Shown here piece after piece: positions 1 to 64,000 of a stretch of DNA of 64,000 bases (position 1 is the first letter of the stretch; the number at the start of each line of letters is the position of its first letter). The notes beneath the pieces are model-generated. The model was not told the DNA's origin and did no database searches. It saw nothing but the letters and a program-made list of their open reading frames with translations. Source of the DNA: Parvularcula sp. IMCC14364 (GTDB lineage: Bacteria > Pseudomonadota > Alphaproteobacteria > Caulobacterales > Parvularculaceae). A program made the translations under genes and the position numbers. The stretch spans positions 2,058,001 through 2,122,000 of the forward strand of contig NZ_CP132334.1 of the NCBI RefSeq assembly GCF_030758415.1, in the 5' to 3' direction.

Positions 1-848
1 CTGCCACCCCTGCGCGCGAAGGCAGCATCGTCAAACGCGGTGACGAATTGTGCCGGATTACCCCCGGCACCCGCAATGCCGGTCTGGCCGAAGCGCGTGC
101 TGCCCTCGACAAGGCCCAGATTGATTATAACGCCGCTGTCGAACTGGCCCAGCAGGGATATTCTTCAGAAGCTGCCGTTGCAGCGGCGCGTGCTGCACTG
201 GACCTAAGTCAGGCCAATCTGACCCGTGCCCGGATGGATTTTGCCAAAACAAAAATTACCGCCCCCTTCGACGGCATACTTGTAGAACGCCACGTGGAAG
301 TCGGGGATCTGCTGACGATTGGTGCATCCTGCGCCAAAGTGTCACAACTTGACCCGATCATCATCACCGGCTCCGTCTCTGAACAGGAAGTGCGGCGACT
401 GAGTCTCGGTGCCACAGCGCGAGTCACAGTTTCCGGTGGCGACGAACTCGATGCTGTCGTCAGACTGATTTCTCCAGCTGCGTCAAACATGACCCGAACC
501 TTTACCGTCGAACTTGAAGCGGCAAACCCCAATGCCCTGCCAGACGGATTAACGGCGAATGCACAGGTGAACCTTGGTAACAAACCGGCGCATCTTGTGC
601 CGCGCAATGCACTGCTGCAGGACGATTCAGGCGCTCTGGGCGTCCGCGTTGTCGAAAATATTTCCACCACTGACGGCCATGGCAAGGTGCGTTTCGCACC
701 GGTCTCGATCCTCAATGATGTGCCTGAAGGCGTCTGGGTTGCCGGGCTTGATGGCAGCATTGACCTGATTGTCCGGGGACAGGACTATGTAAAACATGGT
801 CAGGAAGTGCAGACGGCTGCACCTGGCGACATCGTGACGACGGGATAA
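1..848 (+). CDS. RND efflux periplasmic adaptor subunit (HlyD/MFP family), 5' truncated
   Basis: Membrane-fusion (adaptor) protein that links an inner-membrane RND pump to an outer-membrane channel. The frame is open from the window edge (first full codon at 3), so the N-terminus, with the signal peptide and first half of the lipoyl domain, is missing. The visible part begins with a lipoyl-like stretch (GSIVKRGDELCRI), then an Ala-rich alpha-hairpin (EARAALDKAQIDYNAA...), the returning lipoyl half (KITAPFDGILVERHVEVGDLL) and the beta-barrel and membrane-proximal domains. An internal TTG at 48 is not the start, because homology-like sequence continues upstream of it. It ends 7 bp before the RND permease gene on the same strand, so the two form an operon. 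Family call is secure; substrate is unknown. Confidence 0.9.
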   Translation, partial: ATPAREGSIVKRGDELCRITPGTRNAGLAEARAALDKAQIDYNAAVELAQQGYSSEAAVAAARAALDLSQANLTRARMDFAKTKITAPFDGILVERHVEVGDLLTIGASCAKVSQLDPIIITGSVSEQEVRRLSLGATARVTVSGGDELDAVVRLISPAASNMTRTFTVELEAANPNALPDGLTANAQVNLGNKPAHLVPRNALLQDDSGALGVRVVENISTTDGHGKVRFAPVSILNDVPEGVWVAGLDGSIDLIVRGQDYVKHGQEVQTAAPGDIVTTG

Positions 849-855
849 AATCAGC

Positions 856-3800
856 ATGACGCATCTGGTCGATATTGCTTTCAAGCGCGCCAAGGTAACC
901 CTGCTGGCGCTGGCGCTTCTCGTATTTGCCGGGGTCAATTCGTTCAATACCATCCCGCGTGAAGCAGACCCGGATGTGCCATTGCCCATGGCATTGATTG
1001 TTATCCCATTGCCCGGTGTTTCGCCTGAAGATGCAGAGCGACTTCTCATCAAACCCACGGAACTGGAACTGCAGTCCCTCGAAGGTGTGACGGAAATGAA
1101 TGCGCTCGCCTATGAAGGCGCTGCACAGATCCGCCTTGAGTTTGAGCCGACCGCCAATATGGATCAGGCACTCGTTGACATACGCGAAGCGGTCGACAAA
1201 GCCCGCAGTGAATATCCCGCTGAAGCGCTGGAGCCGTTGATCGAGGAATTCAACGCCCAGCAGATGTTCCCGATCATCTCGATCACCCTGTCAGGCGATG
1301 TCCCCGACCGTACACTCTACCTGACCGCTGACAGATTGCAGAAATCTCTCCAGAACGTCCAGGGCGTGCTGGAAGTGGACCTTGTCGGCCAACGCGATGA
1401 AGTCCTTGAAGTGGTCATCGACCCTGACACCTTGCAATCCTATGGCTTGAGCGCACAGGAAGTTGCCGCCGCCATCCGCAACAATAACAGTCTGATTACA
1501 GCCGGCTCGATCCGTTTTCCCGATGGTGCCTATGCCGTCAAATTACCGGGATTGATCCGCTCTGTCGCGGAAATGGAATCCATCCCGGTGCGTAGTGATG
1601 GCGAGAGTGTCGTTCTGTTATCGGATGTCGCAGACATTCGTCGCACATTCGAGGATACTGACGGCTATGCCCAGTTCAATGGCGAGCCTGCTGTTGGCCT
1701 CAATGTCAGCAAACGCTCCGGTGCCAACATTATAGACATGACCGAAGGGGTCAAAAGAGTGACGGAGGAAATGGCTGCAGCACCTGATTGGCCCAGTTCG
1801 ATCCGGTACGAATTCATCGGCGATCAATCCTATTTCGTCGACACGATCCTTAATAGCCTGACAGCTTCCATCGTTCTCGCCATCCTTCTGGTCATGATTG
1901 TTGTCGTCGCGGCATTGGGCCTGCGCTCTGCTGTTATGGTCGGTTTTGCCATTCCCTCATCGTTCCTGATCGGCCTCGCACTGCTCAATCTGTCGGGTTA
2001 CACCCTGAATATGATGACCATGTTTGCCATGGTCCTTTCCGTCGGGATGCTGGTGGATGGGGCCATCGTGGTTGTTGAATTCGCTGATCGGCGCATGACC
2101 GAAGGGGCAACGCGCCGGGATGCCTATGCCAGTGCCGCGAAGCGCATGTTCTGGCCGATTGTCGCCTCCACCGCGACAACACTGGCGGCGTTTGTGCCGT
2201 TCCTGTTCTGGCAGGACGTGCCCGGACAGTTCATGCGCCTTTTGCCCATTACGCTGATATTCATTCTGACCGGGTCGGTTTTTGTCGCCCTTATCTTTCT
2301 GCCGCTCTTTGGTTCATTCTTCGCCATACCGGAAGTCGTGAAAAAGCGGCTCGGCTTGAAGGGTAAGACGGACAACGACAAGCAAGCCGACTTCGACAGC
2401 ATAGACCCAACAACACTGACCAACATTACCGGGCGCTACGCGCGCTTTATACGCTGGATCCTGCGCAAACCGCTGGCCACACTTGTCGTGGCGTTCATTG
2501 TGCTGAATTTCTGTATTTTCATGTTCAGCAACGCCACACCAGAATCCGAGTTTTTTATCCGCGGTGACAGCGAGCAGACCTATATTAACATCCAGGGTCG
2601 AGGTAATATCTCGGAACAAGAGAAACTGCAGATCGCCAACGAAGTGCGGCAGAAGGTCGAAGGTCACTACGCGATAGAGAGCATCTATACCCAGACCGGC
2701 CCGGCCCTCAGCCGTGGTAACAACTCACCGGTTGAGACGATTGCGCAACTCAATATTGAGCTGATCCATTACGAAGATCGCGAACACAGTCTCGTCATTC
2801 TGGAGGAATTCCGTCGGCTGACTGCCGGCCTGCCGGGTATCGTGCTTGAGATAGGCCAACCTGAAAACGGCCCACCTATTGGCAAGGACGTACAGGTTGA
2901 GATCGTCGTAGAAGATGATGTAAAGGCACGGGAAGCAGCGCGCCTGATCCGTGAATTTGTCAATCAGAGTACGGTTGAAGTGAACGGGCTGGAAGTACCA
3001 ACCTATATCGATATTGAGGACAATCGCCCCCTGCCCGGCATTGAATGGGCCCTACAGGTAGATCGCGAACAGGCGGGCCGCTTCGGTGTCTCTATTGATG
3101 ATATTGGGGCGGCTATCCAGCTGGTGACGGATGGATTGCTGATTGACAAGTTCCGCCCGGATAACAGCGACGAAGAAATCGATATCCGCATCCGTTATCC
3201 TGCCGAAGAGCGTACCATTGCGGCTCTGGAGGAAATACAGATACAGACACAGTCCGGCCCGCTGCCAATTTCAAATTTCGTACAGCGTGTTGCTCAGCCG
3301 CAGATTGACCGCGTCACCCGTCGCGACAGCCGCCGCGTTCTGGATGTTAAAGCCAACGGCAACAGCAATATATCGGGCCATCAGGTCAGTCAGGACCTTG
3401 CCATATCGGTAATGCAGGAATGGCTCGACAGTGGTGATCTGGCAGAAGCAGTTGGCCCCGGCGTTCCATGGGCACTTGTCGGGTCTACGGAAGAACGCGA
3501 CCAAGCTTCAACATTTTTCGCCGGTGCCATGGCCGCTGCCATGTTCATGATCGGGCTGATCCTGCTGTTGCAGTTCAACTCATTCTATCATGCCGCGCTT
3601 ACCCTGTCGGCGGTGGTGTTATCAGTATTCGGTGTTCTCCTGGGCATCGCCCTTACCGGCCAGTATATTTCCGTGATCATGACGGGTACCGGAATCGTTG
3701 CTCTTGCCGGAATTGTCGTTAACAACAACATTGTACTGATTGATACCTATCAGCACCTGCGCAAAACCGGCCTTTCGATTGAAGAAGCCGTCATCCGCAC

Positions 3801-4197
3801 CGCTGCGCAACGCGCGCGCCCTGTATTGATGACAACGATTACAACGATCATGGGTCTGCTACCCATGGTGTTCGAGATCAATGTGAATTTCCTCACAGGC
3901 CAGATCGGGATCGGTAACGCCGTCTCTGACTGGTGGGTGCTACTGTCATCAGCTGTGGTTTACGGGCTTGCCTTTTCTACATTGCTGACACTTGTATTGA
4001 CGCCAGTTCTTCTGGCAGCCCCCAGCCAGATACCGGCCAACCTGATGATTGCCTGGCGTGAAATCCGTGACTGGATCGGCGAAATGCGCGGACACCCGGC
4101 AGTACATTCATCCGCTCAGGGACAGGCTGCACTGACAGCCGAAAATAGTACCAGACAGGGGTCTGATGATGACTATCACCGTACAGCCGCCGAGTAA
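856..4197 (+). CDS. Efflux RND transporter permease subunit (AcrB-type HAE family)
   Basis: Proton-driven inner-membrane pump of 1113 aa, a typical length for the AcrB/MexB superfamily. The order is: N-terminal TM helix (residues ~10-30), porter subdomains with the conserved start (READPDVPLPMALIVIPLPGVSPEDAERL), a cluster of TM helices from about residue 328 (ILNSLTASIVLAILLVMIVVV) to ~490, a second periplasmic loop, and a second TM cluster from ~885 to ~1055. The TM4-like helix carries GMLVDGAIVVVEFADRR, which contains the acidic position used for proton relay. The gene follows the adaptor by 7 bp and precedes a 2OG oxygenase-like gene by 18 bp, suggesting a three-gene operon without its own outer-membrane channel in this window. 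No strong Shine-Dalgarno is seen before ATG 856, which fits translational coupling. Confidence 0.95.
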   Translation: MTHLVDIAFKRAKVTLLALALLVFAGVNSFNTIPREADPDVPLPMALIVIPLPGVSPEDAERLLIKPTELELQSLEGVTEMNALAYEGAAQIRLEFEPTANMDQALVDIREAVDKARSEYPAEALEPLIEEFNAQQMFPIISITLSGDVPDRTLYLTADRLQKSLQNVQGVLEVDLVGQRDEVLEVVIDPDTLQSYGLSAQEVAAAIRNNNSLITAGSIRFPDGAYAVKLPGLIRSVAEMESIPVRSDGESVVLLSDVADIRRTFEDTDGYAQFNGEPAVGLNVSKRSGANIIDMTEGVKRVTEEMAAAPDWPSSIRYEFIGDQSYFVDTILNSLTASIVLAILLVMIVVVAALGLRSAVMVGFAIPSSFLIGLALLNLSGYTLNMMTMFAMVLSVGMLVDGAIVVVEFADRRMTEGATRRDAYASAAKRMFWPIVASTATTLAAFVPFLFWQDVPGQFMRLLPITLIFILTGSVFVALIFLPLFGSFFAIPEVVKKRLGLKGKTDNDKQADFDSIDPTTLTNITGRYARFIRWILRKPLATLVVAFIVLNFCIFMFSNATPESEFFIRGDSEQTYINIQGRGNISEQEKLQIANEVRQKVEGHYAIESIYTQTGPALSRGNNSPVETIAQLNIELIHYEDREHSLVILEEFRRLTAGLPGIVLEIGQPENGPPIGKDVQVEIVVEDDVKAREAARLIREFVNQSTVEVNGLEVPTYIDIEDNRPLPGIEWALQVDREQAGRFGVSIDDIGAAIQLVTDGLLIDKFRPDNSDEEIDIRIRYPAEERTIAALEEIQIQTQSGPLPISNFVQRVAQPQIDRVTRRDSRRVLDVKANGNSNISGHQVSQDLAISVMQEWLDSGDLAEAVGPGVPWALVGSTEERDQASTFFAGAMAAAMFMIGLILLLQFNSFYHAALTLSAVVLSVFGVLLGIALTGQYISVIMTGTGIVALAGIVVNNNIVLIDTYQHLRKTGLSIEEAVIRTAAQRARPVLMTTITTIMGLLPMVFEINVNFLTGQIGIGNAVSDWWVLLSSAVVYGLAFSTLLTLVLTPVLLAAPSQIPANLMIAWREIRDWIGEMRGHPAVHSSAQGQAALTAENSTRQGSDDDYHRTAAE

Positions 4198-4215
4198 CGC
4201 CGGAGGAGCCTGATC

Positions 4216-4866
4216 ATGACAACCGCTCAGGATGTACGCAGCCGGACTATCTTTCCAACCCTGGTACTTGAATGCACCGTTCCGGATGCTGAGCGCATCA
4301 ATGTGGAGCTCAAACAGGCAATCCTGCAAAAGAAATCCGAAGATGCGGGCATTCACCGCTCCAATTTCAATGGCTGGCATTCTAAAGATGACATTCTTCA
4401 ATGGGGCGGCGATGCCATGCGCACGGTCGCGGTCGCTGCGATAGAAATGTGCAATGGCTTCACCCATGATGACGGGATGAAGAATGATGAGCCACGCTTC
4501 AGCTGGAGCATTCAGGCATGGGCCAATGTCTCACAGAAAGGGGCATCCAATCAGTATCACGCCCATCCAGGCGCGTTCTGGTCAGCCGTTTACTTTGTCG
4601 ATGATGGTGGCTCGGAAAACAGCGGACAGCTTGTCCTGCAGGATCCGCGTTTTCCCCTCAACAAGATGACTGTGCCGGATCTCAGCGTTCGGGACACGCA
4701 AGGCAACCGGGAACGCACGGAAATATCTGTCACGCCAAAACCCGGCAGAATGCTCGCCTTTCCTTCATGGCTGACTCACGGCGTGCGCCCGCATCAGGGT
4801 GAGCAGGATCGCATTTCCATTGCCATGAATCTGATTGCAAGCCCAATCGCAAAACCCGCTTCTTAG
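4216..4866 (+). CDS. Putative 2OG-Fe(II) oxygenase, TIGR02466-like
   Basis: Small protein (216 aa) resembling the TIGR02466 family of putative 2-oxoglutarate/Fe(II) oxygenases. The jelly-roll signature is visible: a first metal His in YHAHPGAFWSAVYFVDDGG (around residue 115), and a distal segment PGRMLAFPSWLTHGVRPHQG with a second His, followed by an Arg (EQDRISIAMNL) in the usual 2-oxoglutarate-binding position. ATG 4216 is preceded by a good ribosome site (GGAGGAG). It lies 18 bp after the RND permease and is probably cotranscribed with it. Substrate is unknown; whether it acts on something the pump moves is only a guess. The gene converges on the LysM gene, 14 bp away. Confidence 0.8.
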   Translation: MTTAQDVRSRTIFPTLVLECTVPDAERINVELKQAILQKKSEDAGIHRSNFNGWHSKDDILQWGGDAMRTVAVAAIEMCNGFTHDDGMKNDEPRFSWSIQAWANVSQKGASNQYHAHPGAFWSAVYFVDDGGSENSGQLVLQDPRFPLNKMTVPDLSVRDTQGNRERTEISVTPKPGRMLAFPSWLTHGVRPHQGEQDRISIAMNLIASPIAKPAS

Positions 4867-4880
4867 GCAGCACTCAGACG

Positions 4881-5855
4881 TTACTGGTCGCCTGAATCCT
4901 CTTCCTCGTCTTCCGGGACAGTGAATATCTGCCCGGGATAGATAAGATCAGGGTCACGGATCTGGCTGGCATTCGCTTCATAGATAATCGTATATTGAGC
5001 GCCTTCACCATAGATGCGACGGGAAATCACCCAGAGGGAATTGCCGGGCTGCACAATCACATTGCCATCTTTGAACTGAACATCACTGTATGACGCCCGC
5101 TCGAACGGTAGTTCCAGGGCATATTCAGGCTCGCCAAACTCATCCAGTTGGATCACCTGCAACGTGTAACGACCCGGCATGATGGATTCCGAAATGGACC
5201 AGCGGCCATTTTCATCTGCCGTTGTCTGACCGATGAAACTGCGGTTCGCGTAAATGGATACTGTTGCGCCCGGTGACGCACGCCCGGCAAAGACGACACT
5301 GCCGGCATCATCATAATCAATCGTTTCGAGCGCCAGAGGCCCTAGACTGACATCCGGGTCGGTCGGGCGTTGCAATACTTCGCTGGCACCGCCCGGTGTG
5401 GTGCGCAGGATCAGCGGTTTGTCTCCCTCACGCTCGGGCACATAAATCACAATCGTCTCATCTGACTGGATCGTCAGCCCATCCGTGGTGGTCATGGAAA
5501 GGGTCAGCTCGACCGGACCTGCCTTGAGAGGTGTTTCCGTATTGATCGCCCAACTGCCGTCACGCCCCGCCGTTTCAGTTTCCAGCGGCTCTTCATTGGC
5601 AAAAATGGTCACTTCCGCCTCAGGGGCCGCAACCCCCGCAATGACGGCAAATCCGCTACGGTCAACGCGGACAATATCAAACCGAGGTGGCTGAATACCC
5701 GGATCAGGCTCCACTTCTGTAATGTCCGTCTCTTGTGTTACTTCCTCGGAGACTTCAGGTGTTTCCTGCGACGGCAGCCAGCCCGCTTTTTGCACGATGA
5801 AGTAACCACCAATTGCCAGCAGGATCAGCAGCAGAAACAGAAAAATGACACGCAT
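4881..5855 (-). CDS. LysM-domain protein with Ig-like repeats, membrane-anchored
   Basis: 324 aa protein with one N-terminal hydrophobic helix (residues ~3-24), an acidic linker, two Ig-like segments (around residues 60-145 and 175-255, each containing the pattern G.A.PGA.V.I.AN...G.T.AD..G.W) and a C-terminal LysM domain (VQPGNSLWVISRRIYGEGAQYTIIYEANASQIRDPDLIYPGQIFTVP). It is probably anchored in the inner membrane with the LysM domain binding peptidoglycan, or secreted. The start ATG at 5855 is backed by AAGGG at 8 nt spacing. The protein ends in an acidic tail (EDEEEDSGDQ). No operon partner is evident; the next gene upstream is divergent (LOG family). Proteins of this architecture are common and poorly characterised in alphaproteobacteria. 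Confidence 0.85.
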   Translation of the reverse strand: MRVIFLFLLLILLAIGGYFIVQKAGWLPSQETPEVSEEVTQETDITEVEPDPGIQPPRFDIVRVDRSGFAVIAGVAAPEAEVTIFANEEPLETETAGRDGSWAINTETPLKAGPVELTLSMTTTDGLTIQSDETIVIYVPEREGDKPLILRTTPGGASEVLQRPTDPDVSLGPLALETIDYDDAGSVVFAGRASPGATVSIYANRSFIGQTTADENGRWSISESIMPGRYTLQVIQLDEFGEPEYALELPFERASYSDVQFKDGNVIVQPGNSLWVISRRIYGEGAQYTIIYEANASQIRDPDLIYPGQIFTVPEDEEEDSGDQ

Positions 5856-5982
5856 TGAGATTACCCTTCAGATTACCATCAGGCGGGTTTATTGCCGGAG
5901 CGATTCCACCTAAACATCATTTTATCTGGCACACCTTAGCATGTCCTGCTAGCAAGGCCAGCAGCCTTGAAAGCGGAAAGAA

Positions 5983-6546
5983 ATGACCGGATTGAAATCC
6001 TTATGCGTTTACTGCGGCTCCCGAATGGGAGATGAGCCCATTTTTGCCGATGCGGCGACACAACTGGGCAAGCACATGGCAAAAGAGCAAGTGCGCCTTG
6101 TCTATGGCGGCGGCAAGCTCGGATTGATGGGCACCGTGGCAGGGGCTGCGCGCGATCATGGCGGCGATGTGTATGGGATCATCCCGAAATTCCTTGTCGA
6201 AATGGAAGGCATCCTGGAGGGCGTCGATCATGAAATCGTCGAGACCATGCATGAGCGCAAGATGATGATGTTCGAGCAGTCAGACGCTATCTGTACCCTG
6301 CCGGGGGGTATCGGCACGCTGGAGGAAATTATCGAAGTACTCTCCTGGGCCCGTCTGGACCTGCACCGCAAACCGGTTGTCCTTCTGAATATTGGTGGCT
6401 TCTGGTCGCCTCTGGTGGAACTCCTTAACCACATCATTGATCGTGGTTTCGCGGCGGAGGAATTGCGTCACGATATTGTTCTTGTCGACAAGCCGGAAGA
6501 TGTTATTCCGGCTGCGGAAGATCGATTGATGAGAAGCAGGCTCTGA
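5983..6546 (+). CDS. LOG family (TIGR00730) nucleotide 5'-monophosphate phosphoribohydrolase
   Basis: 187 aa Rossmann-like protein of the LOG/'lysine decarboxylase-like' family. The family hallmark PGGxGTxxE is present as LPGGIGTLEEIIE (residues ~105-117), as are the N-terminal nucleotide-binding start CVYCGSRMG and the VYGGGKLGLMG loop. Family members cleave cytokinin riboside 5'-monophosphates or other nucleoside monophosphates to free base and ribose phosphate; older 'lysine decarboxylase' annotations are wrong. The start ATG 5983 follows GGAAAG. It ends 6 bp before the convergent gltX stop. In bacteria without plant association the role is more likely nucleotide housekeeping than hormone synthesis. 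Confidence 0.9.
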   Translation: MTGLKSLCVYCGSRMGDEPIFADAATQLGKHMAKEQVRLVYGGGKLGLMGTVAGAARDHGGDVYGIIPKFLVEMEGILEGVDHEIVETMHERKMMMFEQSDAICTLPGGIGTLEEIIEVLSWARLDLHRKPVVLLNIGGFWSPLVELLNHIIDRGFAAEELRHDIVLVDKPEDVIPAAEDRLMRSRL

Positions 6547-6552
6547 CTGAAA

Positions 6553-7899
6553 TCAGGCACGCTCTCCCCGCAGGCGCGCGCGCGCCTTTTCCGGACCAAT
6601 TAACTGGAAGATAACGGGCATATCCGGCCCATGGGGCAGACCTGTCAACGCAAGACGCAAGGGCATGAATAACTGCTTGCCCTTGCGGCCTGTTTTTTCT
6701 TTCAACGTATTCACAAGCTCTTTCCAGCTGGTCTCATCAAGCGCATCCGGCACCAGCGTGGCAGCTTCATCCGTAAAAGCCTTGTCTTCGATCACGGGAT
6801 CGATCTGTTCACGTATCATGTCCCGCCAGGTCGATACGTCAGAAAGTTTTTCTATGTTCCCGCGAACGGCAAGCCAAAGCGGTTCATCAACATCCAGCGC
6901 TGCCAGCCTGTCAGCCAGAGCGGTAAAGGGCAGATCATGCAGGATTTTCGCATTGAGCTGCTCAAGTTCCTTCGGGTCAAACCGTGCTGGCGCCCTGCCC
7001 ATTTTCTCGAAGGAAAAACCCTCAACCAGCTCGTTGATGTCTGCCTTTGGCTGTACCGGATCAGCGGTGCCAAGGCGCGCCAGCAAACTGCTGATGGCCT
7101 GGGGCTCAATCCCTGCCTCACGCAAGCCTTCAATGGAAAGAGAGCCAAACCGCTTCGACAGCCCCTCCCCGTCCGCTCCCACAAGCAGGGAGTGGTGGGC
7201 AAAAGCGGGCATGGTGCCAGCCCCCTTGAAGCGTATCAGATGCGCAAACAGTTCTATCTGCGTGGCAGTGTTGGTCACATGATCCTCGCCCCGGATCACA
7301 TGAGTGATGCCGAAATCCACATCATCCACACAGGACGGCAGCGTATAGAGATATTGCCCGTCCTCCCGGATCAGAACGGGGTCTGACACGGCCGACGTAT
7401 CCACCTTCACATCGCCGCGGATCAGGTCCTGCCATTCCACGGGCTGCTGGGACAGTTTCAACCGCCAATGGGGTCGGCGACCTTCAGCCTCATAGGATTT
7501 TTTTTCTGCCTCACTCAGCTCAAGTGCCGCACGGTCATAAACAGGTGGCAGGCTGCGAGCCCGCTGAAGCTTGCGCTTGCGATCAAGTTCGTCTGCTGTC
7601 TCATAGCAGGCATAGAGCAATCCCTGCTCTTTCAGCCAGTTGGCCGCAGCGTCATATTCGCCAAAGCGCTCGGACTGGCGGGCAAATGCCTGATGTGTAA
7701 TCCCGAGCCAGCCAAGATCATGCTGGATACCGTCTTCGTACTCTTTTGTTGACCGGGCCTGATCGGTATCATCAGAGCGCAGCATCAAGATGCCGCCTTC
7801 CTTCTGCGCGAACAGCCAGTTGAGCAGTGCGGCACGCACATTCCCGACATGAATTTTGCCAGTTGGTGACGGAGCAAATCTTACCTTAACCTGAGACAT
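6553..7899 (-). CDS. gltX: Glutamyl-tRNA synthetase (GluRS)
   Basis: 448 aa class I aminoacyl-tRNA synthetase charging tRNA with glutamate in the cytoplasm. The N-terminus carries RFAPSPTGKIHVGNVRAALLNWLFA, in which the HIGH box reads HVGN. The second ATP motif is present as GLSKRFG rather than the more usual KLSKR, so the first lysine-side position is Gly. A C-terminal helical anticodon-binding region follows. The start ATG is preceded by AGGTAAG. Many alphaproteobacteria carry two GluRS paralogues, one of which serves tRNA-Gln for the transamidation route; the HVGN-type sequence suggests this may be one of a pair, but the second copy would lie outside the window. It is convergent with the LOG gene; nadE lies upstream on the same strand. 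Confidence 0.93.
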   Translation of the reverse strand: MSQVKVRFAPSPTGKIHVGNVRAALLNWLFAQKEGGILMLRSDDTDQARSTKEYEDGIQHDLGWLGITHQAFARQSERFGEYDAAANWLKEQGLLYACYETADELDRKRKLQRARSLPPVYDRAALELSEAEKKSYEAEGRRPHWRLKLSQQPVEWQDLIRGDVKVDTSAVSDPVLIREDGQYLYTLPSCVDDVDFGITHVIRGEDHVTNTATQIELFAHLIRFKGAGTMPAFAHHSLLVGADGEGLSKRFGSLSIEGLREAGIEPQAISSLLARLGTADPVQPKADINELVEGFSFEKMGRAPARFDPKELEQLNAKILHDLPFTALADRLAALDVDEPLWLAVRGNIEKLSDVSTWRDMIREQIDPVIEDKAFTDEAATLVPDALDETSWKELVNTLKEKTGRKGKQLFMPLRLALTGLPHGPDMPVIFQLIGPEKARARLRGERA

Positions 7900-7971
7900 T
7901 CAACTTACCTGATTTTCGGAACAGACGGCCATAGCGACAGATATGGCAAGGGTCAAACAAAAGCGGCGCAG

Positions 7972-9657
7972 CTATCGGTCGCGGAAGCCGTTGGTGATGG
8001 GATAACGACGGTCACGCCCGAAATTCCGGACGGTGATCTTTGGCCCCGGCGGGGCCTGACGGCGCTTATATTCGGCAACATATAACAGATGCTGGATACG
8101 CCGCACGACATCTTCTTCCTGTGGCGGGCGGCCATTCGCCCCGGCAATGATCTCCCGCACCGACAGCTCGTCCTCAACAAGCCCACGCAATATATCGTCA
8201 AGTTGATCATAGGGCGGCAGGCTGTCCTGGTCTTTCTGGTCTTCACGCAATTCTGCTGACGGGGGCTTGGTAATGATGTTGGCCGGGATAACCTTCCCTT
8301 CCGGCCCCAGCATCCCGGCTGGGTGGTGTTCATTGCGCCACCTGCACAGAGCAAAGACTTCCGTCTTGTAAACGTCCTTGAGCGGATTATAGCCACCATT
8401 CATGTCGCCATAGAGGGTTGCGTAGCCAACAGACATTTCTGACTTGTTGCCGGTGGTCAGGACCATGGGGCCAAATTTGTTCGAAATTGCCATCAACAGC
8501 ACACCGCGAATACGCGACTGGATATTTTCTTCCGTTGTGTCCGCTGCTGTGCCCTCAAACGTTTTTGCCAGCATGTCTGAAAATGCTGACACGGCTGGTT
8601 CTATAGCGATATTTTCGTAGGAGACGCCCAGCAGTTCCGCACATTGCTCTGCATCGGTGTGGCTCTCCCCGGCAGTGTACCGGGAGGGCATCATGATGCA
8701 CCGCACACGCTCTGCCCCCAGCGCATCTACAGCGATGGCCGCCGTCAGAGCGGAGTCGACACCGCCCGACAAGCCGATCACAACACCAGAAAACCGGTTC
8801 TTGTTTACGTAATCCCGCACCCCCATCACCAGTGCCTGATACATCAGGGAGCGTTGCGGGGGCAGCGCATCTTCCGGACCACTTTCACATTCCCATCCGG
8901 TGGATTTTTTTTGCCACTGGGTCAGTGTCACAGCCCGGGTAAAGGCTGGCAGCTGGAATTTTTTTTTGCCCGCGGGCTGGGTGACGAAGGAGGCGCCATC
9001 AAAGACCAGTTCATCCTGCCCTCCCAGCTGGTTGACGAAAATGACCGGTAACCCTGTTTCGGCTGCGCGCGCTTCGGCCACAGCATGACGTTCTGCATGG
9101 GCGGTCATCCGGAAGGGAGAGCCATGGGGCGCAACCAGCATCTCCGCCCCCTGCGCGGCAAGTTCTGCTGCCGCATCCGGGTACCAGAGGTCCTCGCAGA
9201 CCATCAGGCCTATCTTGACCCCCTTGAAACTGACCGGTGCCAGCCCCTTCCCGGCACGATAACGACGTGGTTCATCGAAGACGCCGTAATTGGGCAGGCG
9301 TGTTTTATAAACGACCGCAGAAATTTTTCCCTCGGCACACAGAATGGCTGCGTTGAAGGGCTGGCCACCGCCCTGATCCGTGGTTGCCCATGGGGCCCCA
9401 ATGATCATGGCTGGACCACTATCGGCTGTTCTAACTGCCAGGTCCTCGACCGCCGCGCGGCACGCCCGTTGATAGGCTGGTTTCAGCACGAGGTCTTCTG
9501 GCGGATAGCCGCTGACGATCAACTCCGGCAGCACCACCAGATCTGCCTGCTGCGCGGCGGCCTGATCGCGCGCCGCCAGAATTTTTTCTACATTGCCGTC
9601 GATATCCCCGACTGTCGGGGCAATCTGGGCAATACTGATACGAAGCCGGTCTGTCAT
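7972..9657 (-). CDS. nadE: Glutamine-dependent NAD+ synthetase
   Basis: 561 aa two-domain enzyme that makes NAD from nicotinic acid adenine dinucleotide, ATP and glutamine. The N-terminal nitrilase-type glutaminase domain has the Glu/Lys/Cys triad (VVLPELIVSGYP, KTRLPNYGVFDEPR, GLMVCEDLWYPD). The C-terminal synthetase domain has the PP-loop IGLSGGVDSAL at about residue 295 and the GNKSEMSVGYATLYGDMNGGYNPLKDVYKT segment. The frame is open further upstream to a TTG at 9696, but ATG 9657 matches the usual N-terminus (MTDRLRISIAQIAPTVGDI). The ribosome site is weak at this start. The gap to gltX is 72 bp on the same strand, so the two may be cotranscribed. Confidence 0.95.
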   Translation of the reverse strand: MTDRLRISIAQIAPTVGDIDGNVEKILAARDQAAAQQADLVVLPELIVSGYPPEDLVLKPAYQRACRAAVEDLAVRTADSGPAMIIGAPWATTDQGGGQPFNAAILCAEGKISAVVYKTRLPNYGVFDEPRRYRAGKGLAPVSFKGVKIGLMVCEDLWYPDAAAELAAQGAEMLVAPHGSPFRMTAHAERHAVAEARAAETGLPVIFVNQLGGQDELVFDGASFVTQPAGKKKFQLPAFTRAVTLTQWQKKSTGWECESGPEDALPPQRSLMYQALVMGVRDYVNKNRFSGVVIGLSGGVDSALTAAIAVDALGAERVRCIMMPSRYTAGESHTDAEQCAELLGVSYENIAIEPAVSAFSDMLAKTFEGTAADTTEENIQSRIRGVLLMAISNKFGPMVLTTGNKSEMSVGYATLYGDMNGGYNPLKDVYKTEVFALCRWRNEHHPAGMLGPEGKVIPANIITKPPSAELREDQKDQDSLPPYDQLDDILRGLVEDELSVREIIAGANGRPPQEEDVVRRIQHLLYVAEYKRRQAPPGPKITVRNFGRDRRYPITNGFRDR

Positions 9658-9730
9658 GGCGGATATGTAAAAGCCTTCCCCCCGGCGTACCAGCAAAATT
9701 TACGGCCGCCACGCCCATCACATGATGCAG

Positions 9731-11077
9731 CTAGAAAAGAAACTCCGCCTCCTCCGGCACCCGCGAAAAAGCGATCTTTGCGCCGAGATAATTGAGATCA
9801 AGCCCCATCTGGGAAGCAAGGGTAACGTACCGCCCTGTGGATGGCCTCATCCGTGCCGCGCCGCCAAGTTTTGCCATTCTTTTTTCAAGATCAGCGTTCA
9901 TTTCATCCAGCGCCGTCCAGAGTTTCTCCCGGCTCTCCTGACGGCTGGTCGCGCTCTGTCCGGTGAACAGATCCCCTTGCATGACTTTCGCATCACCTGC
10001 CACCGCAAGGTCATGAAGGAAAACCGAGACGTTGCCGAAGCGACCGCCGCCATTGCCATCACGCAGCGTGTCGCGCTGTTGCTCCAGCCCCCGCCAGAGA
10101 TCATCGACCGCGTCCAGAAACCCGTAAGTATCCTGTGACAGGGCAAAGCGGCGTGTGCCCCCCCAGCGACCGCCGGGGCCATGGCGACCGGCCCGCATCC
10201 GGATATTCACGGTCAGGGCGCCGGCAAATCGGTCGTAATGACGCAGACGGCTCGCTGCCTTCATCAACAGGGCGGTCACGACAATTCTGGCACCGGCGGC
10301 TGTTTCATGTTCACCGCCCAGAACGCGGCTGTGTCCGATCATCGATTTCTGCGGCGCGTCATCCTCATAAACTTCATGGCCATGCAAAGAGTACCAGAAG
10401 CGCTCGCCCTGAACTGATCCCCAGATCCGGCGCGCCTGCTTGGGTTGAAGATTCCACACGCCCATGAAGTCAGTAACGCCCGCCCTCTCAAGACGCTTCA
10501 GGATGCCGGGCCCGATACCCGGTATCTTGCTGAGGCGAATATCTTCCAGCGTGTGCGGCAAATCACTGCTCTCCAGCGCTGTCAGACCATCCGGCTTGTG
10601 GCTTTCGGCCGCCAGCTTTGCCAGCAGACGTGAGGGCGCGAGGCCAATGGAGGACCGCATGGAAGGGCCAATATTTTCAAGGATTCCCTGCTGCACCTGT
10701 CGCCCGATTGCCAGGGCCGGACCGCGCGCGGTCTCCGACGGGGCCAGACGGCAGGCCCATTCATCAATCGAATAAACCTTCGTGATTGGCAGGTGCCGCT
10801 CGACTTCCTCTTTGAGTTTTTTATGGACCTGTACATAGCGGTCATGGCGCGCATGGCGGATGATGATCCCGGGACACAGCTGGCGCGCCTCCCTGACGGA
10901 CGTGCCGCGATTGATGCCAAACTTGCGCGCTTCGTAACTCGCGGCAATCGCCGACGTGTGCTCGGATTTTAACGGCACCACAATGAGAGGCCGGCCTTGC
11001 GCTGCCCGGTCATCATTCTGCTCAACAGCCGCAAAATAGGCATTAAAATCGATAAAAAGATATTTCAGGTCGGACAT
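9731..11077 (-). CDS. Y-family DNA polymerase (DinB/Pol IV-like)
   Basis: 448 aa translesion DNA polymerase. Catalytic carboxylates are visible in FIDFNAYFAAVEQ near the N-terminus and in VYSIDEWACRL around residue 110. The palm is followed by a helix-hairpin-helix thumb (LSKIPGIGPGILKRLERAGV) and a little-finger domain. The SIDEW segment and overall layout match a subgroup often mislabelled 'type VI secretion protein ImpB' in alphaproteobacteria. ATG 11089 is four codons further upstream; I prefer ATG 11077 because the promoter and LexA-type box at 11098-11129 would leave only a ~5 nt leader for 11089, but ~17 nt with GGTGAG for 11077. Probably SOS-induced. No imuA/dnaE2 partner is in the window. 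Confidence 0.88.
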   Translation of the reverse strand: MSDLKYLFIDFNAYFAAVEQNDDRAAQGRPLIVVPLKSEHTSAIAASYEARKFGINRGTSVREARQLCPGIIIRHARHDRYVQVHKKLKEEVERHLPITKVYSIDEWACRLAPSETARGPALAIGRQVQQGILENIGPSMRSSIGLAPSRLLAKLAAESHKPDGLTALESSDLPHTLEDIRLSKIPGIGPGILKRLERAGVTDFMGVWNLQPKQARRIWGSVQGERFWYSLHGHEVYEDDAPQKSMIGHSRVLGGEHETAAGARIVVTALLMKAASRLRHYDRFAGALTVNIRMRAGRHGPGGRWGGTRRFALSQDTYGFLDAVDDLWRGLEQQRDTLRDGNGGGRFGNVSVFLHDLAVAGDAKVMQGDLFTGQSATSRQESREKLWTALDEMNADLEKRMAKLGGAARMRPSTGRYVTLASQMGLDLNYLGAKIAFSRVPEEAEFLF

Positions 11078-11097
11078 GTTGCTCACCATCCAGAACG

Positions 11098-11129
11098 GAA
11101 CATATAGTGAACAAATGAGCCGGAGTCAA
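11098..11129 (-). promoter_or_regulatory. Sigma70-type promoter overlapped by a LexA (SOS) box
   Basis: Read on the minus strand there is TTGACT (11129-11124), a 17 nt spacer and TATATG (11106-11101), close to the -35/-10 consensus. Overlapping it is GTTC-N7-GTTC (11112-11098), the alphaproteobacterial LexA box, with an additional GTTC at 11096-11093. The site lies directly upstream of the Y-family polymerase. The overlap of the -10 and spacer with the box is what LexA repression would need. Confidence 0.75.
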
Positions 11130-11176
11130 GATGTTTTCAGCACCCGGCCAGCCCCACGGGTCTGGTGATGGCTGTC

Positions 11177-11848
11177 TTAAAGATCAAGAAACGGATTGAG
11201 CATACGGCCAAACCGGCCCGTCAGGCGCAGCGGCGCGTCCGTCACCGCAAGGCAGATGCACTCCCCCGTCCGGTCCACAGACGGGGCATGGTCCGTCGCC
11301 GGATCAGCCACGGAAAGGTCACCCACGCCGCAGGTGCCATTATGATCAGAGAACGACCCTTTAAGGATAAGTGTCAGTTCCAGTCCTTCATGGGTATGTT
11401 GCGGCAGAGTCATGCCGGCAGCAACGCGCAGCAGGCGGACTTTCGTTTTATCCGACCGGTCCGAGGCAACATATTCTGAATAGCCGGGCAGATTCGTCCA
11501 GTTCAGGTGATCCAGCTCACGCAGGGTTTTCGCCCCCAGATAGTCGCGCAACGGGTTTGGTAAAATGATGTCCTGATTTTTCAGATCACGTGGCAAAGAA
11601 GGTTTTGCATCGGACACGCCCTGAATATCTTCAAGCTGTGCCAGCACATTCTCCAGCACCTGACTGCCAACAGGTGTTTCCACAGCAGAAAACAGCATAG
11701 AGCCACCAATAGCTTCCAGTTCGCTCACATGGCCGCGGCATTGCGGACACATGGCAATATGTGTCGCAATCGCAAGGCTCACCCCTTCTGACAGGGTGCC
11801 AGCGGCGTAATCATTCAACAACTCTTCCGTAGGATGCACTTTGGGCAT
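11177..11848 (-). CDS. chrR: ChrR-family zinc-binding anti-sigma factor
   Basis: 223 aa anti-sigma factor. The N-terminal anti-sigma domain has the zinc motif H-x3-C-x2-C (HIAMCPQC, around residue 32-39) with an earlier His (HPTEELLNDYAAG). The C-terminal half is a cupin-like domain with a metal-type motif (LPQHTHEGLELTLILKGSFSDHNG). In Rhodobacter, ChrR holds sigma-E (ECF11) and releases it in response to singlet oxygen. The start is ATG 11848 with AAGGAG 8 nt upstream, leaving 2 nt after the rpoE stop; a TTG at 11854 would overlap rpoE. Last gene of the rpoH-rpoE-chrR operon. Confidence 0.92.
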   Translation of the reverse strand: MPKVHPTEELLNDYAAGTLSEGVSLAIATHIAMCPQCRGHVSELEAIGGSMLFSAVETPVGSQVLENVLAQLEDIQGVSDAKPSLPRDLKNQDIILPNPLRDYLGAKTLRELDHLNWTNLPGYSEYVASDRSDKTKVRLLRVAAGMTLPQHTHEGLELTLILKGSFSDHNGTCGVGDLSVADPATDHAPSVDRTGECICLAVTDAPLRLTGRFGRMLNPFLDL

Positions 11849-11850
11849 CT

Positions 11851-12477
11851 TCAATACTCCTTCAACACACTGCGCAGTTTTTTCAACGCCAATCGAATGC
11901 GGGATTTGACGGTCCCGCCGGGCGTGCCTGTCTGCACAGCAATTTCCTGATGGGATAAGCCCCCAAAATAAGACAATTTCAGCACGGTGAGCTGCTCCTC
12001 GGGGAGCGCCGACAGTGCCTCTTTCAACTCCTGCGTCTGGCGCCCAAGGTCGACCTGCCTGTCGGGGTCGGCGGGGGCCTGCGGTTGCAAGGCCGGATCA
12101 TGCTCATCAAGCTGATGGCGTTTTTCCTTGCGGAAAAGATCAATGCGGACATTTCTGGCGATTGTGTAGATCCAGGTCGATACTGCCGCCTTGGCCGGAT
12201 CATATTGTGCGCGCCGCGTCCATACCCTGGTCATGACTTCCTGGGTCAGATCATCGGCAACATGGTCCTGGGTGGTGCCCTGCAGGATGAAAGATTTCAC
12301 CCGCGGCGCCATAAGCTCAAACAGTTCCACAAAAGCAGACCTGTCAGCATCATCCCGCACGGACAGCATGAGACTCTCAAGATACTGAGCAGATAATGTG
12401 TTACGCGACCCGGCTGCCATTATGTCACCATGGCCGAAGCGTCGCGAAATCTCAATGCTTCCATACAGGGAACCCAT
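11851..12477 (-). CDS. rpoE: ECF sigma factor, RpoE/ECF11 type
   Basis: 208 aa extracytoplasmic-function sigma factor. Region 2 (about residues 40-105: DHVADDLTQEVMTRVWTRRAQYDPAKAAVSTWIYTIARN, ending in RIDLFRKEKR) and region 4 (about 145-200: LPEEQLTVLKLSYFGGLSHQEIAVQTGTPGGTVKSRIRLALKKL) are both complete. The linked ChrR-type anti-sigma gene identifies the ECF11 group, whose members answer photo-oxidative stress. ATG 12477 is chosen over the adjacent GTG at 12480 because AAGGA sits 7 nt before it. It lies 25 bp downstream of rpoH on the same strand and is followed almost immediately by chrR, so the three are likely one transcript. A shorter start at ATG 12420 is possible. Confidence 0.92.
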   Translation of the reverse strand: MGSLYGSIEISRRFGHGDIMAAGSRNTLSAQYLESLMLSVRDDADRSAFVELFELMAPRVKSFILQGTTQDHVADDLTQEVMTRVWTRRAQYDPAKAAVSTWIYTIARNVRIDLFRKEKRHQLDEHDPALQPQAPADPDRQVDLGRQTQELKEALSALPEEQLTVLKLSYFGGLSHQEIAVQTGTPGGTVKSRIRLALKKLRSVLKEY

Positions 12478-12502
12478 CACATTATCCTTACACGCATGTC
12501 AT

Positions 12503-13345
12503 TTAATGAGCGTAAAGCTCTTCGTCTGACGCAAAGCCTTCCTGCAGTTTTGCAAGAGCTGCTTTTTCGATCTGGCGAATGCGCTCCTTGGAGAGATTCA
12601 GTTTCTCGCCAATGCCAGCCAGTGTCATACGCGTCTCATCAAAGAAACGATGCTGGATAACCGCCTGCTCCCGGTCGGACAATTTTTTCATCTCAGAGCC
12701 GATGCGGTTCTGCAATTTCTCTTCATCCATCAAGCGCATGACAGCCACATCCGGCGTTTCGCGCTCGTCTTCCAGCATGTCCTGCTTTTCGGTGGTGGAG
12801 TCATCTTTCAGGATAACATTCAGTGAAGAGTCGCGCGCTGAAAGCCGGGACGTGGCAACATCCAGATCCTCAACCGTGACCTTGAATTTGTGCGCCACAT
12901 CCGTTTTGGTCATCTCGCCACGATCCGCCTGCTCGATCATTTTGCGGATACGGCCCAGATTGAAGAAAATGCTCTTATGCGCATTGGTCGTGCCCACCCG
13001 CACCATGGACCAGTTACGCAGCACATAATCCTGGATGGAGGCCTTGATCCACCAGCCTGCATAAGTCGAAAACCGGAATCCCTTGGCCGGGTCAAACCGT
13101 TTGGCCGCTTCAAGAAGGCCGATGACACCCTCCTGAATGAGATCATCGATCGGCAAACCGTAATTTTTGAATTTCATGGCGGCGGCAACGGCCATGCGTT
13201 GGTGGGCGAGGATCAATTTGTCCAATGCACGCTTGTCGCCCTTTTCCAGCCAGCGTTCGGCGCAGGCCTGTTCTTCCTCGACTGTCAGAATTTTGTGTTC
13301 AAATGCCGTTCTGGCACTTTCACGATTAAAGCTGTTGTAATCCAT
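12503..13345 (-). CDS. rpoH: RNA polymerase sigma-32 family factor (RpoH2-like)
   Basis: 280 aa sigma70-family factor of the RpoH group. Region 2 (QRMAVAAAMKFKNYGLPIDDLIQEGVIGLLEAAKRFDPAKGFRFSTYAGWWIKASIQDYVLRNWSMV, about residues 45-115) and region 4 (ending in LAGIGEKLNLSKERIRQIEKAALAKL) are complete. The segment RNWSMVRVGTTNAHKSIFFNLGRIR resembles RpoH2-type rather than RpoH1-type sequences as I remember them. ATG 13345 has an excellent ribosome site (AGAAGGAG); the frame stays open to a GTG at 13396 that overlaps the promoter, so the longer form is rejected. First gene of an operon with rpoE and chrR. In Rhodobacter RpoHII is a downstream target of sigma-E; here it is in the same unit. 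Confidence 0.9.
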   Translation of the reverse strand: MDYNSFNRESARTAFEHKILTVEEEQACAERWLEKGDKRALDKLILAHQRMAVAAAMKFKNYGLPIDDLIQEGVIGLLEAAKRFDPAKGFRFSTYAGWWIKASIQDYVLRNWSMVRVGTTNAHKSIFFNLGRIRKMIEQADRGEMTKTDVAHKFKVTVEDLDVATSRLSARDSSLNVILKDDSTTEKQDMLEDERETPDVAVMRLMDEEKLQNRIGSEMKKLSDREQAVIQHRFFDETRMTLAGIGEKLNLSKERIRQIEKAALAKLQEGFASDEELYAH

Positions 13346-13365
13346 CCCGTCACTCCTTCTATTGA

Positions 13366-13395
13366 GTGATACGCCTAGCACCCGCTCTTGGATCA
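13366..13395 (-). promoter_or_regulatory. Candidate ECF11 (RpoE) promoter for rpoH-rpoE-chrR
   Basis: On the minus strand TGATCC (13395-13390) is followed by an 18 nt spacer and TATCAC (13371-13366). TGATCC with a TA-containing -10 about 18 nt downstream is the described sigma-E (ECF11) recognition pattern in Rhodobacter. Transcription would start roughly at 13359, giving a leader of about 15 nt that contains AGAAGGAG. This implies positive autoregulation of the operon. No equivalent site was seen for the divergent flavoprotein gene. Confidence 0.65.
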
Positions 13396-13492
13396 CCGCG
13401 GGGACTACTTTTTTTTATAAAAAAATCCGGTCCGGCGAGAAAATGCCGATAGCCGCGCTATGTCATGACTTCGCCCAATAGAAGGATTTTCG

Positions 13493-14446
13493 ATGAAACG
13501 TGGCCAGACAGCCATAATCGGGGCCGGTGTTGCTGGCCTTGCCTGTGCGCGACGCCTGCAGGACGCGGGCTGGCCGGTGACCGTTTTCGAAAAAAGTCGC
13601 GGACTTGGGGGCAGGCTGGCGACCCGCCGCACACCGCAGGGACTGACTTTTGACCATGGCGCTCCTTTTATCAGGGTGACAGAGAAAGCCCCTGACCTTG
13701 AGCGCCAACTGACCGGCACAGGCGATGCCGTCATCTGGCCGACGGCAACAGAGCATCAATATGTCGGCGTACCGTCGATGAACGCATGGCTGAAACCCAT
13801 GGCCGAGGGTATCCCGCTGCGATTGCATACCCGGGTGATCGGGATTGCTGCAACGCATGACCAGTGGCAGCTGACCCTCGAAGCTGACAACGCTGCGGCC
13901 ACAAGCGAAACCTTCGACACCATTATCTGTACGGTTCCGGCACCACAGGCACAGGAACTGACCGGTCATCTGGCGGGATTTTCCGGTGTTTTTGACCGGA
14001 TCAGGATGACCCCCTGCTGGACGCTGATGGTGGCCTTTGAAGAACGCCTGAACCTGCCATTCGATTTTCAGGAACACCCGGATACCGGCATTGCAAAGCT
14101 GATCCGCAATACTGCCAAGCCCGGACGCCCGCAGGATCATGATTGCTGGGTAGTACAGGCTGATGCTGCATGGAGTACGGACAATCTGGAGCTTGAAAAG
14201 GAAGAGGCCGCCGCGCGCCTGTTGGCGAAGTTTGCGGACGTGGCTGGTATCCCGCTCCCGGCTGTGACGTACCAGACGGCGCATCGCTGGCGCTACGCAC
14301 TCACCGCGTCAGCATATGGCGTCCCGTTTCTGCCACACCCTGATGGCTCTCTTTATCTGGGCGGTGACTGGTTGTTGGAAGACACAGTCTCGGATGGCTG
14401 GCGCAGTGGCAACGCCATCGCTGATGCCCTTCTGCAGACAGACTAG
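13493..14446 (+). CDS. FAD-dependent amine-oxidase/renalase-like oxidoreductase
   Basis: 317 aa flavoprotein. The N-terminus has a dinucleotide-binding fold (AIIGAGVAGLACARRLQDAGWPVTVFEKSRGLGGRLATRR, residues ~7-46) including the GG-R-A-T-R extension typical of renalase-like and amine-oxidase-like proteins, and the C-terminus has the FAD-closing segment (LYLGGDWLLEDTVSDGWRSGNAIADAL). It is divergent from rpoH, 147 bp away, and similar flavoproteins occur in ECF11-ChrR regulons, so a role in oxidative-stress handling is plausible but inferred. ATG 13493 follows AGAAGGA. Its stop shares the palindrome CTAG (14443-14446) with the stop of the convergent esterase gene. Substrate unknown. Confidence 0.85.
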   Translation: MKRGQTAIIGAGVAGLACARRLQDAGWPVTVFEKSRGLGGRLATRRTPQGLTFDHGAPFIRVTEKAPDLERQLTGTGDAVIWPTATEHQYVGVPSMNAWLKPMAEGIPLRLHTRVIGIAATHDQWQLTLEADNAAATSETFDTIICTVPAPQAQELTGHLAGFSGVFDRIRMTPCWTLMVAFEERLNLPFDFQEHPDTGIAKLIRNTAKPGRPQDHDCWVVQADAAWSTDNLELEKEEAAARLLAKFADVAGIPLPAVTYQTAHRWRYALTASAYGVPFLPHPDGSLYLGGDWLLEDTVSDGWRSGNAIADALLQTD

Positions 14447-15420
14447 TCGCCAACGCAGTTACTAATGAAGCTGTTCATGCGCTGGCGTGCCTGCCTGGCC
14501 ATCGGGATGGGCATGGCATCAAACGCGTGAATGCCGCCTGGATAGATATCCAGCGCCGTTTCGTGCCCCGCCTGCAGCCAGCGCTGCGCCATGAAGAGGC
14601 TGTCATCCAGAATCGGGTCAAGCGTCCCGACAGAGAACAGGGCTGGCGGCATATCGGCAAGGTCCGCATAGAGCGGCGAGATTGCCGGGTCGCGTTTAGC
14701 CTCCATGTCATATTGTTCCGGTGGCAGAAGGTTGTTGCCAAACCATGTACAGACCAGCGTATCAATAATCAGCAGGCGGTCACCCCAGTTCCGCAAGGAC
14801 GGCGTCATCGACATATCGTAGATCCCATAGACGAGGTTCGCCCCGGCAAAACCGGTGAAGCCATGCCGGTCGCGCATTCTGAGTAAAGTCACCGCAGAAA
14901 GATGCGCTCCGGCACTTTCGCCCCCGATCACAACCCGGTCTGTTACAAACATGGACTGCATATTTTCAACCAGCCAGCAGGCAGCCGCCTCGCAATCATC
15001 AGGGCCGGCGGGCCACGGGTTTTCAGGTGCCAGACGATATTCCACGCTGACAACGGCGACGTTCATTTCCCTGACCATTTTCTCAAACATCTGGTCATGA
15101 CTGTCTGCTGACCCGATGGTGTGGCCGCCACCATGAATATGAAAATAGATCCCTGTGGGATTTTCCGGTTTGAACACCCGCACCGGCACTTCAAGCCCGT
15201 TGGCAGTTGCTGTCTGCCATTCAGCCATCTCTGAATAAGGCTCACGCGCGAGCAATCCTTCACCACGACGGCGCGCTTCGCGCACAACTGGCGCGCCGAC
15301 TTCCCAGATACGCGGCAGTTCTTTCATGACCGCTTCCAGCTCGGCTGTCGCCTTTGCTGTTTCGGGCGCGATAGCCTCTTCTGTGAACAGATACGGATCG
15401 ATTATCAGTTTGTCAGTCAT
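14443..15420 (-). CDS. Alpha/beta hydrolase, hormone-sensitive-lipase (HSL) type esterase
   Basis: 325 aa cytoplasmic esterase. It has the HGGG oxyanion motif (YFHIHGGGHTIGS, about residue 95), the nucleophile elbow GGESAGAHLSAV (GxSxG, about residue 170), the acid in GTLDPILDDS and the catalytic His in GGIHAFDAMP. This order is diagnostic of the HSL family. ATG 15420 is used (MTDKLIIDPYLFTEE); the frame is open upstream but runs into the end of the MFS gene. It starts 22 bp after the MFS transporter stop on the same strand, so the transporter and esterase are probably one operon. Natural ester substrate unknown. Confidence 0.92.
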   Translation of the reverse strand: MTDKLIIDPYLFTEEAIAPETAKATAELEAVMKELPRIWEVGAPVVREARRRGEGLLAREPYSEMAEWQTATANGLEVPVRVFKPENPTGIYFHIHGGGHTIGSADSHDQMFEKMVREMNVAVVSVEYRLAPENPWPAGPDDCEAAACWLVENMQSMFVTDRVVIGGESAGAHLSAVTLLRMRDRHGFTGFAGANLVYGIYDMSMTPSLRNWGDRLLIIDTLVCTWFGNNLLPPEQYDMEAKRDPAISPLYADLADMPPALFSVGTLDPILDDSLFMAQRWLQAGHETALDIYPGGIHAFDAMPIPMARQARQRMNSFISNCVGD

Positions 15421-15442
15421 TGAGAGGCTCCTTCCATCAAGG

Positions 15443-16759
15443 TCATGACTGCCCACGCGCACCGCGCAACAGGCGCCAGGCATAGATGGCCATCAGGCCA
15501 GCGATTATTGCAGAGCAGATAAAAGGCGTCTGCGGTGACAGGTCATAAAGAGAAAATGCAACGATCGGCGCGATAATGAAACCCACCGCAAAAAATGAAT
15601 TGGCCAGTCCCGCTGCTGCCCCCTGCTCGTCTGCCTTCACACTGAGTGAGACGGCAGCATTATAGGCTGGCATGATAATCCCTGTTCCCAGTCCGGCAAA
15701 TACCAGACCGAACACGATGGTCCCGAAATCCCGTCCCAGTGCGATGATAACATGACCAAACAGCACCAGCGCGGGCGCTGCCTGTAACAAAAGCCAGGGC
15801 GAGAGTTTCAGTCTTTGCACCAGCACCAGCTGCGCAAACAAGGAGGCCATGGAACTGACCATCAATGCCACGCCAAGAAACTGGGACGCGCTCAATTCAT
15901 CCAGTTGAAGAACGTCAAGCAGGTAAAAGCCGATCAACTGAATGGGCACAACCATCAACAAACCGCCACCTGCCCCATAAATAAAGATCCGGCGAAGCCG
16001 GGGATCGGTGAGCTGCAATTTGCGACGGTTTTTCACCACAACCGGTTTGCTGCGCTCGGGTAGCCAGAAAAAGATAGCCGCAAATGACAGGACGGAAATC
16101 ACCGTCACAATATAGAGCGGCACCACTGGCCCGAATTGTACGGTTGCGCTGCCGATACCAGGGCCGATGCTGGCCCCAAGACCAAAGGCAGCGGTCAACC
16201 CGGCCAGGCTGGCGGTGCGTTCTTCCGGTGCGGTGCGGTCCGCCACATAAGCCTGCGCGGCCGCTGGCCCGGCGGAGACGAAAATACCATGCAGACTGCG
16301 TGATAAGGTCAACAATACGAACACAGCCATGACCGGCAGGACACCCTTCAGGCCAAGCTCCAGCACGACCGCCAGTGCCCCGATGGACACAGCAAACATG
16401 CCAACGCTGAGGAGAATGACCGGCTTGCGCCCCAGCACATCACTGCGCCGCCCCCAGAACGGGCTGAAAAAGACCCACATGAAAGCTGACACGGTGAAGA
16501 TGATTCCAACCTGAATATCCTGAAGCCCCAGAGAGCGGGCGATCGGGGGCAGAATGGCAAACAGGATTGTCTGGCCCAGACCAAGGCAGATGATGCAGAG
16601 CATCAGAATACCCATCGCCCGACGCCGCTCCCCCGGATGCGCCGCAGGGTGCGGCGGCAACTGGTCAGAATCCAGTCGGGGGGCGGTAACCGCCGGCACA
16701 ATAGCGCTGGCCGACACCTTGTCTTCTGCCAGATTATCATCCTCTGCTGGATTACTCAC
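15443..16759 (-). CDS. MFS transporter (drug/metabolite exporter type)
   Basis: 438 aa major facilitator with about 12 TM helices starting near residue 48 after a polar N-terminal tail. The MFS loop 2-3 motif is visible as GRRSDVLGRKPVILL (residues ~100-115), and the antiporter-type motif appears in TM5 (LTAAFGLGASIGPGIGS), which favours export by drug:H+ antiport. The start codon is GTG 16759 with GAGG 6 nt upstream. Cotranscribed with the HSL-type esterase that follows 22 bp later; an export plus detoxification pair is possible but not shown by sequence. Confidence 0.9.
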   Translation of the reverse strand: MSNPAEDDNLAEDKVSASAIVPAVTAPRLDSDQLPPHPAAHPGERRRAMGILMLCIICLGLGQTILFAILPPIARSLGLQDIQVGIIFTVSAFMWVFFSPFWGRRSDVLGRKPVILLSVGMFAVSIGALAVVLELGLKGVLPVMAVFVLLTLSRSLHGIFVSAGPAAAQAYVADRTAPEERTASLAGLTAAFGLGASIGPGIGSATVQFGPVVPLYIVTVISVLSFAAIFFWLPERSKPVVVKNRRKLQLTDPRLRRIFIYGAGGGLLMVVPIQLIGFYLLDVLQLDELSASQFLGVALMVSSMASLFAQLVLVQRLKLSPWLLLQAAPALVLFGHVIIALGRDFGTIVFGLVFAGLGTGIIMPAYNAAVSLSVKADEQGAAAGLANSFFAVGFIIAPIVAFSLYDLSPQTPFICSAIIAGLMAIYAWRLLRGARGQS

Positions 16760-16946
16760 GACCGGCCTCTGTCATTCACACTTGTTCAGGCCCCGTGCCT
16801 GACACTGACGCTGCCCTGCTGACAAGCGCTAATCGCAGCGCGTAGGTGCATAACAGCAATACGCGCTATCAATGTACAGTTGGCCCCAAATTTGGCATTA
16901 CGAACGAAAGGCTCTATGCTTGCCTCATAAAAATAAGGGATGTGTG

Positions 16947-18710
16947 ATGAGTTTTTTTCGGGCCTTCTCAATTTTTGTTCTGGCCGCTGTTCTACTTGCA
17001 GGACTGTTTATTCATCCGGTTCTAACTGAGCGGGATGCTCCTGACGCTTTTCTTGAAGACGATCCCGAGATTCGCGCGAACCCAGACTACCCCGTAAAAG
17101 TAATGGATGTGTCAGCGCTGTCAGATCAGATCATCATTGAAAAGGATGTCTGGGTGGAGATGCGCGATGGAACGCGCTTGTCGGCTAATGTTTATCGTCC
17201 GAAAGCCCCGGGAGAGTATCCGGTGGTCATGGCTCTCACAGCATACGATAAAAACAAGGGGCCAGATGAGTATCCCAAATTGTTGCGCAATGCCCTGAAG
17301 CAGGATTTTGATCTCGGGACATTCGAGGTCAGCCCATGGACTTCCTGGGAAGCTCCTGACCCAGCATTCTGGGTACCGAATGGTTATGCCATGATCTATC
17401 TGGACTCCCGCGGCTTTGCCTCCTCGGAGGGTAAACCGAGCACCTTATCACGCCAGGATCGGGACGACTTTTTTGATGCAGTAGAATGGGCTGGCACACG
17501 TGACTGGAGCAATGGCCATGTCGGCCTTAATGGCGTCTCCTACCTTGCTATTGCGCAATGGGTCGCTGCTAGCGGCAATCCGCCACACCTCAAAGCCATC
17601 ATCCCCTGGGAAGGGCAATCTGACAGTTATCGAGAGGTACTCTATCACGGTGGCATTCCGGAAACAGCGTTTACGGATTTCTGGTCCCGCAAAATGCGAG
17701 CCGGTGCCAATGGCAATCCGCTGCCCCCGCCTGTAATTTTCAGATTTGCACATCAACGCCCGGCGTTAATGCGCCGTGTCCAACAGCGTCCGGCTACAAC
17801 ATCCGGCATTGACCTGCCGAAGATCAATGTGCCTGCGCTGATCAGCGCGACCTGGTCTGACCAGGGGTTGCACACTCGCGGCTCCTTCGAGGGATACAAG
17901 AGAATTTCTTCCAGTCAGAAATGGCTGTATACGCACGGGCGGGCAAAATGGGATGTTTATTACAGCGCTGACGCGCTCGCCTATCAGAAAGATTTTTTTG
18001 ATTACTTCCTGAAAGGCCTGGACAATGGCTTTGATGAACGGCCTGCCGTCAGACTTGAAGTGCGCGAAAACCTGTCTGAATATCAGGTAAGATAAGAAAC
18101 CGAGTGGCCAATACCCGATACAGTTTATACAAAGCTCTATCTTGATGCGGCATCAGGGCTGTTGTCTGCCTCACCATCAGAAGAATCAGGCACAGCGCAA
18201 TATGATGCCATGTCCGAAAAGGTCATCTTTACACATACATTCACACAAGACACAGAGTTGAGCGGCAACATGAAGCTGAAACTCTGGGTGTCCATATCGC
18301 AGGGTAAGGACATGGACCTTTTTGTCGGTATCGAAAAACTGACGGCAACAGGAGAAGTAGTCCCGTTCTTCGCCAAGACCGGCTACACCAAAGGCCCTGT
18401 TGCCATGGGCTGGTTACGAGCATCACAACGCGCCCTTGATGAAGTGAAATCAACGCCCTGGCAACCTGTCCTCTCACACGAAGCCCAACATCCTCTTTTA
18501 CCAGGCGAGATCGTTCCTGTAGAAATCGAAATCCTGCCGAGCAGCACACTGTTCCGGGCCGGTGAAACGCTCCGGCTGATCATTCAGGGTGATGACCTGT
18601 TTGAGCACCCGGCACTGGCACATGGATACTCTGTGAATGAAGGCGTTCATAAGATACACACCGGATCAACTTATAACTCGCATTTGCTTGTGCCTATAAT
18701 ACCTCAATAA
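16947..18710 (+). pseudogene. CocE/NonD family hydrolase (X-Pro dipeptidyl-peptidase-like) split by an in-frame TAA
   Basis: A complete gene of 587 codons plus stop in a single reading frame, interrupted once by TAA at 18093-18095 (codon 383). The N-terminal part has a signal anchor (FFRAFSIFVLAAVLLAGLF), the CocE-type hydrolase domain start (MRDGTRLSANVYRPKAPGEYPVVMALTAYDK) and the nucleophile region GHVGLNGVSYLAIAQW. After the stop the frame continues without a gap (ETEWPIPDTVYTKLYLD) into the C-terminal jelly-roll X-Pro peptidase domain, ending at 18710. ATG 16947 follows AAGGGA. One substitution explains the break; readthrough or a sequencing error are the alternatives. The first 382 residues would lack the C-terminal domain. 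Convergent with tamB, overlapping by 7 bp. Confidence 0.85.
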
Positions 18711-21700
18711 TCCCGCTTGTAGTTGGCAGAGACGCTTTGCGTGCCGTCCTGTTCTACGCGGGTTTTGATCGAGACCTTGTCGTTCACGTCATAGGTGACG
18801 CTGACGGAACCACCTGTGCCGATGCCTTGCGTGGCGGAGACATAGATATCATCGGACACATATTTGCCAACAGAGACCATGCCCCCGCCTGTTGCGGCAT
18901 CCTGGGCAAAGCTGAGTGCATCAAGACCGAATGTCTGCGCCAGACCCGCACTTGCCCCGCCGAAAACACCATTGCCGGAGAGCTGTGCCACAGCCGTAGC
19001 AATGCGTAAGGATTCCAGTGCAGTCAGTTGCGAGGGCTGCTTGCCGAATAAAATCAGCGCCATCACATCCTCCTGCGGCAATTCAGGTCGTGAGGAAATA
19101 TTGATCGACGGATCCGCCGCCGGGCCGGAAATCGTCACGATTGCCTGTACGTCACCCTGATCTGTATCAACATCACTCTGGGCTTCAATATCGAGATCAG
19201 GCGCAAGACCACCGGACGGGCTGAACAGCAGGCGCCCGCGGCTGATCTGGAACTGTCGCCCGGCGAAATCCAGCCGCCCACTGACAGTCTCGACCGTTCC
19301 CCCGACAGCAGGGTCGGCAGAAGTGCCGGAGACCTCAAGCTGCCCTCGCCACTCACTCTGCAGGCCCCGACCAGAGATGAAGATTTCGTCCTTGGCTTCA
19401 ATCAGAATATCCAGCGTCAACGCGCTGTTCTGTTGTTGCCCGGCCTGCGGTGCCGGAAGGGCATTGCCATCGCTATCGACCCGCACCACACGCACTGGCG
19501 TGTAACTCTTTTTGCCCTCAATAGATGGAATGACTGCCCGGATACGGCGGATGTCGATCCGCCCCGCGAGCAGCAGGTCTGAAAGAGACCCGGTCAGGTC
19601 CAGTGTAGACGTGAGCTCTGCTTCCAGCACATCAGAATTGATGACCTTCGCCCGATCAAGAATCAACTGGCCATCCACTTTCGACAAATCACCATTAGAC
19701 TGCTCCGCCAGCAGAACATCACCTGACAGCCGAATGGCATTGGCGGTGCCTGTTGCATCAGCAGCATTCAGGGAAAACTTCCCTTCTGACCCGTCTCGCC
19801 CGATGGCAAAATCCAGCCGCCCCTGAATGTCATTCATTTGCGCGCCCGTGACTCGCTCTTCAAAGCGCCCTTCTGCCAGTGAGATTCCCCCTGAAACATC
19901 CGGCGCCGTAACCGTGCCGCTGATGCTCACATCTGCCTGTACCTGCGCATCCACAAAATCCGTATCCACAGGCAGGAAAGAAAGAAGAGGCACCAGTGTG
20001 TCTTCATATGTGAAACGACCGCTGAGCGCACCATCACGGTAATTGATGGCCAATCCATCCGTACGGATCAGGCGCAAGGGATTTTGCAGGGTCAGGCGAC
20101 CAGCTGTGGCCCCGGCATCATCGGTCAAAGTCGCGGTTGTTGCCAGCGCCTGCCCGTCCCACAGGCTTTCCAGCCGCAGCGCCTGTTCGCCATCATTCTG
20201 GTCTCGCGCAATGCCTGTCAGCAACAGTCGGCCTGGACGATCAGCACCGGTATCAATATCAAGGTCTATGGACAACGGCGCTTGCAGTGAAGGCAAGCGG
20301 ATATTCTCGCCGGATGCATCCAGCACAATTTCATTGTCAATCATCCCGCCGGCGATCTGCAGTCGCGTATTGCCAAACCATTTAATCAGAGTCTCCTCAA
20401 CCGCAATATTGCCATTTCCGCTTTTGAGGCGCATGGGAGAGGTGAGCAGGATGGCACCGGCATCCCCCTCAACGCGCGACTGACCACGCAATCTCTCAAG
20501 GGTCAGACTGGTCTCCCCCTCTTGCACGGACAGGGTGCCATTGCCCGCCAGCGACACAAGGTCGAGGCCGGTCGGTAATTTTAACGTCTCTGCTGTCAAT
20601 GTGAAATCTGTATTCTGCAATGATCCGCCAGCTGACAGGTTCAGTATCTCGGCACTGATTTCCCCGCTGGAGAAATTCGCCAGATCGAGCTCCGCATTCA
20701 AGGAACGTGGCCTGCCCCCTGTATCGCCCTGCAGGCGTAGCTCAAGATCAGCCGTGCCCTGTACAGGCTGACCGCCTGGTAACACCGCGCCCTCCAGTGC
20801 CTCAAACTGAAGCGATGCGCCAAGCGCCCCGGTTGTCTGATTCGCCTGCATAGTGCCGGCAAGGGTCAGGCCCAACGCACTGGCGTCTATATTTTCGATA
20901 AAGGTCATCCCGGTATCAGCGCTGCGCAGATCAAAACCCGCCCGGTACTGATTACTGTCAGAGGTGACCATTACCTTGCCATTCGGCCTTGATGGCAACT
21001 GGCGCAAGGTGGCACTGGCCTTGCCAGCAGAGAACAGGCGGTCCTGATAGGCAAAGCTGCTATAGCCAGCCTGTAGTGTCAGGTTGAGGCTGGATGCGGT
21101 GCCATCAACAGAAAACTCAGCGTTTACCGGCCCTGTCAGTGTGACCGCGTCAGTAAAGACCGGGATCAGGTCTCTGCGCGCAAACACATTGCCTTTCATC
21201 TGTATGCGACTGTCTTTCAGTCCATAACTGCCCTCGCCTGCCACGCGCAGTCTTGCCTGTTCGCGCGACGCGCCGGTGTAAAGCGAAAGGTTGCGCCAGC
21301 CCAGTCTCTCATTTGCCAGCGACAGCCGGGCGCTGACATTGCCGCCATTTTTTAGAAGCTCGGTCAGGGTCGGCTGGTTGATTGGTGATTCCTGCACAGA
21401 TAATTGCAGAACGGTCTGGATCTCACCATCCGCTTGCCGTGTAAAATCATCCACAACGGCACGGGCGATTGGGGTTGCTATTGTTGCGTCTGCGCCAAGG
21501 ACGCCATCCAGATACGAAAAAGTGCCATTTAGCGTGCTCTGCCCTGCGAAAGGACGCAGCTGAAGTGTGTCAGCATAGCCCCCGGCAAGATCCAGCGTCA
21601 GGGCCGCTTCGATGGCCGCCTGCTCAGCGGCACTGGCAAGCCCCTGTACGATCCCCGATATCTGGCCGAAAGCACCAGACAGGTCAGTAACCTGAACTGT

Positions 21701-22624
21701 ATATTGGTCGTCCTGCTCACTGACCGTCACATCAAGCTGCGCTTCTTCTCCGAGGGCTTGTGCAAGCGCAGCCGGCAAAATCGCCCCCGGCCGGTATGTA
21801 CCATCAATCCTGAAACTGCTGGCGGCCGCCAGATCAATCGCCACCGATGCGGCAGCGCTGCCAAATGTCTCACTGTCCAACGCCAGATCGCCCGTCCAGT
21901 CCTGCGCCGGGCCTGTGCCGTTGAGCGAAAACGCAACCGGTTTATCTTCATCCAGTAGCCAGCTGACAATTCCTTCCGGCGCTGCTTCCACAGACAGATC
22001 TACAGTCAGAATATCATCAGCCAGTTCGATCAGCGCGCGCAGATCATCTGTTTGCCGCAGCGTTCCCGCCTCAAGGTCTGAGCGGATCGTCCCGCCAGCC
22101 GTTGAAACATTGCCGGTGAGGGTAATATCGCGCTGTGCCCCAAGCAAAACCTCGCTTACACCGAAGCGATTGATATTGATCTTTCTTATCTCGATCCATG
22201 GCAGGTCCAGTGACAACACCGGTCGGTTTTCGTTTTCCGTTGCTGCCGGCTCACGCTCAACGGCTGGCGGCGGCATGAACAGTTCAGCATTTGTGACGGT
22301 CAGGCTCTGTACAATGACTTTCTGCTGCAACAGGGCAAAGGGTGACCAGTTGACGTTCAACTCTTCAACCTGAAACCAGACCTCCCCTTCGTGACTGGCA
22401 GAAAAATCCTGCAGGATGATCTCGCCCGGCAAACTGCCGCGCAATGCCCCCAGTTCAATCTCGCTGTCATAAAGGTTGCGGGCAAAACCAACCGCGCGGT
22501 CCATGGCTTGCTGCTGCAGGAAACTTTTGCCGAAGCTCGTCTGGAACAAAAGGATCCACCCCACCACCAGCAGCAGAACAATAAAGCCAACAAGGCCCAG
22601 CGTTATTTTGAGAAGTAGCTTCAT
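18704..22624 (-). CDS. tamB: Translocation and assembly module protein TamB (DUF490)
   Basis: 1306 aa inner-membrane-anchored periplasm-spanning protein. A single N-terminal TM helix (residues ~5-27) is followed by a very long, repetitive beta-rich region of short hydrophobic-polar strands, and by the conserved C-terminal DUF490 domain (RGLQSEWRGQLEVSGTSADPAVGGTVETVSGRLDFAGRQF ... ISSRPELPQEDVMALILFGK). TamB-type proteins are now seen as bridge-like lipid carriers between the two membranes and work with TamA in outer-membrane protein assembly. Its ATG overlaps the TamA stop (TGATG), so translation is coupled. Confidence 0.95.
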   Translation of the reverse strand: MKLLLKITLGLVGFIVLLLVVGWILLFQTSFGKSFLQQQAMDRAVGFARNLYDSEIELGALRGSLPGEIILQDFSASHEGEVWFQVEELNVNWSPFALLQQKVIVQSLTVTNAELFMPPPAVEREPAATENENRPVLSLDLPWIEIRKININRFGVSEVLLGAQRDITLTGNVSTAGGTIRSDLEAGTLRQTDDLRALIELADDILTVDLSVEAAPEGIVSWLLDEDKPVAFSLNGTGPAQDWTGDLALDSETFGSAAASVAIDLAAASSFRIDGTYRPGAILPAALAQALGEEAQLDVTVSEQDDQYTVQVTDLSGAFGQISGIVQGLASAAEQAAIEAALTLDLAGGYADTLQLRPFAGQSTLNGTFSYLDGVLGADATIATPIARAVVDDFTRQADGEIQTVLQLSVQESPINQPTLTELLKNGGNVSARLSLANERLGWRNLSLYTGASREQARLRVAGEGSYGLKDSRIQMKGNVFARRDLIPVFTDAVTLTGPVNAEFSVDGTASSLNLTLQAGYSSFAYQDRLFSAGKASATLRQLPSRPNGKVMVTSDSNQYRAGFDLRSADTGMTFIENIDASALGLTLAGTMQANQTTGALGASLQFEALEGAVLPGGQPVQGTADLELRLQGDTGGRPRSLNAELDLANFSSGEISAEILNLSAGGSLQNTDFTLTAETLKLPTGLDLVSLAGNGTLSVQEGETSLTLERLRGQSRVEGDAGAILLTSPMRLKSGNGNIAVEETLIKWFGNTRLQIAGGMIDNEIVLDASGENIRLPSLQAPLSIDLDIDTGADRPGRLLLTGIARDQNDGEQALRLESLWDGQALATTATLTDDAGATAGRLTLQNPLRLIRTDGLAINYRDGALSGRFTYEDTLVPLLSFLPVDTDFVDAQVQADVSISGTVTAPDVSGGISLAEGRFEERVTGAQMNDIQGRLDFAIGRDGSEGKFSLNAADATGTANAIRLSGDVLLAEQSNGDLSKVDGQLILDRAKVINSDVLEAELTSTLDLTGSLSDLLLAGRIDIRRIRAVIPSIEGKKSYTPVRVVRVDSDGNALPAPQAGQQQNSALTLDILIEAKDEIFISGRGLQSEWRGQLEVSGTSADPAVGGTVETVSGRLDFAGRQFQISRGRLLFSPSGGLAPDLDIEAQSDVDTDQGDVQAIVTISGPAADPSINISSRPELPQEDVMALILFGKQPSQLTALESLRIATAVAQLSGNGVFGGASAGLAQTFGLDALSFAQDAATGGGMVSVGKYVSDDIYVSATQGIGTGGSVSVTYDVNDKVSIKTRVEQDGTQSVSANYKRDY

Positions 22625-24393
22625 CAGAACGGCTGCCCCAGAGCGATGTAAAACTGGACGGGATCATCCGTCTCCCGCCCGTTCACGGGTGTTGCCACAT
22701 CAATACGCAACGGACCGATAGGCGTGAGATAACGCGCACCCAGCCCGGCCCCGACCAGTACTTCTTCGGAGAAGTCAGGGAAATCGCTCTCAGACACGGT
22801 GCCCGCATCAACGAAAGCTGCAAGCTGCACTTTTTCACGCACGCGCACCCTGCCCTCAATATTGGCTTCAACCAGAGATGCACCGCCAATCGGATCAAGC
22901 TCTGCATCCAGCGGGCCTGCCTCCTGAAACGCAAATCCACGCACCGAGCCACCGCCGCCTGCAAAAAATCTCTCCGTTGCCGGAATATCATCGCGATCAA
23001 TACCGAAGCTGGAGCCGATCGCGCCACGCCCTGCAATCGTATAGCGCGCGTCTTCACCAAAGACGTGCCGACTGGCCGCGGAAAGCCTTGTCTGAATGAA
23101 ATTCACATCACCAACAAAGGGCGTGACTGTCAGGCTGGTACGAAATCCGCGCGTGGGGTTGAGCACATCATTGTCACTGTTCCAGGCAATGTTGGCTGGC
23201 AGGGTGACATAGAAAAACGTCTCCTCAACCCCGGCGTCCTCAATCTGGCTGTAGTTCAAACCGGCCCCGCCACTGACCTCCAGCTTGCTGTCAAACCAGA
23301 AACGTGACAGTGCGCTGCCAAGCTCCACGGACTGCGCCTCGAACGCATCTGATATTTCATTCCTGATACTGAATGATCCTGTCAAACTTCCGGGGAGCGA
23401 GGGATAAGGCCGCGCCGCTGTAATGGCAAATTCCTGTTCAGGGGCTGTCAGGGTCAGTCTGGTCGTGACGCGATTGCCCTCCCCCAGCAAATTCCGGTTC
23501 TCCCAGAACAACTGCACACCTGCGCCCACATCAGTTGCAAATGAAACACCAGCCCCGACCGTGCGCCGCTTGCGCTCCGAAACGGTCACAAGGATATCCA
23601 CCGTTCCATCCTCTAGAGGTGTCGCCGGATTGACAGAAACCTCGCGGAACAGGCCGGTTTCCACCAAGGCATCGCGATAGGAGGCTGTCCTGGAACGCCG
23701 ATAAAGTGTACCCGCTTCCCAGGGGATGTATTTTTCAATAAAGCCCGGCTCGGTCTGGTCAACGCCCTCAATAATCACCTTGCCGAAGACAGCCTTGGCC
23801 CCACTCCGGACATCATAGACAGCAATGGCATTGCCGGTCTCGAAATTGGCCTGCACATAGTGCTGATTGGCGGCGGCGGCAGGAAATCCGTTCTCCTGCA
23901 GCCACGCAACCAGAGCGCCAGCATGTGTCTGCAAGACTTTCCCGTCGGGGTTGCCTGTGGTTTTGATACCGGCATCGGCCAGCATTGCCGGGCGCTGGAC
24001 AGTCTGTTTATCCGCATATTGAATGGCATAGCGCGAAATGGTGAAACGCTCACCCGTCTCAACATCAAATGTGATGGCAACCTCTGCGCCCGCTCGGCGA
24101 TAGGATGGTGTCACCTGCGCGGCATAAAATCCCTTGGACGTGAGCGCCTGCACAATCCGGGTGGCATCCGCCTTGCCGGCCCTGCGAATGGCAGCAAGAG
24201 AATTCCATTCTTTCTCGCCGCTCGCCAGATCGCTCAATGCGCGCATCTCTGTGCGCAAGGTCTGTGCAGCAATACCGTCTATGGTAACCTGAGGGGAAAG
24301 GTCAGCCGCGATTGCGCCGGGCACAAGGCAAACAGCCCCGACAATCCCCGTCAGGGCCGACACAAAATTACGCCTGAACTCAGTTTTACGCAT
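22624..24393 (-). CDS. tamA: Outer-membrane assembly factor TamA (Omp85 family)
   Basis: 589 aa Omp85 protein. It has a signal peptide (to about residue 30, ending AIA), POTRA repeats (residues ~35-270) and a C-terminal 16-strand barrel with the Omp85 loop 6 motif region (ATERFFAGGGGSVRGFAFQE, containing VRGF) and a terminal beta-signal ending in aromatic Phe (QFYIALGQPF). Start: ATG 24393 immediately after a GTG; the only purine stretch (AAAGG) is very close to the start, so the ribosome site is unusual. Translation is coupled to tamB by a one-base TGATG overlap. Confidence 0.95.
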   Translation of the reverse strand: MRKTEFRRNFVSALTGIVGAVCLVPGAIAADLSPQVTIDGIAAQTLRTEMRALSDLASGEKEWNSLAAIRRAGKADATRIVQALTSKGFYAAQVTPSYRRAGAEVAITFDVETGERFTISRYAIQYADKQTVQRPAMLADAGIKTTGNPDGKVLQTHAGALVAWLQENGFPAAAANQHYVQANFETGNAIAVYDVRSGAKAVFGKVIIEGVDQTEPGFIEKYIPWEAGTLYRRSRTASYRDALVETGLFREVSVNPATPLEDGTVDILVTVSERKRRTVGAGVSFATDVGAGVQLFWENRNLLGEGNRVTTRLTLTAPEQEFAITAARPYPSLPGSLTGSFSIRNEISDAFEAQSVELGSALSRFWFDSKLEVSGGAGLNYSQIEDAGVEETFFYVTLPANIAWNSDNDVLNPTRGFRTSLTVTPFVGDVNFIQTRLSAASRHVFGEDARYTIAGRGAIGSSFGIDRDDIPATERFFAGGGGSVRGFAFQEAGPLDAELDPIGGASLVEANIEGRVRVREKVQLAAFVDAGTVSESDFPDFSEEVLVGAGLGARYLTPIGPLRIDVATPVNGRETDDPVQFYIALGQPF

Positions 24394-24501
24394 CACCTTT
24401 GGAGGTCACTCGCACAATAACGCTTTGTTTACTATAGCTAGGGCGCGACCCTTTAAGATCAGGTGAAAGATTCTGGCTGAAATTCCTGTAATGTCAGGGG
24501 T

Positions 24502-26385
24502 TTATTCGGCTGCCATGGCCGCAGGTGCTGCCTGGTTGACCAGAAGCGGCCGACCAAACTTCTCCCGGTGCAGGGCCGCGGCAAAGGCATTCTCCCGCCA
24601 GGCCGTTTTGCCGCCGATCATGGTCAGGGTCACAACGCCATCGGAGCGATTGACCAGTTGCTCATGTTCAAATTCATCCCGATAAACGCGCTGCACATTT
24701 GCTTCAGCGTCGTATGCCTTGAGGGCAACAGGGTTGATGACAGCAATATCTGCCGGGGCACCAACCTTTATGGTCCCAACTGGCAGGCCGAAAATCTCAG
24801 CCACATCCCGCGTCAGCCGCTTCACCATGTACCCGACATCGGCCGCGCCGCCCTGCTGGGCCAGTTGCAGTGCCCGCAGGTTACAGTCATAGAATGCCAT
24901 ATTGGTCAGATGCGCGCCTGAATCATTGAAACCGGGCAGCAATTTCGGATCCATCAGCAGGGCGCGTGTTTTCTCAGGATCCCGGTTGGCGGTAACCGTA
25001 TACCAGATCAAGTCAGTATCAAAAGCGCGCAAGGTGGCGAGCACAAAGTCAGCCTCATCACGCACATCAGAGAAATACTGATCAATCAGCGCCTGCTCTG
25101 CCGAATCTGCGCCCTTGAGGCCTGGCACCTGCCGGAAGATATCCTCGAAACTCTTGCCCTCCCAACTGGTCACCGGGCATTTTTCAATAATCATCTCGTC
25201 AAGGGCACGACTAAACGCATAGTCTTCCAGACGCAGCAGACGCTTGAGCCGCGCTGGCCCAAAACCTGACTTGCCAGAGAGCCACATCTTCCTGAACCGT
25301 GTGATGAAACCCGGATCATTCAACAACTTCTGCCGACCTTCCCGGTCTTCAAGGTCTGTTTCGATCAGTTCCCGCAATTCATCTATTTCCTCTGATAACG
25401 GAGAATACATTCCGTCAGCCCAGATCTTGAAAGGGGCCGCAAGGGCCTGAAGGTGGAAGCGTCCATCAAGAAAACTTGAATTGAGAATCGTCGCCAGCAA
25501 TTTGCCAAGCCTGACGATATTACGGTTGGTGTGCACATCCAGTGCCGCCACAACCGTTGTTTTCAAAGGCTTCCCGTGCAGCCGGCCACTGGTCAACAGG
25601 AAAGTCTTGATCGTATTTGGCGGGCTGTCTTTTGGCGGCGTCGCCTGCCAGACGCGGTCATACTCGCGGACCACAGACGTCAAGGCCTTCAGCTCCTTGT
25701 AACTGGCAAACTGGGTCGGGATCTGTTTGTCCCGGTTCGGATCATTGGCGAGAAAATGAAACGGCAAGGCGTCAGTGGAAAAACCTGCATACCCCTCCTC
25801 CATGCCTTTTTGCAGCAAGGCTTTCATCTCGCCCAGTTCCGCATCCGTTGGCTCGCGTGAAACACTTTCTTTCAGGCCCATCACTTCAATGCGCAGCATC
25901 GAATGCGGGATCATCGGCACCACATTGGGGCCAAGGTTGAGCGTATGCAGATGGTCTATATACGCGTCAGACTTTTCCCAGGTCAGCATATCCGCCACTT
26001 TTTTGAGGACATGTTTGGGCATATTCTCGACCCGCGCAAAACAGGAAACCACCGGGTCATCGCCATCCTTGCGCTGTGCGCCATAGGCCAGTCCGAGGCT
26101 GCAATTCGACATGACAACTGTTGTTGTCCCGTGACGCACTGATTCAGGCAGGCCCGGACTGACCTCTATCTCAAGGTCGTAATGCGTATGCACATCAACC
26201 ATCCCCGGAATGACCCATTGGTCATGCGCATCAACAATTTTCGCCGCTTTATCCGTGTCAAGATTAGCCCCGCGCGCAACGATGACACCGTCAGCGACCG
26301 CAATATCCTCGCGGGTCGCATGTCCGCCCTTGCCATCAAAAACAAGGCCGCCCTTGATCAGATAATCCCAATCAGTATCTTGCAT
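24502..26385 (-). CDS. Amidohydrolase family protein, N-acyl-D-amino-acid deacylase-like
   Basis: 627 aa metal-dependent amidohydrolase. It starts with the D-aminoacylase-type segment DYLIKGGLVFDGKGG and has the metal-binding HxH in GMVDVHTHYDLEIEV (about residue 65), a C-terminal SGAHLTNMAFYDC region and the small beta-domain end (VGAPADIAVINP). Family members hydrolyse N-acyl-D-amino acids or related cyclic amides. It is somewhat longer than typical D-aminoacylases (about 480-580 aa). ATG 26385 is certain: GGAGGAAGA sits just before it. Single gene between tamA and a divergent hydrolase; substrate unknown. Confidence 0.88.
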   Translation of the reverse strand: MQDTDWDYLIKGGLVFDGKGGHATREDIAVADGVIVARGANLDTDKAAKIVDAHDQWVIPGMVDVHTHYDLEIEVSPGLPESVRHGTTTVVMSNCSLGLAYGAQRKDGDDPVVSCFARVENMPKHVLKKVADMLTWEKSDAYIDHLHTLNLGPNVVPMIPHSMLRIEVMGLKESVSREPTDAELGEMKALLQKGMEEGYAGFSTDALPFHFLANDPNRDKQIPTQFASYKELKALTSVVREYDRVWQATPPKDSPPNTIKTFLLTSGRLHGKPLKTTVVAALDVHTNRNIVRLGKLLATILNSSFLDGRFHLQALAAPFKIWADGMYSPLSEEIDELRELIETDLEDREGRQKLLNDPGFITRFRKMWLSGKSGFGPARLKRLLRLEDYAFSRALDEMIIEKCPVTSWEGKSFEDIFRQVPGLKGADSAEQALIDQYFSDVRDEADFVLATLRAFDTDLIWYTVTANRDPEKTRALLMDPKLLPGFNDSGAHLTNMAFYDCNLRALQLAQQGGAADVGYMVKRLTRDVAEIFGLPVGTIKVGAPADIAVINPVALKAYDAEANVQRVYRDEFEHEQLVNRSDGVVTLTMIGGKTAWRENAFAAALHREKFGRPLLVNQAAPAAMAAE

Positions 26386-26553
26386 TCTTCCTCCGTGGCA
26401 GGATGGATCACTGCCCGTTATACAGGCGCATTTATTGCGGCGCACAAGCTATTGGTTTTTCACCGGTTTTTGTTTTGCGCGACGATACTGAACTTGAACC
26501 ACAGGTCAAGTTCATGTTTAACCATTCCCTATATGCATCAGGGAAAATGCGGC

Positions 26554-27432
26554 ATGGACACGATTGAGCAATGGTACCAGCGCGGACAAGTGGAAGCGTT
26601 TCTCGGTCAGCCTATTTTCCACATCGAGGAAGGTGATACCACGCAGCAGACCGTGCTGCTGATTCACGGTTTTCCGACCTCCAGCTGGGACTGGGCCCCG
26701 ATCTGGTCCACCTTGCGGGAGAACCATCGCCTCATTGCACTGGATATGCTGGGTTTCGGCTATTCTGCAAAACCATCAGCACACACGTATTCCATTCATG
26801 AACAGGCAGATATCATTGAAGCGATGATAAGGGAAAAAGCCCTGACGGAGTTTCACGTTCTGGCACATGATTATGGCGATACGGTCGCGCAGGAGCTGTT
26901 GGCCAGGCAAAATGCCGGCAGCGGCGCCGGACAGTGGCAGTCCGTCTGTTTCCTGAATGGCGGGCTTTTTCCGGAAACACACAAGGCCCTGCTGATCCAG
27001 AAACTGCTGCTGAGCCCGCTGGGGCCACTGGTCAACAAACTGACCAGCAAGGCCCCCTTCGACAAGTCTTTCTCCCGTGTTTTCGGACCTGATACGCAAC
27101 CTTCAGCGCAAGAGCTTGAGTCTTTCTGGAGATTGATCACGCACAATGATGGCAAGCATATCTTCCATAATCTCATCACCTATATGACAGACCGGAAACA
27201 GCACCGGGCGCGCTGGCTGAGCGCCCTGCAGGAAGCGCGGATACCGATTGCGCTGATAAACGGATCGCTTGATCCGGTTTCCGGCGTCCATATGGTTGCC
27301 CGCTATCGCGAAATTGTCGGCGAGCCGCAATATATCGCCGCCCTCGACACGATTGGTCATTACCCACAGGTCGAAGCACCGGAGCAGGTGAGCCAGCATT
27401 ATCTCGATTTTATCAGGACAGCGGCCATCTGA
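26554..27432 (+). CDS. Alpha/beta hydrolase resembling the MEST/PEG1 group
   Basis: 292 aa alpha/beta hydrolase. HGFPTSSWDW gives the oxyanion region (residues ~38-47). The nucleophile elbow is HDYGDTVAQELL, in which Asp occupies the nucleophile position as in haloalkane dehalogenases and epoxide hydrolases. LINGSLDPVSG supplies the acid and IGHYPQVEAPE the His. Several stretches (HDYGDTVAQELL, NGGLFPETHKALLIQKLL, RVFGPDTQPS, HNDGKHIFHNLITYM) match what I recall of vertebrate MEST. The longer open frame from 26182 lies antisense to the deacylase gene; ATG 26554 with CAGGGA upstream is the sensible start. An ABC exporter gene follows after 40 bp. Confidence 0.85.
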   Translation: MDTIEQWYQRGQVEAFLGQPIFHIEEGDTTQQTVLLIHGFPTSSWDWAPIWSTLRENHRLIALDMLGFGYSAKPSAHTYSIHEQADIIEAMIREKALTEFHVLAHDYGDTVAQELLARQNAGSGAGQWQSVCFLNGGLFPETHKALLIQKLLLSPLGPLVNKLTSKAPFDKSFSRVFGPDTQPSAQELESFWRLITHNDGKHIFHNLITYMTDRKQHRARWLSALQEARIPIALINGSLDPVSGVHMVARYREIVGEPQYIAALDTIGHYPQVEAPEQVSQHYLDFIRTAAI

Positions 27433-27472
27433 GCCCTTCCCTTTTGACAGGCAAAGCCCTACCTCCTGCTGC

Positions 27473-29311
27473 ATGGTTGGGCGCGGCGAAAAATCATTCG
27501 GACAGGAAGACGGCACTCCCGGCAGCCTGATAGAGCAACTGGGCGCGCTGAAATTTCTGCTGCCGCATATCTGGCCCAAGGGTAATCTGGAATTTCGCCT
27601 GCGTGTTGTTGCTGCGCTTGTGGTGATCCTTATCGGCCAGTTCATTGCGATTGGTGCCCCGTTGTTGCTGGAAGAAGCCGTGAACGCGCTGGCTGCGCAG
27701 GACATGCGTCTTGGCATGATTGGCGGCGTGGCAGGGTTCATCATCGGCTATGGCCTTTTGCGCCTGTTGAGTGTTGCCGTGCCCCAAATCCGCGAACTTC
27801 TATTCTCGAAGGTCGGACAGAATGCACAGCGGGAGGTCGCCATTGATGTGTTCCGTCACATGCATGGTCTGTCCCTGCGCTTTCATCTGGAGCGTCGCAC
27901 AGGTGGTTTGTCACGCATCATAGAACGCGGCATTAAATCTATCGATTTCCTGTTCCGCTTTCTCCTGTTCAATATCGGACCGACACTGCTGCAACTCGTG
28001 ATCGTCAGTTTTCTCTTTGCGCTGCGTTATGAACCGGTCTTCGCCCTCATCGCAGCGGTGACGGTCGCAGCCTATTTCTGGTTCACAGCCTCTTCAACCG
28101 AGTGGCGCCTGAAATTCCGCCGTGAGATGAACCAGCAGGATACTGATGCCAACACCAAGGCAATCGACAGCCTGCTGAACTATGAGACTGTCAAATATTT
28201 CAACAACGAAACCTATGAAGCGGACCGTTATAACGGCGCCATGAAGCAATATCAGGACGCGGCGGTGCGCTCAAACAATTCGCTGGCGCTGGTCAATGCA
28301 GGCCAGGCCCTGATCTTCAATACCGGCCTCGTCATGATCCTGGTCCTGACGGCACGGTCCGTCATGGCTGGAGATATGGGCATCGGAACGATTACATCGA
28401 TCAGTCTCATCATGATGACCCTGTATCAGCCGCTAAACATTCTTGGCTTCGCCTATCGCGAGATCAAACAGTCCCTCGTGGACATGGAAAAAATGTTCAA
28501 CCTGCTGGATGTCCCACCTGAAGTTCAGGACAAACAGGACGCGAAGCCGCTTCATGTCAGCGCAGCGGCCATTACATTCGAAGGTGTGCATTTCCGGTAT
28601 GAGCCGGACAGGCCAATCCTGAAGGGGATCACGCTGGCAGTACCGCCCGGAGAGACCACCGCACTGGTTGGCCATTCAGGTGCGGGCAAGTCCACGATCA
28701 GCCGCATTCTCTATCGCTTTTATGACATCGAACAGGGCAGTGTGCTGATCGACGGTCAGGACATTCGGGACGTGTCACAAGACAGTCTGCGCAAGGCCAT
28801 TGGCATCGTCCCGCAGGATACAGTCCTGTTCAATGACACAATCGCCTATAATATCGGCTACGCCCGCCCGGATGCCAGCCGGGCTGATATTGAAGCTGCT
28901 GCCAGAATGGCCAGTATTCATGACTTCATCATGAGCCTGCCGGACGGGTATGATTCCCTTGTTGGTGAACGGGGGCTGAAACTCTCAGGCGGCGAAAAGC
29001 AGCGTGTTGCGATCGCCCGCACGATCCTCAAAGACCCGCCAATCCTGATCCTGGATGAAGCAACCTCAGCGCTCGACAGCGTGACAGAGCATGAAATTCA
29101 GCAGGCATTGCGCGCAGTAGCTGCAAACCGCACAACGCTGGTCATCGCGCACCGCCTCTCGACCATTATCGATGCCGACCGGATTATTGTCCTGCGTGAT
29201 GGCGAAATTGCCGAACAGGGAACGCATACGGAATTGCTTGCCCTTGGCGGTGAATACGCCACACTCTGGCACCAGCAGCAGGAGGGCGAGCAGGCCTTGG
29301 CTGCTTCCTGA
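27473..29311 (+). CDS. ABC exporter, fused permease-ATPase (ATM1/HMT1 type)
   Basis: 612 aa half-transporter. The N-terminal TM domain has about six helices (residues ~40-330) with the ATM1-type segment DSLLNYETVKYFNNETYEADRY. The C-terminal nucleotide-binding domain has Walker A GHSGAGKST, the Q-loop, signature LSGGEKQR, Walker B ILILDEATSALD and the H-loop AHRLST. ATM1-type transporters export glutathione-linked sulfur or metal-related compounds; the alphaproteobacterial relatives are implicated in metal tolerance. ATG 27473 has no good Shine-Dalgarno, so it may be coupled to the MEST-like gene 40 bp upstream. Confidence 0.93.
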   Translation: MVGRGEKSFGQEDGTPGSLIEQLGALKFLLPHIWPKGNLEFRLRVVAALVVILIGQFIAIGAPLLLEEAVNALAAQDMRLGMIGGVAGFIIGYGLLRLLSVAVPQIRELLFSKVGQNAQREVAIDVFRHMHGLSLRFHLERRTGGLSRIIERGIKSIDFLFRFLLFNIGPTLLQLVIVSFLFALRYEPVFALIAAVTVAAYFWFTASSTEWRLKFRREMNQQDTDANTKAIDSLLNYETVKYFNNETYEADRYNGAMKQYQDAAVRSNNSLALVNAGQALIFNTGLVMILVLTARSVMAGDMGIGTITSISLIMMTLYQPLNILGFAYREIKQSLVDMEKMFNLLDVPPEVQDKQDAKPLHVSAAAITFEGVHFRYEPDRPILKGITLAVPPGETTALVGHSGAGKSTISRILYRFYDIEQGSVLIDGQDIRDVSQDSLRKAIGIVPQDTVLFNDTIAYNIGYARPDASRADIEAAARMASIHDFIMSLPDGYDSLVGERGLKLSGGEKQRVAIARTILKDPPILILDEATSALDSVTEHEIQQALRAVAANRTTLVIAHRLSTIIDADRIIVLRDGEIAEQGTHTELLALGGEYATLWHQQQEGEQALAAS

Positions 29312-30412
29312 TCACATCAGGCCGGATACATACTCACCAATAGCCAGAGACGACGTGAGACCGGGAGATTCAATCCCGAATAGCTGAACAATGCCCGGCA
29401 CACCATGCACTTCCGGCCCATCAATCCGGAAGTCCATCCATTGCCCCGGCTGCCCGATCTTGGGCCTCAACCCCGCATAGGATGCATGCAGGTCTTCTTC
29501 TTTCAGGCAGGGCAGATATTGTGTTGCCGCCTGCCAGAAGGCAAAGCGCGCCTCTTCTTCAACCGCGTAGTCATTCAGCGGCACATTCCAGGTAATATCA
29601 GGGCCAAGACGCCCCTGCCCGCCCAGATCACAGGTATAATGCGTGCCCTGACTGTCATTGGTCGGCATCGGGTAGATCAGTCGCGCGAAGGGTGCCTTGC
29701 CGGAGATCATGAAATAGCGCCCTTTGGCATAGCGTGTCTCGGCGATATGCTCGGCCGGGAATCCATCCATCTGACGGGCAAAGGCGGTTGCGTGCAGACC
29801 CGTGCAATTTATCAGATGCCGCGCCTGAATTGTTGACGGCTCTTCCCCGCCAATCTCCAGTTCGCTTCCCCCATCAATAACCCTGATACGCATCACGGGT
29901 GCATTGAAGACAGCCATCCCACCGGCATTCTCCAGATCGCCCAGCAATGAGAGCATGTATGTGTGGCTGTCAAAAACGCCCGTGGAGGGGGAGAGCAGCG
30001 CTGCTTCACAGGACAAAAGCGGCTCGCGCATCTGGGCCTCCTGCATGGTCAGCAGTTCAAGGTCATGCACGCCATTTTCCACTGCGCGGGACTGATAAAA
30101 AGCCAGCCTTGGCACTTCCGCCGGGGACGTTGCCACGATCAGTTTGCCGCATTGTTTGTGGTCAATCCCCCGCTCCCGCAGATAGGGGTAAAGCAGCGCC
30201 TTGCCCCGGACACAAAGCCGGGCTTTCAGACTGCCGGGCTCATAATAGATACCGGCATGAATGACCTCTGAATTGCGGGAAGAGGTTTCTGTGCCGAACA
30301 TATCGTGCTGTTCCAGCAGCAAAACCTCACGCCCGGCAAGCACCAAAGCCCTGGCCACCGCGAGGCCGACACAGCCAGCCCCAACTACCACACATTCAAC
30401 GCTATCGGTCAT
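29312..30412 (-). CDS. FAD-dependent oxidoreductase, LhgO-like (DAO family)
   Basis: 366 aa D-amino-acid-oxidase-fold flavoprotein. The FAD-binding N-terminus reads VECVVVGAGCVGLAVARALVLAGREVLLLEQ (residues ~4-34), followed by TSSRNSEVIHAGIYYEPGSLKARLCVRG, which matches L-2-hydroxyglutarate oxidase (LhgO) relatives. C-terminal: YAGLRPKIGQPG and VQLFGIESPGLTSSLAIGEYV. It would oxidise a 2-hydroxy acid or similar. ATG 30412 is chosen; the frame extends into the upstream YkgJ gene. Only 7 bp separate it from that gene, so they form an operon. It abuts the end of the ABC exporter gene tail to tail. Confidence 0.88.
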   Translation of the reverse strand: MTDSVECVVVGAGCVGLAVARALVLAGREVLLLEQHDMFGTETSSRNSEVIHAGIYYEPGSLKARLCVRGKALLYPYLRERGIDHKQCGKLIVATSPAEVPRLAFYQSRAVENGVHDLELLTMQEAQMREPLLSCEAALLSPSTGVFDSHTYMLSLLGDLENAGGMAVFNAPVMRIRVIDGGSELEIGGEEPSTIQARHLINCTGLHATAFARQMDGFPAEHIAETRYAKGRYFMISGKAPFARLIYPMPTNDSQGTHYTCDLGGQGRLGPDITWNVPLNDYAVEEEARFAFWQAATQYLPCLKEEDLHASYAGLRPKIGQPGQWMDFRIDGPEVHGVPGIVQLFGIESPGLTSSLAIGEYVSGLM

Positions 30413-30419
30413 CGGCTGC

Positions 30420-30788
30420 CTAGCTGGTCGTTGCGACCCATTCCTCGTCTTCCTGCACTTCACGCTCGAATTTCAGGAACTCGTAATAGCCACAGCGTTT
30501 CTGCGTCGGGAAATCCCGGCAGATTGCAGGCCTTGCTTCATAGATAGTGCAGTTGCGCGTATCGAGGTCAATGAACTTGCAGATCGTATCGTAATGCTCG
30601 TCTGCCTGATGACGCAACACCACAGGTGTATCCTTGTCACCCTTTTTGGTATGGCGCTTCTTCGCCTGCTCTATAGTCAGGCCAAAATGCCCGGCCAATC
30701 TCTTCAGGTCTTTGTCCGTCACCGGAATATGCTCGTATGAGCAACAATAGGCGGGACATTTCAGACAATCATATTTCAGCTTACTCAT
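30420..30788 (-). CDS. YkgJ family cysteine cluster protein
   Basis: 122 aa cytoplasmic protein of the YkgJ (UPF0153-like) family, whose members probably bind zinc or an iron-sulfur cluster. The cysteine pattern is CLKCPAYCC near the N-terminus (about residues 8-16), then TICKFID, RNCTIYEARPAICRDFP and RCGYYEF. ATG 30788 starts directly with the conserved region; an in-frame ATG at 30824 adds 12 residues of no obvious conservation. Sits 7 bp upstream of the LhgO-like gene. Function is not established for the family. Confidence 0.85.
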   Translation of the reverse strand: MSKLKYDCLKCPAYCCSYEHIPVTDKDLKRLAGHFGLTIEQAKKRHTKKGDKDTPVVLRHQADEHYDTICKFIDLDTRNCTIYEARPAICRDFPTQKRCGYYEFLKFEREVQEDEEWVATTS

Positions 30789-30875
30789 GGACGACTTCTT
30801 CTGGAGATTTTCTTTGAGGGGCAATGTCAGTCACCCTCTGCACTATCGCGAAACTAGCGCAGTTTGGCGCTGAGT

Positions 30876-30910
30876 AAAGCAGGGCCTGCAGCCATCAGGC
30901 ATGGCCCTGC
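30876..30910 (-). terminator. Rho-independent-like terminator downstream of mnmA
   Basis: Inverted repeat GCAGGGCC (30879-30886) / GGCCCTGC (30903-30910), extended by inner TGC/GCA pairing, followed on the minus strand by TTTA. It lies just beyond the mnmA stop codon at 30915. Confidence 0.6.
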
Positions 30911-30914
30911 CGAT

Positions 30915-32117
30915 TTATGCGCTGTCAACAAGATCAAGGGGCGCAGCTGTGCGGGTAATCCAGCCCCCACCAAGCACCCGGTCATGGCCCGGTTCCGGTG
31001 AGTAAAATACGCAAGCCTGACCGGGGGACACCCCTTCTTCCGGATGGGCGAGTTCAATGAACAATCCCGTATCATCCGTACCGAAACGGGCTTGCTCCGG
31101 CGGCCGGGTCGAGCGCACTTTCACGGCGACAGGTGTGCCGTCTTCTGGCACGTCCCCCTCGCCGATCCAGTTAAGCTCCTTGACGTAAATCCGCTTCGTT
31201 TCAAGCGCAGAGCGCGGGCCCACGATCACACGACGCGCATCCGGGTCGAGCTTCACCACGTAAATCGGGTCTCCCATTGCCACGCCCAGTCCCCGACGCT
31301 GGCCAATGGTATAATGAATAATGCCCGGATGCTGGCCCAGAACCGTGCCATCCACATGCACGATTTCACCGGGTTCCGCGGCACCGGGTCGCAGACGCTC
31401 AACGACGGACGTATATTTTCCTTCAGGCACAAAACAGATGTCCTGACTGTCAGGCTTGTCTGCCACGACCAGTCCAAGTTCGCGGGCAATCTCGCGCACA
31501 TCGGGCTTGGGCAAATTTCCCAGAGGAAAGCGCAGAAAATCAAGCTGCTCGCGTGTCGTGGTGAACAGGAAATAACTCTGGTCGCGATCCGCATCAGCGG
31601 CGCGGCGTAATTCCGGACCAGCCTTTCCTTCCGCTCTGGAAATATAGTGTCCTGTCGCCATGCAGGTGCCGCCAAGATCGCGCGCGGTTTCCAGCATATC
31701 CTTGAACTTCACGCGCTCATTGCAGCGCACGCACGGGATCGGTGTTGCCCCCGCGAGATAGGTGTCAGCGAAATCCTCCATCACCGCATCAGAGAAGCGG
31801 TTTTCATAATCAAGCACGTAATGGGGGATGCCCAGCCTGTCAGATACCTGGCGGGCATCATGGATATCCTGCCCGGCACAGCAGGCGCCCTTTTTCTGGA
31901 TGGCAATACCATGATCGTAGAGCTGCAGAGTGATGCCAACCACGTCATAGCCGGCATAATGGCAAAGTGCCGCCGTGACGGATGAATCCACCCCGCCAGA
32001 CATGGCAACGATCACGCGCGCGCCCTTGGGCACACCGAGGTCAAGCGCTTCTGCTGTACGCGCTGTCAGGGGCATTTTTGCCCGGATATCAGGGTCAATA
32101 GTCATTGTCGCCGCCAT
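30915..32117 (-). CDS. mnmA: tRNA-specific 2-thiouridylase MnmA
   Basis: 400 aa enzyme that thiolates U34 of tRNAs for Glu, Gln and Lys. It has the PP-loop [15 protein letters not shown] (about residue 38-52), the catalytic cysteine in [16 protein letters not shown], the second catalytic cysteine in [14 protein letters not shown], and the C-terminal beta-barrel domains. ATG 32117 follows AGGA at 5 nt; an in-frame ATG at 32105 is also possible. It appears monocistronic, with a hairpin terminator downstream. Confidence 0.96.
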
Positions 32118-32182
32118 ATAGGTCCTGGCGACGACAATTACCAGTCATTCAGTTTCCTGGCGCGAACGCGCCTGACGGAAAC

Positions 32183-32488
32183 CTAGTTGGCTGACGCGAC
32201 GCGCAGATAGTTACGGTGCACAGAAACGAGTCGTGTGCTGCCGATCTGGTTCACAACCTGATCCATGAGGCTTTGCTTGCACTCAGCTTCATAAGCGCGC
32301 ATGTCGAGAGAACGAATGCCTGGATCTTCGCAGAATGAATCAATGCGTCTTTGCAGGCGGTCATAAACCTTCTCGACACCAGACTGTGTTGTGAGCAATT
32401 CACGATCAAAGTTGAATTTGAACTCTTCTGCTTGAGCGGTTCCAGTAATGGCAACGGCTGCAGCGGCAGCAATAATCAGTTTTTTCAT
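32183..32488 (-). CDS. UrcA family protein
   Basis: 101 aa secreted small protein. Signal peptide MKKLIIAAAAAVAITGTAQA with cleavage after AQA, then a short domain with two cysteines (SFCEDPGIRSLDMRAYEAECKQ) and a tail typical of UrcA-family proteins. The family is found mostly in alphaproteobacteria and its function is unknown. The two cysteines, 17 residues apart, could form a disulfide in the periplasm. Between its stop and mnmA there is an imperfect nested inverted repeat (32150-32178) with no T-tract. Confidence 0.8.
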   Translation of the reverse strand: MKKLIIAAAAAVAITGTAQAEEFKFNFDRELLTTQSGVEKVYDRLQRRIDSFCEDPGIRSLDMRAYEAECKQSLMDQVVNQIGSTRLVSVHRNYLRVASAN

Positions 32489-32672
32489 GTAGTCTCTCCA
32501 TCATTTCACTATGTCAGCACGGCACATTATGTGCTCTGACTTTGAAACGCCCTATGCTGACATTATCACAGAAAGATGACAGGCACCTTACCGTTTGATG
32601 AATTCGTGCACATCTGCGCGTTACAGTTTGGCAACGAACGCACGTGGTACGCTGATGGCTTTAAGAAGACAC

Positions 32673-33473
32673 TTATTTGAAGAATGCTGTCTGATAGCTT
32701 GAGGCCAGCAAGAGGCCATCCTGTCGAAACACACGACATTCCTGATTATAGAGAGAGTGCCTGACCGTGGCACAGTCTGCCACCAGGATAAGGTAGTCAG
32801 TACCCACAGAATCTATTTCTGCTTCACAGGCATATATATGCGTAGACATGGAAAGCGTGGACGCCATGCGCAAGCCTTCTTCCAGAAAAAAAGTACGCGG
32901 CATCGGCGTATCGACAAATGTTACAATCGCCTGGGCGTCCAGGGGCCGGCCATCTGCTTCCCGAATATGCAGGATCGAGCGACCTGACGGGTTCTTCTTG
33001 AAGGGCACCCCCTCCCCCAGATAGAGATCAAACAACTTGATCCAGCGCGGGGCCATCGGGTTTGGCTCCAGTCGTATGCTTTGTTCCAATGGCTTGTAGG
33101 CCGGCATTTCGGCATTATACGCCAGATCGGACTCCCGGCGCGTCCCCGAGATAATGTCGGCTGTGAACAGCACCTTGCCGTCACTTTCATCGTCGCGGGC
33201 CGTCACGCGCCAGAAGTCCATCGTGCGCCGCCGCTGAAGCAGGTTGATATAGAGCGTGATGTTTTTGGCGGTCACCGCAGAGATGAAGGTAAAGTTGAGG
33301 GAGAACACCTCCCCGCGAAAATCCGCGCGGGACTGTAATGCTTTCAGAGTGCCAGCCGAAAGCCAGCCACCGAAGGCGCTGGTAAAATTCCAATAGGTCT
33401 CATCGGAGACAAGCGAAAAAACTTCGTCGGAAACCTTGGTAACAGCAGTCGCCTTGTCGAGAGTATAGTCCAT
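32673..33473 (-). CDS. Acyl-CoA thioesterase, double hotdog fold
   Basis: 266 aa protein with two tandem hotdog-like halves. The N-terminal half includes NFTSAFGGWLSAGTLKAL, the typical F.GG helix of TesB-like acyl-CoA thioesterases; the C-terminal half includes QAIVTFVDTPMPRTFF and TLSMSTHIYACEAE. It would hydrolyse fatty acyl-CoA to free acid and CoA. ATG 33473 is preceded by AGGA at 7 nt; a TTG two codons upstream is rejected. It lies 26 bp downstream of the BASS transporter and is probably in its operon. Confidence 0.85.
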   Translation of the reverse strand: MDYTLDKATAVTKVSDEVFSLVSDETYWNFTSAFGGWLSAGTLKALQSRADFRGEVFSLNFTFISAVTAKNITLYINLLQRRRTMDFWRVTARDDESDGKVLFTADIISGTRRESDLAYNAEMPAYKPLEQSIRLEPNPMAPRWIKLFDLYLGEGVPFKKNPSGRSILHIREADGRPLDAQAIVTFVDTPMPRTFFLEEGLRMASTLSMSTHIYACEAEIDSVGTDYLILVADCATVRHSLYNQECRVFRQDGLLLASSYQTAFFK

Positions 33474-33499
33474 GATCAATTCCTGTGAGATGATGGGGT

Positions 33500-34393
33500 T
33501 TATGCCGGGGTGGTCTGTCTGCGGTGAAACCAGATAAGCCCCGCCCCGACCAACAGCTGCACGCCGCCATAAAGAAGCAGCGTGAACAGCACCATGTCAC
33601 CCAGCGGGTTAGGCTCTCCGGGGCGCGCCGGAAACAGGGAGGCATTGATCAGCAGACCAAGATTTGTGTTGCGCACAGCCACTTCAATCTGGATCGCGGT
33701 CAGGTCAGGGCGGGGACATCTGGCAAAATACGGTACGGCCGTGCTCAGCCCCACCAGCATCAGCGTGAAGAACAACACCAGCAGGGCATTTGCCCCGCCA
33801 AAGGCATCCATATCAAGACGCCCGGCAGCGCTGGCACCGATGACAATAAGCAGAATGATGAAGAGTGATCCCCTGATCGACCACCTGGAAACGCGCGGCG
33901 CTATCTCCGGGAAATGCCGCAGGGCCAGCATCCCGGCCAGCAGCGGCAATAACAGGAAGATTGAAATCTCAAACGCGATCCGTCCTGCCGGCATGACGAA
34001 GCTGTCCGGCATATAGTCACTGATCAAAAGCCCGAGTATCAGTGGTGTCGTCACCAGGGAGGCGACGGTGGTCAGCCCGGTAATCGAGATGGAGAGAGAA
34101 GAACTGCCCCGGGCAAGATAGGTAAATATGTTGGAGACCGTACCGCCGGGAATCGCTGCGAGCAGCGCCAATCCCACCAGGACACCGGGCTCTGCACGCG
34201 ACAGACTGATAAACAGCAGCGCCACCAGCGGCACCAGCAGCACCTGCGTGCCCGTCCCGATCGCCAGAGAGCGCGGCTTGTCGAGGATGTTTCGAAAATC
34301 CTCAATCGTGAGCGTTGCGCCCATACCCAGCATCGCCAGCGCCAACTGCACAGCGGCGAACCAGTATTCATATGCGAGGTAGAAATCCCCCAT
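33500..34393 (-). CDS. Bile acid:sodium symporter (BASS) family transporter
   Basis: 297 aa membrane protein with eight to ten predicted TM helices, matching the BASS/ASBT fold. The start is MGDFYLAYEYWFAAVQLALAMLGMGATLTIEDF, where GMG.TLT..DF is characteristic. A core motif is GTVSNIFTYLARGSSSLSISIT, and a later crossover region is VAVRNTNLGLLI. Such carriers take up organic anions with sodium; bacterial substrates vary (pantoate, pyruvate, sterol acids) and cannot be told here. Linked to the acyl-CoA thioesterase. Upstream lies the AT-rich islet with the IS element. Confidence 0.88.
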   Translation of the reverse strand: MGDFYLAYEYWFAAVQLALAMLGMGATLTIEDFRNILDKPRSLAIGTGTQVLLVPLVALLFISLSRAEPGVLVGLALLAAIPGGTVSNIFTYLARGSSSLSISITGLTTVASLVTTPLILGLLISDYMPDSFVMPAGRIAFEISIFLLLPLLAGMLALRHFPEIAPRVSRWSIRGSLFIILLIVIGASAAGRLDMDAFGGANALLVLFFTLMLVGLSTAVPYFARCPRPDLTAIQIEVAVRNTNLGLLINASLFPARPGEPNPLGDMVLFTLLLYGGVQLLVGAGLIWFHRRQTTPA

Positions 34394-34642
34394 GCTGCCT
34401 GCCCTTGCTCATTCATCATGATTGTCGCGGCAAGCCTATATCCATCGCGTCGCAAGCGCCAGCGACGCCTGCACTGGGGGGTGTTCAGGTTGAATTCGCT
34501 GACGGGTAATCGCCAGAAGGCGACGTTCAAAAAATATTGTAGAGGTTTCTGCAATGGTAGTGTAATTCATTCCAATCAAATATCGTTTTGTTGGCGACAG
34601 ATTGTTTGTGGATGTTTCAAATGATAAAACACATTTTCCCTA

Positions 34643-34658
34643 GGGTCTGTACCCAATT
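34643..34658 (+). repeat. Left terminal inverted repeat of the IS5-family element
   Basis: GGGTCTGTACCCAATT; pairs with the complement of 35461-35476 at 13 of 16 positions. The preceding TA is one copy of the target duplication. Confidence 0.85.
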
Positions 34659-34717
34659 TAACTGATTGATTTGTTTGTGCAAAGCGTGATTCAGGGATTT
34701 CCGAAAGGGAGTCTTAA

Positions 34718-35466
34718 ATGGCGCGGTTTGATTTGTCGGATGAAGAATGGGCGGTGATTGAACCGTTGTTGCCAAAGGTTAGCCGCGGCCCGAAGCGCAA
34801 AGATGATCGTACGATCCTGAACGGCATCTTTTACATTTTGCGCACAGGCGCGCCATGGCGGGACTTGCCGGAACGATATGGACCGTACACGACTGCTTAC
34901 AATCGGTATAACAGGTGGGGCGAGCGCGGCGTCTGGAAGGGCATATTCGATGCGCTCGCTGAAGAATGTGAGGACAGTCTGATCTTCATAGACGCCTCGA
35001 TTGTCAAAGCTCACCGCGCAGCGAGTGGCTCAAAAAGGGGGAACTGGCGGAAGATATTGGACGCTCACGGGGCGGTCGCACAAGCAAAGTTCACGTGGCC
35101 GTAGATGAAAATGGCAGGCCATTGCGCATTGAGGTCACTGGCGGCCATGTTCATGACAGCCAGGTGATGAATGTCTTCCTCGACTGGGAGATGCCGCCTC
35201 TGGCGATGGTCCTGGACAAAGCCTATGGCAGTGCGAAGATCAGGCGCGATATCGCCGATGAAGGTGCGTTGGCGGTTATTCCCGCCAAGTCCAATGCGCG
35301 CAATCCGGTCCCGCATGACACCAGCCTTTACGCCATGCGTAATATTGTCGAGCGGTTCTTCTGCAAAATGAAAGACATGAGACGGCTGGCTACACGGTTC
35401 GAGAAATCTCGAAGGAACTTCATCAACATGATATATCTCTTCGCAGCAAAATGCTGGATCAATTGA
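34718..35466 (+). CDS. IS5-family DDE transposase encoded in two frames (probable -1 frameshift)
   Basis: The first frame (34718-35104) encodes the N-terminal DUF4096-like part (FDLSDEEWAVIEPLLP...RTGAPWRDLPERYG) and the first catalytic Asp (LIFIDASIVKAHRAASGS). The protein then continues in the -1 frame from about 35032 (KKGELAEDIGRSRGGRTSKVH), with the second Asp in MVLDKAYGS and the Glu region in NIVERFFCKMKDMRRLATRFEK, stopping at 35464-35466. The switch falls on A5G5 (35032-35041), where slippage of AAA-AGG to AAA-AAG would fuse the frames, giving about 250 residues. Programmed frameshifting is known in this IS group; a plain mutation is the alternative. The ribosome site is AAAGGGAG. 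Confidence 0.88.
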
Positions 35467-35476
35467 GTCCACACCC
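35461..35476 (-). repeat. Right terminal inverted repeat of the IS5-family element
   Basis: Reads GGGTGTGGACTCAATT on the minus strand; it overlaps the transposase stop codon at 35464-35466. The following TA (35477-35478) is the second copy of the target duplication. Confidence 0.85.
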
Positions 35477-36017
35477 TAATGACGAATATGAATATTATCA
35501 ATCGAATCAAAATGGTATGAGTAGAAGAGTTATCGGTGTACTTCCTATTGCATTGGCAGAAATAAAGCGGCTTCCGCGTGAATCATATTCTTTGATGTCA
35601 GTACCGAGTAAGGAGAAACTAGAAACATTTGTCTACGATACGCAAGTTGGGGAAATAAGTTACAACGTTATCGATAATACAGGATTATACAGCAGTCTAC
35701 TCATTGATTTTAAGACTGGGAATGGAAAAAAAATCGAAGTTGAACAGCTCCCTGCTGCAGAAGTTGATGCAGTTAGCAACTACATTCGTCTAGCGAAAGG
35801 TGAGTTTTATAGCAGCTATTTTTCACAGTTGGACCATGGAAAATTAGTTCTGTTGCGCTTCGCAGAACCTTCGGGACAGCAGTCAAGAGCAGGATACATA
35901 TCCAGTGACTTTGAAGCAGAGTTTATCGAGTTAACATTCGAACGCAAACTATCTTCGGAGTTGATCAATAGTATTGAATGCGAACGGAGTCTACCAATGA
36001 ATGTCACGGCAAGATGA

Positions 36018-36350
36018 AGCGGCGAACCGTGCAAAGGCACTATGTTATTGATAATTTTTGATTGTTTGCACATGAATTAAAGGCCCAGTTTGGGCGCTGT
36101 TTAATGTGGAACCCCCAAACATGACGTCATGCTCAAAAGTATGGCCGATACGGCAATTAGTGTCGTGTTAGGGCCAATAGCAGTCGTCAGATTTCAACCT
36201 CAGCCCCCCCTGCACTGTCACCACGCGCCTTTACCCTTCCCACTCGCCATTGCGCAAAAGGCAAAACTGTCTTGCCTGTTGCCCCTCTTATGACCGGCGT
36301 CATCGCTTTCTATATCTGTCTCAGCAACTTCTCGGAAAGGAGACCATGAC
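36018..36350. other. Intergenic region without a recognisable gene
   Basis: About 330 bp between the IS-split gene and the pirin gene. It changes from AT-rich on the left to average composition on the right. It contains a perfect 12 bp palindrome CATGACGTCATG (36120-36131). No RNA gene, terminator or convincing promoter is seen; AAAGGAG just before 36351 is the ribosome site of the next gene. Confidence 0.5.
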
Positions 36351-37145
36351 ATGAACAGACGTGAAATGATTGCCGGTGGCACATCCGTCGCAGCAACAGC
36401 CGCCCTGGGCGGGAATGCATCCGCCCTTGTGCCAGCAGATGCCCTTCGCCTGCGCCCCGCAGAGCAGCGTGGCAAGTCAGACCTCGGCTGGCTGAAGTCG
36501 AATTTTTCATTTTCCTTCGCCCAGTATTATGATCCTGCGCATACGCATTTTGAAAACCTGCGTGTGATCAATGATGATCTGATTGCCGGCGGTGGCGGCT
36601 TTCCCATGCACCCGCATAAGGACTTCGAAATATTTTCCTATGTTCTGGATGGGGCTATCGAGCACAAGGATTCCATGGGTAACGGCTCAGTCGTGAAGGC
36701 TGGCGGCGTTCAGTATATGAGTGCCGGGTCCGGCGTTACCCATTCGGAGTTCAATCCGTCTGCGACGGATCAGATGCGCCTGTTGCAGATCTGGCTGATG
36801 CCGAACGTGTTTGGCGAACAACCCCGCTACGACACGCTCGACATTGACCCGGCAGAGAAGGATGGAAAACTCAAGCTGTTCCTCTCAGCGGATGGTCGTA
36901 ACGGGTCCATTGCGGCACGGGCAGATGCAGATGTTTATGCCGCGACACTGAAAGGTGATCAGGAGATCAGCTTTACAGTGCGATCCGGCCAGAAAGCATG
37001 GATACAGATCGCGCGCGGCAACGTGTCCGTCAATGGCATGGACCTGCGCCGTGGTGACGGCCTCGCCGTTGAGCAGCCCGGCACCCTCACCTTCACAAAG
37101 GGCGATGACGCAGAGTTCCTGCTGTTCGATCTGAAAGTAATCTGA
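36351..37145 (+). CDS. Pirin family protein with an N-terminal Tat-like leader
   Basis: 264 aa bicupin. The N-terminal cupin carries the four pirin metal ligands: MHPHKDFE (two His) and GVTHSEFN (His and Glu). A C-terminal cupin half follows. The first 30 residues (MNRREMIAGGTSVAATAALGG...) look like a twin-arginine signal: NRREM, a Gly/Ala-rich hydrophobic stretch, and a possible ASA cleavage site. Pirins are normally cytosolic (quercetinase-like or regulatory), so export would be unusual. ATG 36351 has AAAGGAG at 8 nt. Monocistronic, with hairpins downstream. Confidence 0.88.
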   Translation: MNRREMIAGGTSVAATAALGGNASALVPADALRLRPAEQRGKSDLGWLKSNFSFSFAQYYDPAHTHFENLRVINDDLIAGGGGFPMHPHKDFEIFSYVLDGAIEHKDSMGNGSVVKAGGVQYMSAGSGVTHSEFNPSATDQMRLLQIWLMPNVFGEQPRYDTLDIDPAEKDGKLKLFLSADGRNGSIAARADADVYAATLKGDQEISFTVRSGQKAWIQIARGNVSVNGMDLRRGDGLAVEQPGTLTFTKGDDAEFLLFDLKVI

Positions 37146-37161
37146 CAACAGACTGAAATAT

Positions 37162-37214
37162 CCCCGGGGGAAACACCCCGGGGCCACCTTGAAAACCCTG
37201 GCCTGTCAGGGTTT
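37162..37214. terminator. Two adjacent hairpins between convergent genes
   Basis: CCCCGGGG (37162-37169) can pair with CCCCGGGG (37176-37183), and AAACCCTG (37193-37200) pairs with CAGGGTTT (37207-37214). The second overlaps the glycosyltransferase stop codon and could end minus-strand transcription (GGGTTTTC follows the stem); the first has no T-tract. Confidence 0.45.
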
Positions 37215-37961
37215 GGGCAAAAGAGCGTTCCGCTTCTCTTTTATTTTCCCGGCATTGACGCGGATTTTCAGCCAGCACAGGCCGAATTGCAGCCATTGGC
37301 GCCACATCTGCAGATGCGCGGCGCGGCCCCATTTCTGATATTTCTGGCGCTGCCTCAGTTGATCAAAATAGCGCACTTCGATGCCCTGGCCAAAAACATT
37401 CGAGTACCAATTAAGAAACAGAACAATCCCATAGCCACGCATCATCTCTTCCCACTCCAGAGACTGGGCAAGGGTGATCGCCTGTTCAAAGTCTGACTTC
37501 AGGATGGCCCGTTCGCCCGATATGGGCCCGAAAAACCAGCCCCAGAGATTGGCGATGGGCCAGCCCCGCAGGAAGCCCGGCCAGTTCAGCGGCACACCGC
37601 GCGAGGACATGACCTGCATCAGGCGGGAGGATTTGAAGCGCTGAACAATATCAACCATATAATCCGGCTTCAGATTAACCAGATCGGCATCACACCAGAG
37701 CAGAATGCACTCGTCTTCAAGATCATCCAGATGCCGCATGATCGCCTGCCCTACGGGGACGCGGGTTTCCAGCGCAATCACCTTGATACCTTCAGCCTCC
37801 GCTGCGGCGCGCGTACCATCTTCCGACCCGTCGTCCACCACCTGAACCTGATCGATAGCATCACATGCCTTCAAGGCGCGGACAATTTCGCCAACCGTCG
37901 CCTCTTCATTATAGGCGGTGACACAAGCGATAACTTTCAATTCTTCACGTGAAGCGGACAT
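37206..37961 (-). CDS. Family 2 glycosyltransferase
   Basis: 251 aa GT-A fold protein. VIACVTAYNEEATVGEIVRAL (residues ~9-29) is the nucleotide-sugar-binding start, VQVVDDGSEDGT the usual D-D-G-S segment, and LLWCDADLVNLKPDY holds the metal-binding DxD-like acid pair. There is no clear TM helix, so it is probably peripheral. GT2 enzymes of this size often act in lipid or polysaccharide glycosylation. ATG 37961 is chosen over the open frame to 38015, which overlaps the terminator of the EF-hand gene. The acceptor is unknown. Confidence 0.85.
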   Translation of the reverse strand: MSASREELKVIACVTAYNEEATVGEIVRALKACDAIDQVQVVDDGSEDGTRAAAEAEGIKVIALETRVPVGQAIMRHLDDLEDECILLWCDADLVNLKPDYMVDIVQRFKSSRLMQVMSSRGVPLNWPGFLRGWPIANLWGWFFGPISGERAILKSDFEQAITLAQSLEWEEMMRGYGIVLFLNWYSNVFGQGIEVRYFDQLRQRQKYQKWGRAAHLQMWRQWLQFGLCWLKIRVNAGKIKEKRNALLPKP

Positions 37962-38014
37962 GACAGACAGGCTTACCTTCAAACTTTGCGCTGGTGTGTC
38001 ACATATCGATGCCA

Positions 38015-38042
38015 CAAAAAAGCCCCGCCAAAATGGCGGGGC
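38015..38042 (-). terminator. Rho-independent terminator of the EF-hand gene
   Basis: On the minus strand an 8 bp stem GCCCCGCC/GGCGGGGC with a 5 nt loop is followed directly by six T. It lies about 75 bp past the EF-hand protein stop codon and before the glycosyltransferase gene. Confidence 0.9.
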
Positions 38043-38118
38043 GTTCAGTTTCCCTTTGGGAGGGAGGGCTTGGCTGCGGGCCCGGGTTAAAAGCCCGCAT
38101 GGGTACTCAAGAGCGGGG

Positions 38119-38643
38119 TTAGCTCAAAGAGATCTGGTGTTGCGCGATGCGCATTGCATAAAGGTCAAGTTCGCTGTTGCGCAGAAGACCATCATTGTCG
38201 CGGTCGGCTGCCGCAAACTGGCTAAGGCGAGACTGGATCCATTCATTCTTGTCCAGGACAATGTCTTCGCCACTGATCCGGTAAAACTCGGTTCTGGCGA
38301 CCGCATCGATGGCTGTTTGCTGTGACGGGCTCAGGGCGGTTGTTGCTTCCTGTGCCACTTTCACATGGAATGTCTGCTCACCATCAATCACGACAGCCTG
38401 GTTGAAGCGCGCGAGATTGGCACGAACAACTGTCTGCGCGGCATATTCATCAACCGAAATAACGCCATCGCGGTCCGTATCGACTTTGGTAAACAGCTGG
38501 TCAGCGTCCAGGCGCGTGTCTTCAACTGTTAAGGTCGTTGTGGCAGGGCCAAAAGCGTCAGACATAACGACACTCTGGGCAAAACTGACAGCACAGAAGC
38601 CTGTCAACGCTGTCGCGATAATGACTGCTGTAGTGCGTTTCAT
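38119..38643 (-). CDS. Secreted EF-hand calcium-binding protein
   Basis: 174 aa protein with a signal peptide (MKRTTAVIIATALTGFCAVSFAQ) and two EF-hand loops: DTDRDGVISVDEY (about residues 55-67) and DRDNDGLLRNSEL (about 146-158). Both have acidic residues at positions 1, 3, 5 and 12, so both should bind calcium. The roughly 80 residues between them carry no recognised motif. Probably a periplasmic calcium-binding protein of unknown role. Monocistronic with a strong terminator. Confidence 0.9.
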   Translation of the reverse strand: MKRTTAVIIATALTGFCAVSFAQSVVMSDAFGPATTTLTVEDTRLDADQLFTKVDTDRDGVISVDEYAAQTVVRANLARFNQAVVIDGEQTFHVKVAQEATTALSPSQQTAIDAVARTEFYRISGEDIVLDKNEWIQSRLSQFAAADRDNDGLLRNSELDLYAMRIAQHQISLS

Positions 38644-38883
38644 AATAGTTCTCCGTTTCTATGGACCCCGGCTTAACGCCCATGCGCCGCCGATGTTCCA
38701 AAATATGAAGCCTGATTTCGCCTGCGCTATGGCCCAAACTGGGTCATTTCGAGGAGATTGTGGCCTCATGATGGGGAATTGGGCATGGATGTGGCGGCCT
38801 TCAAGGGCGCTCACGCGTTAGTGTGATACTGCTGTGTTCCAGGTCACAGTTTCCGTTCTGCGTCGCCAGAAACCCTGTAACTT

Positions 38884-39267
38884 TCAGAGATACAAAGCGA
38901 ACAAGACCAGTCCGACAGGCACATCCACAGCCACGCAAAGCGGGATATACCATTGGGGAATTCGGGCCCCAAGAAGGTCATTATGATGGAGGAAATCCCA
39001 GATTGCATGGGCCATGATGCCAACAGCAATAAGGACGGGATCCCATAAAAGACCGGCCAACGCTGCGCCCGCATAGATTGTACTACCTGCCAGTTCCAAC
39101 AGGAGCACAGAAAAGCGCCCATCGGCAGCTGCGAAGCCAATATAGGCCCCGGCGATCAAGGCCAGCGTCAAGGCGGCGATCTGGATCGACATTTCCTCGG
39201 AGACCAGAAAATGCACCGGCAGGATCAGTACAACAAGGGCAAGGCCGAGGAGGATTGGGCGGTTCAT
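38884..39267 (-). CDS. Small membrane protein, DUF6010-like
   Basis: 127 aa protein with four predicted TM helices (about residues 4-22, 30-48, 55-85 and 105-126). The motif AHAIWDFLHHND between helices (His-Ala-x-Trp-Asp-x2-His-His) resembles DUF6010 proteins as I recall them. The cluster of His and Asp at the membrane face may bind metal. It starts 9 bp after the lipase-like gene ends and is likely in its operon. Function unknown. Confidence 0.7.
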   Translation of the reverse strand: MNRPILLGLALVVLILPVHFLVSEEMSIQIAALTLALIAGAYIGFAAADGRFSVLLLELAGSTIYAGAALAGLLWDPVLIAVGIMAHAIWDFLHHNDLLGARIPQWYIPLCVAVDVPVGLVLFALYL

Positions 39268-39276
39268 ACGATGTCT

Positions 39277-40629
39277 CTATCGCTTTCCCATTGCCTCCAG
39301 CAGAAAATCGCAAAACCCATCATGGCGGAAATAATAGGTATGGATAAGTTCATTCCACTGGAAACTGTCATTCATCATTTTGAACGTATCGGCATTCACG
39401 TCTCCGGCAATATCCAGCAGGCGACGCAGCTCGGTGATGCGGCTTCCCAGTGCCAGCGAGGTATCGTCCGCCAGTGCTCGGGCGATCTGGTCCGGGATTG
39501 GCACCACCACATGTGTCAGCTCCGGTAGAGCGCCAACCTTTTTTATTTTGAAGCCAGAAGACATGCCCGTTGCAGCATTCCTGATTGCGGCATGAAGAGC
39601 GCTGTTCATGCCCCTTGAGAGAGGTACTGAGAGAAGTGAACCAAGCAACCAGAAAATGAGATAAAGCGGAATGAGCGCCGCGCCGAGTGCATAAAAAGGG
39701 ATCGTTACAACAGAGAGCTGCGTCTCCTGGAAGATACCCGCCCAGGCTTCGGTGATATTCTCCCAGATATATTCCAGAAAAAGAACAGGCCGCGTATCAA
39801 CACTCAAGGAATTGAACCAGAGTGTCAGGCCAATCGCAAAGATAACTGTTGCCGGCACCACGAGAGAGACAAAGCTCGACCGGACCTGCGCCGGCGTGAT
39901 AGGCGCAAGCTTGCTTGTCACCACCTGCTTCAGGAGACTTATTGCCTCATCTCCGTCATGATGGATCACCAGTCGCTGTCTTGAGTTCACAAAAATCCTT
40001 GAGTGAACCTGATAATAAAGCTGCTCCAAAGCGGTCAACCAGATCGGCTTCAACAGGATGACGAACATCAAAAATGTCAATAGACTGAGCAAATCAACTT
40101 CCAGACCAGGCACAGGCTCGACTCGTTCCAGAAAATCGAAAAGCGGCTGGAAGAAATCAATCACGGGATCGCTGCCAAACAATCCAAACACACCAAAAGA
40201 ATAAACCGCGTAGGCATAGAGCATCGATAATGGGAAGATCAGTATGCGCTCAAGCAGCGAGTATCGCTGAAAAAAGGACGTTGCCACAGACAGAAACGGC
40301 GTCCCGATCGTGACAACAGACACGTGCTTTTTCTGCCAGGGCAACAAGCGGTTAAGCGCGTAATCAGCAACATTGCCGCCATGGCTGTGGGCAATGATGG
40401 TAACGCCATCAGCGTCGGCCTCTCGTCGCAATTTCCTGGCGAGTCGCTTTGCGGCAGCAACGCGATCAACGTGACTGTTCTCACCGGACCAGCGGAAAGT
40501 TTCTATCGTGTCCGTCTTTTGTGCGGCGTTAGAAAGTTTCTGGTAAAGCAGACTTTGCGTCTGCCACCATTTCTCCCCCTCATCGGTACTGTCCGTATCG
40601 AACGTACCGTGGACCAGAATGTACTTCAT
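39277..40629 (-). CDS. Membrane-embedded alpha/beta hydrolase (lipase-like), unknown function
   Basis: 450 aa protein. The N-terminus starts with a lipase-like strand KYILVHGTF and has the nucleophile elbow IIAHSHGGNVADYAL (GxSxG-like AHSHGG, about residues 80-92), followed by VVTIGTPFLS. After this the usual fold is interrupted by several TM helices (about 130-150, 190-215, 255-275, 300-335), and a soluble C-terminal segment of about 110 residues resumes (ALGSRITELRRLLDIAGDVNADTFKMMNDSFQWNELIHTYYFRHDGFCDFLLEAMG), which contains candidate His and Asp for a triad. It resembles hydrolases of the PGAP1/GPI-deacylase style in motif only. Followed by the DUF6010-like gene. Confidence 0.75.
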   Translation of the reverse strand: MKYILVHGTFDTDSTDEGEKWWQTQSLLYQKLSNAAQKTDTIETFRWSGENSHVDRVAAAKRLARKLRREADADGVTIIAHSHGGNVADYALNRLLPWQKKHVSVVTIGTPFLSVATSFFQRYSLLERILIFPLSMLYAYAVYSFGVFGLFGSDPVIDFFQPLFDFLERVEPVPGLEVDLLSLLTFLMFVILLKPIWLTALEQLYYQVHSRIFVNSRQRLVIHHDGDEAISLLKQVVTSKLAPITPAQVRSSFVSLVVPATVIFAIGLTLWFNSLSVDTRPVLFLEYIWENITEAWAGIFQETQLSVVTIPFYALGAALIPLYLIFWLLGSLLSVPLSRGMNSALHAAIRNAATGMSSGFKIKKVGALPELTHVVVPIPDQIARALADDTSLALGSRITELRRLLDIAGDVNADTFKMMNDSFQWNELIHTYYFRHDGFCDFLLEAMGKR

Positions 40630-40659
40630 GTCAGCGCCCCCACTCCCCTGCGCAGTGAT

Positions 40660-40689
40660 AAACCTGCCCCGGTTTGTCGCCGGGGCAGG
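40660..40689 (-). terminator. Terminator hairpin downstream of ndk
   Basis: A perfect 10 bp stem CCTGCCCCGG (40663-40672) / CCGGGGCAGG (40680-40689) with a 7 nt loop, followed on the minus strand by TTTA. It sits between the ndk stop and the lipase-like gene. Confidence 0.7.
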
Positions 40690-40737
40690 TCATGCATTCG
40701 TAATGTGTAGCATCAGGGGCGGCGCTGGAACAGCGCC

Positions 40738-41160
40738 TTAGCCGACGATTTCGTCGTCAGAGAAGAAGAAGGCGATTTCTTCTTTGGCCGTGTCCGGTCC
40801 GTCAGACCCATGCACGGAGTTTTCGCCGATTGATTCGGCATATTCGGCACGGATCGTACCTGCTTCTGCTTCAGAAGGGTTCGTTGCGCCCATGATTTCA
40901 CGGTTCCGCGCGATGGCATTTTCGCCTTCCAGTACCTGCACAACCACAGGACCAGACATCATGAATTCGACCAGCTCACCGAAAAACGGGCGCTCTTTAT
41001 GCACTGCGTAAAAGCCTTCTGCCTGCTCGCGGCTCATGTGAATACGCTTGGAAGCAACAACGCGCAGGCCGCCCTCTTCCAGCTTGTTAACCACTTTACC
41101 AGTGATGTTGCGACGTGTTGCATCAGGTTTGATGATAGAAAAAGTGCGCTCGAGAGCCAT
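40738..41160 (-). CDS. ndk: Nucleoside diphosphate kinase
   Basis: 140 aa enzyme that transfers phosphate from ATP to other NDPs through a phospho-histidine. The catalytic His is in ENSVHGSDG (about residue 117). The N-terminus [15 protein letters not shown] and the Kpn-loop-like region are standard, and the length is the family norm. ATG 41160 follows AAAGGA. A strong hairpin terminator lies downstream; single gene. Confidence 0.97.
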
Positions 41161-41296
41161 GTTTCCGGTCCTTTTTTGGGAAAATGTTCAGGTTGAGCGG
41201 CCTATAGCAATGGACATTCCCTCTAGCAAGAGGGAGCATTTGGCGTTATATAAGAATCAATGATCGTTGGGGCGTTCAACGAGACGAGGCTAACTC

Positions 41297-41650
41297 ATGA
41301 GTGACAATGCGCTCACAACGACGTCAGATAATGGCGGCAAAGCGACTGCTATTTATATCCTCTATCTCGCAGGATTTGTAACAGGCATCACCCCGCTCAT
41401 CGGGCTGATTATGGCCTATGTCTTTCAGGATGATGCGCCCGAATGGCTTCTCAGCCACTATCGCAATGCCATCCATGTGTTCTGGAAAGGCTGTCTTTAT
41501 ATCATTATTTCGCTGGTTCTGACGGTCATCATCATCGGTGCATTCATGCTGCTCGTGCAGATGATCTGGTTCATCGTTCGCTGCGTGAAAGGCCTGCATT
41601 ACATCTCGCAGGGGAAACCCTATCCCAACCCGCAAAGCTGGGGCTTTTAA
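41297..41650 (+). CDS. Small membrane protein, DUF4870-like
   Basis: 117 aa protein with three hydrophobic segments (about residues 18-45, 63-95 and an amphipathic end). The layout IYILYLAGFVTGITPLIGLIMAYV ... LLSHYRNAIHVFWKG ... IVRCVKGLHYISQGKPYPNPQSWGF resembles DUF4870 proteins, whose ends typically carry an NG.PY.YP-type motif. Function unknown. It ends with its own terminator at 41682-41704, separating it from the ABC-F gene. Confidence 0.75.
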   Translation: MSDNALTTTSDNGGKATAIYILYLAGFVTGITPLIGLIMAYVFQDDAPEWLLSHYRNAIHVFWKGCLYIIISLVLTVIIIGAFMLLVQMIWFIVRCVKGLHYISQGKPYPNPQSWGF

Positions 41651-41681
41651 TACCGGCCCAGCCACAGTAGGAACATGCACC

Positions 41682-41704
41682 AAGGGGCCATCTGGCCCCT
41701 TTTC
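41682..41704 (+). terminator. Rho-independent terminator
   Basis: AAGGGGCCA-TC-TGGCCCCTT stem (41682-41701) followed by TTTCC. Ends transcription of the small membrane protein gene 22 bp before the ABC-F start. Confidence 0.75.
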
Positions 41705-41725
41705 CTTTGCGAGTGACCGACAACA

Positions 41726-43648
41726 ATGCTGCATATCAATGATCTGACCTATCGAATTGAGGGCCGTGTCCTCTTTGACCAGGCAACGGCTGCCATTTCT
41801 GACGGCTGGAAAGTCGGCTTTGTCGGGCGCAATGGCACCGGCAAGTCGACCCTCTTCCGCCTGATAAAGCAGGAAATGGGCGCGGATGATGGCGCAATCT
41901 CGCTGCGCAAGAACCGTCGCATTGGCTCTGTCGCACAGGAAGTGCCGTCCAATAATGTCAGTCTGGTCGATACAGTGCTTGCTGCCGATACCGAGCGCGC
42001 GAGCCTGTTGGCAGAAGCCGAAACAGCAACAGAGCCAGCACGCATCGCTGAAATCCAGACCCGTCTTGCAGATATTGAAGCCCACTCGGCAGAAGCGCGC
42101 GCCGCGATCATCCTCTCCGGTCTCGGTTTCTCTCACGAAGACCAACAGCGCCCCTGCTCCGATTTTTCAGGTGGCTGGCGCATGCGCGTGGCGCTGGCGG
42201 CCGTCCTGTTCTCTGAGCCGGACCTGTTGCTGCTGGACGAGCCGACAAACTACCTTGACCTTGAAGGCGCTGTCTGGCTGGAAACCTATATCAGGCGTTA
42301 TCCGCACACAGCCCTTATCATCAGTCACGACCGTGGCCTTCTGAATGCGGCCATGACGCACACCATGGCGCTGGAGAACCGCAAACTCTCAATCCATAAT
42401 GGCAATTACGATACCTATATCCGCCGCCGGGCAGAGCAGCACGCCGTGATGACGGCTCAGGCGACAAAACAGGAACAGGCCAGGAAGCACATGCAGGCCT
42501 TCGTTGACCGCTTCAAGGCAAAGGCTTCGAAAGCACGGCAAGCCCAGTCCCGTGTCAAAATGCTGGAAAAACTGCAAGCGCAGGCCATAGACATTCCGAT
42601 TGAGGAGCGGACAATCCCCTTCGCTTTCCCAGACCCGAAGCCGGCCATGGCACCGCCAATCGTCCGTGTGCAGGAAGCTGACCTTGGCTATGAGCCAGGC
42701 AAGCCTGTCCTGCGGAAAGTTGACCTGCGGATCGACCAGGATGACCGTATCGCCATTCTGGGCCTTAACGGCCAGGGTAAATCGACACTGGTCAAGGCCA
42801 TCTCAGGTCGCCTGACCCCACTGGCAGGGCATGTGCGCAAATCGAAGAAACTGAAAATCGCCTATTTCGCCCAACACCAGATTGATGAACTGAAGCCGAA
42901 GCAGTCTCCTTTCGAGCATGTGCGTGAATTGATGCCCGAAGGGACAGAAGCGCAGGTGCGCGCCCGCACAGCGCAGATCGGCTTCGGGCCGGAAAAGGCG
43001 GACACAGCTGCGGAAAAACTGTCCGGTGGCGAGAAAGCACGCCTGCTCTTTGGACTGATTACCTTTGATGGCCCGCATCTGATGATCCTTGACGAACCTA
43101 CCAACCATCTCGACATTGACAGTCGCGAGGCCCTGTCCATGGCCCTGAACGATTATCAGGGGGCGGTCATTCTTATCACCCATGACATGCATCTGGCGGA
43201 AACCATCGTGGACCGTCTCTGGCTGGTCAAAGACGGCAAGGCCGAGCGCTATCATGGTGACCTCACAGAATACCGCCAGATGATCCTTGATGCGGGCAAG
43301 ACCCGGAAAAAGGAAACGAGCGACGATACCGCAGACCCGCTTGAAAGCGGCAACAAGGCCGCCATGCGCAAGGCGGCTGCCGAAATGCGTCAAAAACTCA
43401 GCCCTCTGAAAAAAGAAGCCGAAGCGCTGGAGCGAAAAATCGAGAAGCTGCAGAAAAATGTCGCGAATCTGGACACACAACTGGCAGAGCCGGGCCTGTT
43501 TGAGAACGATCTGGACAAGGCCACCGCCCTTTCCAAGGAACGCGCAGATACACTCTCGCTGATTGAGCAGACCGAAGAAGAGTGGCTTGCGGCCAGTGAA
43601 GATTACGAAAATGCCAAAGCACGCGCCGAAGGTCAGCTGGCAAGATAA
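41726..43648 (+). CDS. ABC-F family ATPase (YheS/Uup-like)
   Basis: 640 aa soluble protein with two ABC domains and no TM segments, which is the ABC-F layout; such proteins act on ribosomes. Domain 1: Walker A GRNGTGKST, signature FSGGWRMR, Walker B LLLLDEPTNYLD. A linker with basic helix follows (VDRFKAKASKARQAQSRVKMLEKL). Domain 2: GLNGQGKST, LSGGEKARL, LMILDEPTNHLD. The C-terminus has a charged coiled coil (EAEALERKIEKLQKNVANLDTQL, about residues 570-635) as in Uup/YheS. Housekeeping translation or stress role is likely; antibiotic resistance is possible but not indicated. Confidence 0.93.
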   Translation: MLHINDLTYRIEGRVLFDQATAAISDGWKVGFVGRNGTGKSTLFRLIKQEMGADDGAISLRKNRRIGSVAQEVPSNNVSLVDTVLAADTERASLLAEAETATEPARIAEIQTRLADIEAHSAEARAAIILSGLGFSHEDQQRPCSDFSGGWRMRVALAAVLFSEPDLLLLDEPTNYLDLEGAVWLETYIRRYPHTALIISHDRGLLNAAMTHTMALENRKLSIHNGNYDTYIRRRAEQHAVMTAQATKQEQARKHMQAFVDRFKAKASKARQAQSRVKMLEKLQAQAIDIPIEERTIPFAFPDPKPAMAPPIVRVQEADLGYEPGKPVLRKVDLRIDQDDRIAILGLNGQGKSTLVKAISGRLTPLAGHVRKSKKLKIAYFAQHQIDELKPKQSPFEHVRELMPEGTEAQVRARTAQIGFGPEKADTAAEKLSGGEKARLLFGLITFDGPHLMILDEPTNHLDIDSREALSMALNDYQGAVILITHDMHLAETIVDRLWLVKDGKAERYHGDLTEYRQMILDAGKTRKKETSDDTADPLESGNKAAMRKAAAEMRQKLSPLKKEAEALERKIEKLQKNVANLDTQLAEPGLFENDLDKATALSKERADTLSLIEQTEEEWLAASEDYENAKARAEGQLAR

Positions 43649-43660
43649 ACTGCAAGAGCC

Positions 43661-44698
43661 TTATCCGGTATAACCAGCAGGGTTCTGCATCTGCCAGCGC
43701 CAGTGATCCGCACACATCTGGTCAATATCATACTGTGCCTGCCAGGCCAGTAACTGACTGGCCAGTGTCACATCAGCATAGACTTCAGCCAGATCACCGG
43801 GGCGGCGCGCGGTGACCTCGAACGGTATCGTGCGGGAGGAGACACGCTCGAACGCAGCAATCGCCTCAAATACGGAAACCCCCTTGCCCGTGCCAAGATT
43901 GATATCTGCCGAGCATCCGGCCGACTGGTTATGCAGGAATTGCAGCGCTGCCACATGACCGCTGGCCAGATCCTGCACGTGAATATAATCGCGCACGCCC
44001 GAGCCGTCCCTTGTGGGATAATCGCTGCCAAAGACACTCAGCTTTTCACGGCGCCCAACCGCCACTTGGGCAATATACGGAAAAAGATTGTTTGGAATCC
44101 CCTGCGGGTCTTCCCCGATCAACCCTGAAGGATGTGCTCCGACCGGATTGAAATAGCGCAGATTGGCAATCCGCCAGTCATTATCCGCAATATACAGATC
44201 ACGCAGGATGTTCTCATTATAGAGTTTTGTCCGGCCATACGGATTTGTCGGCATATAATTCAGCGCCGTTTCGGTCAGGGGGTTTTTGTTGCCTTCGCCG
44301 TACACGGTTGCCGAAGAAGAAAAGACAACTGTATTGCTGCCGACCATGCGCATGACCTCGATCAGGTTCAACGTCGAGTTGATATTGGTGTGATAATACA
44401 GCGCTGGTTTGGCAACGGACTCCCCCACTGCCTTCAGGCCAGCAAGGTGGATCGCGCCATGCACAGGTCGCCCGCCAATCTCTTTGCGAATGAAGTCAAT
44501 ACTGCCCTCGTCAGCAAGGTCCGTCTCGATTACGTTGATGGCACCATCGGCAATCTTGTTGACGCGGGCCACAGCTTCGGGATGGGAATTGCTGAAATTG
44601 TCAATAACAGTCACCTGATATCCCCCCTCAAGCAGGGCAACACAGACATGACTGCCAATATAACCGGCACCACCAGTGACAAGAATATGCAGAGACAT
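43661..44698 (-). CDS. galE: UDP-glucose 4-epimerase
   Basis: 345 aa short-chain-dehydrogenase-type epimerase that interconverts UDP-glucose and UDP-galactose. NAD-binding VTGGAGYIGSHVCVALLEGGYQVTVIDNFSNS at the N-terminus; active-site Ser/Tyr/Lys region SSSATVYGEG and NPYGRTKLYNENILRDL (YxxxK). The DGSGVRDYIHVQDLASGHV and RRPGDLAEVYAD segments are the standard GalE signatures. ATG 44698 has AGGAG at 6 nt. It supplies galactose units for envelope polysaccharide, fitting the general envelope theme; no sugar cluster surrounds it. Confidence 0.96.
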   Translation of the reverse strand: MSLHILVTGGAGYIGSHVCVALLEGGYQVTVIDNFSNSHPEAVARVNKIADGAINVIETDLADEGSIDFIRKEIGGRPVHGAIHLAGLKAVGESVAKPALYYHTNINSTLNLIEVMRMVGSNTVVFSSSATVYGEGNKNPLTETALNYMPTNPYGRTKLYNENILRDLYIADNDWRIANLRYFNPVGAHPSGLIGEDPQGIPNNLFPYIAQVAVGRREKLSVFGSDYPTRDGSGVRDYIHVQDLASGHVAALQFLHNQSAGCSADINLGTGKGVSVFEAIAAFERVSSRTIPFEVTARRPGDLAEVYADVTLASQLLAWQAQYDIDQMCADHWRWQMQNPAGYTG

Positions 44699-44804
44699 TC
44701 AGGGCTCCTGAAAAATACGTGACTGTAGCCTTCGGTATAACGGCCCTGCCGGGATTCTGCACCCCCGCTTTTACACCGAATTGTTGCCAGCGTGTTGAGA
44801 CGGG

Positions 44805-46052
44805 CTAGAAATATTTGGCCAGCCGGATATTGAGAAAATCATCTTCCTCAAATGCCGCGAAGATATTTTCATCATCCACATTCAGGAACAGTCGGCTCTC
44901 CAGTTCGATTGTCCAGCTTTGTCCAAGCCGACGCTCTGCCTCGATGAAAAGTGCCGTAGATGAATCATCCGCGTCAACAATCGCGCCCGCCAGTATAGCT
45001 GTGTCCTGTATGTCATTGAGAGCAAGGCGTGCGCCGGCAAAGACATCATTTTCAAAAGCTGTGATTGGCGCCGCTGTGGTCGCGCCTTGCGCCACCAACA
45101 CGATGTCATCATCCCGGCCATCATACAGATACTCGCCAAGGATACCGAGGTCCCAGGGCTTTTCAAAAATCTGATAGAGAGTGTATTCGAAACCGGCAAC
45201 CGCAGCAGTGTACGTATCGCCCTGCCCCTCCCTGACGATACCTTCAAATTTCCACAGCCAGGCGTCCTTGGTATATTGCAAATCAAGACCAGCCTGCGTG
45301 ATCCTGTCATAAAGCTGGAAAAATTCTGCTGTACTGCCACTGGTCGTCAGCGGACTGACCAGCCTTGGCTCTCTGGAAACACCGTTGAACAGGGACAGAC
45401 CCACATCCCAGTCACCAAAATATTGTGCATATCTGATGGCATAATCCACCACATCGCGCTTTTCATCGTCACTGAAAAACACGTCATCATCGTTCACAAC
45501 AAAAGGCGTGCGCAGTCTTCCTTCTTCACCGGGGAAAATCCGATCCCTGAAGAAAGGCAGAATGAAAAAATCAAGCTGCCCCCAATCCTTGAGATAAGAA
45601 AGCATCACCATAGGCTGGCCCAGCTTGTCCTCCTCATCAATATCTTCCACTGCATCGGTCTGATTGACGATATCCACGAGATGGCGGGACTCGGTCGTGC
45701 CCCAGAAAACCTTGGCAACACCCGCGAGCAGGCTCCAGTCACCATCACTGAGATAGCGATAATAACCTTCGCGCAAATCCGCGTGGGTGCGCTGGTCGTC
45801 CACACTGTCAGCACGCATAAAGGGAATAAACACAAACTCATGCTTGCCATCATCACTGCGCCAGCGAATATCAGATTCGAATGTCAGGGAGGGCTGCACG
45901 GTATCGTCAGACTGCCCCTGAAAGACCGGATCATTCAGGAAGAGGCGTGCCTCCGCCCCGATTTCAGTTGTGGCTTCCCACTCCCCGCCAAGGGCAGCGC
46001 CTGCGCCAAGCACAAACAGGGAAGCAAATGACAATAGTGATTTTTTCAGCAT
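44805..46052 (-). CDS. Outer-membrane beta-barrel protein, probable partner of the RND/LolA-like unit
   Basis: 415 aa protein with a signal peptide (MLKKSLLSFASLFVLGAGAALGG) and then alternating aromatic-rich strands typical of an outer-membrane barrel (SLTFESDIRWRSDDGKHEFVFIPFMRAD, GYYRYLSDGDWSLLAGVAKVFWGTTES, NIRLAKYF at the C-terminus ending in Phe). It somewhat recalls the DUF1302-like barrels coded near MMPL-type RND genes. It lies 35 bp downstream of the LolA-like gene on the same strand, last in the cluster. Likely role: outer-membrane end of a lipid or hydrophobic-compound path; inferred from context. Confidence 0.75.
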   Translation of the reverse strand: MLKKSLLSFASLFVLGAGAALGGEWEATTEIGAEARLFLNDPVFQGQSDDTVQPSLTFESDIRWRSDDGKHEFVFIPFMRADSVDDQRTHADLREGYYRYLSDGDWSLLAGVAKVFWGTTESRHLVDIVNQTDAVEDIDEEDKLGQPMVMLSYLKDWGQLDFFILPFFRDRIFPGEEGRLRTPFVVNDDDVFFSDDEKRDVVDYAIRYAQYFGDWDVGLSLFNGVSREPRLVSPLTTSGSTAEFFQLYDRITQAGLDLQYTKDAWLWKFEGIVREGQGDTYTAAVAGFEYTLYQIFEKPWDLGILGEYLYDGRDDDIVLVAQGATTAAPITAFENDVFAGARLALNDIQDTAILAGAIVDADDSSTALFIEAERRLGQSWTIELESRLFLNVDDENIFAAFEEDDFLNIRLAKYF

Positions 46053-46087
46053 GGGAATGATCCGGGTTCTTTTTCAGGACGCTGGGT

Positions 46088-46987
46088 TTATCGAATGCGG
46101 CGCAGGACGCCCTTCACAAAATCATTTTCATCAAGCCCCAACCCGAATTCGTACTCTTCATAGACAAGATCGGTTTCCTTGTTGGTCTGATGGTTGACCA
46201 TGGTGAATTTATGCGCCCGGTAAACTCCGTTGTCATATTCACGGTAGTCTTCCAGCGTCAGGGTTTTCAACAGGGCATCCCGCCGATCATAGAATTCCAC
46301 CTTGCGGACCTGAAATATTTCCTGATCAGTATAGGAAACCTGCCGCGTATAACCGGAATTTTCATACCGTGGATAGCGCTCGATGATGTCTACTGCCATG
46401 CCATCCAGCTCACCTTCGCTGATAAATTTATAGGTAAACTTGTTCAGCTCCTGCGTGGTAAAATCCTCAAAGGCAAATTCAGACCCGACAAATGGTCCGG
46501 ATTTGTTGGCTGAGGCGATACGTTTCTCCCGCTTCAGGGCAGGCAGATAAAGCCACTGATCGTCAGGTTCAAGAATTTTGGCATGGGACAGAAGAGCCGT
46601 GCCGCGCACATCTGCGGGCGTTTCAAAAATCACCAGGGACTTGTCGCCAACGGTTTCATCGGGCTTTTCAAGGGTTGTGATATTCACTTCCCGTGTTGCC
46701 TCCTGCCCGGCGGAGTTACGCAGAACCATGGTGAAGTTGACCCGGCTGTTGCCATAGCCGTGATCGGTCCGGTCGCTGCGCGCGGCAATATCATAGCCCT
46801 TCTGGGCCTCTGCTGTGGTGCCGCGTGCTTCCGGATCATTGATGAAGTCAGCCGGGGCCGCCTCCACTGTTGCGTCCTGTGCGAGCAGCGGTGTGACAAC
46901 AGCACCTGCCACCAGTCCGGCTGTCCCCAACATAAGGGCTGTTGCCAGTGTTGCAGGGGTGGAGCGGAATGAGAGATTAAAAGCCAT
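46088..46987 (-). CDS. Outer-membrane lipoprotein-sorting-like protein (LolA-like fold, PF17131 type)
   Basis: 299 aa periplasmic protein. Signal peptide to about residue 37 (TPLLAQ). The mature part contains KGYDIAARSDRTDHGYGNSRVNFTMVLRNSAGQEATREVNI, RGTALLSHAKILEPDDQWLYLPALKREKRI and SGPFVGSEFAFEDFTTQELNKFTYKF, the hallmarks of the 'outer membrane lipoprotein-sorting protein' family coded beside MMPL RND transporters. The fold is a LolA-like half-barrel for lipid ligands. ATG 46987 with AAGGAGG is certain; the open frame to 47041 overlaps the RND gene. It starts 16 bp after the RND stop. Confidence 0.88.
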   Translation of the reverse strand: MAFNLSFRSTPATLATALMLGTAGLVAGAVVTPLLAQDATVEAAPADFINDPEARGTTAEAQKGYDIAARSDRTDHGYGNSRVNFTMVLRNSAGQEATREVNITTLEKPDETVGDKSLVIFETPADVRGTALLSHAKILEPDDQWLYLPALKREKRIASANKSGPFVGSEFAFEDFTTQELNKFTYKFISEGELDGMAVDIIERYPRYENSGYTRQVSYTDQEIFQVRKVEFYDRRDALLKTLTLEDYREYDNGVYRAHKFTMVNHQTNKETDLVYEEYEFGLGLDENDFVKGVLRRIR

Positions 46988-47003
46988 GTGTGACAGCCTC
47001 CTT

Positions 47004-49337
47004 TTAAGAACTGATTTTAGTGGTTTTCCTGTCGCGGCCAAAAAGCATGAGCAGGGGCGGCAGGAAGAAACAGTCGAGGATCAGGGCAAACAGAATGGAG
47101 AGTGTTGTCAGCAAACCCATTTCTGCGTTGATCTTGAAGGACGAGAACATCAACACGGCAAAGCCGCATGACAGGATGATCGTATTCACAACCAGCGCGA
47201 AGCCGACCGTGTCGAAAGCAAAGCGGATCGAATCTTCAATGGACAGATCCTTTTCACGCCGGGCACGGACATATTTCGTCAGGAAATGCACCGTATCATC
47301 CACCACAATCCCGAGCGAGACTGCCGCCACTGCCGCGACGGAAAAGCCCACGAAACCGACAACCAGCGCCCATGTACCAAAGGCAACAAGTATCGGCAGG
47401 CCGTTCGGGATCAGTGACAGCATACCCATGGAGAAGCTGCGCAGCGCCAGCATCATGATGATCGAAATCGCGATAATCGCGACAATCGTACCGCTGACCA
47501 TGCTCTCCATATTCCGGTCGGCAATATAGGTGAACATCACTTGCGGGCTGGTGGGCGGTGCCTGCATGTCAGGGGCATTTTCCGCCAGCCAGCTTTCGGC
47601 AAGGCCGAGAAATTCCTTGGTCGCCGCCGTTGAGGTGTACCCACTCAGCGTCACCGTGAGGCGTGTCGCGGATTTATCGATATTGATCCGGTCATTCAGA
47701 TCGAGGCCATAGGGGAGCGACAATTCGTACAGCAACAGATATTGCGCAGCCAGTTCACGATCCTGGGGGATGCGATAGAAGGACGGATCATCCCGGTTCA
47801 GATTCTTGTTCAATCGCTTGAGGATGTCCGTCACCGAATAGACATGTGTGACGTATTCCTGCTGGCGCAGATAGTCGGTAAACGCTTCCAGCCGGTTGAG
47901 ATAGGTCGGCTCCGCAATGCCGCCCGGCTCAGCGGCGGGGATGGAGAACTCAACCGCATAGAAGCCGAAATGTTCGACGGCCAGATCCGCTTCACGGCGG
48001 AATTCAATTCGCTGGTCAAAATACTCCCGCCACTGATCGTCCAGTTGCAGGGTTGGTATGAAACTGATGAGCGCCGCTGCCGCCAGGCCCATCAAAATCA
48101 GCCATTTCTTGCTGTGTGCGATGACAACATCAGCCAGACGCACCATGAAACTCCGGCCACTGTCAGCCGGTTTCGGGGATGGCTTGAACGGCACAAGGCT
48201 GATCAGGGCAATCAACACGGTCACCGACAGGAACCAGGCGGAAACGATGCCCATGGCAGAAATATTGCCAAGGTCGCGGAAGGGCGGAGAGTCTGAAAAA
48301 TTAAGTGCCGCAAAGCCAATCGCCGTGGTCAGGGAAGTGATTGCCACTGCCAGAAAGTTCACCCGGACAGCTTCAACCAGCGCGTCATACTTGGCCATGC
48401 CGGCACGCATACTTGTACGCATGGTCATCAGAATATGGATCGAATCTGCCACAGCCAATGTCAGGATAATGACCATCGCCGAGATTGACGGCGGCGTCAG
48501 CTTGATCCCGAGCAGGCCCGCCATACCCATCGCCGTCGTAATCGACAGGATGATGACAACGAGAACGGAAAGTGTGGCCGTGACGGACCGGATCGTCAGG
48601 GCCGTCATGATCAGAACCACCAGAAACATCAACGGCACCAGCGTTGCCGCATCACTCAGGCCAGCTTCGGAAAAAGCGTTATTCAGCATCGAGACACCAG
48701 ACAGGTGAATATCAATCTCCGGATATTGAGCCTCAATCCGGTCCCGCAGGTCTCGTGCATAGGCGACAGTAACCGGCACTTCGTCCAGTTCCTTTTCGGG
48801 AAACTGGAGCGTCACATTCACCGCTGTCACACTGCCGTTACGGGTCAGCAACTGGTCTCGCAATAGCGGTTCTGCGAGCGCAATCTCTTCGCGCCGCTGC
48901 AACTCGGCTTGGCTCATTCGGCCCGGATTGTTGATCAGGTCTTCAACAATCAGGTCATCTTCCATGGCATAGGTATGCTGAAAATTTGTAATGGAATCGA
49001 CACGCGAGGAATAGGGAATCTGCCACCCCTCCTCTGTCAGCTCATGCACAACTGCCAGTGTTTCATTGGTGAAGACCTTGCCATCTGCCGGCTCGATCAC
49101 AAACAACAGGTTGTCGTTCTTCACATAGGTGGTCTGAAAATTCTCGAACGCCTGAAGCTCAGGGTTCTCCGGCGAAAAGAAGACCCGGTAATTGCTCTCA
49201 AATTCCAGCTTGCTGGCATTTGTGGCAATCGCCATAGCCCCGCCAATGGTCACCAGCAGAACCAGCCAGCGAAAGCGGATCACGAAATGCGCCAGACGGA
49301 TCGCAAACTGATCCAGCGCCTTGTTTTGATTGTCCAC
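47004..49337 (-). CDS. RND superfamily permease, MMPL type
   Basis: 777 aa inner-membrane RND protein with two repeats of one TM plus a periplasmic domain plus five TM (clusters at about residues 215-385 and 600-765). The MMPL/patched-type helix motif GILGIKL... and ISAMVIILTLAVADSIHILMTMRTSMRAG holds the conserved ADSIH; the second repeat has VSLGIVVDDTVHFLTKYVRARR. Such proteins move lipids, hopanoids or steroids. I place the start at GTG 49337 (AGGGG 8 nt upstream) rather than TTG 49364. First gene of the RND, LolA-like, barrel operon; TetR lies 123 bp upstream. Confidence 0.92.
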   Translation of the reverse strand: MDNQNKALDQFAIRLAHFVIRFRWLVLLVTIGGAMAIATNASKLEFESNYRVFFSPENPELQAFENFQTTYVKNDNLLFVIEPADGKVFTNETLAVVHELTEEGWQIPYSSRVDSITNFQHTYAMEDDLIVEDLINNPGRMSQAELQRREEIALAEPLLRDQLLTRNGSVTAVNVTLQFPEKELDEVPVTVAYARDLRDRIEAQYPEIDIHLSGVSMLNNAFSEAGLSDAATLVPLMFLVVLIMTALTIRSVTATLSVLVVIILSITTAMGMAGLLGIKLTPPSISAMVIILTLAVADSIHILMTMRTSMRAGMAKYDALVEAVRVNFLAVAITSLTTAIGFAALNFSDSPPFRDLGNISAMGIVSAWFLSVTVLIALISLVPFKPSPKPADSGRSFMVRLADVVIAHSKKWLILMGLAAAALISFIPTLQLDDQWREYFDQRIEFRREADLAVEHFGFYAVEFSIPAAEPGGIAEPTYLNRLEAFTDYLRQQEYVTHVYSVTDILKRLNKNLNRDDPSFYRIPQDRELAAQYLLLYELSLPYGLDLNDRINIDKSATRLTVTLSGYTSTAATKEFLGLAESWLAENAPDMQAPPTSPQVMFTYIADRNMESMVSGTIVAIIAISIIMMLALRSFSMGMLSLIPNGLPILVAFGTWALVVGFVGFSVAAVAAVSLGIVVDDTVHFLTKYVRARREKDLSIEDSIRFAFDTVGFALVVNTIILSCGFAVLMFSSFKINAEMGLLTTLSILFALILDCFFLPPLLMLFGRDRKTTKISS

Positions 49338-49372
49338 GGTCAAAGCCCCTTTTCCCTTATTCAAACCCTAGA

Positions 49373-49418
49373 CGAATGCGATGTCACTTATTCGACAGGT
49401 AATCTGCGTTTATATCAA
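49373..49418 (-). promoter_or_regulatory. Candidate promoter of the MMPL RND operon with an inverted repeat over the -10
   Basis: Minus strand: TTGATA (49418-49413), 17 nt spacer, TCGAAT (49395-49390). The -10 is overlapped by the inverted repeat CGAAT-N12-ATTCG (49373-49394), whose half-sites resemble those of the TetR operators at 50088-50125 (GAAT/ATTC) although the spacing differs. Possible second binding site of the neighbouring TetR; tentative. Confidence 0.4.
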
Positions 49419-49460
49419 TTATGCAAAAACCCCGGACCAGTCGGTACTGGTGTCCTTCCC

Positions 49461-50072
49461 TCAAGCATGGGCCTGCGTTCTTGCTGGCGACCTTGATGGC
49501 GTCGACAACGCCTGTAACTGCTGCTCCAGTGCCCCGAGCAATTCATGATGCGACACCCCTGCCTTGGCAAGCGTTGCTAGGCCGATCTTGAAAGTCAGCA
49601 AGGCGTGCGCTGTCGCGACAACCTCAAGGTCTGCTCGCATCTCACCGGTCTGTTGTGCTTCACGCAGCACCGGCGTCAGCATGTCAACAAACTGCTGTTG
49701 ATATCCCCGGCACACTTCCGCGATATCCGGGTCCTTCGGCGCAATTTCACTGACTGTATTACACATCAGGCAGCCATTCCCGGTCTGCATGATTTCTTCA
49801 ATGAACCCGGTGAACATGTGGTGGATGGCCTGTAAGGGCCGCATTGTCCTGTCCTGGAACTGTTCCAGGAAAGCAGCCCGGCGCTGGGCAACGAACCCGG
49901 CCAGCGCTTCCAGCAGCATTTCCCGCTTGCCGCCAAAACTATTATAGAGTGCATATCGATTGAGGCCGGTGGCGCGCACGATTTCCTCGACCGACGTCTC
50001 CACATACCCCTTCTTCCAGAAAAGGTCTGTGGCTTGCGCCACGACGGCAAGACGGTCGGCGGTCATCTGCAT
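49461..50072 (-). CDS. TetR/AcrR family transcriptional regulator
   Basis: 203 aa repressor. The N-terminal helix-turn-helix is complete (ADRLAVVAQATDLFWKKGYVETSVEEIVRATGLNRYALYNSFGGKREMLLEAL, residues ~4-58). The C-terminal ligand domain is of the type with MQTGNGCLMCNTVSEIAPKDPDIAEV, including two close cysteines (LMCN and the preceding GNGC) that are common in this subgroup. It is divergent from an acylase gene and upstream of the MMPL RND operon. Tandem palindromes lie 16-53 bp before its start, suggesting autoregulation and control of the acylase gene. Confidence 0.92.
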   Translation of the reverse strand: MQMTADRLAVVAQATDLFWKKGYVETSVEEIVRATGLNRYALYNSFGGKREMLLEALAGFVAQRRAAFLEQFQDRTMRPLQAIHHMFTGFIEEIMQTGNGCLMCNTVSEIAPKDPDIAEVCRGYQQQFVDMLTPVLREAQQTGEMRADLEVVATAHALLTFKIGLATLAKAGVSHHELLGALEQQLQALSTPSRSPARTQAHA

Positions 50073-50087
50073 AGGTCAACTCATATC

Positions 50088-50125
50088 CAGAATGGCTATT
50101 CTGACTCATTAGAACGATCATTCTG
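50088..50125. promoter_or_regulatory. Two tandem palindromic TetR operators
   Basis: CAGAATGGCTATTCTG (50088-50103) is a palindrome AGAAT-N4-ATTCT with matching outer C/G. AGAACGATCATTCTG (50111-50125) is a second copy with one half-site changed. The centres are 22 bp apart, about two helical turns. They lie between the divergent TetR and acylase genes. Confidence 0.75.
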
Positions 50126-50209
50126 ATACTGCAAGCCCTACCGCTGAGTTTTCTTGCGCCGCGCGCTCCAGCGCCTATGATCCAGAAAAAGTCCAAGGGG
50201 GAACTCTGC

Positions 50210-52357
50210 GTGAAAAAACTATTCTCAGGCGTGCTCGTGCTCGTCATCATCGCTGCTGTTGCAGCCGGTTTCTGGCTCTGGACACCGCAGGCGCAAATGC
50301 CGGATCTTTCGGCTTACAAGGCAAAAGCTGAAACCTATGATGTCCGGATTGTCCGGGACAAGTGGGGCGTGCCGCATATCTTCGGCGCGCGTGACCCGGA
50401 TGCCTCCTTCGGCCTTGCCTATGCCCATGCAGAAGATGACTGGCAGACCATTCAGGAAACGCTGATGTTCAGGAAGGGTGTGCTGGCCAAACATATCGGT
50501 CAGGACGGCGCGATCACCGACTACCTCGTGCAACTGCTGAAGGCCGATCAGGTAATGGACGCCAGATATGAAAGCGACCTGAAACTGGCGACACGCGAGA
50601 TGATTGAGGCCTATGCCGACGGGATCAATCTGTGGGCGGCAGAAAACCCGGATGCGGTCAAGCCAGAGCTGTTGCCTGTCACCGGGCAGGACATCGTTGC
50701 CGGCTTTTTCCTGCGCACGCCTTTCTTCTTTGGTCTGGATGATGAACTTCAGGAGCTGTTCAAGGACGCGCCTCAATATGATGTATCGGAAAAGGAACTG
50801 GCGTCGTTCCTGAATGATGATGTGCCCGGCGGGGCCATAGGCTCCAATGCCTTTGCTGTTGCCCCATCACGGTCCGATGACGGTCACACACGCCTGCTTG
50901 TCAATTCACACCAGCCCTATACTGGTCCTGTTGCCTGGTACGAAGCACGGCTGAAGACCCAGACAGGCTGGGACATTATCGGCGGGCTGTTTCCGGGCAC
51001 CCCCTTCCCGACAGTGGGCACGAACCAGCATCTTGGCTGGGCCCACACGGTCAACAAGCCTGACCTGCTCGACATCTATGCGCTCACGGTCGATGATCTG
51101 AAAAAGCCCCGCCAATACATGCTTGATGGGACCTGGCAGGATTTCGAGGTCAGCAAAGCCAAGTTCCGTGTAAAGCTCTTTGGTCCTTTCTCGCTACCCG
51201 TCACACGCGATATCCTTTGGTCCGAGCATGGTCCTGTGTTGGTGACCAGTCATGGTGCCTATGCTTTTCGCTATGCCGGTATGGATAATATCCGCGCCGT
51301 TGAGCAATGGTATGAGATGGGCCGTGCCGAAAATTTTGCGCAATGGGAAACAGCCATGCGCAGTCAGGGCGTGCCGAGCTTCAATACGGTCTATGCGGAC
51401 AAGGAAGGCAATATCGCCTACTATTATAATGCGGTGATGCCGAAGCGTGCTGATGGCTGGAACTGGCGGCAATATCTGCCGGGCGACACAAGCGAAGTGA
51501 TCTGGGATACATTTCACGACTTTGAAGCGCTGCCCCACACCGTGAACCCGCCATCAGGCTGGGTCTTCAACACGAACAACACGCCGTATCAGGCAACAGG
51601 CAGCGCCTATCATCTGTCAGAGACAGATTATCCTGCATCCTTCGGTATAGAAACCAATATGAACAACCGGGCGATGCGCTCTCTTGAGCAGTATGAGCCG
51701 GATGACATTATCAGCGAGGCTGATTTCCTGGCCTATCGCGAAGACATCTTCTATTCGCAGAATTCCGAAGCCATGGAAGTCGCCCGGGAAATTGCTGCAA
51801 TGGATTTCTCCGGCGACGCTGAACTGGAAGCAGGTCAGAAAATCCTCGGCAACTGGGATGGCAGCACACAGATCGAAAACCGAAATGCTGCCTTGTCCAT
51901 CCTCACCGCTTCAAGGGCCAATGACTTCCTGATGGGCGATGATGTAATGACCCGCGAAGCCGCTTTCAGATCAGCCGTTGCGGATATTAACACGGTCTAT
52001 GGTCGCCTCGACCCGACATGGGGTGAGCTGAGCAAACTGGAGCGGGGCGACACACTTCTGCCGCTGGCGGGCGGGCCGGATGTGCTGCGCGCCGTTTATT
52101 ATCACGACACGCTGCTGGAGAAAGGCTATCTCACCGCCATGGCAGGAGACACCTATATTCTGTATGCAGACTGGGACCCTGAAGGCAATCTTGAAGTCCA
52201 GACCATTCATCAGTTTGGCTCTGCCACGATTGATGAAACGTCCCCTCATTATGATGATCAGGCCCCACTTTTTGCCGAGCTTGAGTACAAACCGATGCCA
52301 TTGACGCTGGAGGAGGTCCTGAGCGAAGCAACACGGGATTATCGCCCCGGGCGCTAG
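50210..52357 (+). CDS. Penicillin acylase family protein (Ntn hydrolase, possible AHL acylase)
   Basis: 715 aa precursor with an N-terminal signal/anchor (KKLFSGVLVLVIIAAVAAGFWLW). The family start DVRIVRDKWGVPHIFGARDPDASFGLAYAHAEDD is present. Autocatalytic cleavage should occur before Ser212 in GGAIG-SNAFAVAPSR, creating the beta subunit. HTVNKPDLLDIY and YNAVMP segments follow in the usual order. Members hydrolyse beta-lactams, acyl-homoserine lactones or other amides in the periplasm; substrate cannot be read from sequence. GTG 50210 is preferred over ATG 50177 because AAGGGGG lies 8 nt before it. Divergent from TetR, sharing the operator region. Confidence 0.9.
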   Translation: MKKLFSGVLVLVIIAAVAAGFWLWTPQAQMPDLSAYKAKAETYDVRIVRDKWGVPHIFGARDPDASFGLAYAHAEDDWQTIQETLMFRKGVLAKHIGQDGAITDYLVQLLKADQVMDARYESDLKLATREMIEAYADGINLWAAENPDAVKPELLPVTGQDIVAGFFLRTPFFFGLDDELQELFKDAPQYDVSEKELASFLNDDVPGGAIGSNAFAVAPSRSDDGHTRLLVNSHQPYTGPVAWYEARLKTQTGWDIIGGLFPGTPFPTVGTNQHLGWAHTVNKPDLLDIYALTVDDLKKPRQYMLDGTWQDFEVSKAKFRVKLFGPFSLPVTRDILWSEHGPVLVTSHGAYAFRYAGMDNIRAVEQWYEMGRAENFAQWETAMRSQGVPSFNTVYADKEGNIAYYYNAVMPKRADGWNWRQYLPGDTSEVIWDTFHDFEALPHTVNPPSGWVFNTNNTPYQATGSAYHLSETDYPASFGIETNMNNRAMRSLEQYEPDDIISEADFLAYREDIFYSQNSEAMEVAREIAAMDFSGDAELEAGQKILGNWDGSTQIENRNAALSILTASRANDFLMGDDVMTREAAFRSAVADINTVYGRLDPTWGELSKLERGDTLLPLAGGPDVLRAVYYHDTLLEKGYLTAMAGDTYILYADWDPEGNLEVQTIHQFGSATIDETSPHYDDQAPLFAELEYKPMPLTLEEVLSEATRDYRPGR

Positions 52358-52508
52358 GCGCTATAGTCAATCAGAACGACCGGAAGTTGCCAATCTCTGC
52401 CGTTCGACGACGTATTCTAAACAACAGTTTTGTGGTAGTTTTGTGACTTAGCTGATTTGCAGGTACTATACTTTTCAGATACTCTGCTCAGTTAGGAGAA
52501 GAGCGAAC

Positions 52509-53654
52509 ATGACAGTATATGGAAGAGCCCTGACTGCTATTGTCATCGCTCTGGTATTTGGGATTGGCAGCTTTGCCATTGCGGAAGAAGCTCCTTGGTG
52601 GGAACCCTTGGTCTGCCCAGAGATTAACCCAAAAGCCTCAGGTGGTTCACCCGAGACAGCTCGCAGAGTCGAATTGGTTGACCTATTTGCGGAGTTGGAT
52701 GCGGTCGCAGACGCTTACGATAACTTTAATTTCGATGAAGAACTCCCACCGCCTTTACCGAAAGAAACGCTCGGACCAAATTGTGAATGGGTCGAGTTTG
52801 AAGGGTATTTCAAGCCAGTTCGATATCAAAACTTCAGGGGACAAATGCTCAATGATGTTGCTGATCATTATTTAGCGGGCGGTCCCATCGGATTAAGCTC
52901 TTCCCATTTCTGGGTTGAAAACTGGGGCGATCAAAGCATTGTTAGCCATGCGCTACATAATCGACGCATTCGAATAAAGGCGCGTGTTTATGACCAATGT
53001 CTCGCCGTAATGCAGTACGACCGCCAACGCAAAGAGCTTGGTTTTCGTTTTGGCGGCGCATGTCACTATGGTGAGAATACTGGCATGATACTTACGGATG
53101 TTGAAGTTGTGGATGTGCTGTCTCAGAACAAGGTTATTGCTCAACTGCCCGACTTATCCGATGTACTCGGGCGTCCCGCTAAAATCGCTAAACTTACTTA
53201 TCCACCAGTGCATGATTCTGAAAATGAGCCTCTGCAACTCGTTGAAGGCTTACCATCGGGCGCGTCGGAGGTTGTAAGGGAGTGGATGCGCCGGATAAAA
53301 TCCGGCCCCGAAGCTATGATTCGTAATGAACAAAAACGAGGGCAATACTTCAACGACAGACGAGAAAAGCAAATCCGAGAATATTTTGAACATCCAGACG
53401 GACGCTACGGCTTTTTGAATGCACAACCCGGCTTTGCCCTACTTGACCCCGACGAAGTGACAATAAAGTTCTTTGCCACCAAGCCTTTTGGAGAATCGAG
53501 AGATGCACAGCGAAATTGGAATGGGTTTGGTTGCATTGCTTTATCACCGAAGGTCAATTGGCCTGTAGCCGCGATTGACGCGGAACATTCAATTTCTACG
53601 TTCGCCTGTGCTGAAATTCATCTTTGGGATGATGAGTGGCGTAATTTCTATTGA
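52509..53654 (+). CDS. Secreted protein of unknown function
   Basis: 381 aa protein with a signal peptide (residues 1-25, cleavage near AIA-EEA). No domain is recognised. It has five or six cysteines (LVCPEI, PNCEWVEF, DQCLAVM, GACHYG, GFGCIAL, FACAEI), suggesting disulfides in the periplasm, and is tryptophan-rich at both ends (PWWEPL, LWDDEWRNFY). A repeated idea of 'C..E.EGYFKPVRYQNFRGQML' followed by IRIKARVYDQC suggests a beta-rich fold. Base composition is more AT-rich than its neighbours, suggesting transfer. AGGAGA precedes ATG 52509; TATACT at 52467-52472 is a possible -10. Flanking gaps are 151 and 212 bp, so it stands alone. Confidence 0.75.
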   Translation: MTVYGRALTAIVIALVFGIGSFAIAEEAPWWEPLVCPEINPKASGGSPETARRVELVDLFAELDAVADAYDNFNFDEELPPPLPKETLGPNCEWVEFEGYFKPVRYQNFRGQMLNDVADHYLAGGPIGLSSSHFWVENWGDQSIVSHALHNRRIRIKARVYDQCLAVMQYDRQRKELGFRFGGACHYGENTGMILTDVEVVDVLSQNKVIAQLPDLSDVLGRPAKIAKLTYPPVHDSENEPLQLVEGLPSGASEVVREWMRRIKSGPEAMIRNEQKRGQYFNDRREKQIREYFEHPDGRYGFLNAQPGFALLDPDEVTIKFFATKPFGESRDAQRNWNGFGCIALSPKVNWPVAAIDAEHSISTFACAEIHLWDDEWRNFY

Positions 53655-53866
53655 TTATTCTATTCACAGGGTGATGTGGAATGTCGGAATTGTGTAGCAA
53701 GCTGGACATACAAGTGTAGTCACCGAATGGAAACTTAGGGCCAATCCCCGATATTCTGATTGAATATAACCCCTGGGCTCTATTCTGCGAATGGCAACTG
53801 GAAAGCAAACTTGAGGCTTTGCGCAAAACCTGCGAGACTGAATAATCAGTTAAAGGTATAATTTTG

Positions 53867-54655
53867 ATGACCGGAAAAGAAGCGCCGTTACGCCCGGCAG
53901 CGACGATCCTGCTGTTGCGCGATGCGCCCTCTCTGCAGGTGATGATGGTCAAGCGACATCACCAGATTGACTTTGCCTCCGGCGCTCTGGTGTTTCCGGG
54001 CGGCAAGGTGACAAAAGGTGACAGCACCGTTCCCACCTCGCGCATACGGCGTAACCCGGAGATGCCGCACGCGCTTGTGCATTTTGCCCTGGGCGCCATT
54101 CGTGAGTGTTTTGAGGAATGTGGCATTCTGCTTGCCTATGATGCCATCAGTGGTGAGATGATCGGCGCCGAGCGCGCATCAAGCCTGACACCGTTTCGCC
54201 CTCTCCTCGACAAGGGCAAACTGAGCCTTGCTGAATTTGTTGCAGAACAGGACCTGGTGCTGGCTGTGGACCGGCTTGTGCATTTTGCCCACTGGATTGG
54301 CCCGAAGATGGCTCCCAAACGCTTTGATACGCACTTCTTTCTGGCCAGCACCCCGGAGCGCCAGCTCGCCGTACACGACGGACGCGAGGCCGTGGACAGT
54401 TTCTGGATAGAGCCGCGCACCGCCATGGATGAGCAGAAAAAGGGACGGGCCACGATCATTTTCCCGACACGCTGCAATCTTGAGAAGCTGGGTCGCAGCA
54501 AAACCACAAAGGAAGCACTCACCAGCGCGTCCGGCGCTAAGGTCGTGACGGTTGAGCCATGGGTGGAAGAGCGGGCCGATGGTGCCGTATTGTGCATCCC
54601 GCCGGAAGCGGACTACCCCATCACTGCAGAACCCATCGCCACCGCCATGCGCTGA
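53867..54655 (+). CDS. NUDIX hydrolase
   Basis: 262 aa pyrophosphatase of the longer NUDIX group that resembles NUDT7/NUDT19-like CoA or nucleotide-sugar hydrolases. The Nudix box is split: GALVFPGGKVTKGD (about residues 40-53) and, after a 30-residue insertion, ALGAIRECFEECGILLAYD, which holds the RExxEExGI core. The insertion between the GG and the REcfEE is the feature of this group. ATG 53867 is chosen over the adjacent TTG 53864; AAAGG is upstream. Its position before a secreted peptidase gene gives no functional clue. Confidence 0.88.
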   Translation: MTGKEAPLRPAATILLLRDAPSLQVMMVKRHHQIDFASGALVFPGGKVTKGDSTVPTSRIRRNPEMPHALVHFALGAIRECFEECGILLAYDAISGEMIGAERASSLTPFRPLLDKGKLSLAEFVAEQDLVLAVDRLVHFAHWIGPKMAPKRFDTHFFLASTPERQLAVHDGREAVDSFWIEPRTAMDEQKKGRATIIFPTRCNLEKLGRSKTTKEALTSASGAKVVTVEPWVEERADGAVLCIPPEADYPITAEPIATAMR

Positions 54656-54744
54656 GGCTGGCCTTGGCGGCACAGCACGAAAGCGCTAGACTTCCCTATA
54701 ATCAGACTCCCTGAACATCAGGCTTCCTGAAAAGAGGTATATTC

Positions 54745-56109
54745 ATGAAAAAACTGCTACTCGCGACTGCCTGCCTGTTTCTTGGCTCCAACGCCCTGGC
54801 ACAGGAAACCGCACCGCCCGGCGAAGTGATGAAACTGTATGACATCGCCGTCGCCCCGTCAGCGGAACGCATCGTGGCAGACACCCAGACCCTCGTGGAT
54901 TTTGGAACACGGCACACACTCTCCGAGACCGAAAGCGACACACGCGGCATTGGCGCGGCGCGGCGCTGGATTTACGATGAGTTCAGGAAAATTTCGGCGG
55001 AGTGTGGTGGCTGCCTTGAAGTGATCTATGTTTCAGACTTCGTCGAAGGCGAAACCCGCATCCCTGAACGTACGGAAGTCGTCAGTGTGCTAGCGATCCA
55101 GCGTGGCACGCTCGACCCCAACCGTTTTGTCGTCATGTCCGGCGACATAGACAGCCGCGTCACCGACCCGATGAATGCGACAGATGACAGCCCTGGCGCC
55201 AATGACAACGCCTCCGGCATGGCGGGCACCATTGAAGCCGCTCGTATTCTGTCAAAATACGAATTTCCCGGCTCCATCATCTATGCCGGGCTGGCTGGTG
55301 AAGAACAGGGCCTGTTTGGCGGCAAGATTGTTGCTGCCCATGCGCTTGAAAAGGGCTGGGAAATCAAGGCCGTCCTCAATAATGACATGATCTCAAACAT
55401 CGCCGGCATAGACGGGGTTATCGATAACACCACAGCCCGCGTGTTCTCTGAAGGCACCCGTGCAACCGAGACCCCGGAAGAAGCGCGCCTGCGCCGGTTC
55501 ACTGGCGGCGAAGTGGACTCTCCGTCACGCAACCTCGCCCGCTACATTGATCGCATGGCGGATCAATATCTTACAAATCTCGATGTGATGATGGTCTATC
55601 GGCTCGACCGCTACCGCCGCGGCGGCCATCACCGCCCGTTTAATGATGCCGGTATGCCGGGGGTACGGATTATGGAAACCCATGAACATTATGATCGTCA
55701 GCATCAGGATTTGCGCACTGAAGGTGGGCGCATCTATGGCGATACAATGGATGGTGTTGACGGCGACTATGCCGCCAAACTCACAGCGCTCAACATGGTG
55801 TCATTGGCCGGTATGGCAGGCGCCCCGCCCTTCCCCGCCAATGTCGAAGCCCAAGGCGCTGTCTCGCCTTCTGCGACCCTCACCTGGGAGCGCCCTTCTG
55901 GCAAGGCGGCGCGCAACCTCGCCGGTTACCGCGTTTACTGGCGTCTCACCACAGAGCCAACATGGACGCATTCGCGCTATGTCGGCGACGTGAGCGCCTA
56001 TACCTTCGAGAATCTCGTCATCGATAATTACTATTTCGGTGTCGCCGCGGTTGCAGAAGATGGCTCTGAAACACCAGTTGTCTTTCCGGGGCCTGCCGGC
56101 AGGTTTTAG
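54745..56109 (+). CDS. M28 family metallopeptidase with C-terminal Fn3-like domain
   Basis: 454 aa secreted peptidase. Signal peptide (KKLLLATACLFLGSNALAQ) then the M28 zinc-peptidase domain: VVMSGDIDSRV (first metal site), DSPGANDNASGMAGTIEAARIL (second site Asp), GEEQGLFGGKIVA (catalytic Glu pair), NNDMIS (Asp) and a late HRPFNDAGMPGVRIMETHEHY (His). The first site has Asp where most M28 enzymes have His-x-Asp, see findings. The C-terminal ~90 residues (ATLTWERPSGKAARNLAGYRVYWRLTTEPTWTHSRYVGDVSAYTFENL) look like a fibronectin type III domain. GAGG precedes ATG 54745. Probably an aminopeptidase acting in the periplasm or outside. Confidence 0.88.
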   Translation: MKKLLLATACLFLGSNALAQETAPPGEVMKLYDIAVAPSAERIVADTQTLVDFGTRHTLSETESDTRGIGAARRWIYDEFRKISAECGGCLEVIYVSDFVEGETRIPERTEVVSVLAIQRGTLDPNRFVVMSGDIDSRVTDPMNATDDSPGANDNASGMAGTIEAARILSKYEFPGSIIYAGLAGEEQGLFGGKIVAAHALEKGWEIKAVLNNDMISNIAGIDGVIDNTTARVFSEGTRATETPEEARLRRFTGGEVDSPSRNLARYIDRMADQYLTNLDVMMVYRLDRYRRGGHHRPFNDAGMPGVRIMETHEHYDRQHQDLRTEGGRIYGDTMDGVDGDYAAKLTALNMVSLAGMAGAPPFPANVEAQGAVSPSATLTWERPSGKAARNLAGYRVYWRLTTEPTWTHSRYVGDVSAYTFENLVIDNYYFGVAAVAEDGSETPVVFPGPAGRF

Positions 56110-56139
56110 GCTGCGGACTTTGTTCAGATAGGCAGAACG

Positions 56140-56867
56140 ATGCGTGAAAGTTTCAACCGATCAAGAACGCTCTATCTGATCCAGGCAAAGGATGCCTTGC
56201 CTGAACGATATGCCTGCCTCAATGGCCGGCATATCCTCCTCAGTTATGGTGAAGAAACATCTGATACTGACATTTTCATGCCTGACAGCACATGGACAAC
56301 CGGCCGCAACCGGCTATAAGCTCATGCCCTGTCCCGCAAGGAAGACTTCGACTATTTTGTTTTTCTTGATGAAGATATCGAATTTGAGGGATGCACTCAG
56401 GCTGAAGGTTTTGACGGGTTTGAGTTGGCACTGGAGGAACTGAAGGCACCCGTCATCATTCCTGATATGCGGGCTGTAACGCGAGAACCAGTGATGTGCC
56501 TGGCATCCCGCCTGAAAATCAACGCAAGGGCTTGCAGGACAAGAATGTCGACCATCAGGCTGTGGACTGGTTCGATGGTGCAATGAATGCCTTCCGCACC
56601 GATATTCTGCAGGACACTGAATTCCTGCCATATGACAGCAGCTTCGACCATCAGTCCTGGTGGGTCTCTCAATTCTTCCTTATATTGAAAGCCAATATCC
56701 TGTATCGGCAAAAAATCATCCAGCTGAATACCTTAAAGGTAAAAAATACCCAGCATGGCACATCAGCCTCTTATGTATCCGGGCATGATGGTTTTGTTGA
56801 AGCCTTCAACAAGGTCAAGCAGACGTTTGGCCTGGAAACCATCACCATGACCGGGAAGCCTGTCTGA
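56140..56867 (+). pseudogene. Decayed glycosyltransferase-like gene (nonsense plus frameshift)
   Basis: Frame 1 starts at ATG 56140 (RESFNRSRTLYLIQAKDALPERYACLNGRHILLSYG) and stops at TAA 56317-56319. The same frame then continues with KEDFDYFVFLDEDIEFEGC, so the stop is a point lesion. After about 56470 the sense shifts by one base to the frame ending at 56867 (KGLQDKNVDHQAVDWFDGAMNAFRTDILQDTEFLPYDSSFDHQSWWVSQFF...). FVFLDEDIEF resembles a DxD-like acidic motif of glycosyltransferases, and DGAMNAFR... the later sugar-binding part, but the family is not certain. About 240 residues when repaired. No membrane helix or signal is seen. Confidence 0.75.
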
Positions 56868-56977
56868 TCCATTATATCAGCTGTCCGGGGCAAGAGTCCC
56901 GCTAAGGCTCAGCGTGACTGGATAAAGCGACATCCCTATGCTACTTTTTAGATCCAAACAGATATGGGGGACCTGTC

Positions 56978-57694
56978 ATGACAAAATTACGCCTGGCGTT
57001 GATCGCAACGACCGCAACGCTGTTGCCGCTTGCCGCACATGCGCAAACATCCGGCTCCAGACCCGGCCTTTTTGATGTAAGCGCCAATCTCGGCTGGCAG
57101 CAGATGCAGTCTGCCGACCCATCCATTCGCCAGTGGGCGCATACAGCCAGTGCCGCGACTTATGGCACGAACTGCAATATCGCTTCTCAGAGTGTTGTTT
57201 TTAGCAACCGTGATTTTCAGGCCGCCTTCGATGCAATAGACGAACAGACCCTGCTGGCACAGCTGCGCTCTCAAGGTGGTGTCAATTATGCTGAGATCAG
57301 CCCGGTGCAAACCGGTGATCTGGACGGTATGGATGCTTTCAGACTCACAGCCCGGACAACCGGCGAATTCAATTTCACTGCAATCCAGTATCAGGCTATT
57401 TTCGGCAATACGCTGGTCGCGGTGACCTGCGGCTCAGACGAAAGTGGCACCGGTGTGATGCTGCCAACGCTGGAACGCTTTGTGGAAACCACGCGCTTTT
57501 CTTCCGGAATGACCTCGGCCAAGATTGAAAATGATCCACAGGCAGAGTTCCCGGCTCTCCTGAATGCCAGCGCCACCAGCCCAGGAGATTTTGCCGCGGA
57601 TATGGCAATCGCTGTCTTTCGCAACGGAACAGAACAGGCACTCACCGCCGCTCAGGCGCAGGTTAGCGGTGACACCACTCAATCAGACGAGTAA
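56978..57694 (+). CDS. Secreted protein of unknown function
   Basis: 238 aa protein with a signal peptide (MTKLRLALIATTATLLPLAAHAQ, cleavage after AHA). The mature part is acidic and polar with two cysteines (GTNCNIASQ and VTCGSDES) and no recognised domain. The pattern of a small secreted beta-rich protein (NFTAIQYQAIFGNTLVAVTCGS) is seen in several uncharacterised families. GGGGGA precedes ATG 56978. It converges on the NhaC gene with a 12 bp overlap. Confidence 0.75.
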   Translation: MTKLRLALIATTATLLPLAAHAQTSGSRPGLFDVSANLGWQQMQSADPSIRQWAHTASAATYGTNCNIASQSVVFSNRDFQAAFDAIDEQTLLAQLRSQGGVNYAEISPVQTGDLDGMDAFRLTARTTGEFNFTAIQYQAIFGNTLVAVTCGSDESGTGVMLPTLERFVETTRFSSGMTSAKIENDPQAEFPALLNASATSPGDFAADMAIAVFRNGTEQALTAAQAQVSGDTTQSDE

Positions 57695-59035
57695 TCCGGC
57701 AACCAGATACATTGCAGCGGCGACAAGTGCTGCAGCGACAGCATAAGGCATCTGGGTACGGACATGCGAAAGATGGTCCGTGCCCGCTGCCACACTGGCG
57801 ATCAGTGTTGTATCAGAGATCGGCGAGCAGTGATCCCCGAACACACCGCCCCCCAGAACCGCCGCCAATGCAAGCGATGGCGGAATACCAAGTGCCTGTG
57901 CCAGAGGCATCGCAATCGGTATAAGGATGCCATACGTACCCCAGCTTGTCCCGGTCATGAAACTGGTCAGACCCGCGGCCAGAAACAGGATTGCCGGCAC
58001 AGCCATGGCCGGCAGCGTCCCGGCGGCAATCGCCGCAATATAATCCCCCGTGCCAAGCGCCCGCAGCGAAGCCCCAAGCGCGATAGACAACAGCAGCACC
58101 GTCACCAGCGGGACCATTTCACCAATCCCCTGAAACGCCTTGCGCTGTAACTCGCCAGCGCTGAAAACCCTGTCTTTCAGGAGCAACAGTCCGGCCACCA
58201 GTACAGCCAGGGCAATCGACCACAGGATTGACTGGGAACCTGACCCGTTGATCGGATTGCCGCCGCCCGTCCATGTCATGAAGGCCAGCGCCCCGCCAAC
58301 CATCACAAGCAGCGGCAGCCACATATAGGAGGCTTTGGTTGGCGCTGGTCCTTGCTCTTCCGTATGCTGCTCAAGGCGGGCATCAGCGGTGCGCATGGGG
58401 CCAAAGACCTTGCCCGAAAATGCGGTCAGATACACCCCTGCCAGTGTCAGCAAGGCGTAGAAATTCCACGGAACAGACCCGGCCACAACGGCAACAGCAT
58501 TGTCGAACTCATACTGCTCAATCAGCCCCAGCGCATAAGCGCCCCAGCCATTGATCAGCAAAATGACGCTGATCGGGGCACTGGTGGAGTCAATAATATA
58601 CGCCAGTCGCTCACGGCTGAGGCCATGCGCGTCATACAGCGGCCGCCCCAGAACACCAGAACTCAGTAGACTGACATTCGTCTCGACAAAAATCGCAGAC
58701 CCGGTGCCCGCCACCGCCAACTCCGCCCGGCGACGCGTGCGCGCAAACCCGCTATTGATCATGGCCTTTGCCGTGGCCGCCACGCCGCCACTGTCGCGCA
58801 TGAAAGCGATCAGGGCACCAATCAGCAAACAGAAAAGGAGAATGCGCGTGTTGCCCGTCCCCTCAAAAACAGCCACCGTCCGATCAATCGCTTCGAGCGC
58901 ACCAATTCCGGGGTTGAACCCGGCAATCAGCGTCTCCGACAGCACCAGCGCCACAATCAGTGCAGCATAGACATTGCGCCAGATGATGGCGATGGCAATC
59001 GCCACAACGGGCGGCAGAACAGTGAGCAGGTCCAT
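57683..59035 (-). CDS. NhaC family Na+/H+ antiporter
   Basis: 450 aa membrane protein with about 11 TM helices of the NhaC/ion-transporter superfamily. Diagnostic segments: RDSGGVAATAKAM, TGSAIFVETNVSLLSSGVLGRPLYD, YIIDSTSAPISVILLINGWGAY, SFMTGTSWGTYGILIPIAMPLAQALG and AAVLGGGVFGDHCSPISDTTLIASVAAGTDHLSHVRTQMPYA. The last matches the conserved FGDHCSPISDTT signature. It exchanges Na+ for H+ or a related solute pair. Monocistronic; tail overlaps a convergent gene by 12 bp. Confidence 0.92.
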   Translation of the reverse strand: MDLLTVLPPVVAIAIAIIWRNVYAALIVALVLSETLIAGFNPGIGALEAIDRTVAVFEGTGNTRILLFCLLIGALIAFMRDSGGVAATAKAMINSGFARTRRRAELAVAGTGSAIFVETNVSLLSSGVLGRPLYDAHGLSRERLAYIIDSTSAPISVILLINGWGAYALGLIEQYEFDNAVAVVAGSVPWNFYALLTLAGVYLTAFSGKVFGPMRTADARLEQHTEEQGPAPTKASYMWLPLLVMVGGALAFMTWTGGGNPINGSGSQSILWSIALAVLVAGLLLLKDRVFSAGELQRKAFQGIGEMVPLVTVLLLSIALGASLRALGTGDYIAAIAAGTLPAMAVPAILFLAAGLTSFMTGTSWGTYGILIPIAMPLAQALGIPPSLALAAVLGGGVFGDHCSPISDTTLIASVAAGTDHLSHVRTQMPYAVAAALVAAAMYLVAGLLV

Positions 59036-59075
59036 GAAACGGCGTCCTGTTTTTACGTGAGGGGCGAGAGGCCAG

Positions 59076-59462
59076 TCAGCCTTTCGCCGGGGTTACCATG
59101 CAGAAAGCGTTCAGCTTGTTGCCATCGAGATCACGAAAATAACCGCAATAGAACCCGCTTTCACCGCGCAGGCCCGGCGCGCCCTCATCCTGGCCGCCAA
59201 GCGCCAGCGCCTTCGCATGTACCTTCTGGACCTGCTCAGGTGCCTGCAATGCCAGGGCGATCATGGTACCATTGCCAACACTTGCCGCCCTACCATCATT
59301 CGGCTTGCACACACCAAGCATGGGCTGGTCCATGGCATGGCCATAGCCAACAAATCCGTCGGTAGACCACATCTGCCCGATGCCGACCTCTCCCAGTATG
59401 GCATCGTAAAATTCGGTGGCTTTCGGCAGATCATTGCTGCCAAGCGTTGCATAGGCGATCAT
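59076..59462 (-). CDS. VOC (glyoxalase-fold) family protein
   Basis: 128 aa two-module VOC protein. MIAYATLGSNDLPKATEFYDAILGEVGIGQ begins the first beta-alpha-beta-beta-beta module and GLRGESGFYCGYFRDLDGNKLNAFCMV ends the second, where the D-x-D-G-N-K-L pattern is the usual C-terminal signature. Metal ligands cannot be assigned with confidence. Enzymes of this fold include dioxygenases, lyases and resistance proteins; function unknown. Located 40 bp upstream of NhaC on the same strand, so possibly cotranscribed. Confidence 0.88.
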   Translation of the reverse strand: MIAYATLGSNDLPKATEFYDAILGEVGIGQMWSTDGFVGYGHAMDQPMLGVCKPNDGRAASVGNGTMIALALQAPEQVQKVHAKALALGGQDEGAPGLRGESGFYCGYFRDLDGNKLNAFCMVTPAKG

Positions 59463-59618
59463 GTGTGCACTCCCGTGATGAAGTCATAACTTCAGCTTAA
59501 GGTCAGCCCGCCCGCCTCCGCCAGATAAAATTTCAGCAAATCGGTATCTCCGGCTTGACCTTCTTATCGAAAAACAATAAATATACATCAGGGCGTTGAT
59601 GATCGAGAGAGGGACGAG

Positions 59619-60068
59619 ATGACTCGAATCCAACGCAATGCCCAATCGGGTAACGGTACTACGCTTACAGTTCTGCTTGTTTTGTTCATTGCCCTGGTCG
59701 CCGCTGGCACCTGGGCCGCCTATACCTATGGCGATGGCCACATTGTCATGAATGGCCAGACCATTGATGAACTACAGCCATGGGAGGTCGTGCTCGGTGT
59801 CGTTATTGGCATACTGGGCGCCATCATTGGCATTCTGGCCGGTTTTGTCGGCATTATCATCGGGCTGCTGGCCGCAGCCTTCTCCATCGCTCTCGCTTTT
59901 GTCGGCGTTGCGGCAAGCCTGTTCGTCGTCGCTGGTGTGCTGGCTGGCCCCGTTCTGTTGCTGGCGCTGGTGATCTATTTGTTCACCCGCAATAACCGCC
60001 AGTCACAGCAGAGCGCGGATGGTGACGCCCCACTGATCGAGCGGGTGCCGGAGCCCGCCGAAGCCTGA
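59619..60068 (+). CDS. Hypothetical membrane protein
   Basis: 149 aa protein with an N-terminal TM helix (residues ~15-36), a short periplasmic segment (YGDGHIVMNGQTIDELQPW), a Gly-rich hydrophobic block of two or three helices (EVVLGVVIGILGAIIGILAGFVGIIIGLLAAAFSIALAFVGVAASLFVVAGVLAGPVLLLALVIYLF) and a polar tail. The Gly-rich repeat resembles that of DUF-type small membrane proteins, but I cannot name the family. ATG 59619 follows AGAGAGGG. Monocistronic; a hairpin terminator follows. Confidence 0.7.
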   Translation: MTRIQRNAQSGNGTTLTVLLVLFIALVAAGTWAAYTYGDGHIVMNGQTIDELQPWEVVLGVVIGILGAIIGILAGFVGIIIGLLAAAFSIALAFVGVAASLFVVAGVLAGPVLLLALVIYLFTRNNRQSQQSADGDAPLIERVPEPAEA

Positions 60069-60103
60069 ACGCGGGCCAAAACTGCTACCATCAACAAAAC
60101 ACA

Positions 60104-60128
60104 GAAACCCGGCCTCGCACCGGGTTTC
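60104..60128 (+). terminator. Hairpin terminator
   Basis: A 9 bp stem GAAACCCGG/CCGGGTTTC with a 7 nt loop, 36 bp past the stop of the small membrane protein. The T-tract is weak (TCCTGT), so this is a moderate call. Confidence 0.55.
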
Positions 60129-60393
60129 TCCTGTATTCATCAAGCGTCTTCACCAGGAAATTTTAACCAGTTAACACAATTTTCAGGCTGTTCGGGATAA
60201 GCACTGCACCAGCAAGGCGCTAACGGTGTGGCTGATTCGCAACAAGCCGGAGCAATGAGTCAAAGCCTCTAGCGTTCTTCTTGCAATAGTATAACAATTA
60301 TGTGTGAAAGAAATTCCACAAATGCCAACGTGGCTAAGACCACGTAACAGCATATGTTTTAGTCAAACAGTAAACCGCACCGGGAGGGTCGCA
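60129..60393. promoter_or_regulatory. Upstream region of the TonB-dependent receptor
   Basis: 265 bp without a gene. It contains the inverted repeats TTAAC-CA-GTTAA (60163-60174) and ACGTGG-CTAAGA-CCACGT (60328-60345), the latter just upstream of the ribosome site GGGAGGG. No Fur box or riboswitch is recognised. These repeats could bind a regulator or form leader hairpins. Confidence 0.45.
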
Positions 60394-62919
60394 ATGCTTA
60401 AGAAATCAATTTTACTGGGTACTTCTGTACTGGTTGCCGCGTCATTTGCCGCATCAGCAGCAGCACAGCAGGACGAAATCATCGTGACCGCGACCAAGCG
60501 GGAACAAACCCTGCAGGACGTACCTGTATCCGTCAGCGTGACTGACGCCGAGACAGTCGAACAGGCTCGTATCCTTGACCTTCTCGACCTTCAGTCTGTT
60601 GTGCCCTCCCTGCGGGTATCGCAGCTGCAAAACTCAACTCAAACGACATTCATCATTCGTGGTTTTGGTAATGGCGCGAACAACGCCGGTATCGAACCAT
60701 CTGTCGCCGTTTTTGTAGATGGTGTTTATCGCTCGCGGACTGTTTCTCAGATTTCTGACCTGCCAAACATCGAGCGCATCGAAGTACTGCGCGGCCCACA
60801 AAGCACACTGTTCGGCAAGAACGCGTCAGCTGGTGTGGTCAGCGTTGTAACATCAAAGCCAGAATTTGAGCGCAACGGTTACCTCGAGGCAACGATCGGC
60901 AACTACAACGCCCGACAATTCAAGGGCTATTTCACTGGTCCTATCAGCGACACAATGGCATTCAGCCTGGGCGGCACATATAACAAGCGTGATGGCACAG
61001 CCGAGAACATCGCAACCGGTAATGACGTAAACGACCGTGACCGTTACGGCGTTCGTGGCCAGCTTCTTGTAGAGCCAAACGATTGGTCTTCGTACCGCGC
61101 AGTCATCGACTATGACAAAATTGACGAAATCTGCTGTACAGTTGCCAACTTGGTCAATGGCCCTACAGGACTTGGTGTCTTTGGCGTTGGTGGTGCGCTG
61201 GTACCGGAAGATCCATTCTCCTACGACGTGGCATTGAATTTCGAGCCAACTAACGAAGGTGAAAACAAGGGTATTTCTCTTGAGAGCAAGTGGTCTGTCG
61301 ACGCAGGTGAAATCACCTCTATCACAGCCCTGAGAAGTTCAGAGATCAACCGCGAAGGCGATGTCGATTTCACCAGCGCCGATATCATCGGCAGTAACGC
61401 TCAGTCACTTGAGATTGAAACATTCACTCAGGAATTGCGTTTTGCTGGCGAAGCTGGCCCAGTAAGCTACCTTGTTGGTGGTTATTATTTTGACGAAAGT
61501 CTCAAGCAGACAGACTCAATCATCAATGGCACTGAAACGCGCCCATTCTTTGACATTCTGCTTCAGGGTGCGACAACCCTGGCACCGGGCACACCTCCAG
61601 TACTCGACTTCACAACCATGGAAGTTTTGCTGGGCCTGACTCCAGGCACATTCTTTGCTCCCGGCAATGGCGTCAGAGAATTCGCAACGCAAGACGAAGA
61701 GTCATATTCTCTCTTTGCTCAGGCTGACTGGGAACTGACTGACAGACTGACAGCAACTCTCGGCATTTCCTACTTCAATGACGAGAAGGAAGTTTCACTC
61801 TCACAATCTGTCACCGAGCCAATTTATCTTGCCAATCTGCTAACAGACAATGGCGGCAGCCTGCCAACCAATCTGGCATTTGGACTGTTCCCGGTCTTTA
61901 GTGGTGGATTGCCTGCGACACCGGAAAACATTGCCAACAACCCGGTTGCGTTCGCGACGGCCCAAGGCACAGCAGCAGCAATTGTTGGTGGCGTTGCTGG
62001 TCCTAATGGCTTCCAGTTCATTACACCAACGGTTGGCCTGCCAAATGCGTTCGAGTCCAATACTTCAAACGATAGCAATACTGACTTTACCATCCGTCTT
62101 GCTTACGACCTGAACGATAACATCAATGTCTATGGTAGTTATGCGACAGGCTACAAGCCAACTTCATGGAACCTTTCCCGTGACTCACAGCCAACAGCGG
62201 CCGACCTTGCTACTTTGCGTGCCAATGGTGTGAATACATCAGACAATCTGGCCGGCGGAACGCGTTTCGCTGGTCCTGAAGAAGCTGAAGTATTTGAACT
62301 TGGCTTGAAGGCAACTTGGGACAAAGGGTCCGTAAACATTGCAGTCTTTGACCAGATCCTTGAGGGCTTCCAGTCAAATGCTTTCGTCGGTACAGCTTTC
62401 ACTCTGACAAATGCGGAAGAGCAATCTGTTAAGGGTGCTGAAATTGACCTGACACTGTTCCCGACAGAGAACCTTGTGCTTGGTTTCTCCGGCACGTTCC
62501 TCGATCCGGTCTACGATACGTTCACGAACTCTGCCAGCGGTGACATCTCCGGCACACAACCTGGCGGTATTCATGAAACCAGCATCTCCACATCAGCGAC
62601 GTGGAACTGGGAGCGTGGTGATTACACTGGCTTCGTACGCGGTGACTACCAGTACGAAAGTGATGTGGCCTACACTGACGAAGGCAGTGGCCTAGCACTT
62701 CTCGTTGCAGGTACTGAGTTCGATACGCGCAGCACGAACACCGTAAATGCCAGTGTCGGCATCTCACGCGGCAACATCGACGCAACATTCTTTGCCCGGA
62801 ACCTGTTCCAGGACGAGTATATCACGACGATTTTCCCGACAACGGCACAAGCTGGCAGCGTCAATGGGTATCCAAACCAGCCACGCACATATGGCGTGAC
62901 TGTACGCGCAAACTTCTAA
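60394..62919 (+). CDS. TonB-dependent outer-membrane receptor
   Basis: 841 aa receptor with signal peptide (LKKSILLGTSVLVAASFAASAAAQ), a TonB-box-like start (DEIIVTATKREQTLQDVPVSVSV), plug domain (PSLRVSQLQNSTQTTFIIRGFGNGANNAGIEPSVAVFVDGVYRS ... ERIEVLRGPQSTLFGKNASAGVVSVVTSKP) and a C-terminal barrel ending in Phe (VTVRANF). This plug type is common in alphaproteobacteria for non-iron substrates such as sugars, vitamins or lipids. ATG 60394 has a strong ribosome site; the longer frame from 60304 is rejected. Codon usage is lower in G+C than the neighbours. A terminator follows at once. The ligand is unknown. Confidence 0.93.
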   Translation: MLKKSILLGTSVLVAASFAASAAAQQDEIIVTATKREQTLQDVPVSVSVTDAETVEQARILDLLDLQSVVPSLRVSQLQNSTQTTFIIRGFGNGANNAGIEPSVAVFVDGVYRSRTVSQISDLPNIERIEVLRGPQSTLFGKNASAGVVSVVTSKPEFERNGYLEATIGNYNARQFKGYFTGPISDTMAFSLGGTYNKRDGTAENIATGNDVNDRDRYGVRGQLLVEPNDWSSYRAVIDYDKIDEICCTVANLVNGPTGLGVFGVGGALVPEDPFSYDVALNFEPTNEGENKGISLESKWSVDAGEITSITALRSSEINREGDVDFTSADIIGSNAQSLEIETFTQELRFAGEAGPVSYLVGGYYFDESLKQTDSIINGTETRPFFDILLQGATTLAPGTPPVLDFTTMEVLLGLTPGTFFAPGNGVREFATQDEESYSLFAQADWELTDRLTATLGISYFNDEKEVSLSQSVTEPIYLANLLTDNGGSLPTNLAFGLFPVFSGGLPATPENIANNPVAFATAQGTAAAIVGGVAGPNGFQFITPTVGLPNAFESNTSNDSNTDFTIRLAYDLNDNINVYGSYATGYKPTSWNLSRDSQPTAADLATLRANGVNTSDNLAGGTRFAGPEEAEVFELGLKATWDKGSVNIAVFDQILEGFQSNAFVGTAFTLTNAEEQSVKGAEIDLTLFPTENLVLGFSGTFLDPVYDTFTNSASGDISGTQPGGIHETSISTSATWNWERGDYTGFVRGDYQYESDVAYTDEGSGLALLVAGTEFDTRSTNTVNASVGISRGNIDATFFARNLFQDEYITTIFPTTAQAGSVNGYPNQPRTYGVTVRANF

Positions 62920-62942
62920 GCGCCCCACGATTCAAGAAAACG

Positions 62943-62973
62943 AAACCGGTCAGAGCAATCTGGCCGGTTTTTT
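62943..62973 (+). terminator. Rho-independent terminator of the TonB receptor gene
   Basis: AAACCGG-T-CAGA / TCTG-G-CCGGTTT stem with a GCAA loop, followed by a run of T (62943-62973). It lies 24 bp after the receptor stop codon. Confidence 0.9.
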
Positions 62974-63087
62974 GTTGTCTTGAATCGGGAGCAACTTGCC
63001 CTATTCTGATCTCCTGTTCCGGGGCAGCGACAGGGTTTCCTTTCCTGCAATCGGGTTCATCCTGCATTTCACTTCAGGGAGGGTCGG

Positions 63088-64000
63088 CTGGATACGCCCC
63101 CGCATAAACGCAGCATTCTGATATTCATCTGCCTGGTACTTTTCTTCGATGCCATGGGAGTGGCATTGATCCTGCCGGTCATGCCGGATCTGATTGGCGA
63201 GCTTTCCAGCCTGCCCAACAGCCGTGCTGCCGAAATTGCCGGCTATCTCCTGTTCACGTTCGCCATCATGCAATTCCTGTTCGCGCCGATCCTCGGGGCG
63301 TTGAGCGACCGGTTTGGCCGTCGGCCCGTATTGCTGCTGGCATTGCTCGGCTTCAGCATCGACTATTTCATTATGGCAGCGGCGCCGACGCTTCTGTGGC
63401 TGTTTGTTGCACGGGCGATCTCAGGGATTTGCGGCGCGACCTTCCCTGCGGCCAATGCCGCAATCGTGGATATATCAGCCCCGGGAGAACGGGCACGGAA
63501 TTTCGGCTTCACCGGCGGGGCAGTGGCCATCGGTTTTATCTTCGGTCCCGCCTTTGGCGGCTTTGTGGGTGAGTTCGGCCCGCGCCTGCCCTTCATCATC
63601 TCTGGCGTTCTGACCATGGCTGTCTGCCTCTATGGCTGGTTCAGATTTCCCGAAACCCTGCCACCGGAAAAAAGGCGCCGTTTTGACTGGCGCCGCGCCA
63701 ACCCGTTTGGCACCCTTGTCTCTGTCAGTCGCTATCCCCTGATCCTGCCCCTGTTACTGGCGCTGTTCCTGATTCAGTTTGCCAACCAGTCCTATGTCAG
63801 TGTCTGGTCGTTCTTCACCATCGAGGTGGCTGGCTGGTCCCCGTTCATGATCGGCGTCTCGGCTGGCCTGTATGGTCTGTGTATGGCTATCGTGCAGGGC
63901 GGGCTGACAGGACCTGTGATCAAACGCACGGGCGAGAACCGGGCCATCATCTTCAGTATGCTGGCCGGGATGATCGCCTTTATTGGCCTCGGCATCGCCG
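63088..64000 (+). CDS. MFS transporter, Tet(A)-like, 3' truncated, probable CTG start
   Basis: At least 304 residues, cut by the window end. MFS features are clear: first TM with LVLFFDAMGVALILPVMPDLI, loop 2-3 motif LSDRFGRRPVLLL and TM5-region FGPAFGGFVGEFGPRLPFIISG. Export type is suggested by similarity to tetracycline-type MFS. Start: the frame is bounded upstream by TGA at 63007-63009 and has no ATG, GTG or TTG before the first TM helix; CTG 63088 follows GGAGG by 5 nt and gives LDTPPHKRSILIFI, a normal N-terminus. The next ATG lies inside the first TM. Confidence 0.85.
   Translation, partial: MDTPPHKRSILIFICLVLFFDAMGVALILPVMPDLIGELSSLPNSRAAEIAGYLLFTFAIMQFLFAPILGALSDRFGRRPVLLLALLGFSIDYFIMAAAPTLLWLFVARAISGICGATFPAANAAIVDISAPGERARNFGFTGGAVAIGFIFGPAFGGFVGEFGPRLPFIISGVLTMAVCLYGWFRFPETLPPEKRRRFDWRRANPFGTLVSVSRYPLILPLLLALFLIQFANQSYVSVWSFFTIEVAGWSPFMIGVSAGLYGLCMAIVQGGLTGPVIKRTGENRAIIFSMLAGMIAFIGLGIA

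Follow-up and report, generated by a model that had tools for sequence, protein, structure and literature searches.

The window, by which we mean the whole 64,000-nt stretch of Parvularcula sp. IMCC14364 DNA that was analysed, carries on its minus strand the genes rpoH (13345–12503), rpoE (12477–11851) and chrR (11848–11177), in that order, with 25 nt between the rpoH stop and the rpoE ATG at 12477 and 2 nt between the rpoE stop and the chrR ATG; a first-pass annotation of this DNA had given the same order and spacings, and the sequence confirms them. An in-frame GTG is also present at 12480, and the ATG at 12477 is aligned across the three species that carry the triad. RpoE is an ECF11-type sigma factor: among solved structures it is closest to R. 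sphaeroides sigmaE (2q1z_A, 134.8 bits; next 68.3), it is directly adjoined by chrR, and a TGATCC-N16-CGTA motif lies on its own operon, before rpoH and not directly before rpoE. ChrR is an anti-sigma factor in which Pfam identifies a zf-HC2 and a ChrR cupin domain. It passes TIGR02451 (211.7 bits; cut-off 124.5) and aligns along its full length with R. sphaeroides ChrR (2z2s), retaining the H...HxxxCxxC zinc site of the anti-sigma domain and the cupin HxHxxxE...H. RpoH is a sigma-32 family factor of 280 amino acids with sigma-70 regions 2 and 4 (Pfam), and its best solved relative is an RpoH (8hkc).

A consensus scan of positions 10900–13600, which is blind to many promoter types, found no terminator-like or sigma70-like site on the minus strand inside the unit. 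Because of this, of the spacing of the genes and of an rpoE–chrR junction that is near identical in the three species, we infer that rpoH, rpoE and chrR are co-transcribed. Comparison of two carriers (G000 and G001) indicated constraint at the protein level, with pN values of 0.047, 0.101 and 0.085 for rpoH, rpoE and chrR against pS values of 0.77, 0.65 and 0.71 respectively.

Upstream of rpoH is a predicted RpoE(ECF11)-type promoter, TGATCC-N16-CGTA (13395–13370, minus strand), with its −35 element TGATCC at 13395–13390 and its −10 element GCGTA at 13374–13370, followed by a Shine-Dalgarno-like AGGAG (13357–13353). The region upstream of rpoH has diverged among the carriers G000, G001 and G004 and three blocks within it are kept: GTGATCC, GCGTA and a ribosome-binding region, AGAAGGAGTGACG, that includes the AGGAG. 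The 15-nt spacer between the first two blocks is unrelated among the three, while TGATCC-N16-CGTA itself is kept in all of them, with the CGTA ending 24–25 nt before the rpoH ATG. It matches published ECF11 promoters exactly, as given in the accessible text of the respective papers as TGATCC(N15)GCGTA for R. sphaeroides RpoE (PMC5036791) and TGATCC-N16-CGTA for the P. syringae homologue (PMC5507510); the promoter of Shewanella RpoE2 is given, in text accessible to the same extent, as TGATCC/CGTATT (PMC4336711). The element first proposed, TGATCC-N18-TATCAC, is literally present, but its −10 assignment did not hold: since it is GTGATCC and GCGTA, not TATCAC, that the three species conserve, and the published promoters point to CGTA, TATCAC was rejected in favour of the better −10 two bases upstream, which gives TGATCC-N15-GCGTA. 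The 3,417,277-bp genome has eight copies of the exact 10-base motif, both strands counted, and by our arithmetic the chance of one falling in a given 150-nt stretch on the correct strand is about 2 in 10,000. On this sequence evidence the promoter assignment is strong.

An extended form of the motif, GTGATCY-N16-CGTAY, has only two sites genome-wide, one before the rpoH operon and the other before a gene for a fasciclin protein. The latter (G000:C1:2844565-2845159; L372, L411; L373, L371) lies 91 nt before the fasciclin ATG, and all three carriers have it at the corresponding position; the match is exact in two of them and has one mismatch in G004. Judged by scores and sequence starts, the three carriers have this type of fasciclin gene, and none of the matches from the genus's other three genomes is of this type. 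A fasciclin gene of R. sphaeroides, RSP_1409, is placed in the RpoE regulon in the available part of PMC7074977, and an Azospirillum fasciclin is cited as under RpoE-ChrR in that of PMC10949492. Thus the earlier claim that one RpoE-type promoter serves rpoH-rpoE-chrR is supported by the exact ECF11 match, its retention in three of three carriers, the lack of the motif directly before rpoE in these carriers (L006, L173 and L174) and of terminator-like or sigma70-like sites within the unit, and this second conserved site. Candidate targets were kept only where the site was conserved between carriers. Exact motif counts per genome are similar in carriers (8, 7 and 7) and non-carriers (8, 7 and 3), so that most single hits are chance occurrences and the counts are uninformative about regulon size. 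Photolyase genes were rejected as RpoE targets in the carriers, since the regions upstream of them hold no site with at most one mismatch; phrA is listed as an RpoE target in R. sphaeroides (PMC7074977, accessible portion).

Elsewhere among the alphaproteobacteria, TGATC-N17-CGTA was found upstream of 161 of the 216 rpoE ORFs whose upstream region was long enough (among the matches listed), against 0.03 expected per stretch from the overall frequency of the motif. TGATCC-N16-CGTA also stands before many alphaproteobacterial rpoH2 genes (L063-L092, L303-L312), mismatched forms often reading TGAACC. In the rpoH count, which left out L003, L332 and L137, the motif was exact before 19 of 44 RpoH2-type loci, a set that leans to typical RpoH2 as it comprises top NF005693 scores, some genes near ChrR and 14 named genomes; a further 12 had one mismatch, for which the background is only the 36 RpoH1 and 10 related genes. 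It was found before none of the 36 RpoH1 genes, and before none of ten relatives of the triad rpoH from genomes in which no ChrR of the triad kind was found. Some genes were counted under two locus ids (e.g. L089/L172, L044/L172, L005/L173, L007/L174), and totals such as 216, 44 and the 215 given below are therefore loci and not all distinct genomes. The presence of the motif before rpoE and rpoH2 elsewhere suggests that RpoE and RpoH2 are widely linked in trans, a link that looks old; the window would make the same link in cis.

The genome, a single 3.4-Mb contig, encodes a separate family-type RpoH1 at 666981 in addition to the RpoH of the triad. The best family of the latter is NF005693 (PRK07500, sigma-32), at 298.1 bits and so below the cut-off of 315 bits, and it passes NF005143 (256 bits; cut-off 241). 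Trees were built from 70 of 96 rows at first and then, for a more careful tree, from 46 of the 96 after removal of long and redundant rows. In the careful tree the 15-row RpoH1 clade excludes the triad RpoH (100/100), which groups on a long branch with relatives from the same family (100/99), five of the ten such genes being in the 46-row tree; its sister group comprises the rpoH of G002 and G005, both of the window's genus, and of genus g3. In AU tests, joining the triad RpoH alone to RpoH1 was rejected (p 3e-5), joining it with its relatives to RpoH1 instead of RpoH2 cost 3 log units and was not rejected (p 0.30), and neither was monophyly of RpoH2 without the triad RpoH. The name RpoH2-like, applied in the first-pass annotation, hence fits the profile score and the wiring, i.e. 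the RpoE-type promoter, but the tie to RpoH2 is unproven by the tree and the subclass is uncertain; what the tree does support is a divergent lineage outside RpoH1.

The triad was found in three of the six genomes of the genus (G000, G001 and G004), and no ChrR and no close RpoE were found in the other three. We surveyed the neighbours of ECF11-ChrR pairs, as the annotation had suggested, at 215 loci (26 from relatives, including the three carriers, 111 from a class sample and 78 of at least 80 named loci); 22 of 237 chrR loci showed no adjacent rpoE and fall outside this number, and the first-look loci (L004-L062) had flanks of only about 1.5 kb. Among the matches listed, rpoH adjoins rpoE-chrR at four of the 215 loci, namely those of the three carriers and one in G242 (L137); at three further loci rpoH lies 6.5–7.6 kb from rpoE-chrR. 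The G242 locus (L407 7837-10267) resembles the triad in that rpoE-chrR stands beside an rpoH-like gene, but this gene comes last, 51 nt on as measured between ORF ends, its product is short, without the part that aligns with the RpoH box, and rpoE-chrR and the rpoH-like gene each have their own TGATCC-N16-CGTA. The single rpoH-rpoE-chrR unit is real and, in this survey, restricted to half of the genomes of one genus, and no description of rpoH within an rpoE-chrR operon was found in the accessible parts of the open-access literature.

The relatives of the triad proteins share a chromosomal slot. G009, which belongs to genus g5 of the same family, has a PBP-like gene, OmpA, chrR and rpoE in that order, divergent from genes for an FAD protein and a DUF1365 protein ('PBP-like' being a reading of the sequence and not a search result). 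In G002 and G005 the same neighbours surround a related rpoH, which lies on the strand that rpoE-chrR occupies in G009, and three to six more genes are shared further out; comparison of L404 and L405 with L408 and L409 shows one syntenic block holding either rpoE-chrR (g5) or the related rpoH (G002, G005). An OmpA homologue adjoins the related rpoH on its 3′ side at 10 of 10 loci. The sister group of the triad's RpoE-ChrR is formed by the proteins of G009 and G017, both of genus g5 (support 96, in a quick tree and so weaker evidence), and with RpoH sister to same-family relatives, there is no support for a recent horizontal acquisition from beyond the family. A tentative reconstruction, which we hold somewhat less than evenly probable, is that an ancestral rpoH-rpoE-chrR operon lay between the OmpA-type gene and the divergent FAD-protein/DUF1365 pair and was split by differential loss: G009 and G017 would have kept rpoE-chrR; G002 and G005, and probably genus g3, would have kept only RpoH, dropping the ECF sigma factor and its sensor; and the carriers would have moved the intact triad. 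This would explain why the RpoE-ChrR of the triad is sister to that of g5 and its RpoH to that of G002, G005 and g3. If true, an RpoH in G002 and G005 has come to occupy the position of an ECF11-ChrR system, with the usual neighbours of that system still around it. Independent replacements at the slot could have given the same pattern instead. The original slot of the triad in its own genome was not found in the approximately 0.88 Mb examined of 3.4 Mb.

Taken together, the triad is a real, conserved and restricted variant of the known RpoE → RpoHII cascade. We put at roughly 0.8 the probability that it is a stress operon of the singlet-oxygen/peroxide type, with the second-tier sigma factor placed in the transcription unit of the first tier. 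At rest, ChrR would hold RpoE. Once ChrR is inactivated, by a signal that homology with the R. sphaeroides system suggests, RpoE-RNA polymerase would presumably recognize and start at TGATCC-N16-CGTA and transcribe rpoH, rpoE and chrR together, along with at least one distant gene, that for the fasciclin protein. RpoH, translated first, would open its own promoters as the second tier, at targets that are likewise presumed, while RpoE would amplify itself and ChrR from the same message would limit both. A two-step alarm thus appears merged into one step.

Three other accounts of the locus were weighed against this stress-operon reading. One ascribes most rpoE-chrR expression to an overlooked housekeeping promoter within rpoH, which would leave the RpoE promoter in charge of rpoH and read-through alone and make the feedback weak. 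It draws on the fact that an autoregulated sigma factor requires basal transcription from some source, and on the blindness of our consensus scan to many promoter types; it is made unlikely by the lack of a sigma70-like site on the minus strand in the scanned interval and by the absence, in all three carriers, of an RpoE motif directly upstream of rpoE. We think it distinctly improbable that the triad RpoH arose by duplication of RpoH1 and has a heat-shock role unrelated to the operon that it happens to occupy, instead of acting as an RpoHII-like second tier: the separate family-type RpoH1, the 15-row RpoH1 clade that excludes the triad RpoH, and the split of exact RpoE promoters between RpoH1 (0/36) and RpoH2 (19/44) all speak against it, although the AU test does not reject a joining of the whole triad lineage to RpoH1.

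The adjacency could also be neutral or a matter of chance, if rpoH came to lie behind the RpoE promoter and ahead of rpoE in a single recent ancestor and this brought no benefit to regulation; among the matches listed the arrangement is indeed confined to one genus. However, it has been kept while synonymous sites became highly diverged, with constraint on the proteins and a conserved promoter, and related rpoH and rpoE-chrR genes share one slot in sister lineages; we give this account little credence.

The stress-operon reading can be set beside known systems. E. coli RpoE belongs to another ECF group than the RpoE of the triad, and it has a membrane anti-sigma factor, with rpoE and rpoH lying apart. 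As its counterpart here is predicted to do, it drives rpoH, from the P3 promoter (PMC8103513, accessible text). In R. sphaeroides, sigmaE-ChrR → RpoHII has the same three protein families, promoter form and order of control as the triad, and a fasciclin gene is a target there, as is predicted here; as the first-pass annotation had stated, rpoHII is there a direct RpoE target located elsewhere in the genome (PMC3441632, PMC7074977 and PMC6852236, as far as their available text goes). According to the same partial sources, rpoHII has an RpoE control of its own there, and the neighbours of rpoE-chrR are RSP_1087-1091, whereas in the window the rpoE-chrR unit begins with rpoH, whose product belongs to a distant lineage. 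R. capsulatus also has rpoE-chrR in an unusual neighbourhood and induces rpoHII, but the neighbours are bsaA1 and cryB, not rpoH (PMC7074977, in the part available). So far, the RpoE → RpoHII cascade has been studied where its genes lie at separate loci; in the triad, a single message would encode the two sigma factors together with the anti-sigma factor, and RpoH output would thereby be tied to ChrR output. The triad allows a direct test of what the separation of tiers buys, in terms of delay, amplification and independent shut-off, and the slot shared by sister lineages lets one ask how a sigma cascade assembles and is dismantled.

On either side of the unit, two further genes were considered. 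The divergent FAD-dependent amine-oxidase-like gene (13493–14446) has only 61–64% identity among carriers, most neighbouring proteins having about 80–95%, and was rejected as a second target in the region as no RpoE motif faces it (two loci counted). Downstream of chrR, a gene for a DinB-like polymerase is preceded by GTTCACTATATGTTC (GTTC-N7-GTTC; window 11112–11098, minus strand), identical in three of three carriers, which is probably a LexA (SOS) box, taking GTTC-N7-GTTC to be the alphaproteobacterial form of that box; dinB was therefore rejected as a fourth gene of the operon and is regarded as its own transcription unit.
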